Source of the DNA: Saccopteryx bilineata | Taxonomy: Eukaryota; Chordata; Mammalia; Chiroptera; Emballonuridae | DNA: 64,000 nucleotides | Reading direction: 5' to 3' | Assembly (NCBI RefSeq): GCF_036850765.1 | Contig: NC_089495.1 | Span: 210,287,254 to 210,351,253, forward strand | Shown here: piece after piece, positions 1 to 64,000 of the stretch | Position numbering within the stretch: the first letter of the stretch is position 1 | Layout: the number at the start of each line of letters is the position of its first letter | The notes under the pieces: model-generated | What the model saw: only the letters and a program-made list of their open reading frames with translations | Databases searched by the model: none | Told to the model about the DNA's origin: nothing | Translations under genes and position numbers: made by a program

Positions 1-44
1 CCCCCCATCTGACACTGGACACCCCCCCATCTGACACTGGACAC
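1..44. repeat. Two exact 22-bp tandem units at the window edge
   Basis: A 22-bp unit (CCCCCCATCTGACACTGGAC plus AC) occurs twice head to tail with no mismatch. The array may continue to the left of the window. Confidence 0.8.
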
Positions 45-828
45 AGCCTCTCAGAGCCTCAGCCAGCCGGCACCATTGCACCTGAACTCGGTCCCTGAAG
101 GGTGGCTCTCCTGTCCCATGCCACCGTTCTGTCTATTTGCTGTGTTCTTAGGTGCCAGCATCCCCAGGTGGGGACAAACAGGAGGCTGGGAGTGGGGGGA
201 TGCCCGGGGTGGGGGGTCTGAGCAGGTGAGATGGAAGCATGCAGTGGCTGTGATGTGGGGTGGGGTGGCTGCAGTCTGTCCTGTACTGACGCTGGTGGGT
301 GTTGCTTGATGCAGGGCCCGGAGCAGGGGCTGGGGGTCTTTGCTCCCAGCATTGCAGGCCCTGCATGCGATGTTGGTTACTCGAGAGGGACTGTCCCCTG
401 AGTCCGGAAAGGTCTCCAGGATCAAAGCCGGAGCCTGTGACACCCCCCACCCCACCCCTGTGTGAGGTTCCAAAACCCGGAAGACCCTGATTGCAGTCTG
501 CAGACCCCTTCTCTGTGGGGACACACCGGCCTCTCCTTCCGGAGGACAGAGGCTTCCCTGGACTCCGCGTCTCTCTGCACCCAGAGGTTGACCTCTCTGC
601 CTCACGGCTCTGTGAGGCCGGGACCTTCTCATCTCTGCCTGTGCTTGCACTGTGTCAGGGGACACCCTCTGCGGCCAGGACGGAGCAGCGGGGTGGGGGG
701 AGGTCTGTGTACCAGGCCAGACGGAGCCGAGGGCACGGCAGCCCCCCCACCCCCCACCTCCAGCCTAGCCCCTCCCCCAGCCACCCGCCAGGCCCCCTGC
801 ACCATTGCCCTGCCAAGGCAGCAAAGGG
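45..828. other. GC-rich intergenic DNA
   Basis: This segment has no homopolymer-flanked element, recognisable exon or RNA gene. Its open frames are short, overlap on both strands and have no family resemblance. Confidence 0.6.
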
Positions 829-965
829 GGATCTATTTTGTTTGTAAAGAAGCTGATTATCATAGATAAATGTATCTAATTAGTCTCATTTGCTGACACA
901 AGCCTTTAATTGTCGGTTGAATAATTAGACATATCTGCATATGCAAATGACACAGTTAGACCCTA
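829..965. promoter_or_regulatory. Candidate conserved enhancer, AT-rich island 1
   Basis: This is an abrupt AT-rich island in GC-rich DNA. It holds two TAATTAG homeodomain sites (877-883 and 922-928), a GATTATC/AGATAA pair and a perfect octamer ATGCAAAT (941-948). Such composition is typical of deeply conserved developmental enhancers, but conservation itself is inferred and not seen. Confidence 0.45.
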
Positions 966-1844
966 CGGACGGCCTGGCTCACATACCTCCAGAGACAAAT
1001 CCTTCTGTGGCAGGAGGGAGCGTGATGTGTTAATTTACACGGATTCCTTTATTTAGAACCGGAGACTCTCGTTTTGTTTATGCGTGGACCGGAGAGCCGG
1101 GCCCTATCTCCTGTGGACGAAATAAATTCCTGGGGGACGCTTCCTGGGAGGCCCAGGTGGGTGCCAGCCTCGAGCCCCGCTGCCCGCCTCCTGCTATGTG
1201 GTGGGTGGGTTTGGAGCCAGCCATGCGAGGAGGCTGCAGCTTGGCCCGGTGGGTGTGGTGACGTCCCCCGCAGGGCTGTGAGCTGTGTGTTAACGGTGCT
1301 GCTCACACCGCGCTGGGGTCCTGGCTTCAAACAGCCCTGCAGCCGCTCCTGTGCAGGCCCGGTGGCCGCAACCCTCCCTGATGGGTGTCCAGCCAGCAGC
1401 CTCGGGAAGGGGCGGCTTCTGGGTTGGGATTCAGGGCCCGTTTTGTGTTGTGCTGAGGCCCCGGCCCTCCCAGGAACTGGGCAGGGGGGCTCCAAGTGGC
1501 CCCTGCAGGTGGGCACCCCAGCGTCCTCCTCTATACGGAGGGGATGCGGCCTGTGACGGCCTTCGGCGGACACTGTGCCCAGCGAGGAGGAAGGAGCTTG
1601 TCGCTGACTGTGTCCCAAGCAGAACCGGGCCGGCGGTGTGCGGGCGCTGGCCCCTGGGGTGGGGGGACACCCTGGGCGGCGGGGCTCAGCCCCACCAGCG
1701 CCCCGGCCCCCGCCGCAGGCCTGCGCGGTCACATGGGCCGGCTGGGGAGGCAGAGAGTGAGGAATTTGGCTCCAGCCGGAGGAGGACGGCACATTCCCTG
1801 CTTTCCAGACGGCTCTCGCAGCGGCCCCACCACCCCACCCTCCC

Positions 1845-1858
1845 GTCGCCACGGCAAC
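1845..1858. promoter_or_regulatory. RFX X-box motif
   Basis: The 14-mer GTCGCCACGGCAAC is close to the palindromic RFX consensus GTTGCCATGGCAAC. It lies about 100 bp from a CTCF-type motif in a CpG-rich segment with no known gene start. Confidence 0.5.
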
Positions 1859-1953
1859 CAGCTCGGCGATGCTGACGGGAGCTGACACCGTCCCAATTCT
1901 CCTCCAGTCCCCTCCGTCCTCCCTCCCCCGGCGGGGGCGCAGTGAGCCGGCGC

Positions 1954-1972
1954 GGCCAGCAGAGGGCAGCGG
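1954..1972 (+). promoter_or_regulatory. CTCF-type motif
   Basis: GGCCAGCAGAGGGCAGCGG matches the CTCF core (CCASYAGRKGGCRS) at every core position. Occupancy cannot be judged from sequence. Confidence 0.55.
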
Positions 1973-3342
1973 CGGGTCGGCGCTCCGCGGGGCTGGGGAT
2001 GGCCTCGCTCCTCCTGGGCCCTGCATTTCGGGGTCTCCGGTTCCCCCACCAAAGGCTGGAGGCCGGTGCGCTGCGGACAGCAGCAGGCGCGCGGGGGGGG
2101 GGGCAGCCATCAGCTGGCCTGTTTACAGGGCTGTTTGACCTTCATGACCTGTGTGGCCCTCAGCCCCTCTTAGGTGGAGTTCAGACTCTACCCCAGTGCC
2201 GGGGGGGGGGGGGGACTTGCTGGACACTAGGCCCCAAGAGTTCATTCCCTCAGTCGCCGGCTCACCTGTCCATTCATTCCTTCCTCTTCACACAGGGGAG
2301 CCTGGCCCTCTGCTCTGGGCCAGGACTCAGAGACCCCCAGGGGGTGAGGGGGGCTGTCACCCCCAGAGTGTCTCCTGTGTTCTCTCAGGTGAGGACCTTT
2401 GAGCCCAACCTCCCTGTTCATTTCATTTTGGAAGTCCCCCCACCACCCACCGACATCTTAACTGCAAATAAGACAAAAAATACTCCCGTGGCCTTCTCCC
2501 CCGGGAAGGAAGGAGGAGACATCGTCCAAACTGCTCTCAGTTACTCAATGCGGTCGGCAGCGGGGTGGGAGGGAGGCGTGGGTGGGCTGGGGTGGGCTGG
2601 GTGCCCCCTGCAGGGAGGGCCGCTCTGAGCATGAGCGCGGCTGGGGCCTCCCTGCACATGGGTAGACCTTGCTGTCCGTGGGGTCTTTCTGTCCCTCGTG
2701 GGGATGCGCCTGCCCCGTCCTGACCTGGTTCTCGGCCCCTGGGTTTAAGGCGGATCAGCAGCCAGGCTGACATGTACTGGCTCCGGCGGTCCCTGAGGTG
2801 ACGGGGCTGAGATGGCCAAGGGCCTGTGGTCACTCTCCTTGTCTTGCTCCTCATCTGCCATCTCTGGGCTCTCACTTGGCAGCTGCGGCTCAGGACCGGG
2901 ACAGACAGGGTGGACAGATTGCTGGGCGGGGACGTCATAACCTCAGCACCGCAGCTCAGGCGGAGGCGCCCGCACGGTGGCGCACCAGAGCCCGGCGCGT
3001 GGAGACACGACCGCCAGAGAGATGAAACCCAGGCCTGGCCGCTGGTCACCGGAGAAGTCCAGCGGGGGGAGCTCCGTGTAGGGACCCCACGCCTCTCTGC
3101 AAGCTGAAGGCTTTGGCCTGCTGACTCGCGTGGGTCAGCAGCCCAGGCCAGCGCAGCCCTGTGGAGCTGAGAGGGCAGGCTGGTGGAGGTGAGGGCTGGA
3201 GGTCACTGCAGCCTTGCTCTGGGTGGTGGGGCCTGGGCAGGAAGTTTCTGGAAGCTAGCACAGGCTGGGCTGGTTTTAGGGTCCACACCCAGCCCAGCCC
3301 AGCCCAGCCCAGAAAGACAGGCCACCTCTTGAGGAAACCTGC

Positions 3343-3716
3343 TTTTTTTTTTTTTGTATTTTTCTGAAGTTGGAAACGAGGAGGCAGTCAGACAGACTCC
3401 TGCATGCGCCCTACCGGGATCCACCCGGCACGCCCACCAGGGGGCGATGCTCTGCCCATCTGGGATGTTGCTCTATTGCAACCAGAGCCATTCTAGCGCC
3501 TGAGGCAGAGGCCATGGAGCCATCCTCAGCACCCGGGTCAACTTTGCTCCAATGGAGCCTTGACTGCGGGAGGAGAAGAGAGAGATAGAGAGGAAGGAGA
3601 CGGGGAGGGGTGGAGAAGCAGATGGGCGCTTTTCCTGTGTGCCCTGGCCGGGAATTGAACCTGGGACTCCTGCATGCCAGGCCGACGCTCTACCCCTGAG
3701 CCAACTGGCCAGGGCT
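3343..3716 (-). mobile_element. tRNA-derived bat SINE (VES/Rhin-like), minus strand
   Basis: On the minus strand the element starts with a tRNA-like head (GGCCAGTTGGCTCAGGGGTA, B-box-like GGTTCAATTCC). It continues through the characteristic 'AGCGCCCATCTGCTTCTCC' and 'CCATTGGAGCAAAG' body blocks and ends in a poly(A) tract, seen as poly(T) near 3343. It is flanked by a 14-bp target-site duplication, GGAAACCTGCTTTT, at 3333-3346 and 3717-3730; the left copy runs into the tail. It carries a strong CTCF-like core at 3431-3449. The VES/Rhin family name is from memory. Confidence 0.9.
3431..3449 (+). promoter_or_regulatory. CTCF-like motif inside a SINE
   Basis: CGCCCACCAGGGGGCGATG agrees with the 19-position CTCF consensus at about 17 positions, including the whole CCACCAGGGGGCG core. 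It is part of the SINE body, so it could be spread by retrotransposition. Confidence 0.55.
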
Positions 3717-3730
3717 GGAAACCTGCTTTT

Positions 3731-4124
3731 GCACCCCGGCTCTCCCCACAAGAAACCCTGGGCGCCCCTCGTTCCTGATACAAAGACATTCTCCTCGTGC
3801 TCTCTGGGGGATTTCCTGCCGAGACGCCTTGCCTGTGGTATTTATCACACGTGCATCCTCAGTTTCCATCTCAGTCTTGACAACAAGGCTCAGGAGAAGC
3901 CCGTTTAAATACCCTCACGTGTTTCCCCAGATGGGGGACCCGAGGCCTTTCCTCAGCAGGTCTTTCCAGACAGAGTTTCCGGATCGGATTTGGTTCAGAA
4001 ACCGACGACCCTCAGCCTTCTCTCTACTGCCGGTGTTTGTGGCGTCCCCCGCTAGGCTGCAGGGCTGTGGTCATGGGGCGGCGGGAGGCGCAAGCAATCG
4101 ACCAGAATTAAAAGTCATCTAGAA
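3731..4124. other. Intergenic DNA, nothing recognised
   Basis: This is unique-looking sequence between a SINE and a hAT element. No exon, RNA gene or repeat was recognised. Confidence 0.5.
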
Positions 4125-4421
4125 CGGTGGTCCCCAACCCCCGGGCTGCGGACCCATACAGGTTCGTGGGCCATTTGGTACCGGTCCGCAGAGAAAGAAT
4201 AAATAACTTACATTATTTCTGTTTTATTTATATTTAAGTCTGAACAATGTTTTATTTTTTAAAAATGACCAGATTCCCTCTGTGACATCCGTCTAAGACT
4301 CACTCTTGACGCTTGTCTCGGTCACGTGATACATTTATCCGTCCCATCCTAAAGGCCAGTCCGTGAAAATATTTTCTGACATTAAACTGCTCCGTGGCCC
4401 AAAAAAGGTTGGAGACCACTG
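4125..4421. mobile_element. Non-autonomous hAT-type DNA transposon, copy 1
   Basis: This 297-bp element is bounded by inverted ends CGGTGGTCCCCAACC and GGTTGGAGACCACTG. It is flanked by an 8-bp duplication, ATCTAGAA (4117-4124) and GTCTAGAA (4422-4429), matching at 7 of 8 bases. The 8-bp duplication and the CAGTGGTCCCC-like terminus indicate hAT. There is no transposase frame. The copy at 26160-26457 is nearly identical in sequence and length, which implies recent activity. Confidence 0.9.
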
Positions 4422-4429
4422 GTCTAGAA

Positions 4430-7400
4430 AGAACGTTTCCAGGGTTTCGGTCGATGCAGCTATTTTGACAGGGATGACCTGCAAAGGGGGAGTAGGCGTC
4501 CACATCAGCTCCTGGCCGTGGGGGAGTCTGCAGCTCCTGTGCTCCGCGGGCCCGGGGAGGCGGTCAGGCGGCTTGGAAGCCTGACCCATGTTCCGGTCTG
4601 TCTGAGAGGTCTATTCCTGCCGTCTGCTCTGTGGGCATCCACCCACATCCTCTATGCTGGGCCTGCGTGTGAGCGCCACCCCTGCAGGAGTGACCGGCTG
4701 TCCTGCGGTTGAGCCGCCTCCCCACATGTGCTGGGCTCAGCCTCCGGGAGGGGTGGTGGCCCGGCCTCGGCCTCGGCTGGGCTGCGGCCAGGGGTGGGGG
4801 TGGGGCGGGAGCGAGCGCCGTGGGCGTCTCCAGGCGAAGACGAGAAAATGAGGGTCTTTGTGATGTTCTGCCGAGGAGCCCGCTCTTCCCCAAACTGTCA
4901 GAACGGAAATAATTTTAGAAGCTATTGTTCATCGCAAGCTCTGCTTTCCACGGTGAAAAACAAGTCCCCAGCCGTTGTCAAAGGATGCTAAAATAACTCC
5001 GCCAGCGGGGACGGCGGGGATGGACGGAAATAGACCTGGCACTAGACCCAGCGGTGCTTTCTGCGCGGTGGTGGCCTGGCCGTGCTGCTGGGGTCACTGC
5101 AGAGCCCCCGCCTCCCCCCTCCGCCAGGGGCTTCTCCCCCTGCAGCTGCCCCAACCCCGTCTGTACGTCTGCACGTCTGTATGTCCTTCCTGAGGTTTGG
5201 GCGTATTTCTTTGGGCAGGACGAGTAGTGAGGACACAGACCCCGTGGAGAGTGGGGGAGTGGACCAGCAGCCTGAACCACGCGCACACACACACACGTGG
5301 GCACAGGGTGGGCGCTCCTAATGCCAGCACTTGGCCTCCTCTTTCCAGCTGGGTCTTTGTCTGGGGGGCGGTGGGGGGGATTGCTCTGTGCGTCTCTGGG
5401 GTTGGGGTGGGGTGGGTCCTGGCAGGTCCACTTTGCCTCCAGGCTCCCCCCTTCCTCGCGAGGGGGAGCCACCCGCTGTCGGGTTTTGCTGGGAAGCGTT
5501 TTCTCCTCTCGCAGACGGATTTGTTTCCTCAAATAGCCCTTGCTTCCCGTCCTCTCCTACTGATGTATTCTGGGGCATGGCTGCCGTTGGGTTTAGAGCA
5601 GCTGTGGTCTCACAGGCCGTGTGTCCTGGGCCGGGGACATTCGTGCACCAGGGAAGAAGGGCAAGGGAGGCCCAGCGAGGAGGGATGCCTTCACTGCGCC
5701 GTGTCCTCTCCTGCTGTCCCCTGAGGCGGCTGCAGCTGCACAGCCCCTGGGCTCAGCTTGCCTCATGGGTCCTGACACCAGGCGAGGGGACGGCCACCTC
5801 GCTGGCCTTCTGCCACCGGGGGGGGCACAGGGGGTTTGGTTTCCTTGCGGCTGGCGGCTCTCCCAGCCCTGTCACCGTGTGGGGAAGCAGCCCGCTGAGG
5901 GACTGCACATGACGAGGCACGTGGCTGTGGAATGTCGGGGGGACGTGGCCCAGCTCACCCCTGAGCGCCAAGTGGGACCCGTGCTGCCTCGAAGCTGTTT
6001 CCCGTTAGCTGTTCGGTGTGGGTGAGGTGATGCCACACGCTGTTGTAATGTGACGAACAGGAAGGACTTAAATCTGGACACTGGACCCGCTCTCCGCTCC
6101 CCAGGGCGCGGGACTGTCTCCTGCCCGTTTGCCCACCACTGCCCGGGCGAAGGCCCCTCTGTCCCGGTGCAGGCAGATGTCCTTCAGGCAAGGGACGGTT
6201 GTGACCTAGTGGCGCCGTGACCTTGTGGGCAAAGCGTGGCCATGTATCGGGACCTCAGGGTTTCACAGTTCATAGAAGAGCAAATATGTCACCACGAAGC
6301 TCTTACTGTCCTGAGGGCCGCCTCTCTGAGGAGGGAAGCATGGCTGCTGGGGACAACAGGGGACCCTGGGGTGTCTGGCCATCACCTGCTCCCAGCACTC
6401 GGGGGGAGGAAAGGATGGCCGCTCCAGGCTCCTGGGCCAACACCCTGCTGGTCCCCCTGCCACACTCGTCACTGCCAGGGCCCCCCCCCCCACAGGAGCA
6501 TTGATGGGTGTCCTGAGATGTGTCCCCAGGCTTCAGGCATGGAGCCTGGAGTCGGTCAGGCCACACTGGATGTAACTGCTGGGGTTCACAGACATAAAGG
6601 TAGGCACCTCCCTCTCCTGCTGTGATGGACAGCCGGGCACAGAGACCAGAGCCATAAAATACGGAGGAAACCTCTGCACGTGGGCACGCCACACGAGTGT
6701 CACCTTTTCCTGATGACACCTCCTGGGCACAGAGCCAAGAGCCTCCAAAGAACCTGATGTCGGGTCAAGAGGGAGGCCAGCCCCCTACCCCCACCCCCTG
6801 CTGCCCGGTGGGGCCGCCCCTGCCTTCACACCCAGCTTCTGTGGGTTTCCAGGTCAGGAGCACAAGGCTTTTAGACGCTGCCGGTTAGAGGCCAATTACA
6901 ACGCCAGGTCCCGGGAGGCTCCCCTAAGCCCAAGGGAGCGGAACTGTCACTCAGCAGGGGCATGCATCAGAAGCCTGTGGAGGACGGCCAGCCCGGGGGT
7001 GGCACAGGCGTGCCCTTGCCTGGCTGTTGGCAAAGCCGCTGCAGCCGCCCTGCCTCACTGGGCCCCCTGCTCACAGTCCTGGGCAGGCAGGCTAGCTGAG
7101 CTGGCCCCCTGGTCCACCGGCTGGGATCCAGCCAGACTCCCGCTGGGCCTGGTCGCTCTCCAAGGTGCTGAAGAAACCAAGTTCCAGGTTGGCATCCATC
7201 CCCGGCTTGGACCACAGCAGCCAGCTCCCCGGGGCCTCCTCCCTAACCCATCGCGAGTTGTGCTTCTGCCCGCGTGTCTCTGGGAACTTGAGTCTCCTTG
7301 TTGACCTCGGTCAGACCCTGAGCCTTCTTACCTCCTTCCTGATGCGGCCCCTGCTTTTCCTCCTTCCCAGCACTGACCCAAGGGGACAGAGAGGGACAAC

Positions 7401-7848
7401 CCCTCCTCTGCTCGGTCCCTGGAGAAAACTATTTGGAAATGTCTCATTCCCCCTAATCCTGAGGGTTGCAGCTCAGGCAGGTGGGCAGCACAGATGGGCC
7501 AGGCAGAGGAGGCCCGCGTGCTGCGTGTGGCCTGTGGATGGGTCTGACACGGAGTTCAGGCTGAGACGTGGAGTCCCGACAGGCAGAGCTACCCCTTGGG
7601 TCCCCACCCCTCTTGATGAAACAGAATGTTTAGCTGAATAACCATGTGCACAGGGCACTTGCATAGACCTGGGACTTCTGCTGCGGCCAGAGGCAGAGAG
7701 ACAAGCCCGTGCTGGCTGCCGGGGTCCTGCTGCCTGATGGGTCCCGCCACGGTCGCTGAGCATGGGCCTGGGCCCAGCACCCGGTTGTCATGGCATTCCC
7801 CCCTGGTCCTCGTCATGGAGGGGGACAGACGCAGTGTGGGAGGGCGGG
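4430..7848. other. GC-rich intergenic DNA
   Basis: No gene or interspersed repeat was recognised over about 3.4 kb. There are G-rich runs (for example 5393-5417, a potential quadruplex) and a short CA run near 5283-5296. One weak RE1-like motif at 7153-7172 is listed separately. The open frames are short and overlap on both strands. Confidence 0.5.
7153..7172 (-). promoter_or_regulatory. Weak REST/RE1-like motif
   Basis: On the plus strand TCGCTCTCCAAGGTGCTGAA matches the reverse-complement RE1 consensus at about 17 of 20 positions. The left half (GGTGCTGAA) is perfect, but the other half has CTCTCC where CTGTCC is expected, a change at a normally important base. Confidence 0.3.
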
Positions 7849-8376
7849 GAGTGGGCTGGGCATGGGGGCACCCCACAGGAGGACGCTGTTGGGTGCAGGG
7901 TGACCGGACGAGGCCCCCCAGGGTGTGGGCTGGGCATGGGGGCACCCCACAGGAGGACGCTGTTGGGTGCAGGGAGACTGGGTGGGCCCCCCAGGGTGTG
8001 GGCTGGGCATGGGGGCACCCCACAGGAGGACGCTGTTGGGGGCAGGGAGACTGGGTGAGGCCCCCCAGGGTGTGGGCTGGGCATGGGGCACCCCACAGGA
8101 GGACGCTGTTGGGGGCAGGAAGACTGGGTGAGGCCCCCCAGGGTGTGGGCTGGGCATGGGGCACCCCACAGGAGGACGCTGTTGGGGGCAGGAAGACTGG
8201 GTGAGGCCCCCCAGGGTGTGGGCTGGGCATGGGGCACCCCACAGGAGGACGCTGTTGGGTGCAGGGAGACTGGGTGGGCCCCCCAGGGTGTGGGCTGGGC
8301 ATGGGGGCACCCCACAGGAGGACGCTGTTGGGTGCAGGGAGACTGGGTGAGGCCCCCCAGGGTGTGGGCTGGATTC
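7849..8376. repeat. Minisatellite, unit about 73 bp, 7 copies plus a partial
   Basis: Units begin with GTGGGCTGGGCATGGGG at 7851, 7925, 7998, 8072, 8145, 8218 and 8290, and a truncated one begins at 8364. Unit length varies between 72 and 74 bp through short G or C runs. The units differ by few substitutions, so the array is young. The long frames read through it are by-products of the repeat. Confidence 0.95.
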
Positions 8377-9235
8377 CGCCTACAGAAGGCGGCTATCTCT
8401 GCAGCTCAGGGTCTGTGACCTTGGAGAAATAAGGACGTCAACAGGGTAGTTTTGAAGCATCGTACACGTCTCAGCTTCCTCACCCGTAAAATAGCCTCAT
8501 TCGTGGTCAGGGACCCGTGCTGTCAACTCCGGTCCCCAGGCTGGAGAGCTCAGCCCACCTTGGGCAGGTGGCATGTGGCAGGAGCCCAGCGAGGCAGGGC
8601 AGGGACCGTGACATTGTCCGCCCCCCCTGCAGCCCCGTGCTCTTGCAGAACTCAAGTGAAGGGGAGGGAGAAAGAGGCACAGCACCCTCTGGGGGAGGGG
8701 TCAACATTCCATAAGGAAAGGAGCTGGCCTCTCTGTCACCTCCTCAGAGGTGGGCGGGGACACCAGTGGAAGAGAGAGAGGCATGAGGGTGAAGAGGCCC
8801 TGGGGGCCTATCCTGAAGTTGGGGTGGGGTGGGGTGGGGACATGGCGTCTGGAAGCCCATGGCTTGTCCCTTGGCCAGAATGCCACCCATGAGCCCAGAA
8901 CTTAAATCTGTGGGCCAGCACAGGGAGGGGCTGCATGGGGCGCTGGGGGTGCTGTGGCCCCCAGGACACACACATGGGGTTTGGAGGGAGCTGGGGGCGA
9001 TGAGGTGGGTTAAGGGAAATAGCTCTGGTCCCGGTTACCCCCCACCCCCATGCTCAGGGGTGGGGGGGTATGAAAGCTGGGGTTGTCCTGTCCCCCAAAA
9101 TGTACTACTTGTCACCGTGACTCCCTGCAGAGGCCCTGCCCAGGGGCTGGGATGGGGTGGAGACCCCCACACGGGACAGGGCTCAGGGCCACCCGAGGAA
9201 GCGGCTGACCTCAGGGGCCTTTCCGCAAGCTCACT
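8377..9235. other. GC-rich intergenic DNA
   Basis: No gene was recognised. A run of four GGGGT-type units at 8820-8842 could form a G-quadruplex. Confidence 0.5.
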
Positions 9236-9450
9236 AACCGGAGAGGAATTCGTTCAGATGCTCCGATTTCTCTGATAAATGTCAAAATATGTAAATATCA
9301 GACCCTTTTCCTGCAGCCACGAAGACAAATGGAAGCCTGTTTATTAGCATAGAGATGAGTTTAATCAAATCAGCGGCGGCACAAACGAGCCACAGGAAAG
9401 GCAATGAGCTGGGAATTAATTAGCGGCGTAATGATGACAATGTTGCCGGC
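9236..9450. promoter_or_regulatory. Candidate conserved enhancer, AT-rich island 2
   Basis: This sharply bounded AT-rich block of about 210 bp contains AATTAATTAG (9414-9423), a GTAATGATGAC block and an ATGTAAATAT forkhead/POU-like site. It lies in sequence that is otherwise mostly G and C. Its composition fits a neural developmental enhancer; conservation is inferred. Confidence 0.45.
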
Positions 9451-12428
9451 GCTCGCCCAGCCGGCGGGCTCCCCTTCCCTCTGCAGGAGGCTCTGAGCTG
9501 ACCACCTGCCTGACCACACCAGGACCCCTGGGGAGGGGCTGCCACGGGGGCTGGGTGGAGGGCAGCCCCAGCGGGGAGGCCTCCACAGCTCCGGTCCCAC
9601 CTGAGTGGGGGCCTTCGTGGCAGACAGTCCCCACCGGAACTGGGGGGCGTTCCTATGCATTTAAAGTCTGGAGGGAAGGCTCAGGCCCCCGGGGGTCTGC
9701 GTGGGAGGCTCCGAAACCAGCCACGTGAAGTCTAGCAACACAGAGCGGCCGCGTCTTGGGTGGGAGAGGGGGGTAGCTGGCCGGTTCCCGGGGTCGTGGC
9801 TGGCGTTTTGAGAACACCTGGCTCAAACGCAAACTAAAATGACCCGTGACCCACTTGCTCCACCTGCCAAAGCGGGGTTGGCAGCTGCCAGTGGGAGGAA
9901 CCCAGAGGCCAAACAAAGCCCGTTTCCAGTCCTCCCCACGTTAGACAGAGAGATGCCGGACGAGGGGTCAAATGGATCCCAGCAACACACGTGCCCTGGG
10001 ATCATCGAAACTTCCGCGCTTCTCCCTGTTTTTATACAGAAAGTGGGAACCCCTCGAGCCCACCCCAGACTCGTCCTGAAGCCGCCGGGGAGGGTTCGCG
10101 GGCTTCTGTTCTCAGCCTCCAGCCTCCAGGTTCCGAGCCCAGGGGGTCAGGACATCACTGGGGCCCCGCGGAGATCCGGAAGCGGGCCGTGTCTGCTGGG
10201 TCACCTTCCTCAGGGTGGCTGTTGGTGATGACAGCAATCCTGGTAAGTGGGCACCAGGCACACTGACCTATGACTTTGCATGACCCAAGCAGGGGTCCCT
10301 CCCGGGGGCCGGGCTGTGTGCCCTCCAAGGGTGCAGGGGTGCCGGGGGGAAGGCTGTGCATCTCCAAGGCGAAGGCATCCTGAGCGTGAGGGGAAGCGAG
10401 CGTCCTCACCCAGGGAGCTCTGTTCCTCCCCAATCAGCAGAAAGAGGAAACCTGACCTTCTGGGGCTGGCTGGCTCCGCTCTGGGAGCTGAGTTTTGCCA
10501 CATTTATGGGTTCTCTGGGGGAGGGGGAGCCCGCTCTGCCCACGTGTGTCTAACGAGCCGCTGGGCAGCTCCATTTCCTGGAGACGCCAAGGCCTCCCCA
10601 GGCGGCGAGTCTGTGGGAAGGACAGATGTGACCACTGCCCATCCTGGAGGAGGGAACCCAGCCGGGCTGAGCCATGCACTGAGCTCGTGTCCAACCCCTG
10701 CGATTTCACCAGAGGGCAGAAGAGGAAGCGTTTTGATGAAAAGTGTCACGTGTGCTACAAGTCCTCGAGTTTGGTTCTGTCCTGCCATCTCTGCACACCT
10801 CTGGGGCCTGCTGGCCGCCAGCCTGTCCTCGGGGATGCCCAGTGAGCGTGGGCACTGCCCGCCTGCACCTGCTGCTGGGCTAACTCCTCCTGGCCGGTCC
10901 TTCCTCCAAGGGCTTCGCCTGGGGAATGATCGAGAGGCTGATTGATCGGGGGAGCACCGAACACCAATTAGTGGATCCATCAGGAATGTCCACACTTGTG
11001 GGCAGTCTGGAGCGCGGGTGGGGAGGGAGGTCCTTCCTGGGCATCGCTGACAGTTGGGTGCAGAGCACAGGTGCCGCTCCATCCACATGGACGGTCCCTC
11101 ACAGACCATTCACACCCTCTCCCCTTACAACCCTGAACGAGATGTGCCTAGGAGCTGGCACGGCCGTGTGGCTGGCGCTGGTCACCGCGTGGGCTCTGCC
11201 TCTCCTGCTTGGGCTGCAAGAGAGAGGCTGCAATGCTGCTGGGCCCTGGGGTGCCGGCCGGGCTCGCCTCAACCCCACAAGCCACAGACTGGCTGGGATG
11301 GTCCAAGGGGCTGGTCGAGGAAACAGGCAGAACCCGCCTGCACCCCAAACCCCCAGGACAGGCTCCCCCTGCAAGGAGAGAGGCAGCAGTCCACTGACAC
11401 TTGTGGTCCATCTGGCTGGCCTCGTGCCACCCGGAGGGGGAGGGAGGCCCAAACCTGGACGTGCTCATGAATTTGGTGTGAGGACACTGGAACTGTGAAC
11501 ATGAGGACACACATGGGTGGGTTCTCTGCAGGTCCTCAGTGGGGGGGATGTCAGTGATCCGATGAAGGACACGGCCCCTACCACAGGGTGTCAGGACCTA
11601 GAAACAGGGGACTGCATGGGGCAGAGGGGCACCCTGCCGGCCGGGCGCCTGCTGTCCCAGGCCTGTGCCGCTTCCCGCAGCCCCTCCCCGCTCTGGCCTC
11701 CGGTGGGCAGTGAGGACATGGCCCCCACCTGCCCGCCCTCCCACCGGGGTGGCTCTCCTCCCTCTGCCCCTCACTGCCCTACGGCAGACCCTGCGTCGGC
11801 AGAGAGCGTGTCCACGTGCTCTCTCCTGCGTCCAGAGCCGTGAGGCCGCTCGCTCGCTCATGAAACTCAGAGCAGGAAGGAGGGGTGGGCACAGGTTCGG
11901 GGGCCCCGGGAGCCACGCCGTGAAAGGCACATCCGGCCGCACACCTTGTCATTTAGTCTTGATGAAAAGGGCAGGGGGGTGAGGTCGGCATTGCTGTGAA
12001 TTAGACTCACTGCCTCGCTCGTGTCAGGACACACGGGCTGCAAAGCTCCGGTGGACTGGCCACTTAGCGGCTGGGGAAAAAACCGGCAAGGTGGCTGCTT
12101 GGTGGAGGTGGGGTGGGGGGAGGGGTGGCTGAAACAGGCTGGTCAGGAAACCGCGCTCAAGGGCGTGGACTTTGGTCAAGGATTTCCCGTTAAACACGCG
12201 TTCATGCGCAGAGCGAGCTGGCGGGCAGTGCTGGTCGAGGGGTGGGCGGCCTCTCCAGGACCTCCTACTAACCCTGGCCCCAGGGAGAGGACTTGGGTGA
12301 CGCGATTCCCTGAGCAAGGCCCCTCCCCGCTCACACGCCACGCTCAGAACCACACAGCCCCTCAGGTCCCCGGCTGGGTCAGAAAGGTGGCAGACGCTCG
12401 TGAGTCTGCAGGGGGTGCTTCCTCGTGA
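9451..12428. other. Intergenic DNA, mixed composition
   Basis: No gene was recognised. The segment around 10925-10990 (GATTGATCG, CCAATTAGTGG) is less GC-rich and might be a weak conserved element. A CTCF-type motif at 10704-10722 is listed separately. Confidence 0.45.
10704..10722 (+). promoter_or_regulatory. CTCF-type motif
   Basis: The core CACCAGAGGGCA within TTTCACCAGAGGGCAGAAG matches CCASYAGRKGGCR. Flanking positions match less well. Confidence 0.4.
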
Positions 12429-12664
12429 ACTTCTGCGGGCTGGCAGGCGGGGACCCTGTCGGATCTGGGCAAGGTCCCTGGGGCGTCTGTCCTTCCGGGC
12501 TGTCTGCGGGCTGGCGGCCGGGGATCCTGACGGATCTGGGCAAGGTCCCTGGGGTGTCTGTCCTTCCGGGCTGTGTGCGGCTTCTCTGTCGGGGACCCTG
12601 ACGGATCTGGGCAAGGTCCCTGGGGTGTCTGTCCTTCCGGGCTGTGTGCGGCTTCTCTGTCGGA
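12429..12664. repeat. Minisatellite, unit 71 bp, about 3 copies
   Basis: GGATCTGGGCAAGGTCCCTG recurs at 12461, 12532 and 12603, exactly 71 bp apart. The second and third units are almost identical, and the first is more diverged. Confidence 0.9.
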
Positions 12665-13481
12665 GTATCCTGGAGCTGCCGTGCCCGGTGAGCCGTGCCC
12701 AGAGCAGACGGAGACGGGGTGGCGGCTCTGGGGACGGAGGGCAGGAAGTCAGCTCAGCCACTCAGAGTTAAAGCAACACAGAGGCTGGGGAGCCAGGGAC
12801 CCGTTGGGAAGAAGGAGCCGGTGGGTTCAGAGTCCGTTCCTGACCCCGCTGGGCCGCCTCGCTGTCCCCTGTGCTAGACCAGGGGCGAAGGGCAGGCTGA
12901 GAGCCAGGTACCTGGAGGAGACCCTGTCCCCAGCGCACACGCGGGCTCAAGCGATGGGACGGCAGGACGGGCCACATCTGCTGTGTGGCTCCACGTTGTG
13001 CAAGCCCTCTGGGGACTGTCCTCACAGCGCTCAGCCTCCGGGGCTGCGGGAGTGACATTGCGCTCCCAGCTCCCGAGCCGGGACACTCGTCCTTGCACCA
13101 TGGCCGTAAGAAGGGGGTGCAGTGCCGGGGGCGCCCCGAAATGCAGGGTGTCGGCGGCGTGCATGTGGGTTCTGCGGTGTTCGCTCTCACTGAAGCGTGG
13201 CTCATGGCGTCTCAGGTCCCAGAGGGACAGGCACCTTGCTTCCCGTTTGCTAAACCCGGCCGCCCGAGTGTGACGTCAAGTGCCCAGCCCCCGTGGTCAG
13301 CCGCGGTCCCTGGCGAGGAGAGGGGCCCCCGGGCTTAGAACTCCATTCGCAGGTGGGGGCACCATATGCACCTCCACGCCCCCCGCCCCTCCTGCCTCCT
13401 CTGGAAGCCTGTCTGTGGCACGTGCCAGTGGGCACGGGGGCCGAGTCTAATTTCGATGCACTTTGTCAAAAATAGATGGGC

Positions 13482-13482
<1 letters not shown>
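12665..13482. other. GC-rich intergenic DNA
   Basis: No gene or interspersed repeat was recognised. A full palindromic CRE, TGACGTCA, lies at 13271-13278. Confidence 0.5.
13271..13278. promoter_or_regulatory. Full CRE palindrome
   Basis: TGACGTCA is the complete CREB/ATF site. No gene start is evident nearby, but HAR1 lies 1.3 kb downstream. Confidence 0.35.

Positions 13483-13483
<1 letters not shown>

Positions 13484-13509
<26 letters not shown>
13484..13509. repeat. (TC)n microsatellite
   Basis: About 13 CT dinucleotides in an uninterrupted run. Confidence 0.95.
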
Positions 13510-13512
<3 letters not shown>

Positions 13513-13547
13513 AGGAACAGGCCGCAGGAAGGGGCTTTACACGGCTC

Positions 13548-13655
13548 GTCTTTGGAATATTAATAGCATGGAAAATGTTATTAGAATAATTTTTCATCAT
13601 GAATAATAAATTAATAGAATAATTTGGTGATGCCACGTGACATTCCGGCTGAGGG
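13548..13655. promoter_or_regulatory. Candidate conserved element, AT-rich island 3
   Basis: The block is dense in AATAAT/ATTAAT words (for example GAATAATAAATTAATAGAAT) and lies about 1 kb upstream of HAR1. A regulatory role is inferred from composition and position only. Confidence 0.4.
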
Positions 13656-13718
13656 TGGGCTTGGTTGTCGCGGCACAGGGAAGAGAAGGTAGGTGTGGGC
13701 AGAGAGCAGGGCTGCCCA

Positions 13719-13806
13719 GGCCAGAGGGCAGAGGGCAGAAGGCAGAGGTCAGAGGGCAGAGGGCAGAGTGTGGAGGGCGGAGGACAGAGAGCAAAGGGCA
13801 GAAGGT
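13719..13806. repeat. Purine-rich GAGGGCA-type short tandem repeat
   Basis: Degenerate 7-bp units (GAGGGCA, GAAGGCA, GAGGTCA) run for about 85 bp with strong strand asymmetry. Confidence 0.8.
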
Positions 13807-13809
13807 AGC

Positions 13810-14559
13810 ACTGGCGTTCAGAAGCAAGCTCTCTGCCGGGACAGGGACCCCTGGACCCATTGTGGGGGGGAGGACAGGGTTTAGGACCAAATCCTGGGGA
13901 GTGTTTGAGCTGAACGGGCGAGGATGGGTGAGGGCTGGGCTCCAGGTTCAACCCAGCCTGGCCAGCTCCTTAGCCCCACAGAACGCTGGTATCTGAGGAC
14001 AGAAGCTGGACCCTGAGCGCCAGGTGTGGCTGGCTCGAGGGCCTGCCGGAGTGTCCCAGGGACAGCTCGGCCCTGTTGGTGGGGGAGGCTGCATCTCGGT
14101 GCACAGGGCAGATTGCCGGGAGACCAGGGTCCCGCACCCGATGAATGAGCAACAAGCAGGTGCGGTTCTCACAGTGAGGGTGGGCGGAAGGCCACCACGG
14201 TCCACCACTCCCTGTCCCCACCAGCACCGTTCCCCTACTGGGCCAGCCGAGGCGTCTCCGGCCGGCTGACAGACCGTCTCCTTTGCGCACATGCACCCGC
14301 CCTGGTGCAAGGGAGTGAGTGCAGACACACCTGTGTGTCCACACACGTATCCACACACGTGTCCGGGCAGCAGCTGCCGGGCTCAGGCCTCGGCCACCAG
14401 CGCCCGTAACACCGTCTGGGTTTAGGACCCACAAGGCACCTTTGCGCCGGCCCAGCCTTCCACGCACATCAGGGCACGCCGCCTCGCCCCACGGAGACGC
14501 AGGCGCCCGGGCCCCGCGTGGCTCTATCCCCCCCCCCCCCGTCCGCGACAGTGTCTGAC
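13810..14559. other. GC-rich DNA upstream of HAR1
   Basis: No separate element was recognised apart from a C run at 14528-14540. If the human HAR1A/HAR1B organisation is kept, the start regions of the divergent lncRNAs would lie here or in HAR1 itself. No TATA box or clear splice pair was found. Confidence 0.4.
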
Positions 14560-14591
14560 TCTGCAACTGACAGTGAATGCTCCAAAGAACA

Positions 14592-14709
14592 CGAAATGGA
14601 GGAGAAATTACAGCAATTTATCAACCGAAATTATAGGTGTAGACATGTGTCAGCCGTGGAAACAGTTTCTATCAAAATTAAAGTATTTAGAGGTTTTTCC
14701 TCAATTTTA
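14592..14709 (+). ncRNA. HAR1A: HAR1 element (core of HAR1A/HAR1B lncRNAs)
   Basis: This 118-bp segment is the orthologue of human accelerated region 1. Long blocks match the remembered chimpanzee/ancestral form, including GGAGGAGAAATTACAGCAAT at 14598-14617 and CTATCAAAATTAAAGTATTT at 14669-14688. In human the element lies in the overlapping, divergently transcribed lncRNAs HAR1A (forward) and HAR1B (reverse). HAR1A is expressed in Cajal-Retzius cells of the developing cortex, and the RNA folds into a stable structure. Synteny with MIR124-3, YTHDF1 and BIRC7 downstream confirms identity. Against the remembered ancestral sequence I count about eight or nine substitutions plus a small indel, far more than the two reported between chimpanzee and chicken. 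The terminal helix can still form between 14593-14597 and 14704-14708 with one G-U pair. Exon limits of the lncRNAs cannot be read from the sequence. Confidence 0.95.
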
Positions 14710-15844
14710 AATTATGCAAATGCCTCCTCTCCGTGATGCAGCGGCACCGCGGTTTTAATTGCAGGATTACCCGGAGGCCCGCACGGTGCAGCTGTGGTCC
14801 CGGCCCCTGCTCCCCGGTGGCCCCTTTCTGCCCAGCTCACGGCGTCCCTGCAGCCCCGTCCTGAGGGGACCCCGCACCCCCCTCACAGTTTCTGTGCCTG
14901 TTTCCCTGAGTTCCTCTGCATTGTATTTTATTCAAATAAGGGCCATTTGTCTTTCTCAATTTTTTTCTTTTCTTTTTGTCTTGTTACATAGGCCTGGGTC
15001 TCCGGTGCAAACCCAGCAGAGGCGTGATGACAGGGGCGTCTGAAGCATGACCGTGCCTCTACCGCTCCTTCTGACTCACGAGGTTTGCCGCACGGTGTTG
15101 CCAGCCGGCTGAGCGTGCCGGTGCCGTGGCTGCGTGCAGAGAGGGTCACATGGCCGCTTTCCTTCCTGGCGTCCACATGGCTTACCATCTGGGATCCACA
15201 CGGGGCCGCATTCCCGGGAACTGCGTGCCGCCTCACGCCCGCCCGGCAGCTTCGGGTTGGCTCACGTTTTCTGGTTCCTTGCCCCGTTTTGAAATGAAGA
15301 TTATCCAAGCCTCACAGCATTAGTTGGGGGTCATTTTCCTACCTCTCTGTGAAATGCTTTTTAAAGAGAGGGCTTTTCTCTTCTCAGAGCGTTTGGTGAC
15401 ACTTGCCTGTGACGCGTGGGCTGAGTGTCCCGTCTCGCCGACGCAGCTGCGGACGGGGCCCGGGTGAAGCTCGCTGCCTTGGACCCGGGGCATGCCACGG
15501 CAGACGGAGGGGGCAGCCTCAGACAAGTTTGTGCTAGGACAGTCTGGCCACCTCAGCGGCTGCTCAGAGGTCCTCCAGAGCGCAGGCCAGGTGTGGGGCA
15601 GTGGTGTTCACCCAGCTGGTGTGTCCTGGACTTCACAGCTTTGCCATAGACTCCTGGCATGACCGGGAACCTCTCTTGGGCAGAGCATGTCAGCTGTGGT
15701 GGACCCTCTGCTGAACAGAGCAACGGGAGCCCAAGACATCCCCACAGCTGCTGGTCTGTGCCGACCTCAGACTGGCCGGAATTGTACCAGTTTCCATCAG
15801 ACTGGGGAATGTGTGTGTGTGTGTGTTTTGGGGGGGGTCTTGAA
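14710..15844. other. Region downstream of HAR1
   Basis: AT-rich sequence continues to about 14765 (TTATGCAAATG, GTTTTAATTGCAG), so the conserved block may be wider than the 118-bp core. From about 14920 to 14990 a T-rich tract follows. Later HAR1A exons would be expected here by analogy with human, but I could not define splice sites. A (GT)n run lies at 15811-15826. Confidence 0.4.
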
Positions 15845-16170
15845 AACTCTTAGAATAATTGCCCCAAATCCTTGCTTTCCTTTGCATATAAATGAGCTGT
15901 GGCCAATCGTAGCCTGGCCACCCCTCCCCCGAACACTTACTCTGTCTCATTGGACTGCGATGCCCTTGACCACGGCAGGCCATGCCCTCTGTCTCTCAGA
16001 CACTTTAATTACCTGTGACTCTATAAAACGACTCTGAAAAACATAGCCTTTAAAAAAAATAATTGCCAGAGATGTAGATTTAGGAATTTTAATGAAATTA
16101 ATGAGCTAGCAATTTCAAGGTGAATTTCCACATCGCTTTCCAATGCAATTTTTCCTTTCTCTCTTTTTTT
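15845..16170. promoter_or_regulatory. Candidate conserved elements downstream of HAR1
   Basis: Two AT-rich blocks lie at about 15848-15910 (TTGCATATAAATGAGCTG) and 16040-16165 (AATGAAATTAATGAGCTAGC). They contain TAAT-core and POU-like words. Their appearance fits conserved non-coding enhancers; conservation is inferred. Confidence 0.45.
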
Positions 16171-16986
16171 CTCTTTTCCTTTTTTAGCAGATGACGCGAG
16201 GTGGATGCTATGCTCACCTTTGAGATGTTTTGTTTGGAGTGGCCGGGGCTTTCAAAGGGGACACTTTGGAAGGAGTCCTGTCACCACCTGTAGGGTTGAT
16301 ACCTGAGACCCGCTTCTCACTTTGGGCCCCCTAGACATATGTGCACACACAGACGTGAGCACACGCAGCCACACACGCACACGTAGTCACATGTGCGTGC
16401 ACACAGTCACGTGCACAGACACACGCGTTTACGTGGGGGGCAATCTTAGAAAATCTGGTCGGGTGTGGGGAAGTGGGGGGTCCCCACCAACTCATCTGTC
16501 ACCTTCAGTTCAAGGTCACCTGCTTGGAATGACCCCTGCATTCGGGCCAGGCCAGTGCTTCTGTCTGTGCCCTCACCATGTGGGTGTGATCGCATCCATT
16601 CGTGTAATGATAGATCTGTCTGTCCCACTAGATCATGAGCTCCGTGAGGGTGGGGCCCACCCTGGGGCCTGTCCACTCCCCCACCTGTGTAACCCAGAGC
16701 CAGGCACAGAGCTCAACAGCACCCCAACTTTCACTCTGTTGGCCATTCACCTCTGATTTCATTAAAGGCAGCGAAATGTCAGTGCACCCACATTCCAATG
16801 AGGAAAAATAATTGGCAAAATTCTTTGGGGTTCATTGCGGCGGGACCCACCGCTCCCTGTGAGCACACCTGTGAGGTGCAGACCGCTGCACAGGTGTAAT
16901 AATAGCAGGGCTAGGTCCCAGAGAGACCACCGTGAGGGATGGCCGAGGGTCTGGCCGGCCGGGGGCCGGGATTCCGAGAGGCACCG
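16171..16986. other. Intergenic DNA, nothing further recognised
   Basis: A degenerate CA/CG-rich stretch at 16335-16430 resembles an old microsatellite. The rest is unique-looking. Confidence 0.4.
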
Positions 16987-17007
16987 TTCAGCACTTCGGA
17001 CAGCGCC
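16987..17007 (+). promoter_or_regulatory. REST/NRSF RE1 site
   Basis: A 21-bp canonical RE1 has left half TTCAGCACT, the two-base spacer TC and right half GGACAGCGCC. It differs from the consensus essentially at one position (T for C at the end of the left half). It lies 2.3 kb downstream of HAR1. HAR1 is reported to be repressed by REST in human cells, so this is a plausible functional silencer for the locus. Confidence 0.75.
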
Positions 17008-17234
17008 CACCGTGGTTCCCTGGGTCCTCAACAGCCAGGCAGGCGGGGTTTGCTGATTCTGGGGGGGGGGGGTGTCTCAGGATTAGAGGTGGAGGTTTGC
17101 ATGGAGTTATCGTAAATGTAGCTTTTCCAGGGCCAGCACGTCTGCCCCATCCCCCGAAAACATCCACGTCTGAACGGAATCAGGTTCCAGCTCCTGCTCA
17201 CCACCGGCCACTTGGCTGTGTGATTGGGCACCAG

Positions 17235-17526
17235 CCTCTCTGGGGAGTTTCCCCCCTGAGGACGGCCCTCGGGTGCTACCTGCTCCGGGTCACGGGTTCA
17301 CCTCCAGCCTCTCTGGGGAGTTTCCCCCCTGAGGACGGCCCTCGGGTGCTACCTGCTCCGGGTCACGGGTTCACCTCCAGCCTCTCTGGGGAGTTTCCCC
17401 CCTGAGGACGGCCCTCGGGTGCTACCTGCTCCGGGTCACGGGTTCACCTCCAGCCTCTCTGGGGAGTTTCCCCCCTGAGGACGGCCCTCGGGTGCTACCT
17501 GCTCCGGGTCATGGGTTCACCTCCTG
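17235..17526. repeat. Minisatellite, unit 73 bp, 4 copies
   Basis: Units beginning CCTCTCTGGGGAGTTTCCCC start at 17235, 17308, 17381 and 17454. The first three look identical base for base and the fourth diverges only near its end, which indicates very recent expansion. Confidence 0.95.
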
Positions 17527-18764
17527 GCACCTTCTCCATCTCCCTGGTCAGACACCTGCTTTTGCCTGTGTTACCGGCCAGGTTGTCACACTCACCCTTG
17601 TACCTCCAAGTTGGCACCGGGCCGGGGCCTCGTCGGAACTAGTGAGTAATTGTTGACGGAATGAAAGGAGGTCACTTCCCTCCTGTAATCTAGCTTGCGT
17701 GGACACCAGCAGAATTCAAGTTCAACGCGAAGAGAGAAAAACGAGCAAACCTAAAAGCTGTTTGGATTTCCACGAAGTCGGGCACTCTTCCAGCTACAGG
17801 TGTCCTTAGAGGGAGACGGTGGTTGTGTGCGTGTCCTCCTTCCCACGGGCAGTGGCCCGCCAGCCAGGTGAGCAGGCTTGCCCGTGGCTGCCAACGTACA
17901 CGCATTTCAGGAAGGTGCTGGGATTGGAGCTCGCTGCCCCACAGGGGCAAAGCGGAGGGCAGGTGGGACTCCCTTTCTGTCTCTCCCTCCACCCATCTCT
18001 CTTTCTCCCTTCATCTCTCCCTCTGTCTCTCCTTCTGTCTTTCTCTACCTCTCTGTTTCTCTCAGGCCCAGGGCAGCAGCCTCGGCTGCCCCCCACCTGC
18101 CTGGCAGCCCCGTGGGCATCTTCCTCCTCGCCTTGGGCAGCGAGGAGCTGAGCCTCTGCTCGGGGCCACCCCAGCTGCATTCTGCATTCAGCTGAGAGTC
18201 CTCACCACCACGCTCAGAACAAAGAGAACAAAAGGAACTGAAGATTGCGATTCCTGTTTTCTTATTAACCTCTTCCCCCTTCTCTCTGCTGGGGGGAGGG
18301 GGGAGCAAAGTCCCACCCCCTGTCTTCCTGTTTGTGAGGTCCAGTGCCCGACGACCTGAGCAGGGCCGGAGGCAGTGGGCAGGACAGGGCGGGGGCAGCA
18401 GCTTGCTGTGTGTGGACCCCGTACTCTCGGAGGGGCCCGGCCCTGGTCCCAGTTAGAGGAGGAGACTGAGGGAGGACGGAGAGTCGGACCTGAAGGGTTT
18501 AGGGCAGATTCAGTAAGAGGGGCTCTTGGCCAGACACAGAGAGGCCAGGGCTGCCCCCAGGGGCCTCCTGGGCACAGCGGCATCTCCATCACCCCCACCG
18601 CCTCCGCAGACACTGTGGAGACACCGAGGAAGCCCCTCCCCGAAGCCAAGGGGCCAGGAAAGGCACCCTCTTCCACCGGCCTCTCCCGTCCAGCCTCCAC
18701 CATCTTCCAGCTCGAACGCCTTCTCCGTAAATCTCTGACCCGCGCCCCTGAAGCCGCTCGCTCT
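17527..18764. other. Intergenic DNA
   Basis: A pyrimidine-rich CTCTCC/TCTTTC tract occupies about 17970-18065. No gene was recognised. Confidence 0.45.
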
Positions 18765-18850
18765 TACTTCTGCAATTGCCGAGAATTAATTTGTTAATTG
18801 TATGCAACTAATCTGCATCCTTCGTTTTGTATCAATTAACAGAGTAATTA
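18765..18850. promoter_or_regulatory. Candidate conserved element, AT-rich island
   Basis: GAATTAATTTGTTAATTG and ATCAATTAACAGAGTAATTA give four TTAAT-type homeodomain cores in 80 bp. A SINE inserted at its right edge. Regulatory role inferred. Confidence 0.4.
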
Positions 18851-18863
18851 AAAAAAAAAAGAA

Positions 18864-19220
18864 GCCCTGGCCGGTTGGCTCAGCGGTAGAGCGTCGGCCT
18901 AGCGTGCGGAGGACCCAGGTTCGATTCCCGGTCAGGGCACACAGGAGAAGCGCCCACCTGCTTCTCCACCCCTCCGCCGCGCTTTCCTGTCTCTCTCTTC
19001 CCCTCCCGCAGCCAAGGCTCCATTGGAGCAAAGATGGCCCGGGCGCTGGGGATGGCTCTGTGGCCTCTTCCTCAGGCGCTAGACTAGGCTCTGGTCGCAA
19101 CATGGCGACACCCAGGATGGGCAGAGCATCGCCCCTGGTGGGCGTGCCGGGTGGATCCTGGTCGGGCGCATGCGGGAGTCTGTCTGACTGTCTCTCCCTA
19201 TTTCCAGCTTCAGAAAAGTG

Positions 19221-19252
<32 letters not shown>

Positions 19253-19259
19253 GAAAAAA
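18864..19259 (+). mobile_element. tRNA-derived bat SINE (VES/Rhin-like), plus strand
   Basis: The head GCCCTGGCCGGTTGGCTCAG and B box GGTTCGATTCC derive from a tRNA gene. The body is the same as the SINE at 3343-3716, and the tail is A-rich with GAAAA repeats. The CTCF-like core here (19127-19145, opposite strand) has lost one G relative to the first copy. The target duplication is obscured by A runs on both sides. Confidence 0.9.
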
Positions 19260-19480
19260 CAATCTTCTTGGTGGCTCCTCCCCGCAGACTTGGCCCAGGA
19301 GCTAATGAGACAAGGCCAGCTCCCCGCCCCCCAGCCTCCCTGGGGCTCGGATCTCGGGAGCCTCCTGCAAACAGTTGCTGCTGCAGCAAGGATGTGAGGG
19401 GCTCGAATCTCGGGGTCCCCCCAGAGCCCCGTTGGTGCAGCCCTGCGACAGGCTCAGGGCAGACTCCGACGGGTTGGCAG

Positions 19481-19559
19481 TGCTGGAGGGGTCCCCCCAG
19501 ACCGGGCAGGACTCTGCAGTGCTGGAGGGGTTCCCCCAGACCGGGCAGGACTCTGCAGC
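19481..19559. repeat. 39-bp tandem duplication, 2 copies
   Basis: A unit starting GTGCTGGAGGGGT and ending GGCAGGACTCTGCA is present twice, with one C/T difference. Confidence 0.85.
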
Positions 19560-20037
19560 CCAGTGCCTGGCGGACACGGATGCAGAGAAGGGACCAAACC
19601 CTGAGGCCACCAGGGCTGCTGGCACCTGGCCAGGGGCTGAAGGGCAGCCACATGCAAGGGCATCGGCTCTGCCCCCTCCGTGCCGCCCCAGCTGCCCAGG
19701 AGGGTGGGGAACAGGTGGGATGGAGGGCTGGCAGCCGGCAACTCAGGCCTGCCTGGCTGTGTGGCGACTCAGGGCCCTTGGGAAGCCGTCACCTGCCTTC
19801 CTGACCGTTCCCTTCCACTAAATGGGTCTCGTTCAATGCAGGCAGGCGTCCTCCGCGTGAACAAAGCCAGATGCAGGCAAGATGCGTTTTCATCCCAAGT
19901 GACACGAAACGGGAAATTGGAAGCAAATACGAATCTGGCCGAGGGTTATAGTCCAGCATCTCCCTCCAAAGTCAGGCTGTGCAGCAGACTTAGAATAATC
20001 GACAGACACACGCCGCTGGGGGGCTCCCGTCAGCCGG
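19560..20037. other. Intergenic DNA
   Basis: No feature was recognised between the short duplication and the 70-bp array. Confidence 0.4.
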
Positions 20038-21480
20038 AACCCTGTCACCGCCCAGCACCCCAACGGCCTTCCTGACGCTCAGTCCTGAGGGGTCCGGGGA
20101 GGTGGGGAACCCTGTCACCGCCCAGCACCCCAACAGCCTTCCTGGTGCTCAGTCCTGAGGGGCCCGGGGAGGTGGGGAACCCTGTCACCGCCCAGCACCC
20201 CAACGGCCTTCCTGGTGCTCAGTCCTGAGGGGCCCGGGGAGGTGGGGAACCCTGTCACCGCCCAGCACCCCAACAGCCTTCCTGGTGCTCAGTCCTGAGG
20301 GGCCCGGGGAGGTGGGGAACCCTGTCACCGCCCAGCACCCCAACGGCCTTCCTGACGCTCAGTCCTGAGGGGTCCGGGGAGGTGGGGAACCCTGTCACCG
20401 CCCAGCACCCCAACGGCCTTCCTGACGCTCGGTCCTGAGGGGCCCGGGGAGGTGGGGAACCCTGTCACCGCCCAGCACCCCAACGGCCTTCCTGGTGCTC
20501 AGTTCTGAGGGGCCCGGGGAGGTGGGGAACCCTGTCACCGCCCAGCACCCCAACGGCCTTCCTGACGCTCGGTCCTGAGGGGCCCGGGGAGGTGGGGAAC
20601 CCTGTCACCGCCCAGCACCCCAACGGCCTTCCTGGTGCTCGGTCCTGAGGGGCCCGGGGAGGTGGGGAACCCTGTCACCGTCCAGCACCCCAACGGCCTT
20701 CCTGACGCTCAGTCCTGAGGGGTCCGGGGAGGTGGGGAACCCTGTCACCGCCCAGCACCCCAACAGCCTTCCTGGTGCTCAGTCCTGAGGGGCCCGGGGA
20801 GGTGGGGAACCCTGTCACCGCCCAGCACCCCAACGGCCTTCCTGACGCTCAGTCCTGAGGGGCCCGGGGAGGTGGGGAACCCTGTCACCGCCCAGCACCC
20901 CAACAGCCTTCCTGGCCTTCAGTCCTGAGGGGCCCGGGGAGGTGGGGAACCCTGTCACCGTCCAGCACCCCAACGGCCTTCCTGGTGCTCAGTCCTGAGG
21001 GGCCCGGGGAGGTGGGGAACCCTGTCACCGCCCAGCACCCCAACAGCCTTCCTGGTGCTCAGTCCTGAGGGGCCCGGGGAGGTGGGGAACCCTGTCACCG
21101 CCCAGCACCCCAACGGCCTTCCTGACGCTCAGTCCTGAGGGGTCCGGGGAGGTGGGGAACCCTGTCACCGCCCAGCACCCCAACGGCCTTCCTGGTGCTC
21201 GGTCCTGAGGGGCCCGGGGAGGTGGGGAACCCTGTCACCGTCCAGCACCCCAACGGCCTTCCTGGCCCTCGGTCCTGAGGGGCCCGGGGAGGTGGGGAAC
21301 CCTGTCACCGCCCAGCACCCCAACGGCCTTCCTGGCCCTCGGTCCTGAGGGGCCCGGGGAGGTGGGGAACCCTGTCACCATCCAGCACCCCAACGGCCTT
21401 CCTGGTGCTCAGTCCTGAGGGGCCCGGGGAGGTGGGGAACCCTGTCACCGTCCAGCACCCCAACAGCCAGTCCTGAGGGG
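20038..21480. repeat. Minisatellite, unit 70 bp, 20 full copies plus one truncated
   Basis: CCTGTCACCG occurs at 20041 and every 70 bp thereafter up to 21441 (CCTGTCACCA at 21371), with no change of register over 20 units. Variation is confined to a few positions: CGCCCAG/CGTCCAG, AACGGCC/AACAGCC, CTGACGCTC/CTGGTGCTC, CAGTCC/CGGTCC and GGTCCG/GGCCCG. These form recurring unit types, so expansion involved multi-unit blocks. The last unit is cut short after CAACAGCC. Confidence 0.97.
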
Positions 21481-22033
21481 CCTGGGGAGGTGGGGAACCA
21501 TGGAGGCAGAGGCCCGGGGTCTGTCCTGATGGACTAGAAGCAGGTGTCTCTGGCTGGGGCACAGCCTCTGCCTGGCCGGCCACCAGCACCCTCTGTCCTG
21601 CCCGGCCCACTGGCAGCAGCTGGGACGACTTGCCCCGTGTCCCACGTGTTGCTCACGTATGTCTGCCGAGATGCCTCATGGGCACCTGGCCAAGACACAT
21701 GGCTCCGGTGCCCTTCCATGGGGGTCCGAACGGGGAGGTCAGGCTGCCCAGGGCCAGGCCTGGGATGGGCCTGGTTCTGCTTTTATCACCAGTGTCCACC
21801 CATCCCCCATCACACACATACTCACATGCACATGTGCGTGCACACACAAACACACACACACACACACGTGTGCATATACCGCCTCTGTGTCCTCTGATCT
21901 CTGGGGTCCTGGGCCCAGCAGGAAACCCTCCTGCAACTTAGGGGTCCCCCCCTGCAAAGAGCTTCTCACTAATGAGGATCTTTCTGATGGTTCTGCAGTG
22001 AGAATGGCCACCATCTTTTTAAAACACAGTCAA
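21481..22033. repeat. Intergenic DNA with a (CA)n microsatellite
   Basis: CA/TG-rich sequence at 21811-21870 includes an uninterrupted CA run of about 12 units. Nothing else was recognised. Confidence 0.6.
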
Positions 22034-22203
22034 GGCTGACCCGTGGTGGTCCAGTGGATAAAAGCATCGACCTGGAGTGCTGAGGTCACTGGTTCAAAAC
22101 CCAGGGCTTGCCCAGTCAAGGCACATATGGGTGTTGATGCTTCCCGCTCCTCTCTCTCTCTCTCTCTCTCTCTCGTCTCCTTAAAATCAATAAATAAAAT
22201 CTT
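22034..22203 (+). mobile_element. tRNA-derived SINE, short bat type, copy a
   Basis: GGCTGACCCGTGGTGGTCCA is the tRNA-like head and GGTTCAAAACC the degenerate B box. The body contains GGCACATATGGGTGTTGATGC, followed by a (TC)n run and an AATAAATAAAAT tail. The next SINE follows immediately. Confidence 0.85.
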
Positions 22204-22450
22204 TAGCCTGGCCTGTGGTGGCGCAGTGTATAAAGCATCAACTTGGAACGCTGAGGTCGCCAGTTCAAAACCCTGGGCTTGCCTGGTCAAAGCACAAATG
22301 GGAGTTGATGCTTCCTGCTCCTCTCTCCTTCTCTCTTTCTCTCCTCTCTAAAAAATAAAGACTTTAAAAAAATACTTTAATAAAAAAAATCTTCAAAAAA
22401 AAAAGTAAATAAACAAACTAACTAACTAAATAAAATCGTTAAAAACACAC
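22204..22450 (+). mobile_element. tRNA-derived SINE, short bat type, copy b
   Basis: Same family as the preceding copy (GGCCTGTGGTGGCGCAGTG head, GTTCAAAACCC box, GGGAGTTGATGC body, TC-rich stretch, long A-rich tail). Head-to-tail arrangement suggests insertion into the A-rich tail of the first copy. Confidence 0.85.
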
Positions 22451-23644
22451 ACTCACAGACACACACACAATGATGACATGCTCCCTGTCTCTGGAATTGA
22501 GTTTTCCGGATATAAGAGGAAGGCGGATGCCGAGGACTTTCGGGGTCTGGTGGATGGTGTCACTCTGCTCTGGGACCTGACTTTGACCTCCAGTCATGAG
22601 CTGGCTTCCCGTCCCGGGGCCTCAGAGGACACTGATGGAGACGCCCCTCCTGCATGGGCGACCCAAGGGGAAACGAGAACCCCAAGAAGAACAGGTGTGT
22701 ACTGGCGGCCCGCCCGCCACAGCCCAGGGTCCCCGAGAAGTAGGCACCTCTGAGAGCGCCTGTTCCCGCCTCTGCCGGCCCCTCTGCCGCTGAACCACCA
22801 CACTCAGGGCTCTTACGCTATTTATGGCCGTAGCTGTCCCACCCAAGGGCACCTCAGGCACCCTGCGGTGCGGGCAGGCAGCGCCCTGGACGGGAGCCCT
22901 CACGGGGCCGAGTCCCTGCTTCAGTTCCTGAGGGCACAGACCCAGGAGCCGAACAGCTGGGTCCCCACTTCCTGTCACGGTTCAACCGCACTTCCATGTC
23001 CCCTAAATAAAATACCTTAGAATTCTGCCCGTTTCGAACCCTCCCTGGACGGGATCCCTCCACCGCTATTCTGTGGCCTGCTTCTTCCGCGGACCATTGT
23101 GTCCGAAGTTTCCCGAGGGTCCAGCTCTGTCCACGCTCTGTGCACCCTTGAGGCCCGACCACCCACCCCGGGTCACCGGGAGATGGACGCATCTCTCCCT
23201 GGTCACCGGGAGATGGACGCAGCGCCCACCCGGAATCCTGCCCCCGGCACTGGGCTTCCAGAGGCTCTGGGTCTGGAATCCCCGGAGAAGAGGTAGGGTG
23301 ACTCTGCCCAGCCTTTCGGACAGCTTGCCCATCAGAGCGAGGTCAAGCCTGGACACTGGACACCCCCACCCCAGGTGAGCGGCCCTGCTTGACCTCCCAT
23401 GGGGCTCTCCCTCCTCAGATCGGCTTCCTCCCCCCCCTACGCCCCTCCTCACCCCCCGCCTTACCCACTCTGCTCGCCACGCTTCTTCCATTGTCTGCAT
23501 TACGACGTTCGGGTGGGGGGCGGGTATTACTGTCCTCCTGCGTGACATCATAATAGGCTGCTGTCCCGGAACACAAAGGCCGTGGGGAGACACGTCCTAC
23601 TTACGTCGTCACCGACTAGACAGCAGTGAGACTGGGGGGGCCGG
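22451..23644. other. Intergenic DNA with a small tandem duplication
   Basis: GGTCACCGGGAGATGGACGC occurs twice (23171-23220), 30 bp apart. No gene was recognised. Confidence 0.5.
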
Positions 23645-23790
23645 GACACAAACATCTGTATATTGAGAGTAATAATAACGCTTGTTCCCCTTTTATTTCC
23701 GAAGCTCCTTAAATTATGCCCTTGCAGTGCAGAAAGGGATTTGTGTGAGTGTGCAGGTGGGTTAAGAAAAACCCATTGAAATGCAAAGTG
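23645..23790. promoter_or_regulatory. Candidate conserved element, AT-rich island
   Basis: GAGAGTAATAATAACGCTTG and CTCCTTAAATTATGCCC form an AT-rich patch in GC-rich DNA. Weak support, inferred from composition. Confidence 0.3.
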
Positions 23791-25396
23791 GACTCCCCAC
23801 CCCCACCCCCTGCCCAGAGAGGGGGCCACCCTCCCGCCATCATGAGCCCACCACCACCACCACCGCCACAGTCCGCTTCTTCTCTCTTCTCCTCTCAGGC
23901 GCATGTGTGTCCCGGTCCAGGACGCAAACGAACCAGATGAGGGACTCCCAGGGTCCCCCCCTGTGAGGTGGCAGCCACCCCGATACTCTTGTCCTTGATC
24001 TGATGGAAAGCCTGCCTGCAGCCCCCAGTCTGGCAAAGTGGATTCGCAGGGGCCGCTCCCGCCAGCCACCAGAGCTGCCCCTTAATCACAGGTCCTGGGA
24101 GCCACTCCCAGTCCGGCCACTCACACCGCTGGGAGCTCCAGCCACACCCACACCTCAAAGCTGGGCTGTCCCAGAAGCTCTAAGCACCTTCCCCGCCAAG
24201 GACAAAGCCCCCTCTGCTCCTTGTCCCAGCCAGGGGCGCTGCCCACGTCCAACAGAAGGGACCAGAGAGAGGCTCACGGAGCTGCCAACCCCCTGTCTGC
24301 AACTTCCTAGAAACCTAGTCTCATTATTTCTACATAAGAGATATTTTTTAGAAATGCCAGCAGACGTGCTGTGTTCCGGGTGAGCTGACCCCACGCCAGC
24401 CCGCCGCTGTGTCGGGGAGGGTGCCAGGGTGTCACCCGGGTCTCCCTGGCGAGCTGGTAGCTGCTCTTCCGGGAGCGTTCTAGCTCACATTCAAACTGAG
24501 GAAAACGACTCATTGTCACCGCAGCGATTTTTACATCTGTGTACAAAAGACGGCCAGCCACCCGTGGCTACCGCCTTGCAGAGATGGAGTCAGGACACAG
24601 GTCGCCATCAGACACCGAGGGTCCTGGGGTCCTCCCACGCAAGTCAGCACCGTCAGTCCCGCACAGACACAGACGTGGGTGGGGCGGCCGTCCGCAGACA
24701 CGCTGGTGTGCGTCCCCAAGTCCTTGCTCAGGCGCGGTGCGTGGACCCACGCACAGCCACACCGAGGGCTTCGATCTCCGGCTGTCAGAGCGGCACCCGG
24801 TGCGCAGGACACGCGCTCGGGATTTTTCAGTCTCCGTGCCGGAGCCGTCGTTATCCTGCCAGAGCAGCAGCTGGAATATTAACAGGCCGCCGTGGTGACG
24901 AGTGGAATATAATTAGCCCTCCCCACCCCCACCCCCACCCCCACCCGCCCGTTCCAGTGAATCTGCGGTCTTCACCGGGGACACTTGATGGCGCACCTCG
25001 TGGGGCTGTGACTACCCTAGGCGGCCGGGTCGCAGCCTTGCTCCTGGGCTGGCGGCAAGTCCCTCTGAGCCTCGGCCAGCTACGCCCCTGCCCGGGTGCC
25101 CAGCCCTGCCCTCCTCCTCCTCCGGCAGAACTCGCCGCCACACTCCCACCTGGTCCTGTCACGGATCCCTCCGCAGCCCCTTGCTTGGCCGTATCGCTCA
25201 TGCCCACCGTGCGCCTCTCCAGGACGCAGTGGGAGCGCGCACCAGCCCTCCCAGCCCCCCGGGCCTGCGCACTGCAGAGCGCAGGCGTCTGCTGACTCAC
25301 CTGGGCAGGTGGTGCAGAGGGGCGCGCACACGCAGTGGGCTCACTCAGAAAAGGAGGCTTTTTTTTTTTTCCTCCTAAATTTATTTATAATACCTT
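23791..25396. other. Intergenic DNA
   Basis: It contains a short CCA run (23848-23868), a (CCCCCA)n run at 24922-24943 and a small AT-rich patch around 24870-24915 (GGAATATTAACAGG, GGAATATAATTAG). No gene was recognised; the 288-codon frame at 24429-25295 has no family features. Confidence 0.45.
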
Positions 25397-25409
25397 AAGA
25401 TTTTCCTGG

Positions 25410-25700
25410 CCTGACCAGGTGGGGGCGCAGTGCACAGAGCGTGGGACTAGGACATGGAGGACACAGGTTTGATACCCTGAGGTTTGAGCAAGGCTCACCA
25501 GCTTGAGCCCAGGGTCACTGGCTTGAGCAAGAGGTCACTCGCTCTGCTGTAGCCCCCTGGTCAAGGCACAAATGAGAAAGTAATCAATGAACAACTAAGG
25601 AGCCGCAATGAAGAATTGATGCTTCTCATCTCTCTCTCCCTTCCTGTCTGTCTGTCCCTATCTGTCCCTCTTTCTGTTTCTGTCACAAAGAAAAGAAAAA
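25410..25700 (+). mobile_element. tRNA-derived SINE, long bat type
   Basis: The tRNA-like head CCTGACCAGGTGGGGGCGCA is followed by the family body (CACCAGCTTGAGCCCAGGGT, AATCAATGAACAACTAAGG, CTTCTCATCTCTCTC) and an A-rich tail. It is flanked by a 13-bp direct duplication, AAGATTTTCCTGG, at 25397-25409 and 25701-25713. Confidence 0.92.
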
Positions 25701-25745
25701 AAGATTTTCCTGGAACATTCATTTCCAAACATTCTCTTTCTCTCT

Positions 25746-25803
25746 TTTTTTTTTTTAATTTTTATTTTTTTATTCATTTTTAGAGAGAGAGACACACACA
25801 CAC

Positions 25804-25845
<42 letters not shown>

Positions 25846-25957
25846 GGGGAGGAGCTGGAAGCATCAACTCCCATATGTGCCTTGAGCAGGCGAGCCCAGG
25901 GGTTTCCAGTCGGTGACCTCAGTGTGCCAGGTTGACACTGCGCTACCACAGATCAGG
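25746..25957 (-). mobile_element. tRNA-derived SINE, short bat type, minus strand
   Basis: The poly(T) start, (GA)n tract at 25802-25842 and GGAAGCATCAACTCCCATAT block are the reverse complement of the 22-kb SINE family. The right end, CTACCACAGATCAGG, is the inverted tRNA head. Confidence 0.85.
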
Positions 25958-25984
25958 ACAAGAAAGCTTTTTTAAAAAATTACC

Positions 25985-26488
25985 TTAAAAAAAATTTTTT
26001 TTTATGTATTGAGAAAGAAAAGAAGAGAGGAAGGAGGAGAGGAGAGAGAGACACCGATTTGTTCTTCCATGTATTCGTGCTGTCATTGGTTGATTCTCAT
26101 ATGTGCCCTGACTGGGGATCGAACCCACAAAGCTGGTAGATCGAGCCGGTGCTCTAACCCAGTGGTCCCCAACCCCCAGGCCGCGGGCCGGTATCGGTCC
26201 GTGGGCCATTTGGTACCGGTCCGCAGAGAAAGAATAAATAACTTACATTATTTCCGTTTTATTTATATTTAAGTCTGAACAATGTTTTATTTTTAAAAAA
26301 TGACCAGATTCCCTCTGCTACATCCGTCTAAGACTCACTCTTGACGCTTGTCTCGGTCACGTGATACATTGATCCGTCCCACCCTAAAGGCCGGTCCGTG
26401 AAAATATTTTCTGACATTAAAGCGATCCGTGGCCCCAAAAAAGGTTGGGGACCCCTGCTCTAACCAACCGAGCTGCCCAGCCAGGGCC
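25985..26488 (-). mobile_element. tRNA-derived SINE (minus) split by a hAT insertion
   Basis: The T-rich left part, purine-rich stretch and GGTTGATTCTCATATGTGCC block lead to the inverted tRNA head (GATCGAACCCAC). The head is interrupted at CTCTAACC by the hAT element at 26160-26457 and resumes at AACCGAGCTGCCCAGCCAGG. Removing the hAT and one 8-bp repeat restores a continuous SINE head. Confidence 0.9.
26160..26457. mobile_element. Non-autonomous hAT-type DNA transposon, copy 2 (nested)
   Basis: This 298-bp element has ends CAGTGGTCCCCAACC and GGTTGGGGACCCCTG and a perfect 8-bp duplication CTCTAACC at 26152-26159 and 26458-26465. It inserted into an existing SINE. Few differences separate it from the copy at 4125-4421, and it has no coding capacity. 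Confidence 0.95.
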
Positions 26489-28759
26489 AACGGTGGTGTT
26501 TTCATCAAGCCCGCCTGCCACTGTGATTCTGAGACCACTTTGAGAAACTGGTCTGTTTGATGGAAGAACGGGTGACATTAACTGGGGACCAGCTACGCTC
26601 CAGGCCCTGAGCAAAATGCCGTGTGTATGTGACCTCATCTCTACCTCTCATGGCTCATTTGTCAGAGGTGGAGATCGAAGGTAGCAAGATCGAATAACGG
26701 CTTCAAGGTTCCTCAGCCTCCCCCAGCCCCCGTGGCCCACGCCCTCTTGCCTCCGGCCACAGCTCCCCCACCACCACCACGTGCATGTAGCTGGTTTCCT
26801 TACTTGTTAACTTGAACTTAATTCTTAGTGTCTGAAACCCACCTACATGCACCCTCCCTGCTCCCGGCCAGGGTGCTGGGCTCAGCCTGCCAGCTCCCAA
26901 CATCCCCAGAGCCACGCCCGCCAGGGAGTCACTCCAGCTGCTGCTGAGGCAGGTCTTGAAAGAGCACCTGGACGTACCTGGATAAAGCTAGGAGTGGCCA
27001 CGCCCGAGCTGGCCATGATTCCAGGGCCTGGCCGTGATTCCCAGGGTCCTCCTGCAGCACCCCTCTCTCCAGGCCTCTGACACCCCACCCTGCTTCTGAG
27101 AGCCACGCGCCCCTCAGGAAGCATGGACGGGATGCATGGTGTGGCTGGCGTGCTGGGAGGCGGGCACAGCGTCCCTGGTCACGTCTGCCCCTCGGTCGGA
27201 ACAAACAGAACAGCACAGTGCCTGGCGGCTCACTGTGAGGGCAAGCTTAAAAGCGGCGTTTATTTTTAGTTTATTTTTAGAGCGTGTGTTGCCTTCGGGT
27301 CCCAGTGATGTAGGTGAGCAGCAATAAAGGAGTGTGGTCCACCAGAGCGGCCCACTCAGCAAAGTGCCCTTTTGTTCAGACTTAAGTGCAAACATGATTC
27401 TTTTATTTTTTTGCAATAACAGTAGCGACGGGGTGTCAGAGGTCACTGAGATGGGCTGAGGGGCACCCCTGATGGAAGGTGACTAACATGCACCCCCAAG
27501 GTTCTGGGGTTTGCTCCAGGGTTCCTTCCCCAGGATGCTTTCAGGGCGGGGAGGTGGGGACGTCCCGTGCTCCCTGGGCTCTGACATCGGCTGAGCACGG
27601 AGTGGGTTCCTCTTAGAAGATTGTGACGGACACATTACGTGCCTCTCACTGGGTCCCTCCGGCTGCTGGTTGTTTTTTTTTTGTGTTTTTTTTTTTTAGC
27701 GTAGTCACCATTAAAAGGGGTTAACAAGCCTTTCGTGTGACCTCAATGTGTGGTGTGGGCTGCAGATTGTGGCAAAGCCAGTGAAACGAAATCACAGCCT
27801 TGGCAGGAAGTAGCCCGGCTAAGACATGAGTGCACAGAGAGGGTAAGGGCCTTGCCAGAGGTCACACAGAGAGTGTGTGGGAAACTGCCCTCCGGCTCTA
27901 GTGTGTGTGTCTCACTCATCACCGTCACGAGGGCCCATCTCCCCAGTGACCCCAAAAGATGGGCTGCCCTTTGCAGGATGGAGATCGGGTTGAGGGGGAG
28001 CAGAGCCCACCTGTCCTCCTCCACCACCCAGCGGATGTGTCGTGGGCAGGGTGGCACAGAAGAGACCTGGCGAGCCTGCCCGGGGCCATTTGCCCTCGGG
28101 AGAACATTGCCCGTGCCGTGTGGCAGAAGTGACCCAGAGCCTGGGACCTTGTTTCTCTCCTAAATCCACACTTGATACGGGCTCGCTTAGCCGGCAGCCT
28201 CCCTGGGACACAGCCCTTGTCAGAGGAGGCCTTTGTTTCACTTGCTTGCTGTGTCCAGGGCTTGTCCAAGCGGCCACAGGAGGGACCTGGGCTTATGTCC
28301 CAGGAGAGTGAGTTTCTGAGCTCCCGGGACTCAAGGGGCTCAGGTGGACCCCCAGTTCCCTGAGCTGCCCCATCTGGGAACTCCCTTTGGGGGAGGACAC
28401 CGGTGCGTCCTCCTGTGGACACAACGAGGGCAAAGCAGGCACACACACACGCACGCACGCACGAGCTGCGGTTGCCGTGTGACCCGGACGCGCTCCTCAG
28501 CCTCTCTGTGCCTCAGTCTCCCCGTCTGCGAGCGAGGTCACCCAGAGAGCCGCTTGCAGACGAGCTCACGTGACATCAAGCATGGGAAGCTCTGTGCCGC
28601 TGGCCTGGCTGGGGGCCGGTCTGCTCCAGAAGACGCCCCCGCCCCTGCCCTGGGCCCACCAAGACCCCTGCCCAGGAAACAAGGCCACACGGACGTGGCC
28701 TGGCTGCAGGTGCTGGTTTCTGGGGGTGAATCGAGTCAGGACGGAATTGAGTCCCATTG
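26489..28759. other. Intergenic DNA
   Basis: The segment is moderately AT-rich around 27240-27420 (GTTTATTTTTAGTTTATTTT, AGTGCAAACATGATTC), possibly a conserved element. T runs lie near 27675-27700 and a CA/CG run at 28438-28462. No gene was recognised. Confidence 0.4.
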
Positions 28760-29100
28760 TGTTAGTGGATGATTAGAATATATGTTTATTATTCATTTGT
28801 CCTCTGTCCTGCTGGGACTCGGATCACAAAGCGACTTTCGTGGATGTCGGGATGATGCTGGGGTCGGCCACGGCAGAGGCGAAGGCCACCTCGAGGCCAC
28901 CTTGAGGCCACCGCCGGGCAGCCTGCAGAACCAGCAATGATTTACCTCTCTCTGCATGGATTGCCTTTAATTACAATAAACTAATAAAGATTTTTAGAGA
29001 TACTCTCATTTAATAGAATGCGGAGTTATAATGGGTGACCTATTTTAAGCCATTTAATTTCTCATGACCTGTTTTCCAAATTAACATGGTGACAAAGGCC
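28760..29100. promoter_or_regulatory. Candidate conserved enhancer block
   Basis: The part from about 28930 to 29095 is strongly AT-rich, with TTTAATTACAATAAACTAAT, TTTAATAGAATGCGG and CCATTTAATTTCTCATGACC. A smaller patch is at 28765-28800. Abundant TAAT cores suggest homeodomain input; conservation is inferred. Confidence 0.45.
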
Positions 29101-30595
29101 GTGGTGGGCGGGTGGGGGGAGGGAGAGTGGGAGGGGGGCCCTCCAGAGGTGCGAGGCCTGTGCCCGCGTGGAAGGTGCCTCCCACGTGTTCACGCAGGGA
29201 GGTGCTGGGTTACAGGAAGGCTTCTGTCGCCATTAACGAGCCCCGGGTTTGCAATCACTTGAAGAACATAAACAAGGACCTCGCGGAGATCTGCAATGTC
29301 ACCCACTATTAAAGCCGCAACTCTGGACAAATCTGCCCCAAATCCTCTTGTTACGGGAGTGCCTGTCTCCTCCCGGCTGTAGCACCTCCAGCTGCCCGCC
29401 CCCCACAGAGAGAGGAACGGGGAGGGTTGGGAGACATTGAGGGTCCCACTGGCTTCAGGCGAGGACACCTGTGATCTCCACCGGGACCTGCAGCCCAACC
29501 TCTCCTCTCCCCTCCCGTCCCCCCTCTGCCCCCACGAGGGCTTCTGGGGGCCACACTCTGCTCTCTTGTCAAACCTCTTCCTCCCCACCCGCTCCCAGTC
29601 CCCCGCTCCATGGTGGCGGCGGCCCCTGGATCCTATGGACAGGTCACAGCTGACCGCCGTGAGCCCTGGTCTCCCCTGACCTTGGGCACTGTTCTCCGCA
29701 GGGATGTCCCGGTTTGTCCTGCTCTGAGCTGGATTAATTTCCCAAGACAAAGCCTGTGGCGCTCACGGTGCTATTTGTGGTGGCCGTCAGCCGCGGGGAC
29801 GTGGGAGGAGCGAGGCGAGGGCCACAGGGATTACTGCTCCCCCCACCCTCTGCCCCGCGGCCTGCCAGCTGGCCGGGGGCCTCTCTGCGCCAGGCTGGCT
29901 GGCCGCCCGCCCGGGCACGTGCCCTCCGGGAGCCGGGGCTGCAGCTCGCTGAGCTGTCCTGGCAGGAGAGACCCGTGGGTGGCGGCTGCTGCTCTCTCCA
30001 GATTCAGAGCTTCTGGCCCCTTGGTGGCTCTCAGGACCACGGATGACTCTATGCTGGGAGTGGTCAAGGGTCCTTCCACAGCTTCCCAGAGCTCCTCGGC
30101 CAGATGTATCAGCTGCGGCCGCCTCCGGGGAAGCAGGGGACACCTGTGGCAGGGAAGACAGGGGTGCCGGGCTCCGGGCTGGAGGGTGTGCCAGGTGAGA
30201 GTCCTACCTTCTCAAGAAGGCTTGTCTGGCTGGAGAAACGACACCCGCCCGTGCTGACAGCGTGATTCCACCAAGAGCTAGGAGAACACAGAGCAGGCTT
30301 CTCTTCCAAACACACCTTGTTTCCATGGTGACGGTCTCTCTCTCCCTCAGTTTCCACATCGCACCGGCGGGGACTGGCCTGGCTGCCCTCAGCCCACCAG
30401 CCATGTGGGGTGGGGTCTGCACTCCAGGCAGGGGGGTCCCTCCCAGGTCCTGAGGGTGTCTCTGTCCCTCTCTCCCTGACGGTCTTTGAAACACCGGATA
30501 GGCCAGGTGGCCAGCTGGTCCTGCGCAGTTCATCTGCCCCCTCTCGGGGTTTGGCCAGCTGTTGGCCACCGTCCCCATTCCGAAAGGGAGCGTTG
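29101..30595. other. Intergenic DNA with a second candidate conserved patch
   Basis: Sequence at 29225-29335 (GCCATTAACGAGCC, GAACATAAACAAGGACC, CACTATTAAAGCCGC) is lower in GC than its surroundings and may be a conserved element. The rest is GC-rich without recognisable genes. Confidence 0.4.
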
Positions 30596-30600
30596 TGCCT

Positions 30601-31722
30601 CAGGAGGAGGGGAAGGGTGGCCAGACCCCTTGGGCACTGCCATTGCAGGCTCAGGAGGAGGGGAAGGGTGGCCGGACCCCTTGGGCACTGCCATCCCGGG
30701 CTTAGGAGGAGGGGAAGGGTGGCCAGACCCCTTGGGCACTGCCATCGCGGGCTCAGGAGGAGGGGAAGGGTGGCCAGACCCCTCGGGCACTGCCATCCCG
30801 GGCTCAGGAGGAGGGGGAGGGTGGCCAGACCCCTTGGGCACTGCCATCCCAGGCTCAGGAGGAGGGGAAGGGTGGCCGGACCCCTTGGGCACTGCCATCC
30901 CAGGCTCAGGAGGAGGGGAAGGGTGGCCAGACCCCTTGGGCACTGCCATCGCAGGCTCAGGAGGAGGGGAAGGGTGGCCGGACCCCTCGGGCACTGCCAT
31001 CCTGGGCTCAGGAGGAGGGGAAGGGTGGCCGGACCCCTTGGGCACTGCCATCCCAGGCTCAGAAGGAGGGGAAGGGTGGCCGGACCCCTTGGGCACTGCC
31101 ATCGCAGGCTCAGGAGGAGGGGAAGGGTGGCCGGATCCCTTGGGCACTGCCGTCCCAGGCTCAGGAGGAGGGGAAGGGTGGCCGGACCCCTTGGGCACTG
31201 CCATTGCAGGCTCAGGAGGAGGGGAAGGGTGGCCAGACCCCTTGGGCACTGCCATCCCGGGCTCAGGAGGAGGGGAAGGGTGGCCAGACCCCTTGGGCAC
31301 TGCCATCCTGGGCTCAGGAGGAGGGGAAGGGTGGCCGGACCCCTTGGGCACTGCCATCCCGGGCTCAGGAGGAGGGGAAGGGTGGCCGGACCCCTTGGGC
31401 ACTGCCATCCCAGGCTCAGGAGGAGGGGAAGGGTGGCCGGACCCCTTGGGCACTGCCATCCCGGGCTCAGGAGGAGGGGAAGGGTGGTCGGACCCCTTGG
31501 GCACTGCCATCCCGGGCTCAGGAGGAGGGGAAGGGTGGCCGGACCCCTTGGGCACTGCCATCCCGGGCTCAGGAGGAGGGGAAGGGTGGCCAGACCCCTT
31601 GGGCACTGCCATCGCAGGCTCAGGAGGAGGGGAAGGGTGGCCAGACCCCTTGGGCACTGCCATCCCGGGCTCAGGAGGAGGGGAAGGGTGGCCAGACCCC
31701 TTGGGCACTGCCGTCCCAGGCT
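30601..31722. repeat. Minisatellite, unit 51 bp, 22 copies
   Basis: CAGGAGGAGGGGAAGGGTGG starts at 30601 and recurs every 51 bp up to 31672, with no indel over 22 units. Because 51 is divisible by 3 and few units carry stops, four or more frames stay open for over 1 kb on both strands, giving repeats such as WQCPRGLATLPLLLSPG (minus) or RRRGRVAGPLGHCHPGL (plus). No codon bias, domain or splice context supports coding. Confidence 0.97.
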
Positions 31723-33525
31723 CCCCGCCCTGTGCGTCTCCGTGGAGATCGCCCTTCCTTGCGTCCAACCTCTTTCCTCAATAACTGTCATGGAACCTGG
31801 GCGGTGCCATGCTGGCTGGCGGGAAAACTTCCTCGTCCTGCTGCCCCCTGAGCCCTGGGCGAAGAGGGAACTGAGCAGGGGCCCCCTCCTTCCCCAAGAA
31901 GAAGTCTATGTTAGTTCAATCAGTGAAGAAGGAGGGTCCCCCCCACCAGTACCCACATTGCACATCCAGACCGTCCACCCACTCCCAGGCCCCCCGGGAT
32001 CTGGAGGGAGCGTTTGATGGACGTCCTTCCCTGGCCACTGACGGAGACTGTGTCACCGGAGACACTCACGTGTTGAACCGGGAGCCCCGCTGGGGCTCAG
32101 CGCGGGGCACAGGTGATCTTGCTTCCGCTGGTCACCTCGTGTGTCCGTGTCAGTGTAATCATGCACGCTGGGGACACCCCACAGCGTGAGACTCCCCCCT
32201 CTTCCTCTGGGTGAGGCAGAAGTGCCTGCCTCTGCACCCAGTGGGGTGACTTCCTCCCGTCTTGTTTCCTGATGTAGTGATTACACGGCAGTGGTTGACT
32301 TTGAGACCGGTTCCCTCGCCTTCTTGGTCCTGGTGTGTCTGCCGCCGACATCCAAGAGTTAAATTGCTCAATGACCTGAAATAAGGGAATGTAACACATC
32401 TCCAGGGCGTTCTCAGCAGTTTCTCACCCGCCCCCTTCCAGGAGAAAATAGTCACCCTCCCCCACGCCTCTTTGGAAAGGAGAACCGGCCGCCCACCTAG
32501 CGTCCTCTGTGGCCAGTGGGGCCCTGAAGTTCTCATGGGCTGCCCGTTCTGGCCTTGTTCTCCCGGCCTGTCCTGGACAGGACAGATGGGGTCCCACATC
32601 CCCAGGGACCCTGGCCGGCTGCCTGCCTCCGGTCCTTTCACGGACATGCACATCCAAGGACTGGACGGTCGGGGGCCGGGGGACATGCTGGTGGCCGGGC
32701 ACTTCCAACCCAGGGTCCTGGAGGTGGCCCAGGACACGTCGGTGGCTTCAGAGGACAACAGGGCAGATCCAGGCTCACCTCTACAATTTTAGGTATAGAT
32801 TCTGAAGTGTATCTAAGGTGACATTGCCAATTTCCCTGGTTGTGATATTCTCCTTAATTCTTTCCTAAGCAATACCAAGCTGGCCACTTTCTTCCCAAGG
32901 GTCTGGCCCCACCATGTCCACTAGAAACCTTCCCAGGAGGACAGACCCAGAACAGAGCGGAGCACCACTTCCTCTATAGATAGGACTTGCCAAGCCTAGT
33001 GGATACCTCTGATGCCACCCAGGTGATGGACACCAGGACCCTCACGCATCCCAGTGGTGTGAACCTGACACATTGGTCCATGAAGCCCAGCACCACCGCT
33101 GGACAGGGCCTGGGTGTCGACATCATCTTCACCAGTGAGGACCCTGGGGCTGAAGACCTGCCCTGGCCCTACCTGCCTCTGGGCGTGGGGGACCCTGGCT
33201 GGTGGGTGATGCATCCGAGGATGTACCCTGGGCCAGCAGCCTGCACCCCCTCCCTCTCCCTCTCCCAAGCAAGATATACAGCCAGGCTGAGTTCAGACAG
33301 GCGAGCCGGGGCAGTTTTAGGGCCTGGCAGCACCCTGAGTCCCTGGGACCTGCGGTGGAAGAGACAGCTTCTTCCTTGCCCACATGCCCACAGGTAACGG
33401 CACACCTGTGTGTGAGCACACGTGTGCACACGCACACACCATGGCACAAAGGCATTTCTACCCTCAGCGTATGGATTGCTGGCTTTGGGCTTTAGGGAGG
33501 GAGGAAAAAAGGAAGAAAAGGAAGA
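31723..33525. other. Intergenic DNA
   Basis: No gene or interspersed repeat was recognised. A CA/TG-rich stretch lies at about 33410-33440. Confidence 0.45.
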
Positions 33526-33628
33526 ATTGCTAGGCAACCAGCCAAGGGTTGCTATGGCATTTTGAGAGCAGCTGGACCAATCAGAGCCGAGTGCGGGCTG
33601 CTGTCAGTCAGCGCGGGAGGCGGGGCGT
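33526..33628. promoter_or_regulatory. Paired X-box / CCAAT / GC-box module
   Basis: Within about 100 bp there are two RFX-type X-boxes, ATTGCTAGGCAAC (33526-33538) and GTTGCTATGGCAT (33548-33560). A CCAATCAG NF-Y site (33577-33584) and an Sp1-type GGCGGGGCG (33619-33627) follow. The order X-box, then CCAAT, then GC box resembles a promoter. No gene start is known to me here; the miR-124-3 primary transcript could begin here, or the module could be a distal enhancer. Confidence 0.55.
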
Positions 33629-33659
33629 GAGGCTGCTGGGCGCAGACCACTGCGGATGG

Positions 33660-33730
33660 GGACAGCGGCACCTTATGAATATTCATCGGGCTGATTGAGG
33701 CAAAACCAATTAACCACTTGTAGGCTCGAT
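33660..33730. promoter_or_regulatory. Candidate conserved element next to the X-box module
   Basis: TTATGAATATTCATCGGGC and AAAACCAATTAACCACTTG form an AT-rich patch with an inverted ATGAATATTCAT palindrome (33673-33684), a POU-type dimer site. Confidence 0.4.
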
Positions 33731-34439
33731 TTCCCCCTCGGATCTATTCACCTGCTCAGGGGCAGGCACGCTGGTGGGTTTCCCACTGGACACGACCTGT
33801 CTGACCATTCCCTCCCTCCCTCCCTCGCTCCTCACTCCCACTGGGGACGAGACCGAGCAGTAACCGCTGCCTTAGCCAGCGGGGTCCATGTCACCCCAGT
33901 CACATCCCAGAGCAGGGACCAGACACGGCGAAAGGGACGCTGTGGGCGAGGGGCCACCCGAGGGTGAGGACTTCCACAGAAAGTTTGTAAACAGGAGCCG
34001 CTCCTCAGAGTGGCCTGCAGGCGACTGAGGGCTTCTCTGACCGGACTCCTCCAGCTTCCCGGCCCCTCTGGCCCAGGTCCGCCCCTTGGAAGCTGACCCA
34101 CACACTGTCATTTGTGCCCTCAGGGGCCACTCGGGAAGCCAGATACCCCCACTCCCCCGTGGTGTGTCATTGCATCCAAGTCTGGAGGTGGCCAGGTGGG
34201 CTGACCACTAGGAGGGAGAGGCGGGAGGGTCCAGGGGCCCGGGCTGAGTCGCCGACCACCTTGCAGCCCTTTGCATGTTCAGCGCTAGCTGTGTCTTTGG
34301 GATGAGTGCCTCCAGGCCCAACCTGATCCAGAGCCGTAATCTCCAGGGGGAGGGTCCTGACAGGTCTGTTGCCCCATTGCTGAGGCCCAGGGCACGGTGG
34401 ATACACAGTGAATAGTGTTCCTTCGAGCCTTGTCACCTG
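33731..34439. other. Intergenic DNA
   Basis: Nothing recognised. Confidence 0.4.
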
Positions 34440-34460
34440 AGCAGCACCTTGGACAGCTCC
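34440..34460 (+). promoter_or_regulatory. REST/RE1-like site
   Basis: The left half CAGCACC, spacer TT and right half GGACAGC with canonical spacing match about 18 of 21 consensus positions. The two leading T bases are AG, and the G after GGACAGC is T. It lies 8.5 kb upstream of miR-124-3. Confidence 0.55.
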
Positions 34461-37400
34461 CAGACAGCCCACCGGACCTGCCCGGAGCAGGGCAGAGGTG
34501 CTGGCTGGCCGGGCGGGGCGTCCCCAGGGATGGCTCGATGGGGTGGGGTAGGGGGATAGAAGGAAGAAGCAGCCCCCTCACACACACACATCCTATGCTC
34601 CTGAGGCTGCCAGATCTCTGGGGGCCCACACTCCAGGACCACCTTATTGGCCCATTTGGGGCACCTCCTTTGTCCCCACTCAGTCCTGGTGGACACCTAG
34701 ACTCTTACATAAGATGGGGCCCCTCAAAACAGGAGAAATGAGGTTCTGAACAAATAAAGCTTCCTAGGATTGTGTTTACTTCAAAAGCGTGCATTTTCAT
34801 AAAAAACATTGCTTTTACGAATGAAACGACTGCTGTACCCTCATCCTCCTCACATTTTCTCACAGGCCCTGGAAGCAGGAGCTGTTTCTGTCCCCCCACT
34901 TCTCACTTGAGGACCCCCAGGCTCAGGGCCACGCAGGAGTGCAGGGCATGAACTTGCCCACCCCTCTGATTTCCAGAACCCACTCTTGGGCCCCAAGGCC
35001 GGGCCCGGCCTGTGTTTATGCACCAGCGAAGATGACCACAGAGACTGTCTCCAGGGAGGAAACAGGGACGCTGACCCATGGTGGACACTGTGGCCCTCCA
35101 ATGGGCCCAACTGCAGTGGGGTGGGGAGCAAGGCCAGGCCCCTGCAGGGAGGACCCCAGAGGAGTGACCGGTAAGGAGAGCCCAGGGGAGAGGCGGGGGG
35201 GGGGGGGAGGGAGGGGATCCCCTCTCCACAGGTCGGTCTTGCTCATTTGGTGGCCGGAGCCTCCGCTTTCAAGAGCGATTTCCAAGAAATTATTTTTGCA
35301 GCCACAAGGACGCGGTCCAGGGTGTCATTCCCTCTGAGCCCTGGGGGTGATGTGAGCTGATTGTTTTCATTAGTGTTATTAATATTAACCTCAGCCCCTG
35401 TCAGTTTTCCGAGAGCCCCAGCCCCTCTCGTGTGCCTGCGGGTGGGTGACAGAGGGGATGTGGTGGAGGGGTGGGTGGGGTCCCCCAGGGCTTTGTCCAG
35501 GGTGGGTGGGGTCCCCCAGGGCTTTGTCCAGGGTGGGCAGCCCAGGGGACCCTGGGCAAACTCCGCTGATCCAGGCAGAGCACACAGCACAGAGCCCTCC
35601 CGGCTGCACTTCCCCTCCCTCCCACCTCTGACCTGTCCCCAGGGACAGAGGATCCTGTGAATTCCTCTGTAACCAGGGGTGCAGAGGGTGTGCGGCACCC
35701 TGGGCGGGGGTGTTCCTGGGCCTGGCCTGGGGAGGGATGGCTACTTCTTAGTCCATCACTTTTGGAAGGAGAGGACATGGTCACTCTGGGTTAGCCCCTG
35801 AAGAAGAGAGCACCCAGGAAACAGGAGGTGGGCCAGGGACCCTCCACCCTCTTCCAGGCAAAGCCATGGTGTCTGAATCACTGGTGGGCCTTCCTGCACC
35901 CTGAGCCCCGTGTGGCTGCCTGCTGCACTCACCCCCTGTCCAGCTGCTGATTCCAGACACAACGGGGGGTGGGCAGCGGGACATCCACCCCTCAACCTTG
36001 ACTGTCCACACCCTCCTCCCCCCACCCCCCACTTCCTGGATGGGACATGGGCTGGGGACCTGGCTCTCCTGATTGAGAGGTCACTTAGCTGTCATTGCTG
36101 TCACCTGCCCCCGAGGGCGGGCGGGACGGGCAGTGAGGCCAGTCGCTGAGCGTGTCCGTTCCCTGCAGTGTCCGGGTCCAGCCCTGAGCTTCTACAAGAG
36201 TCACCTTCAGAATCAGGGGTGGAGGGCTGTCCAGAGGGGATGCTCAGCTCCACTCACTGTCCCCCTGCAGGACACTGTCCCTTCCAGAGGCCCAGCCACG
36301 GCGTTCAGATGGGGCCTCGGAAGGACCAGAGGCACCACCAGGGGCTCGTCCTCACCCCGCGCACCCTCAGCCCCTCTAGAGCCCCCGGATCTGGCCTTCA
36401 CGGTGTCCCCTTTCCTCCCATCCGCTCTCAGCATCCGGCTCTCCTCTCCCTCCTGATCATGGGAGGGGACCCCAGGAGGCTTCTTGAGGCCCCAGAGCCT
36501 CTTGCTGTGGTCTGGGGTGGGAGCAGGGAAGCCTGCCATTAACTCCGTCCTTGGTGAAGCCAACAGGAATGCTGGAGGTGAATAGTGTTGGCTGCAGCCA
36601 TCAGTCAAGGAGGGGGCACCCTGCAAGGGGAACGTGAGGTAAATACCCAGCTCCCCTCCTCCCTCAGATCTGCTAGTGCCTCCCGGGACCAAAGCCACCC
36701 GGTGCCAGAGGCACGGCACCCGTGGATGCAGCACACAGGCAGCTGCCCAGAGCTCAGAGCAGAGAGGAAGAGAGGGAAAGAGGAAACCCTGGCAGTCATT
36801 CACATCTTAGTGAGAACTGGTGCCTGAGCCACTTTCCACAAGAAGTTATGGGGAGAGAGAAGGCTTGGAGAGACAGCGAAAAGCAGAAGTGTACAAAGTG
36901 ACCCCAGGGATGGCCAAGGGCGTGGTGATCACGACTGCGCGTCCAGGTGAAGACGTCCACTCTTTCTTCCACTCCTGCCCAGCAGATGCGTTCAACGCCA
37001 TGGCCCTGCCCCTGTCCTTAAGAGCAGACAGAAGTCTGAGAAGCTCTTGAGGTCCCTCTAAGGACCCCTCTCTTTTCCTTTTCCTGCTGGAGTCACCCAG
37101 AAGCAGATGGCGGAGACCCTGGAGGAAAGTGTGGGTTAGGAAGAGAAGGGACCCGAAGGTTCTCAGAGATGGAGGGAGGTTTAGGGGACAGAGACAGAGA
37201 TGGGGCCGGAGGCAGGAGGAGACGTGGAAAGAGAAAAGGGCTGGTGAGAGAGAGGAGGAGTGAGAGAAAGAGAGGGCGGTGCACAGAGGAGCCACCCCAA
37301 GCTGGACAAGCAGGAAGAAGGAGCCCAGAAGCAGAGATGGGCGGTGAGAGGGAAAACAGAACTTTTTCAGGACATCCGTCCAGGGTGCAGGTCCGGGCTG

Positions 37401-39319
37401 CCCCAGCCGGTGATGCCTGGGTGGGCACTCCCTGGTGTGAGGCCCAGAGCTCTGGGGCCTCTGAGGACTGAGGGACAAGAGGTGGCACTGAGGGTCCCTG
37501 GAGCAGGGGGCATCCCGTCTGTGTGACAGGGAGGAAGGAGCCTCGCTGGGGACACTGCCACAAGGTCACGTGGAAGTGGGGGCTGCTGACATCGCGAGCC
37601 GGGCGCCCTGCTGCCCGCTCTGTGGGGCTGGCCACCAGGAGGAAGCCGGCCCTCCTCACCTGCCTGGTGGGCCACCATGGGCTCTTGTCCCCTTGGCTTG
37701 TAAGCTGAGGACACAGGGACAACGCAGGACTCAGTTCCAGAAGAAAAGGGCCTCTAGCTGGGTGTCCTTACGCCCGGAGCCCTGTGTGCCTGGGTGGGCC
37801 ACCGCCCTGGGGCTCCGCGGGCCCTGGAGAGACCCAGGGAGACCAGATCCCACAGCTTGCTAGGGGCTTCCTGCAGGTCAGGCCTCCCTCCACCCCGTTC
37901 CCAGAAGTGATCTGCTGACCCCAAGACTTCTAGGTGTGGCTGGGGGGGGCCCAGCCTGAGTCCCCCTTCCCCACAACACAGTCCGGGGAACCAGGTTGGG
38001 CCTGGAGGCAATGGGGGCTGCTCCAAATCCAGAACCCACCCACCCCTGGTGGGGGGACAGGGGGTTCGCCCTGGGGCAGGACTGGGGGGTAGTGGGGGAG
38101 GGGCACTGGCCTTGGTTCTGCTCCTGCTGCAGGGGCGCCTGGAAGATGAGAGGCCAGCTCCGGCCCCTGGCCAGGGGTCCAGCCAGCCTGGGACCTTGTC
38201 CCAGCCTCCAGCCCAGCCCGCCAGCATCACTCACCTGGCCTCCGCAGTGGCCGGTCAGGGGCAACTAAGGCCCAGCAGCTCCGCCAGCCTCAGGCCCAGT
38301 GACGACTTCTGGGACCAGAATCGAGGCAGATACATCTCAGGGGGTGGGCTGCAGGGCCCCGGGTCTCAGACCCTCCTTGTGGGGCTGGGCTGGGGCCAGG
38401 GAGGAGGGGACCAAGGGGGCGGGTTGGCGGGAAAGGGCCCAGGCCTCATTTCCCTGCAGAGCCCCTGCCCCCCCTCCCACGAGCACCTCCCCCCCCGCCC
38501 CCCCACCCCATTGTGAGCCTGGCCGGGCCTCACAATCGCTGCCTTTGTGGTGGCCGCTCCCGCCCACTGCACTCAGGCGTGGCAGGGGGCCCGGCCCCCC
38601 CACCCGCTTCAGAGGGGAAGGGAGGAATTCCCTCCCCCATCAGGCCCTGGGGAGACGGCGGGTGGGCGGGGCACGCCCTGGGGAGACCTGGCCTCTGAAC
38701 CCCGGGCAGGTGGTGCTGTGTTGGCACGCACACCTGCCCCAGCCACACAGGGTGACGCAGCTGGGCAACGCGCCCCCCTCCCCAGAGCACTTGAGGTGGG
38801 AGAGACCCTGGAAGGAGCTAGAGGACCCGGTGGGGGGGGCGCTCCTCAATGTCAGCCAGCCTCTGAGAGCGTCGTCCCGCTGTGGGAGAGGTCCTCCAGC
38901 CCTGGAATGGGACAAGCACGTTTCCCTTGAGGAGATGTCTGTAGTCACTGGTGTCCGGAAGGAGGGATGGGACGACCTGCAACCCAGGTCTGTGGTGGGG
39001 GTGGGGGGGTGGGGGGCTCTGAGCTTCCTGAACCCCCCAGGCTGGAGCTTGGAAGCTGTGGGCCATTTTGAGACCACAGGGGACCCAGGACAGGGATTAG
39101 CCCTGAAGCCCTGTGCCCAGGACAGTGCTGTCCCCTCCTCCCGAAACCCTCAACCTACCCTTCCCATACACATCTGCACTGCGGGCTCCTGCCATTGGCC
39201 TCCAGCAAGACCCTGACCCGTTCCTCCCCCACCTGGGAAAGAAGGCTGGGTCAGGAGGCCAAGAGCCAGCTGTTCCCAGATGTGGTCACAGCCCCACCCC
39301 TTCCTGGAGGAATGACAAG
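34461..39319. other. GC-rich intergenic DNA
   Basis: A 32-33 bp duplication (GGGTGGGTGGGGTCCCCCAG type) lies at 35470-35535. A purine-rich GAGA tract occupies about 37160-37290, and CA runs occur near 34577-34590. No gene or interspersed element was recognised. Confidence 0.45.
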
Positions 39320-39806
39320 CCTGGAGCCCAGGAGGAGGCGGCGGGCGGTGTGGCTGGGAAGCCGGAGCAGAAAGGGGGCGGCTCTCCGCCCGTTCCTGTG
39401 TGTCTCTTTAATCCCACACTGTTCACAGGCTTTCGCAGTGGCGGTGGCGGAAGGGAGGGGAGGGAAGGGGCAGGGCAGGGGTCCCGGACGAGTCCCTCCC
39501 TCCCTCCCTCCGCGCTGCCCCCGCCCCGAGGAGCCACCTGACCCGTATCCAAGTTGCCGGCCTGCGCGAAGGGCCTTTGTGCACACGGAGGCGGCGGCCT
39601 GGAACCGGGAGCCCCGAGCTGCCAGCGCCCACGCGCCTTCCTTCTGAGCTGGAAGCCCCCTCTCGCCTCCTGAGAGCCGGCAAATAAATCAACCCACAAA
39701 CACAAAATCTCGGTGCGCTGGGAGGAAGCCGCCGCCCGGGCACCGGCGGAGAGGAGGCCGGGGGCCCCACAGAGCCGGCCGGAGCACCACCACGCACTGG
39801 GCTCTG
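39320..39806 (+). promoter_or_regulatory. CpG-rich block, possible upstream exon/promoter of the miR-124-3 host transcript
   Basis: The segment is CpG-richer than its surroundings. It contains a lower-GC island (GGCAAATAAATCAACCCAC) and ends at CTGCAGCA followed by GTAAGT, a perfect splice donor at 39807. Primary miR-124-3 in human is a longer spliced host RNA. Assignment of an exon here is a guess. Confidence 0.25.
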
Positions 39807-40521
39807 CAGCAGTAAGTTGAATTTTCTGATGCCTACGGAGGCTCCAGGGTCCCCAGGAAGGTCTCCGACAGGCTGGCACAGAGGGTGGGCAGGGCAGAGG
39901 TTGGAGGGGGCCCCTCGTTCCCATGCAGCACCCAGTGGTCAGCTCCACCCTCCAGGCTCAGGGCGGCTCTTTCTCCCCAGGGCATGGGGCCAGCGTTGGG
40001 GCTGCCGATGGCTGGGAATGGAAGGGGCGAGCCTCTGACCCCATCAGTGCCGGGACTCTGGGAGGTTAAAATGGTGAGAGGGAATGTCTGTGGGCTGTGC
40101 TGGGGATGTGCAAAAAGCTGGTGTGATCCGAGGGTAGGTGTGCCCCCCCACACACCCACACACATCTGCCCTGCTTGCAGAGAGGTCTGCCAGTGGTGAA
40201 GGGAGGCAGAGAGGGGGTGCTAGGCCAGAGGAGGACCCAGGTCTTGCAGCCACCCCCCCAAACTGGCCTGAGGTGGGACCGGGCTGCAAGAAAGGGCATC
40301 CGAAGAAAGATTTGGGGTCCAGAAACCTGAGACGCCCTCCCCTTAGAAGACAAACAAGCTCCAGGTGGCTGAAAACCAGAGCTGGCCTGACCTTATCCAG
40401 GCAGGGGGGTGGGAGCACCTGCCCTCAGGCCCCACCTGGACCCCAACCCTTCATGGGAGAGCACTGGGCACAAAGTCCAGAGGGGGGCTGGAGAAGGTGA
40501 GACTGGGGTTCAGGGCTGGGT

Positions 40522-40542
40522 TTCAACACCATGGACAGCGAA
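40522..40542 (+). promoter_or_regulatory. REST/NRSF RE1 site upstream of miR-124-3
   Basis: The left half TTCAACACC and right half GGACAGCGAA are joined by AT. This is 18 of 21 against the consensus, with G5 changed to A and the last two C changed to A. It lies 2.4 kb upstream of the hairpin. REST silencing of miR-124 genes outside neurons is well established. Confidence 0.7.
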
Positions 40543-40720
40543 CCCCACTGCGAGGGGACCGGTTGAGGGGCCCTGGTCCACCTGCGGCCGTGACTGCAGG
40601 CAGAGGGCGATCCAGTCCGCTGACGCTGGACCCGGGCTGCCCAGCCTCCCCTGCCCTCTACCCCCGCCAGCGCCAGCGTCCGGCCTGCTGAAGCTCTGGC
40701 TGCCAGCACTGCTGACTGGG

Positions 40721-40800
40721 GCAGCTTCCCCGGCACCGGGCTGTGGGCAGCTTCCCCGGCACTGGGCTGTGGGCAGCTTCCCCGGCACCGGGCTGTGGGC
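40721..40800. repeat. Minisatellite, unit 26 bp, 3 copies
   Basis: GCAGCTTCCCCGGCACCGGG starts at 40721, 40747 and 40773, with one C/T difference in the middle unit. Confidence 0.9.
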
Positions 40801-41748
40801 AGGCAAAGGTTTCACTTCCATGTGGAGGAGTGGAGGGTCTGAGAATCCCATGTGAGAAAGAAGGGCCAGGCTTTTCACCTGCAAAGGAACACAGGCTGGT
40901 TGGGGTCGGACAGGAGTCTGACGAAAGAGGGGAAGGAGGGTTGCCCTGGTGGGTTGAAGACCAGCGGGTTTGAGGGCAGAGTCCCGGCTTCCTTCCCAGG
41001 TGGCTCTCTTCAGGGTCCCCAGGGCTGGAGAACGGAAAAGGAAGGAAGCATGCTGGGGGCGGGTGCCCACCGGAGGTGGGAGGGTCAGCGGGCTCCACTC
41101 TGAGGGCAGATGGTGCAGGGACTGGTGGCCGGAGGGAAGGAGGGGGGCAGAGGCCTGCTGGCCAGGCCCGGGCCTGCGGCTTGCTCCGTCTGCACCGGAA
41201 CAAAGGCGAGACGTGAAGTGGGGTGGCTGAGGGAAGCTGCTGCTCCTCGGCCCTAGAAGGACGGATCTGGGTCAGTTCTTGGAAGGACTCCCAGGAGAGG
41301 GCACACTGGCTGGGCAGTCGGGCCACGAGGTGTGGCCTGTGCTTCGGTGGTACCTGGGGGCAAGAAGTCCCCATCCCAGCCAGGACACAAAGGGACCAGG
41401 GAGCAGTCTGGGATGGGGTCACTATCTTCCCCTTCCGTGTAAGGGCCTACGGCCCAGGAGGCCTGTGGCCAGAGGGCCAGAGCGCACCGTGTTCTCTGCA
41501 GGCCCCTTTCTCCTAGCCTGGGGGTGGGGGGTGGGGGGCATGACTGTGTGTGAGATCAGCAGAGGACAGAATGCGAGAGACCAAACCTGCGGGGCCGGCC
41601 TGAGCGCTGAGGAGTGTCCACAGGCTAGGCAGGGTGCAGGTCACAGGCCCCGCGTGTCTGGTGGGTGTGATAGGCTTCCAGAGGGCCTGTAGCAGGTGGG
41701 CCGCAGGATCGGCGCTCGGGGGCTGCTGGTGGGAGTCAGGGGGCGTTC

Positions 41749-41779
<31 letters not shown>

Positions 41780-42023
41780 AGTGTGTGTGTGTGTGTCAGA
41801 ACCGTTTCTGTGGCCATATGTGTGGCCGCGGGGCGCCCGGCACAACGGAGGGCGCTCGAGGGCGGCGTTCGTGTGAGCGGAGGAGCGCGCGGGGCGGAAC
41901 GCGGCGGCGAGGTGGCGCGGGAGGCATCGGACGCGCAGTGCGTGTGTGAGCGTGTGCGCGGCGCGCGTGCCCCGCAGTTCTCAAGGACACCTCGGGGAGG
42001 CGGCGGCGGAGCCGGTGTCCGGG

Positions 42024-42031
42024 TGACGTCA
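42024..42031. promoter_or_regulatory. Full CRE palindrome
   Basis: TGACGTCA in GGTGACGTCACCGC, about 0.9 kb upstream of the hairpin and inside the CpG island. CREB/ATF family binding is expected. Confidence 0.5.
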
Positions 42032-42942
42032 CCGCGCGCCCCAGTGATAATCGCCCGGTGCCCGAGCCGAGCGCGGATACGCGCGAAGGCAGCTGCGGCA
42101 GCGGCGGGCGCGGGGACAGTCGTGCCCGGGCCGGGCCGGGCGAACAGGAGCGGGGCGCCCGCAGCGCTGACTCCGCGGATGCTAGGCTCCCAGCCGGCCC
42201 GCGGCGCTCGGGGACTTGCCCGGCTCCGTGTGCAGCGTCCCCCCCCGCGCCCTCCTCCACCCGGGGCAGCGGCGTGCGGGGCCCACGGGCGCCGAGCAGG
42301 AGGCGGGAACGGGCGGCGCTGGGAGCGGAGGCGGCGGCGGCCGAAGAACCGCCCGCGACGGGTAACTGCGCTCGGGGCCGGGCCGGGGCGAGCCGGCGAG
42401 CGGTTTCTCCGGGTCTCCTCGTCTTTCCACCAACAGCCCGAGCGCCTTCTTGCCAGGCCCCGGTGCACGGGGCGGGCGAGCTCGCGGCGTTGTGAAAAAG
42501 AGACTGGTTTTCATCTCTGAGCATCGAAATTCTTTCTTTTAACCGCATTGGCTGCGCGCTCGTGGGCCGGGCCGGAGAGGGGGCCCCACGGGGGAGCGGG
42601 CTCCGCACCTCTCGGCGGCCCGCGGGAGACGGCCGGGCGCGCACACGCTCGCGCACCCCACCCCCGCCCCGGCCCCGGCCCCGGCGCCTCCTCGCCGCGC
42701 GCTCGCAGGGCGCCAGGCTCCCGGGACACCTCGAGGAGCAGGGAGAGAAGAGTGGGCGCCTCTCCTCGGAGTTGGGGGCGGATCCGGGCTGGAGTCCGAG
42801 CAGCCCCGTCGGCGTGGCGCAGCGCCCCAGCCCCGCCCGCACCGCGGCGAAGACGCCGGAGCGTTGGCGCCCTTGGCGCGAGGACCCCACGCGAGCCGGA
42901 GCCGCAGCCCCGACCCCGGCCGCTCGCCGCCCGCCGCAGCCC

Positions 42943-43029
42943 TGAGGGCCCCTCTGCGTGTTCACAGCGGACCTTGATTTAATGTCTATACAATTAAGGC
43001 ACGCGGTGAATGCCAAGAGAGGCGCCTCC
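42943..43029 (+). ncRNA. MIR124-3: pre-miR-124-3 hairpin
   Basis: The 87-nt precursor contains miR-124-5p (42957-42978, starting CGTGTTCACAGCGGACC) and miR-124-3p (42995-43014, TAAGGCACGCGGTGAATGCC), separated by the loop TTAATGTCTATACAAT. The seed AAGGCAC is intact. The flanking arms TGAGGGCCCCTCTG and AAGAGAGGCGCCTCC match the paralogue-specific flanks of human mir-124-3 as I remember it, which separates it from mir-124-1 and -2. miR-124 is the dominant neuronal microRNA. It represses PTBP1 and SCP1/CTDSP1 among others and acts in a double-negative loop with REST. The primary transcript presumably starts in or upstream of the CpG island. Confidence 0.99.
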
Positions 43030-43511
43030 GCCGCTCCTTTCTCATGGAAATGGCCCGCGAGCCCGGCCAGCGCGGCGCCCCTCCCGCGGGAGGAAGGCGA
43101 GCCGGCCCCCGGCGGCCCCTCACGCCGCGGACAAATCCGGCGAACAATGCGCCCGCCCAGAGGGCGGCCCAGCTGCCGGGCCAGGGACCTGGTCGCGGGA
43201 CACAAAGGCGTCGCAGGCGGGTGGGGGCGGCCGAGGGGGAAGCCTGCGGCCGGGATGAGGCTGCGGCCACCCGGCCTCGGCCCTCGGCCACGTGCGTCCG
43301 CAGCACGGAGCGCTAGAGAGACTGCGGCGGGCGCTGTGGACCGAGAGGGCCTCCGAGGAAGCGCGGGGGCCGGGAGACAAAGGGAGGGTCTGCGGGGAGC
43401 GGTGGCGTTGGGGGCGGGAGCCGCGGGGGGCGGGGGGCGCCGTGCGCGGGGACCTGGGGCGGCCGCGCGGCTGGGGTTCCGGAGGTCCCACCGCCTCTGC
43501 TGCGGGGCGAG

Positions 43512-43531
43512 GAGCTGTCCGCGGTGCTGGC
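43512..43531 (-). promoter_or_regulatory. REST/NRSF RE1 site downstream of miR-124-3
   Basis: On the plus strand GAGCTGTCCGCGGTGCTGGC matches the reverse-complement RE1 at 17 of 20 positions. Both cores (GCTGTCC and GGTGCTG) and the two-base spacer are canonical. It lies about 480 bp beyond the hairpin. Confidence 0.65.
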
Positions 43532-43622
43532 GGTGGGACGGCCCCGCGCGACAGGAGCGCCACGGGCGCGGGGCCAATTGTGCCCCGAGGGCCACTTGCC
43601 CCAACCGCGGGCGCTCTGGGCA

Positions 43623-43636
43623 GTTGCCATGACAAC
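43623..43636. promoter_or_regulatory. RFX X-box motif
   Basis: GTTGCCATGACAAC differs from the palindromic consensus GTTGCCATGGCAAC at one base. Confidence 0.5.
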
Positions 43637-44023
43637 GAGGGAGGAGGGTGGAGTAGGGTCTGAGGTCACTGCAAAGTCTGTCCTCCCTTGGTCGGGTCGG
43701 CCGGGCCGCGGTGTGGGGGTGGCCCTCTTGAGCTCTTGCAACTGCCCCCCAACCCTCCCCAGCTTCGAGGACAAGGCTCAAAATGGGGAAAGGGGGTGGG
43801 GAGGAGGCCAGGTCTACAGCTGTGTCCAGGGTCCTCACGGGGCCCCCCGGTGGGTGCGCCTGGCCGCATCGCGCCCCAGGCCCGGCCCGGCACTCTGCGG
43901 ATCGGGCACGTGAGGCTCCGCAGCCCAGGGGGACGGTGCGAGCCCCTCCCCCGCCGCCTCCGCAGCCGCAGTGACACCCACTCGGGTTTGCTGCAGGCTT
44001 TTTTTTTCCTGTCCTTGGGAGCC

Positions 44024-44040
44024 AGCGCCACCTGCTGGCC
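44024..44040 (-). promoter_or_regulatory. CTCF-type motif
   Basis: On the minus strand GGCCAGCAGGTGGCGCT fits the CTCF core CCASYAGRKGGCRS closely. It sits just outside the miR-124-3 CpG island and could bound the domain. Confidence 0.55.
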
Positions 44041-45545
44041 ACCTGCGCGCGCTCCGCCTGCGGGCTCCTCTGCCTCCCTGCACCCGGGGTCCTGCAGCCC
44101 CGTCTGCTCCGGGGTCGCGGGGCCGCCGGGGGGTAGACAGACCACTCACTCTGGCGGGGATCAGCAGGGGCGGCGCCCGAACGTGCCCGCCCTCCCCCTG
44201 CAGCAAGTCCCCAGCCCTGCTTTGCAGCTGCGCAGTTTTTCAGCTTCATGGCCAGGCTCCAAGCCTGAGCGGGGGGGCCCGGGGTTCCCCCAAATTCTCC
44301 CAGACCTTGGGCCCCTGGCAGGGAGCAGAAAACCAGCACAGAAAGGACCATTTAAGTGTCAGGCCGTGGTCCCTCGACCCCCACCCTTTTGTCCCAGCCC
44401 CCTTCCTTCCTGTGCAGCCAGGGGGGCCTCCCTGTTCCTGCGCCCATCATGGGCAGGTCACCCCTTCCACAGACAGGGTCCTTCCGCCCCCTGCCACCCT
44501 GGAGCACGGGGAAGTGTCGAGGCCTCCCCAGCCAGCCGGCCTGACCCTGGCGCAGCAGAGCGGCACCCCACAGGGCTAGCCTGGGCCAGGGCCCCTCCTC
44601 CCTCCTTCCCCCGTGGGGGGCTTGCCCAGCGCCTCCAGAGGTCCAGGTGTGTGGAGGCGGCCTGGGAGCACCCTCCGGGTCTGGTGCCCTGCTGGGTGTG
44701 GAAGGAGAGTGGCTTTTCTCCAGTCTGACCTTTCTCTTGGGGCCGCTCAGAACCTCTCAGAACCAGCTTTGCTGACCCTCCCCCTGAGGGAAGGTGCAGC
44801 TCCGTGCTTGGCCACCTCCCTTCCTGGGGACCTGGGGAGTTGGCCAGGTGGGGAGGGCGACACCGGAGCCGAGGGGATGTCCTCGGCAGGGACCAGGGCT
44901 GGTCGGTCTCTGTGTGGGGGGGGGTCTGACCCCGGAACAAGCTCCCCAGCTCCTTCTTCCAGAACCCTCCCCCAAAGAAGGACTGAGGTCACTGTACCCG
45001 TGTCCCAGGCCCCTGGGCGGGTCCGCAGTTCTGCGGGGTTCCCAGTCCTCCCCTGAGCAGGCCATGCGGGACGACTGCCGCAGTGCGGGCAGGACCACGT
45101 GCCTAGACCTCGGGACTGAGCCCAGAGCGGGCGCTCGGCACCCAACATGGCGCTGCCTGTCCATGCTCAGCCTCCCTCCTTCCCACAGCCACACGCTCCA
45201 CACACACCCACACCCACACTCAGACCACTGACCCCACTCCAGAGGAATGGGCTGGGTTCCCTGCCCAGTGCACACAGCCCCCAAGCTCCAGGCCAAGGTC
45301 TGGCCCATAGGACACGCCCTGAAGACGCACTGGAAGTTCGTGCTGAGGAACAGCCATCTTGGGTGAGTGCTCCGGATACCCTGGGACCCAGCTGGGCACT
45401 GACCTGGGGGCCAGCCCAGGGCGCTCCAGCAGGGGGCCACCCCCCAGTGTGGGGCCAGAGAGGGGGACACCCGCAGATGGCCAGGGTCGCCCTCTACTTG
45501 GCCTGCCCAAGGACCCAGTCCTGCAGAGAAGGCTTCTCTTCTCTG

Positions 45546-45551
45546 AATAAA
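45546..45551 (+). terminator. Possible polyadenylation signal
   Basis: AATAAA in CTCTGAATAAAACCTAATG. If used, it would end a transcript from the miR-124-3 side. The parent gene is unknown. Confidence 0.25.
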
Positions 45552-46076
45552 ACCTAATGAACAGCCAAGGCCAGCAGCCCACAGCCCCCCCCCAGAACTC
45601 AGGTGTCCCCTGGGGCCCTTCCAGCAGCAGCTCCCTCAACAGAGCAGCGGGAAGAGGCACCTCAGAGCCAGGGAGGGATCTGCCCAGACCAGGGTGACCA
45701 CTGCCCCCACCCGCTCTTTCCCTGTGGTCCAGCTGTAACCTCACCTTCAAGCAGGGCCCCCTCGAGTCCAGGCCCCGGGCTGGGAGCTGGGTGTCTGTCC
45801 TGCCACCTCTGGTTTGGGGCATCAACCTGGACACTGGTGGTGGGCGACCCCAGGAGCGCTGACCCTTGGCAGCTTGGACTTTCACCTCTGGGCTCCCAGC
45901 AACCAGAAGGCTAACAATGTTTGGAGGGGGCTTAAGAAAGAAGGAGTAATGATGAGGTGCTGCTCCCCTGCTTGTCAGAGGAAGAGGGGTGGTGGGGTTC
46001 ACCCAGAGGTGGTGAAGGAGAGGGGTCTGCTTCTGTCTGGCGACTTCATTCCAGAGAGTCTAAGAAGGTTGTGTCT

Positions 46077-46130
46077 ACACACACACACACACACATGCAC
46101 ACACATGCACACACACACACACGCACACGC
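46077..46130. repeat. (CA)n microsatellite with TG interruptions
   Basis: Over 20 CA units broken by two ATGC interruptions and ending in CGCACACGC. Confidence 0.95.
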
Positions 46131-49100
46131 ATCCTGGGGCCTCGCCCCTTGGGAGGCACAGAAACACCGTGCAGGAGCCACGCCTCGTCACCACCACCAC
46201 CCAGGGAGCTCACAGCAGGAAGGCAGGGGCAGGGATCACACCTGTGCAGGAACAGAAGAGGAGCCAGGCATGACTCAGAAGGGGCCCCTCCACAAGCCAT
46301 TTCTGCAGGGGCTGTGATGAGGGTGGAGTCCGAGAGAAGCCAAGGGCAGCTGAGCCCCCTCCCCAGGGCTACGAGTGGGAAATTGACCAAGGTGGAAAGG
46401 TCCAGCCCCTCCAATAGATAGCAGGTCTCTTCTCGGCCACAGCGGGCAGGTGAGTCAGCTGCCCTAAGACACGGGTGGGCCCCTTGCAGCTCCTCCCTCC
46501 CCCGACTCCCTGCCCCAGGGACCACGCAGCCTGCCCCTACCCCCCGCAGGGCCTGACCCCAGGATCAGTGCCCGGTGTGGGGCAGCACTCCGGCCCCAAA
46601 GTCCAGTGACCTGATACCCCCAACCTGCTGCCGGGGTCGCACCCCCACACAGGTTTATGCGGGTAGCTCCAGACACTTGGGGAGGACCCCTGGGCTGTCT
46701 GTCCTGGACCCTCCCAGGAGCCCCAGGCTGGGACCGAGACCTGTGTGCAGCCCGAGAAGTCGTCCCTGGGAGCTGCGTCTGCGCCCATAAGAAACAGATG
46801 ACCAACAACAGGACCAGGCTGTGACACTCCCGCCCCAGCCTGCGCCCGGCCATGGCTCAAAACGGTCAGCAGTCCACTGCGGGCGTCGTCTGTGTGGGGT
46901 CGGGACAGGCTGCTCCACAAAGCGTGCACACCACGCGCTCAGGTGGAGTCTGAGTCCACCTGGGCCCACGGACCCTCCAGCCAGGCTCACCTGTGCAGGA
47001 GACCTGGCTCTGCGTCCACCTCCTGCAGGTGCCGGCGCTCACCACACGAGGGCGCCCCAGAGCCACTGCAGGACTCCGCAACTGGACAGGACCCATGGTG
47101 GGGACCCAACCCTGGGTTAGGGACAGCAGAGGCCAGCCCCCTTCCTGCTGGGAGACTGACCCCTGCCCTGACTCCCAGGGAAGGAGGGGACACCCAGACC
47201 CACACACAGGTGAGGGATGAGCTCCCCAGCCCCACATAAAGGTAGGGAGACCCCTGTCAGTACCCAGGCAGCCCCAGACCCAGCTGACCCTTGGGCAGTC
47301 TCAAATCCTTTCCCCACAACTGTCCAGCATGTCAGGGAAACCCCATCCCGGCAGCCCAGCCATATGTCCCCAAGCACGTCACAGCGGAGCCTGCAGAAGC
47401 CCCCGGGGCACGCTGTCCCATCTGCTGTTTAGAAGACGCTGCCCCACCTTCACCTGGAGCCTCTTCTTGGGGTCCTGCCCCATAAATAAAGATGGATTCT
47501 GAGCAGCAACAGTGCTGGGTGTTCTTGCAGCTCAGAACGTGTCACCACGTGACTCATCCACAGAGAGAATTACTACAGTGACATTGTGGTACAGGACAGC
47601 TGTTCAAATGCCTTTTCTGACATGTTGCTTCTGAAAGAACAACACGCACATCTCAAAAGCAACTGCAAGCTGCAGAAGGGATTGGGGGGGGTCCATGGGG
47701 CTCATGCAGGGAGGGGCAGGGCAGTACGGGAGGCACAGGCGGGTGCAGGGGTGTGATGGGGGGCGGGGTGGGGAAGAGGAAGTCCCTGCACTCGCCGCTC
47801 TAAAGGCAAACTGGGCCAGGCAGGACGAGGACCAGACTAGAGCGAGGACACAGGTGAGTGACCTGGTCTCACGGCTCTGGCTCGAGGCTACCTCTGGTCC
47901 TACCAAAGAGCTCCTCAACCTCGGATGGCAAGAAACCCGAGGGACAGGAACCCCACAAGAAGCCATGGGCAGGCTGGGCCAGCTCCCGATCATGGTTCCC
48001 CGCTGAGAGCATGGGAGCCTGTGAACCCTGCCCGTGACGCACCAGACAGATGCTGTGTGAGCATCTACCCCCAGACCCTGCGGGGAAGGTCCTCGAGTCA
48101 GAGGGACCTGGGAGCACAGCGGGCTAACAGGGTCTACTGTGGGGCTGGGAATCCTCACGTGGCATGCTTCAGGGTGGGGCACGGGGAAAGGCCGTCAGTG
48201 CCCACGAGGGGCGGGGGGGGGGTCCAACTTGGCAGCACCTGGTACGCCTCAGTGCTAAGTGACGTCCTTCTGATCCCTACACGTGTCACACCGAGCCCCT
48301 GCAGCCCTGACACTCTGGATGCCAGGAATACAAGCAAGGCAGCCCAGCCTTTGTGACCTTTGCTCCCAGGGTTCAGGCTTGCAGGAAGCCTTCAGGGCAG
48401 GTGACATTTGAGGACTCGATACATAGTAGGTCAGTAACTGACCTTCTGAGACAGACATAGGCACAGCCTCCTCCAGTGTCCCCCCACCCATGGAAGCCCC
48501 CAACATGGGGGGGTCACCATTGTAACTGCAGCCAGACAACCATGTCATGTTCAGGGAGACCAATGACCAAACACACAAGGAAAGGTCAGGCAGATGTGAG
48601 GGGCTGGCACTCCAGTCCAACAGCTTCTGGAATAAAGCCACAGAGCAAAGGCGAAGCGGCATGTCCCCTGGCCGACCTGTCCCATGCAGGGGACAGCTGC
48701 TTTGAACTGCCAGTGTCCTTGGCACCCCTTCTCCCCAGGCCTGGGTTCCGGTGTCCCTGCCTGGGAAAGAGGGGACCCTCCTGGGTGACGCAGGTGCTCT
48801 GGCTCTTTATGCCCCACTTGTCAAGGTTTGGCAGGCCTCCCTCCCAGTTTGAACCCACAGGGAGTTGCACGGTGAGTTCTCTAGGAGGGCGGAAGGTGTG
48901 CTGTAAGATGGGGGAGGAAAGTGGGGGGCTGGGGCAGCAGTGGAGCGCCAGGACGGGGCTGTGGCCACAAGCCCCCCACCGCAGTTCCTGCACCCCCGCC
49001 GCACATCTCAACAGCAAAACGCAGGGAACACTGTTAGTCCTGAGTCGGAACTGGGTCTCCCAAGTTCCTCTTTAGCAGAATCGTAACGAGGGCAAGTGAG

Positions 49101-49224
49101 GTGACAGCGTCGTCTTTGGGGGTCACTGGCTCCCCGGCAGCCGTGTGGGCTTGAGTGTGGTGACCCTTAAACTGGCTGTGCAGTTAGAAACCCCGTCGAG
49201 CAGGGGTGAAGGACGGAAGGACAG

Positions 49225-50361
49225 CAGACTTGCTAAATAGGAGTTTATTAAGGCTTGTATTCTCCTAGAGGAAGTTACCCCATGTTGTCCGAGACTGCGT
49301 CCAGGCGGTAACAGTTCAGAGAGAGACACGTTCTAAATACAAGTCTAAGGAGTACAGCTTAAACGTTAACTCGAAGGGTCTTGGAGTACATAGTTCGGAA
49401 GGACGCCGCTCTACACGGTGAGGTCCACTGCGGGCACGTGCAGACGCAGGCTAGCGTGGTGGGCACGAGCACCATTGTCATGCTTCGACTCAAGACTCCA
49501 CTGGCGGCAGGTTCGATGGGCCCTCGTTCCACAAAATGTGACAGCAGATCAGTCTGTGAAGGTTTTTGTTTTTTTGCCTTTTTTTTTTTTAAACCCGTTA
49601 GCAGGAAAAGGAAACGGAGACGCATGGAGATGTTCGCCGAGGCAGCACCCCGACACCAGCTGCCATCGGGCCCCAGGTCAGAGCTCAGCACTCAGCACAG
49701 AAACTGAGACGCACTGGGGGTTCTCGAGTGGAGGGCGGGGTTGCGATGAGGTGCACACACAGCTGGGGCCTGAACACTGGACCCACCTGCAGCCCGCCAG
49801 GCCTGCCGTCAGCACGGGACAGGGCTCTGCCCGGGCACGGGCGGCCGGGGGCTTTATGTCCAGTGAAAAAGCCAGTGGGCAGATGAGCATTTTAGAAAGG
49901 GAACTGAGAGTAAAAATGGCAAACAGCCAATCAGGGTGAGCATCCCCTGTGGATGTGAGCGTTTTCACAGACACTACCTGACAGAACTCACGTCTGTTAT
50001 GTTCACTACAAAGCAACGGGGGGGGGAATCTCAAAGAAAGATGTTAAATGAATGTGAATATAAGATAAGAACATAATTTCTGCCCCACCCAATCTTTGGG
50101 ATGTATTAGGTTTTTTGTTTTCAAGGATAGTTGTGTTAGGTCAATCTGGTCAACAGGCTGGCAGAAACACCCTTCGTTAGTGAGTTCTACGATACTAAAC
50201 ACAGGAAGATGCACACGTGAGCGTCTGGGCAGAAATGAACGTCAGGGGACGCAGCGGCTACATGGGCCTGCACGGGAAGAGGGCCGGGCTGACACAGGAC
50301 ACAGCACCCAGCACAGGTTCCTAACGTGGCTTCTCAGATCCTAAAAGCAACGGGCTTGTCC
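49225..50361 (-). other. YTHDF1: YTHDF1 3' UTR
   Basis: This lies between the TGA stop (50362-50364) and a minus-strand AATAAA signal, about 1.1 kb, similar to the human 3' UTR. It is markedly AT-richer than the intergenic DNA beyond it. The cleavage site near 49225 is estimated from the signal position. Confidence 0.75.
49244..49249 (-). terminator. YTHDF1: YTHDF1 polyadenylation signal
   Basis: The minus strand reads CTTAATAAACTCC. The canonical hexamer lies 1.1 kb after the stop codon, where GC-rich intergenic sequence resumes. Confidence 0.75.
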
Positions 50362-50388
50362 TCACTGTTTGTTCCGATTCTGCCGTTC
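50362..50388 (-). CDS. YTHDF1: YTHDF1 coding exon 5 (last 8 codons and stop)
   Basis: The acceptor TTCTTCCAG precedes ERQNRNKQ and TGA. The exon then continues as the 3' UTR. Confidence 0.95.
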   Translation of the reverse strand, partial: ERQNRNKQ

Positions 50389-53300
50389 CTGGAAGAACAG
50401 AGAGGAAAGGGTGAACATGCGTGCAAACTCCCTCAAAATCAAGCCCCAGGGCTGCAGCTGCAGGTCTGGACCTGGGCTTGGCTGGGACCGGCCAGGCCAG
50501 GCCAGTACTGGACACGCCCTGTCAACAGCTTCCGTCTTCGGGGTCCTGGCTGCGCAGCCAAGGCCTGCTGACCACTGCGCGGGCCTCCGCCTCTTCTAGG
50601 CAAAGGTCCTCTGGTAGGCAGGACTCCAGCTGAGCCTCGCTGCCCCAGGAGGACATGTGCTCGGCACTGGGAGGCAGCCTCTCTTGCCCGCTTCACCCTG
50701 TCCTGTCCTGTAACTGGGACAAAACTCGTGAAGGGCACTGCGATGCTGGCTGGGTCATGACAGTCCCCAACAGACAGGATACTCGTCACTGGACAGGTAA
50801 TAAAACAAACTGAACCTGTCTTTGGCTAGAAGTGGCCTGTGTCTTCAGATTAACAACACACCCCACCTCGTTCCCCAGGGCCCAGCAACCAGTCCCGAGA
50901 GACAGCACCCTCTAGGAATGAGCACCTACCCTGACCTCCAAACTGAGGAACTAGCTCTGTAGTTTGCGTTCTCTTAACACCAACTAACACCCACCACCAC
51001 CCACAACTCCCGGCTCACGGTGCTGAGAGCCCAGGAAGGCCGTAGCCGTCTGAGATGGGCGGGGAAGCTGGCCCTGACGCCGTCCTCCACACACAGACCA
51101 GCACCTGTCCACTCTCCAGACTGACACCCACCCACAGGACCAGGTTGTCACAACTCCTTAGATTTACTGCTCTCTGAGGGGTCAGCGTGTTTCCAAATTC
51201 TAGCTGAGACAGCACAGCACAGCAGTCCTGCCAAACGTCATCTTCGGCTTACTGACAGGTGGCGAGGTTCCTAGGTGTCTCCAGAGCCGGGGGCCTCAGC
51301 ACAAACCTGGGACTGTAGAGCCCAAACTCCAAGGGCCCAGCAGCTACAACGCAGTCATCAGGGCACGAGGACCTTCCCAACGCCAAGCAGGCAAGGGGCA
51401 GAAACCTGCCCTGAGCGCACCATCACCCTGAGCCCAGCCAGCTCCGGAAGGGCACGGCGGTGTTGCAGATAAACACACAGCAGAGCAGCTGCAAGCCGCC
51501 TGCGGCCCTCGGAGCTGCTGACCAGCGAGGTCCGCTCTGTCCCTGTGTGTCCAGCAGTTCTATCTGTGACAGGTATCGCATGCGATACAAGAGCTAATAC
51601 ACAGCCTTCCCAGCTGGACACAAACGACAGCCCTTCTCTTCCGCACAAGACGGAGTGAGAGACCAGCTTGTCTTCAAAGCTCAGCACACCCGCGTCGTCA
51701 CTGGAGGAGTGACTGTACAACTGCCAGTGGAGGCCCCACTCACAGCCTCTCTGCTCAACTGCTTCAGGCCCTTTGAAGCTCACAGATGGGCATTACGTTT
51801 TTTAACAGGGAGGACCAAAAAAAAAGACTGAAAACCCAACTATTATCAATTGACATTAAATGACATTTTAAAAACAGAGACACAGGAAAACCCTCAGGAC
51901 GAGGCCTAGGACAAAGCAGCCTTCCGCATGTCCACTGTCCTCTTCCTCCCACTTCCCGGGCAGCCCGTGGGCACCGAGCCATCCCCTCCTGAGCGGGCTC
52001 CACGGCCAGGGCTGCGGGTCTCTGTGTAACAGGAAGCGGACTCCCAGAGACCTGGCTCGAGGCCTCAGCTGTGCTGACCTGTCTGCCCTGGGCCGCCCTG
52101 CTGTTCCCACCACCCACAGGGAGCTGGTCCACTTCCCAAAGCTGCAGGACACTGGGTTTCTGAGAAACAGTAAGCAACAACCTGCAGACCCCTGCTCCCT
52201 TCCTCAGGGGGGAGGGGGTGTCCCCCGCCTAGCAGCCTCGCCGCCGGCCCCAGCGCCCCGACAGAGCTCCCGCGCGCCCCGACTCGACAACGACTAGGAA
52301 GCACTGCCCCCGAAAGACCCCGACTCGAGAGAGGAGCGAGTCTCCCAAGTCCCTCAGCGGACCTGCACGGGCACCGTGGTCCCAATCACTGCTCCGCAAA
52401 CACAGGAACCGGGTCAAAGGTTAGGCTGCCACCCCCCCACCCCCACCCCGTCGGCAGACTCAAGCCCGGGAGGTCTCGGCCCAGGACGCCCGGCTCACCT
52501 TGCGCACCACCTCCTCCTCCTCCTGGCGCTTCTCGTAGTGGGAGAAGTCGTCGAAGATGGAGGTGGTGTGCTTGTAGGAGGCGATGATGCGCAGCACTTG
52601 CTTGGCCTTCTCCAGGGGCACCTCCTGGGTGTCGCGGGAGTTGGTGACCGGCTTGTTGTCGTTGTTCTCCAGCCGGATGTGCCGGAGCTGGTTGTTGGGC
52701 ACGTCCTTGACGAAAATCCACTTCACGTCGAACTTGCCCTTCCACTTGTCCTGAGACCAGACCCCTGCGCTCGTGCCGTAGTCCACGGGCGACTTCATCT
52801 CGGCCACCCCGCAGAAGTGGCCGCTGCCGTTGACGCTGAAGAGCAGGTAGACGGGCCCCTTGCTGCTGAGGGAGCGGAAGGCGCCGTCCAGCCGCTTGTT
52901 GCCGTGCTCGGTGCTGCACCAGATGGAGTACTTGATGGAGCGGTGCACATCGTCCTCCGAGTAGCTCTTGATGATGAACACGCGCCCACTGCGAAGGTTC
53001 CAGTCGAACTCCTTGGGGTTGTAGCTGTGGGCCGCCTTCAGTTTCTCGAGGACCGGGTGGGACTCCACGCTGGGGGCGGAACTGGGCGGGGCGCTTCCGG
53101 GGGAGTGACTGTCGGCCCCGGCCCCCGAGCCCTGCCCAAATGCCGTGTTCCGGTTGCGTGGGGCGACCCAGCGGGCTTGGGGCGGCGGCTGTGAGCTCTG
53201 ATACTGTGGCTGAGCCAAGGGGGGGGGTTGAGCGGGCAGGGGCTGGATGACCGGCTGAGGCTGGGGGGCGGAGTGGGGGGCCGGCACCTGCTGAGGGGCC

Positions 53301-56300
53301 GGGGCCTTGGGCACGGGCCCCTTGTTGTCCCAGGTGCCGATGTCCATGTTATGCTTGATGGGAGGCGGCGGCAGCGCGCCCGCAATGATGGGTCCACCCT
53401 TGGCCTTCACTTTCGGCTGCGGCTTTGCTGGCTTACTGGCGATTGCGGCCCATGACGTTGGCTTCGAAACTGGCATGCTCACGTTTGTCCCACCTCCGCC
53501 AGAGAGCATGCCGGTCATGGCCACACTGCTGACGCCGGAGCCCACCGTCTTGACTGCGGAGGTGGTGACGTCACCAAGCTTCAGGCCCACCACCCCCTGC
53601 TCCAGGCTGTTCATCCCCGGGGCCTTGTTGAGGGTATCGCTGGGGAAGCCTGTCTGCCCGTCCACAATGGTGCCACCCAGGGAGCTTGGCGGGTAGGTGT
53701 AGCTGCTCCCATAAGCCGAACTCTGGGCCTGCTGCCCCTGAGACCCACTCGTCCCCCAGGCTGAGAAGGCAGGGTTTTCGGGGAAAAAATTAAACCTGTG
53801 CTGGTAGATGTTGTTCCCCAGGCCCCCAGGCTGCCCGAACACAGCGTCGTGCATGAAGTGGTGGTCGCCATTACTGAGCTGTCCGTAGGTGGTGAGATAG
53901 GGGATGGGAGGGTCCCCTCCGGTGGACCACGGCGCCTCGTTGAGGGAGTAAGGGAATCCGATGGACGGCGGGTAGTAGCTGGACAAGTAGGGGTCGGCCA
54001 TGGAGGGGTAACTGTTACTCTGTGGAAACAACAGGGGCCGAGTTAGACTGCTCCTGCGGCTGGAGGAGACCACCTCCTGCTCCGCGCAAGGCGGGCGGCG
54101 GGCTGAGGCTGCGCAGCAGGCCGCTGCCCCCAGGACACAGGGCTCACTGGACAGCAACGGAAGCAAGTCAAGCTGAGCAGGAAGAAGCCTGGAGACGCCC
54201 CCCCGACCAACCCCCGAGTGGGCTGCACACCAGGCTGCCCTCACCCCCAGCCACCCGCCTCCTCTGTGGTGACGGTGCAGGTCCTGAACTCACCGGGAAC
54301 AGAAACTACCCTGCACGCCCTGTGCTTCTCTGCCGAGTGGACTGCAGCCCCCGACGGAGCGTGCAGACACAACGCTCGGGGCCGATGCCCTCCTGCGCCC
54401 CGGATGCGGCCAGCATGAGCCCCCCAGTCAGGACGGGACAAGAGGCCCTCCAGCCCAGAGAGGCCTCAGCTCGGCCCCTCGAGCAGCAAACGCACTCTCC
54501 CCTCAACTGTGCACCGAGGTGGTGGCCACGCAGTCCACTGACCAGGAACACGACGTGTGAACCCAAGTGAAGAGAACAAACCCCAACCCTGCTGCTGGCG
54601 CAGTGACATCTGTGAGCAGGCGGCTCTTTCTAGGAGCGGGAAGGTGCAGGTAAAACTGTCACCACGGCTGGCCTTTCACAGGAGGGACTGCGGCCTGCAG
54701 CCTCGGGTGCCACTCAGTCACACCGGACAGTCCTTGCGGCAAGATCAGCCTCCTGACTGAGACGCCAGGAGCACAGGACTCTGTGGGCGTGCCGGTGACT
54801 AAGCCGCAGTGGTGAGCAAACAGGCACGCCAAACCAAACAGTCCCGAGGAGTCAGGGACTGTTATCCCAGGGCATTCTCTTCGGAAAAAACAAATGGTAA
54901 TCCACAATAAAGCTATAAATCTATTTGAGATTTAAGAGTTTTTCACACTTAATAAAATTTAACCACATTAAAAACAAAACAAAAAAAAAAGGAATGCCTC
55001 ATTCTGAATGACTAGAACCATTTACTTTAACATCGAAATGTCTGCTTCTTATATCCACTTTCCTGAGAAGGAATTCTGAAATTACTGAAATGCTTTTAAG
55101 TTCCACAAATAACAGTGACTCAGCCGTCAGTGAGCAAGCGCAGGGACTGAGAGAGAAACGGAGGGCCCTTCCGAAGCGCAAGGGAACAGAACGTTTGGGA
55201 GCATGCTGAGAGCGCTGACTTAAAAAGGAAACGAGAAACGTGAACATGTTACATAAAAGGAAAAGCATCCGGAACAACTATGACAACAGTGGCAGTGACA
55301 GTGACCCAGACTCTGGGAATCCGGCCCTGCGACCAGGGCCCGGCACCCACGGCTCTGACCGGCTCACCCTCGAGCTCAAGGCCCTCAGCGGGCAGGTGGC
55401 AGGCCGGGTCACATGCAGAGCACACTTTGACAGTCACCGAATTGCTGCACATGCTTCCTGCCTGGAGGAGCGGTTTGAGCAGCCTGACTGAGGTGCTGGG
55501 ATCTCCTGGGTCCTGCCCGCTGTGTCTCAGGGCGCCCGGCCTCTGCTGCAAGGCACCACGTTTCAGGGGATCCCAGAGCTTCAGACGCACATACGAGAAG
55601 CCCACGTCCAGCCCAGGCCACAAGGGAAGGGCTCCCAGCCGACCCCTGCAGTCTCCGGGCTGCCGAAACCCACCAGAACCCCAACACCGCAGCACATCAG
55701 GAGCCAACGCCTCGTACAGAGCTCACACCCCAACGAGGCCTGGGTCTGGTCTGGCCTTGTGCTGCTGCCGAAGAAAACTGCCCCAAACTCACAGAAACCC
55801 CGGGGGACAGCTGAGTACAGCGTCCTTGAGGCCAGACAGAAGCTTCTTGCAGAGGGAAGAGACAGACTTTTGGAGAAGGGCAGACTGATCTATCCCGCCA
55901 GAGAAGGCACTGCCTGCTTCTACTCAAAAGCTGAGAGCACGGTGTGTTTTAAATATGATAAATAAATGTCAAGTACCCCGAGTGGTTTGAACCAGAGTGA
56001 CTGACCCTCCAGCAGACACTTTGACTGTCGCACTGGGGGGTGGGGGCCATTACTGATGGCATCTCATGGATGACCGTGGCAGGGGCGGGCGGCTGTTAAA
56101 CACCCTACAACGCACAAAACGACGCCTCTTTCAGCCCAAAAGGTCCAGTGCCCAGGCTGAGAAACCTGAAGACCCTCTGAAAACCAGGCAGCCACAGCTC
56201 ACCGGGCCCTGCCTCAGGTACTGCCTCCGAGCTCTACGTGGCATCAAATGCCACCCGACACTTCTGTGAAACACTTACCGCTGTGTTTTACAGAAAAGGA

Positions 56301-57795
56301 AATGGGCACAGTCAGTGGCACAGCTGAGCTCGGAGCCCAAGCGCCCAGCTGTTAGCTGCTGTCCTGACCACAGTTCCCACTGTCCACAGCTAGAAACAGC
56401 TCATTCCATAGCCTCAGAGAACTACTCGCACCCCTAACCCCAACGCAGCAAACTGCTGAACCCCAAAGACGAGGTCCCGCGGGACTGCGTTTCCTGGGGG
56501 GGGGGGGGGAGAAGCCTGGCTTCCCTGCACGCAGGCCCCCGTTCAACACCAACTTCGTCTTCGTTAGCAATTAATCCTTCTCCTGTTTCCAGTACTTGAC
56601 AACCTGCTTCTTTGTTGTGTTAAAATAAGAGAGTCAACTACAGCCGTAAAGGTAGGTTACCTAACTCAGTCAAAACAAGTAGAAACATAGTTTAAAAAAA
56701 GATAAACTTACCTGATTTGACTGTCCAGAAAGATAGGGCTCAAAGTCATTGTCATGAACTGTATCCTTCTGATGCAAAGAACCATTTTGTACTAGAATAA
56801 ACAGTAGACACAGATATTGTGTTTGCAGGGTTAAAGACTACTTTTAAGCATGGGAATAAAAGTAGTCAAGTCTACATCTATCCGTTTCTGGCGGGGAACT
56901 CCTTTTATTTAAACATGGACGTAATCAACGTGGGACCGATATCTAGACAACTAATTAGGACGACAACTAATTAGTACTTTTAGCGACCGAGGTTGTGTTT
57001 CTGATGAAGATTTTATCGTCATTCGGCAGACGCTGACAAAACAGAGGTGGCAAGCCAAAGAAGGCAAGGACCCCGGAGCAGGTTTTGGTAAGGACGAAGC
57101 GGTCTACGAAGACCCACGTAAGAAAGCCCGGTGGCCTGCCTGGAGGAGAGGGCCAGGCTTGGTCGGCCCCCCCGAGCGGCTAGCTGGGAAACAGGCTGTG
57201 GAACTGAATGACAGCTCTCCACTCGTTATCATCCGGCCCTCCGCGTGTATTTTCCACAGTCACAGGCTCAGCCAGGGCAAGGTAAATAAAAGGCTGGGTC
57301 TTTTCCAAACGAAAACACGATGAACCCTATTCGGTTACCCCGGGGAGCCGCACACGCGCTGGGTTCAACACAAGTCTTTTCTTCCACGTCCACAAGAAAA
57401 ATGTCCCTTACAGGTGCCCCCCGAGGGTGGGTTTCGGGGGGTGTACCCCAGGCCAGAGCATCGTAAGAGAGAGGACGAGGGCCGCCTGGAGCGCCGGGGG
57501 CGCACGAGCCCAGGCCCCGCGGCTCCCGGGCGCTCGCCCCGGGGCCCGACCCCGCTCACCTTTACTGTCCTGTCCTTTGCTTCTCTGCACCCCGCAGGCC
57601 GGACGTGCGCGCGGACGGACCCGGAGGGAAGGGAACAAACACAAAGTTACCGACCGGCCCCCGCCCCGGCCGGCGGCGCGCTCGGACCCGCGCTCACACG
57701 TGACTCCGTCCCGGGCCCCGGCCCGCGCGCCCCAGCCCCCGGCCCAGCCCCCGGCCCCGGCCCGCTACCTGGGGGTCCACGCTGGTGGCCGACAT
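50362..57795 (-). CDS. YTHDF1: YTHDF1, YTH-domain m6A reader (five coding exons)
   Basis: YTHDF1 is a cytosolic reader of N6-methyladenosine in mRNA that influences translation and decay of its targets. The five coding exons (57795-57769, 57584-57560, 56791-56712, 54019-52499, 50388-50362) join in frame to 559 codons plus stop, the same length as human YTHDF1. All introns are GT-AG. The protein starts [21 protein letters not shown] long low-complexity region rich in P, Q, S and G (about residues 45-385) precedes the YTH domain (about 389-523), as in the family. The three aromatic-cage tryptophans are present: W411 in [13 protein letters not shown], and W465 and W470 in [12 protein letters not shown]. 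The C terminus ends [16 protein letters not shown]. The start codon has A at -3. The paralogues YTHDF2 and YTHDF3 are excluded by synteny and the N-terminal sequence. Confidence 0.98.
52499..54019 (-). CDS. YTHDF1: YTHDF1 coding exon 4 (507 codons)
   Basis: The acceptor TTTCCACAG precedes [19 protein letters not shown]. The exon ends EEEEVVRK before donor GTGAGC. It encodes the entire low-complexity region and YTH domain without a frameshift. Open frames on the opposite strand are antisense shadows. Confidence 0.98.
56712..56791 (-). CDS. YTHDF1: YTHDF1 coding exon 3
   Basis: An 80-bp exon between acceptor TAG and donor GTAAGT encodes (V)[19 protein letters not shown] followed by LSGQSNQ. 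Confidence 0.96.
57560..57584 (-). CDS. YTHDF1: YTHDF1 coding exon 2 (25-bp microexon)
   Basis: The acceptor GGGGTGCAG precedes AGAAGCAAAGGACAGGACAG plus TAAAG, followed by donor GTGAGC. It encodes RSKGQDSK and the first base of V. Confidence 0.95.
57769..57795 (-). CDS. YTHDF1: YTHDF1 coding exon 1
   Basis: ATG at 57795-57793 encodes MSATSVDPQ, ending before donor GTAGCG. An out-of-frame ATG lies 7 nt upstream (57802-57800). Confidence 0.95.
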
Positions 57796-58018
57796 GCTTC
57801 ATGAACAGCCGGCGCGGGGCGGGGGCGCCCGCCGGCTCGGGCCTCTCCCGCGAGGCCCGGCCTGTCACCCGCGCTCTCGCGGGGCCCCGGGCCCGCCGCC
57901 CCCTCCCCGGGGGCTGGCCGGCCGGGCGGCGGCGGCTGCTGGGCGCGCGGGCTGCTCGCGGGACGCGACGCAGCGAGGTGAGCGGGGACGGAACACACGG
58001 ACGAGGAGCCGACTCCAA

Positions 58019-58020
<2 letters not shown>

Positions 58021-58060
<40 letters not shown>
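58021..58060. repeat. (GCG)n trinucleotide repeat in YTHDF1 5' UTR/promoter
   Basis: Thirteen uninterrupted GCG units, read as (CGC)n on the transcribed strand, 225 bp upstream of the YTHDF1 start codon. Confidence 0.95.
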
Positions 58061-58260
58061 GGACGAGGTTGCACGACGTCAGCGCGCGCTGGGCAGGCCG
58101 GGAGCACCGACGCGCCGCCACGCGCCGCGCCTGCGCGCCGCAGGCCGGCGGGACCAATCTCGCGCGGCGGTCCCAGCCTCGCGCGGCATGGGCGGGGCCG
58201 GGGCCGGGGGCGTGGCGATCCCGGGAAGTCACGTGCGCAGCGGTGGGGTGGGGGGTGATG

Positions 58261-58620
58261 CTGTTGCCCACCCCTGCCTGGCGCGTGCGGGCACAAGGTG
58301 TGGACCCCCCAAGTGCAACCCTGGGCGCACACCCCGCGATGTGAAGAAGCGAGGCCACCAAGCGCAACCACCGACTTAAAGCCACTTACATAGGCTGGAG
58401 TCCAGCCTACCCTGCTGCCGCTCACCCCAAACGCCCCACCAACACCCCTCCGAGCGGCGCCCGAGATGTGAGCTCTGTCTGGGTCCTTCTTTGGGCGTTA
58501 GTCCTGGACTTCTGGGGCAAATGTCACCCGGAAGCTGCTTTCTGAGCCCTCTCTTGGGTTTCCAAGGGTCTCCCCGGTGTATACCCACTCTGTACTGGAG
58601 GTTCTAGAAGCTGAATTTCC
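58261..58620. other. Intergenic DNA beyond the YTHDF1 promoter
   Basis: No element was recognised. Confidence 0.4.
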
Positions 58621-58865
58621 CTCCAGGGACTTCAGGGGAGGATCCTTCCTGCCTCTTCCAGCTTCTGGTGGCCCAAGGCGTCCCTGGTGTCCCTTGGCTG
58701 TCTGCCTCCATTGTCATGTGGCCTTTTCTTCTTATTGGGTTTAGGGCCCACGCTAATCCAGTAGGACCTCATTTTAACTTGATTCTATCTGCAAAAAACT
58801 CTTATTTTCAAATAAGGTCCCATTCACAGGTACAAGAATTCTGTGGGACACTTTTTCAGCCCAGG
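58621..58865. repeat. Ancient mammalian interspersed repeat
   Basis: The series CCTTCCTGCCTCTTCCAGC, TTAGGGCCCACGCTAATCC and TTTCAAATAAGGTCCCATTC resembles a very common old repeat of placental mammals. I do not recall its class with certainty. It is diverged and without flanking duplications. Confidence 0.55.
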
Positions 58866-61504
58866 ATAAGGATCACAGGTGCTGTCAAATGGAAAACTTG
58901 CAGAGATCCAGGTTGCTGAGCTGGGTTCCACCCACAATGTGGAAGGAGTGGCCCCTGAAAATGAGAGGACTGAGGAGGGACAGTCACACAGGCCGCTGTT
59001 AGTGAACAGCAGGGGGGATCTGATAGCCACAGGCCACCCACAGCAGGGGGCAGTGTGGGCCCCATCTAGCAGGGAAGGTAGCGAGGCCCCAAGCAACTTG
59101 AATGCAAGGACCTGTGAATGGGCCCCAGGAAAGGGGTGGGAGAGTCTGCCCTAGTCTCTGCCCTCCTAGCCTTTCTCCCTTAGCACTAACTGTCCTCTGT
59201 CCCCAAAGACAGTGCCAAGTGCTCTGGGACCTAGACATCTCCCAGGAGCGGTAGCAGGATGTAGCTATACCTGCCTGGTGGTCCATGCTGCAGTCAGAAT
59301 AGGGTTGTCTGGCTGCCCCATCCGACGCAGGTGGTGCTGACCTTGGCAAGGAGAGGGGCCTTGGCACCTGCTGCAAAAGTGTCTTGTGCTTGCTGCTCTG
59401 GCAAGGAGAGGTGCTTCACCTGGCAACTGGGAGGACCCTAACCTGGAGGGACCAGAGGTGCTGGTGCTCCTGCAGCATGGGTGGCGGGCCTCGTTCCCAG
59501 CCTCTGCCGTCTCTCTCCCGCTGTCCTGGGATTTATTCTTTGCTTCTTCATGACACGGTCCCTCGAGCAGCTGTGCTCACAGGCACAAGACTCTAATGGA
59601 CACCCCGAACCCATCACTGTGACTCAGCACCCGTCCTTGTTCCCATCCAGGTCCCCGCCGGGGTGAGGGGTGGAAGTAGTTACTGACGGGGCTGGGGGTG
59701 GGCAGCTGAGAAGGGGTTCTCGGGGGGTGATACAGGGAGACCCCAAGCCCCCACCCAGTTCATGCCCCATCAGGCATCACTTCACAACACATATGCAGAG
59801 ACAAAAGTATTAAGAACGTCAAGATGGGTGTTGCCAGAGTGTTCGAGCCCCAGCGTTCAATCACCAGGTAGGGGGGCTGCAAAGGCCCCGAGGCACACAT
59901 GGGGGACCGGTGCCAAGTGTGGGTGGGGTTGCAGCACCAGGCGCTGGCCCCCGCCTTCCCCAGCCCCTTTAGTCCATGCCTGCTCTTGCTGCGTGGGAAG
60001 CCCAAAGCCTTCTCCTATTGAGCCCCTATTGGGCTCTCACCTGGTTCCCTGTGGTCCCCTGGAGTCCTTGCCCTGCATCACAGGTGGGTGTAATCCTAGG
60101 TCACACACCCTTTGCCAGGATTTCCTGCAGGAAACGAGGTAGCTTTGGGCCTCCAATAGGAGAGGGTTCCGGGGACTCATCGGAACTGCGGCAACCTCGG
60201 GGCTGAGCTGGTGGTGCAGCCGGGATAGTGATGGTGATGGGATCTCGGGGAGGATGAGGGAGTGGTCTCCCCACCCCTCCCCCACCTGCGGGGAGTGAGG
60301 CACAGCTGTGGGCTGGTATATAGGAGGGCAGGCCCCAGGCTTTGCTCTGTGTGGGCTCGCCTAGGTAGGAGGTAAGTGAGGGCACTGGGGCCCCTGGGTT
60401 GGGCTGGTTGGCGGAGACCATGTGACTGTGACCAGGTTTGAGGGAAGCCACTCCGTGGGGGGGGGGGGGGACGGGGACACTCGACGTGGCCAGCAGCTTT
60501 GACCTGGATGGAGCCTGTGCTGTTCCAAACCCCAGCTCCCTGCCCCCTGCCCCCTACTCCCGGCCCCAGACCGAGATCCAGGATCCTGATTCGAGATGGG
60601 AAAACTGACCTTGAAATGTGCCTAGTCCCAGATCTGCCCCCTGAGGCCTCGAGAGGTGAAGGAGGAGGTGGCGGCTCAGGTCCAGTCTCCTCCCCAGAGC
60701 CTCGAGAATCTTAGCAAGAGCGAGCCTCCATCTGTTCCCCTTCTCACCCCCGAGGAACAGAGCTGCCTGGGCCTGCTGAGGCCCCCCATGCCCCCGGCGG
60801 GACACAGGTACATCTCAAGCCCCCTTTGGCTCTGGGGTTCAGACCAGGAGGACATCTAGGTACAGGGCTCCAGCCTGCACGAGACACCCCTGCGCCCCTG
60901 GGCTGCCCTGAGAGGGGTCGCCCTCACTCTGGGGAGGCACTGATGGCCCAGCTCAGCTCACCTGGAACTTTCTGCTTCCAGAGGGGGCCCCTGGCGCCAG
61001 GCCCAGGAATTCTCAGCTCACCCAGGACGTCACCCACCCCTCCCCCGAGGTCCTGCAGCCAGTGCCAGCCTGCGGGCACCTTGGCAGGGGGCTTCATGCT
61101 CTGGACCCTCCCACCTTGTCTGGAGATACTGCCTGCCCTGTGGAGTAGAGGGAGGCCCGTGGCCCCTACAGCTGTCCCCACCGCCCCAGCCCCAGTCCTG
61201 GAGCCTCATGACACACCCCTACCGCAGAGAGCGCGTGATGCTGGCTGCCACGCTGGCCCTTTCCAGAACTTACTGGGCCCCAGTGGCCCTCAGGGCCCCC
61301 TGGCTCCTCCCCAGCCTGGGGCATCTGTGGATCAGGACAGAGCCCGCCCTACTCTGCCAGCTGTTCGAGGTAAAAGTCACCATTAACCCAAGGCAGGTCC
61401 TGGGGCTCGGGAGCCCTGAGGCAGGCTGGTGGGGCACATTCCCGGACAGGCAGTCCAGGCTCCTGGTCACTGCAGCAGAGCTGGTCTGGGCTGGTGTTTC
61501 CTCT
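58866..61504. other. Region upstream of BIRC7
   Basis: No protein-coding exon was recognised. A CTCF-type motif, CAGCAGGGGGCAGTG, is at 59041-59055. A TATA-like GGTATATAGGAGG at 60314-60326 could mark a BIRC7 promoter, but it is 1.2 kb from the ATG. The open frame running into BIRC7 from 61208 is probably 5' UTR or intergenic. Confidence 0.4.
59041..59055 (+). promoter_or_regulatory. CTCF-type motif between YTHDF1 and BIRC7
   Basis: CAGCAGGGGGCAGTG matches the CTCF core. Its position between divergent genes with different expression would suit an insulator; occupancy unknown. Confidence 0.45.
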
Positions 61505-61868
61505 ATGGGGCCCGGGGACAGGGCCAAGTGCTGGCGCTGTGGCCTGGAGCTGAGCCGCTGGACTGCTGGAGGCAGCCCCCCAGGGGGACACTGCAGACCC
61601 TGCTCTTTGTGTGGCCACGTCCCGGGCCAGAACTCCAGCCAGCCCCTGTCCTGGGGAGGCCAGGACCGCACGGACGGACAGATCCTGGGCCAGCTGCGTC
61701 CCCTGGCAGAGGATGAAGAGGAAGAGCGGGCCGGGGCCGCCCCTTCCCCGAGGCCTGCCTTCCCCGAGATGGATTCCGAGGAGCTGCGGCTGGCCTCCTT
61801 CTGCAACTGGCCGCTGATGGCCACGGTGCGGCCCGAGCTGCTGGCTGCTGCTGGCTTCTTCCACACGG
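61505..61868 (+). CDS. BIRC7: BIRC7 coding exon 1
   Basis: It runs from ATG in CTCTATGGGGCC to ...AAAGFFHTG, with donor GTGAGT. It encodes the N-terminal region and the first half of the BIR domain ([17 protein letters not shown]). Confidence 0.9.
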
Positions 61869-64000
61869 GTGAGTCTTGGGGCCTGGGTGCCATCCAGGAC
61901 CCTTGTGCACGGAGGGTCCACCTTCTCCGAGGAGCCCACCCACCACGTCAGGGGGCGTCCAGGTCAGATGAAGATGGGGGAGGGGGGCAGAAATCTGCAG
62001 CCCTTCCCACCTGTCCCCAGCCCTGGAATCTCTCCTGGCACGTGCTTCAGAGTGTGACCAGTGCAGCTGGGGAGGGGTCAGAGCCACACAGGACAGCTGG
62101 CGCCTGGCAAGGGGAGGTCCGTGGTGGGACAGTTGGAGCCAGGGAGAGAAACATCTGCGGGGCCCCTGGGAGTTCAGAGACAAGCTCTGGAGAGGTCTGG
62201 TGGTGGTGGTGGGGAATGTGCCTGCGGCCCCCACCCACCGTCCGTGCCAGGTGACCGTTCTATTGCTGATAGAGGACGAATCCGCTCTGCCATCCACAAA
62301 GGCATGAGCTTGGCAGTGCCCCTTTCCTCTGTCCCTGGGAATCCATCCCAGTGAGGTGGCCCCTGGTTAGAGGGGTGAGGGTGGTGGGTACTTCTGTTCC
62401 CTGAATTCCAAGGTGACGGGATTCCAGGGCCCGGGGCTTGCCCCCCCACACCCCACCTCCACCTCCTGCCTCTGTGAACAGCGTGTTCACAGAATGTTCT
62501 GTCAGTCTTGGCAAGTGCCCGGGTGCCGTGATCCCATTTCACCTTTGAGAAAACTTGGGGTGCACATGACATACGGGAAGAATACGGGGCAAGGGGGCAG
62601 CAGAGGCCAGCGGGCTCTCGTGCGTGACCTCAGGGAGCCCCTGCCCCACAAGGAAAGACTGCCTAGGAGCCCCCGTCTCCAGCCTGGGAGACACGCCCGG
62701 CCCAGCGGCAGCAGCTGGGTGTGGGGAGGGCCAGCGCCTCTGCTCTCCCCAGGCCAGCAGGACAAGGTGAGGTGCTTTTTCTGCTATGGGGGTCTGCAGA
62801 GCTGGGAGCAAGGGGACGACCCCTGGACCGAGCACGCCAAGTGGTTCCCCAGGTAAGGGCCCTGCAGGCAGCGCAGCCCCCCTGTCCTGCAGGGGTCGAG
62901 CCTCGGGGGTGGGGGCCCCCCTGTCCTGCAGGGGTCGAGCCTCGGGGGTGGGGCCCCCCTGTCCTGCAGGGGTCGAGCCTCGGGGGTGGGGGCCCCCCTG
63001 TCCTGCAGGGGTCGAGCCTCGGGGGTGGGGGCCCCCCTGTCCTGCAGGGGTCGAGCCTCGGGGGTGGGGCCCCCCTGTCCTGCAGGGGTCGAGCCTCGGG
63101 GGTGGGGCCCCCCTGTCCTGCAGGGGTCGAGCCTCGGGGGTGGGGGCACCCCTGTCCTGCAGGGGTCGAGCCTCGGGGGTGGGGGCCCCCCTGTCCTGCA
63201 GGGGTCGAGCCTCGGGGGTGGGGCCCCCCTGTCCTGCAGGGGTCGAGCCTCGGGGGTGGGGGCACCCCTGTCCTGCAGGGGTCGAGCCTCGGGGGTGGGG
63301 GCACCCCTGTCCTGCAGGGGTCGAGCCTCGGGGGTGGGGGCACCCCTGTCCTGCAGGGGTCGAGCCTCGGGGGTGGGGGGCCCCCTGTCCTGCAGGGGTC
63401 GAGCCTCGGGGGTGGGGGGCCCCCTGTCCTGCAGGGGTCGAGCCTCGGGGGTGGGGGGCCCCCTGTCCTGCAGGGGTCGAGCCTCGGGGGTGGGGGGCCC
63501 CCTGTCCTGCAGGGGTCGAGCCTCAGGGGTGGGGGACCCCTGGGGATGGGACTTGGGCTGTCTCTACCCTGCTGCTCAACAGATGGGGCTTCCTAAATGG
63601 CCTTCTCAGCGAGTGCCCGCCCCTCAGGGAGCCCCGCCTGCCCCTGCAGGGCACAATGGGGGGGGGTGGACAGAAGGCAGGACCCCAGACCCAGGGGCGT
63701 TCCAGCTTGGACCCGACAGTGAGGGGGGTGCTCTGCCAGTCCGAGCCCACCTCCCACGAGGCCTCTGAGCTCGCTCTCCTCAGGTGTGAGTTCCTGCTCA
63801 GGACCAGAGGAAGGGACTTTGTCGGCAGCATCCAGGAGTCCTGCTACCACCTCCTTGGCTCTTGGGTGAGTCCTGCCTCCCCCGAGGGCTGGGGGCAGGT
63901 GATGAGGGCCCTCCCCAGCCTGCTCCTCTCCCTCCTCAGGGCACAGGTATTGTCTGGCTCATTTCAGGACCCCTGGGAGGAGCTGGAAGATGCGGCTGCT
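61505..64000 (+). CDS. BIRC7: BIRC7 (livin/ML-IAP), 5' part, cut by the window edge
   Basis: BIRC7 is an inhibitor-of-apoptosis protein that binds caspases and SMAC through one BIR domain and carries a C-terminal RING ubiquitin ligase. Exons 61505-61868, 62753-62852, 63784-63865 and 63968 onward join in frame to 193 codons; human livin has 298. All visible splice sites are GT-AG. The start MGPGDRAKC aligns with human MGPKDSAKC. The linker [19 protein letters not shown] is conserved. The BIR domain (about residues 90-158) has zinc ligands C129, C132, H149 and C156 ([22 protein letters not shown]). Exon 4 begins [11 protein letters not shown]. The RING domain would lie beyond the window. The N terminus has additional cysteines (C12, C33, C36) not present in human as I remember it. 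Confidence 0.95.
62753..62852 (+). CDS. BIRC7: BIRC7 coding exon 2
   Basis: The acceptor CTCTCCCCAG precedes (G)[18 protein letters not shown] and onward to WTEHAKWFP, then donor GTAAGG. It holds the CxxC and the histidine ligand of the BIR zinc. Confidence 0.95.
62853..63783 (+). repeat. BIRC7 intron 2 with a 38-39 bp minisatellite, about 17 copies
   Basis: From about 62875 to 63535 the intron is a tandem array of CCCCTGTCCTGCAGGGGTCG followed by AGCCTCGGGGGTGGGGG(C). Unit length alternates between 38 and 39 bp in G/C runs. Each unit contains a pyrimidine-rich CCCTGTCCTGCAG that looks like a splice acceptor. Confidence 0.95.
63784..63865 (+). CDS. BIRC7: BIRC7 coding exon 3
   Basis: The acceptor CTCTCCTCAG precedes (R)[19 protein letters not shown] followed by CYHLLGSW, then donor GTGAGT. 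It supplies the last zinc ligand (C156). Confidence 0.93.
63968..64000 (+). CDS. BIRC7: BIRC7 coding exon 4, partial
   Basis: The acceptor CTCATTTCAG precedes [11 protein letters not shown], matching human DPWEEPEDAAP. It is cut by the window end. Confidence 0.85.

Follow-up and report, generated by a model that had tools for sequence, protein, structure and literature searches.

The window analysed here, a 64,000-nucleotide stretch of the Saccopteryx bilineata genome, carries HAR1, the textbook example of an element that stayed static over 300 million years until it changed in humans. The first-pass annotation had recognised the HAR1 core from the letters alone (Table 1), and covariance-model searching bears it out: Rfam cmscan matches RF00635 (HAR1A) on the forward strand, scoring 127.8 bits where the gathering threshold is 40, and model positions 1-118 of 118 are covered. 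We took such a score, above the curated cut-off over the whole length, as the mark of a HAR1 orthologue. Within the bat's own assembly (2.61 Gb, 256 contigs), RF00635 has a single match, a count that is a lower bound, with 58 of 227,461 first-look candidates scored. Exact HAR1 21-mers had no match in the viral_contigs and genome_contigs collections.

The neighbourhood is conserved as well. Downstream of HAR1 lie mir-124-3, YTHDF1, and BIRC7, as in the human order, and the region corresponds to human 20q13.33, which carries the HAR1F/HAR1R locus. The element is located ~0.88 Mb from the end of a contig of 211,185,682 bases; human HAR1 likewise lies at a chromosome end. The element is a true mammalian HAR1 orthologue, real and intact-looking, and it is unusually diverged.

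Table 1. Features of the window, numbered from its first nucleotide; base changes are relative to the Rfam consensus of RF00635 and carry element positions
Feature	Position	Strand	Remarks
HAR1 core, 118 nt	14592..14709 (Rfam alignment to 14710)	+	RF00635 full-length match
T1C	14592..14592	+	CpG created; Rfam lower case here (less conserved)
T35C	14626..14626	+	CpG created; TGA to CGA in frame of ATG at 14596
C55T and A56G, adjacent (CA to TG)	14646..14647	+	Rfam consensus comparison
A64C	14655..14655	+	CpG created; also changed in human (A to G), to another base
A102G	14693..14693	+	Rfam consensus comparison
T run of five (four in Rfam and chimpanzee)	14694..14698	+	1-nt insertion after 102
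AATTTT for AAATTTC	14703..14708	+	1-nt deletion and C117T, or A113T and C117A
Octamer ATGCAAAT	14714..14721	+	just 3' of HAR1 core; exact match
mir-124-3 hairpin	42943..43029	+	RF00239, 84.6 bits at 42950-43021
YTHDF1 large exon, open frame	52463..54289	-	PF04146; YTH domain near aa 407-599
BIRC7 exon segment, first part of BIR domain	61706..61873	+	best PDB match BIRC7 2i3h

The mir-124-3 hairpin, 28 kb from HAR1, served as a control for local constraint and synteny, and equals the human hairpin in 87 of 87 nucleotides. The best PDB match of the YTHDF1 frame is YTHDF1 itself (4rci, a chain that we take to be human), with 10 differences in 191 residues of the YTH domain. The GC3 of this domain reaches 0.96; several of the differences from 4rci, which are unpolarised, run towards GC-rich codons and two the reverse way. 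A Pfam search of the assembly for YTH returned three places: besides YTHDF1, there was one short match of partial length and another interrupted by six stops. YTHDF2/3, sought in the assembly as a control for the regional rate, were not found, the protein search giving YTHDF1 only; nor was RF02137, a conserved lncRNA element sought as a control. The BIRC7 segment corresponds to residues 255-310 of a frame that starts at 60944. Human BIRC7 contains one BIR. Upstream of the listed segment, another BIR-like sequence (61439-61615, forward strand; Pfam BIR) aligns with PDB chains of XIAP and BIRC2/3; it may represent an additional BIR or the relic of one.

The window further contains minisatellite arrays at 20036-21468 (period 70), 30599-31723 (period 51), 62876-63540 (period 39), and 7847-8372 (period 73), long arrays fitting a chromosome-end region. 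A tRNA-derived SINE of ~335 bp is present twice (3381-3715 and 18864-19200), the copies standing in opposite orientation and being 86% alike. Both resemble the tRNA-derived SINEs of bats, and two weak tRNA matches fall within them; the 10-kb flank L002 adds four matches, as further copies or pieces of the SINE. Scanning both strands of the window for exact octamers yielded two, one of them directly 3' of HAR1; this octamer is a site of the POU-factor type.

For comparison, we used the Rfam consensus together with chimpanzee and human HAR1 sequences that were checked against published entropies. Their mono- and dinucleotide entropies (1.8625/3.6452 for chimpanzee, 1.9682/3.8643 for human) equal to four decimals the values given in PMC8393862. 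Between the two sequences there are 18 differing sites, from position 6 to position 113, in agreement with the published comparison. The Rfam consensus is identical to the chimpanzee sequence except for position 72, where it has C rather than T.

Relative to the consensus, the bat element shows seven substitutions and two 1-nt indels or, in Rfam's own alignment, eight substitutions and one indel. Six substitutions are common to both alignments (T1C, T35C, C55T, A56G, A64C, and A102G), which part only at the 3' end, where either an A is deleted and C117T follows (118 nt) or A113T and C117A are read (119 nt). Altogether, 110 of the 118 positions are unchanged. At the adjacent pair, A56G possibly came first and made a CpG that decayed afterwards. 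Against chimpanzee, eight or nine substitutions are counted, and realignment reproduced the list drawn up in the first-pass annotation (positions 1, 35, 55, 56, 64, 72, 102, and ~117). The offsetting 1-nt indels described there, one more T in the run that follows 102 and an A lost near the 3' end, also reappear, the latter in one of the two alignments. At position 72, the bat base does differ from the chimpanzee T, but it equals the Rfam base, so that it was probably chimpanzee that changed there.

We call the remaining changes independent in the sense that they are absent from the Rfam consensus and from chimpanzee; the term covers these two comparisons. Conservation elsewhere was gauged by the same consensus and by the two changes published between chimpanzee and chicken, which stand beside 18 between chimpanzee and human in PMC3613058 and PMC8393862 (both citing Pollard 2006). 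The bat changes overlap the human-changed sites at one of seven positions (P 0.70) or two of eight (P 0.35), no more than chance, and a shared set of changed sites was rejected. Clustering of the changes was rejected likewise (longest gap 38, P 0.50).

Five of the seven changes run from AT to GC and two from GC to AT, a proportion that fits drift towards a GC content of 0.6 (P(≥5 of 7)=0.80). The GC content is 0.623 in the window and 0.331 in the element. Three CpGs are present in the bat element, none in chimpanzee or the Rfam consensus, and eight in human. Eutherian subtelomeres have been described as showing clustered high rates of protein evolution and GC enrichment, and 20q does not appear in the lists of GC-rich subtelomeres consulted there (PMC8336415); at another locus in bats, GC shifts were described as perhaps tied to a chromosome-end position (PMC11146322). 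In this context, a GC-biased drift of the region is likely.

Rfam 15 gives no base pairs for RF00635, and all statements on structure here rest on energy folding. This folding reproduced the human energy of -33.5 kcal/mol and gave -20.2 for chimpanzee against -20.0 in the published values (PMC8393862, PMC6542128). The predicted minimum free energy of the bat element is -20.8 kcal/mol, compared with -20.5 for the Rfam consensus. A consensus fold computed from four sequences (chimpanzee, Rfam consensus, human, and the bat element) comprises 36 pairs. Three of these become wobble pairs in the bat (2-118, 46-55, and 75-102, in alignment columns), none carries a compensatory change, and pair 35-64 is broken as C-C, both partners having changed; the bat element also lacks pair 1-118, which chimpanzee forms. 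In the same 36-pair fold, human turns six A-U pairs into G-C and two into wobble. The bat element thus lacks the AT-to-GC compensatory, helix-strengthening changes of the human type, and its fold is predicted to be weakened or unchanged, unlike the strengthened human one. The z-scores for structure show nothing notable, at -0.92 for the bat, -1.21 for the Rfam consensus, -1.31 for chimpanzee, and -2.27 for human.

The outer stem is predicted to be kept (duplex energy -14.8 vs -14.2), and the inserted T together with A102G would lengthen it. With the substitutions alone, the minimum free energy is -17.7, a stability equalled or surpassed by 90% of 1000 sets of like substitutions drawn at random. 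Pairing, in turn, is disturbed as little in only 3.2% of 1000 random sets by pairing probabilities and in 4.8% by base-pair distance, a mixed and weak hint from modelling that some structural constraint may remain.

T35C also has an effect on reading frames, as it turns a 10-codon ATG frame into a 46-codon one across HAR1 (14596-14736, forward strand; 72 codons when the spanning frame is counted from a GTG). We rejected a coding reading of the 46-codon frame, which has no Pfam match and no database relative; the reading is also undercut by human T6C, which removes the same ATG.

The changes can be set against conserved and neutral expectations. With just two sites separating chicken from chimpanzee, no more than two of the eight differences from chimpanzee can be ancestral states, and at least six substitutions probably arose along the branch leading to this bat. 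We compared six to seven derived changes with the two between chimpanzee and chicken by a crude binomial split; exposure ratios were based either on time or on neutral branch length, with assumed divergence times and branch lengths. The conserved rate predicts 0.27-0.31 substitutions, and the excess has P 1.2e-3 to 3.8e-6 across the exposures tried. Counting indels (nine events, time-based exposures only) gives P 1.9e-7 to 6.5e-7, a generous value because the published 2 refers to substitutions only. By this binomial with assumed exposures, the element has changed faster than the conserved rate, as a lineage-accelerated region would. Neutral evolution over the assumed branch lengths predicts 17.7-29.5 substitutions (P(≤7) 3.5e-3 to 7.7e-7), and the branch-averaged rate amounts to 0.2-0.4 of neutral rather than exceeding it. 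With the assumed times and branch lengths, the rate exceeds that of the amniote background but falls short of neutral.

Per million years, this corresponds to 0.064-0.087 changes in the bat; the amniote background stands at 0.003 and human at ~2.8. Human HAR1 evolved at ~25 times the neutral rate (assumed neutral length), and the bat element more than 30 times more slowly than the human one. The acceleration proposed at first pass therefore stands as a rate faster than the amniote background by the binomial test; any likeness to the human acceleration is unsupported, given a rate of 0.2-0.4 of neutral, five AT-to-GC changes of seven, a fold that is not strengthened, and an overlap with the human sites no greater than chance. 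The first-pass phrase that the changes come to roughly half the human count misleads as a statement of rate, because the bat branch is over ten times longer than the human one.

The most economical account, which we hold with moderate confidence, is that HAR1 here has been under partly relaxed purifying selection, weaker than in the amniotes compared, at a GC-rich chromosome end. Most changes would then be near-neutral and tolerated after this partial loss of constraint; mutation and GC-biased gene conversion may have pushed them towards GC at the GC-rich chromosome end, some of them adding CpGs. The counts in HAR1 do not separate GC-biased conversion from mutation bias. The HAR1 locus is known for brain expression, and the element could well still work as a brain-expressed RNA exon, as regulatory DNA, or both, because 110 of its positions are unchanged and its predicted outer stem can form.

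Against plain relaxation, a short burst would yield identical substitution counts. Such a second acceleration would have taken place on a short branch within bats, at the level of family or genus, at or above the neutral rate, and driven by selection or a recombination hotspot; six to seven changes within ~20-30 million years would equal the neutral rate, and within ~1 million years the human rate. The excess over the conserved rate, the adjacent double change at 55-56, the five AT-to-GC changes with their three new CpGs, and a chromosome-end position like that in human all speak for a burst. We nevertheless consider it unlikely: the branch-averaged rate is below neutral, two changes run from GC to AT, and the 36-pair consensus fold contains no compensatory or strengthening change. 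It is likewise improbable, in our judgement, that many of the differences were simply inherited, being common to all bats or to a wider group, with the frozen reputation of HAR1 owed to few species. In favour of this reading, the comparison was confined to chimpanzee, human, and the Rfam consensus, and of the 11 positions that Rfam gives in lower case, three (1, 28, and 72) are not human-changed, so that other species probably vary there. Capitals at 35, 55, 56, 102, 113, and 117 point the other way, weakly, as Rfam also capitalises 10 of the 18 sites changed in human.

Assembly or base-calling error could account for part of the differences, chiefly the two indels. Of all the differences, these are the most vulnerable to such error, because they fall in T and A runs (Table 1) and because a run of 13 Cs (14528-14540, forward strand), a likely trouble spot for assembly, ends 51 bp upstream of HAR1. 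We consider this explanation very unlikely, since six substitutions are scattered outside those T and A runs, mir-124-3 equals the human hairpin, the YTHDF1 frame is open nearby, and the contig spans 211 Mb. Partial relaxation remains our best reading. If relaxation was slow and took place at a GC-rich end, it would favour the idea that HAR1 evolution is shaped by location and biased fixation; if instead one branch gathered the changes in a burst, the element could be called 'uniquely human' only with qualification.

Compared with known systems, the closest is human HAR1F/HAR1R (RF00635 HAR1A), the same element at full length and on the same strand relative to mir-124-3. The bat copy carries 7-8 substitutions and 1-2 indels of its own and none of the 18 human bases, which indicates that HAR1 tolerates change outside humans. 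In the human element, all 18 changes run from AT to GC and include compensatory helix changes (PMC2873926), whereas here five of seven do so and none is compensatory. The bat element thus provides a natural contrast, with extra substitutions that lack the human helix strengthening. The excess of AT-to-GC changes at a GC-rich chromosome end is likewise in line with the GC-biased evolution described near human accelerated regions (PMC2873926).

We found no report of HAR1 change in bats in open-licence PubMed Central. A related class, the 166 bat accelerated regions (BARs), was obtained by applying phyloP to the ancestor of four bats in limb ChIP-seq peaks (PMC4809552). Unlike these, the present case comes from one genome and concerns a brain-expression locus. 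Like the BARs, it is a conserved element with extra changes on a bat lineage, and if a short-branch burst within bats were true, HAR1 would also be a bat accelerated region.
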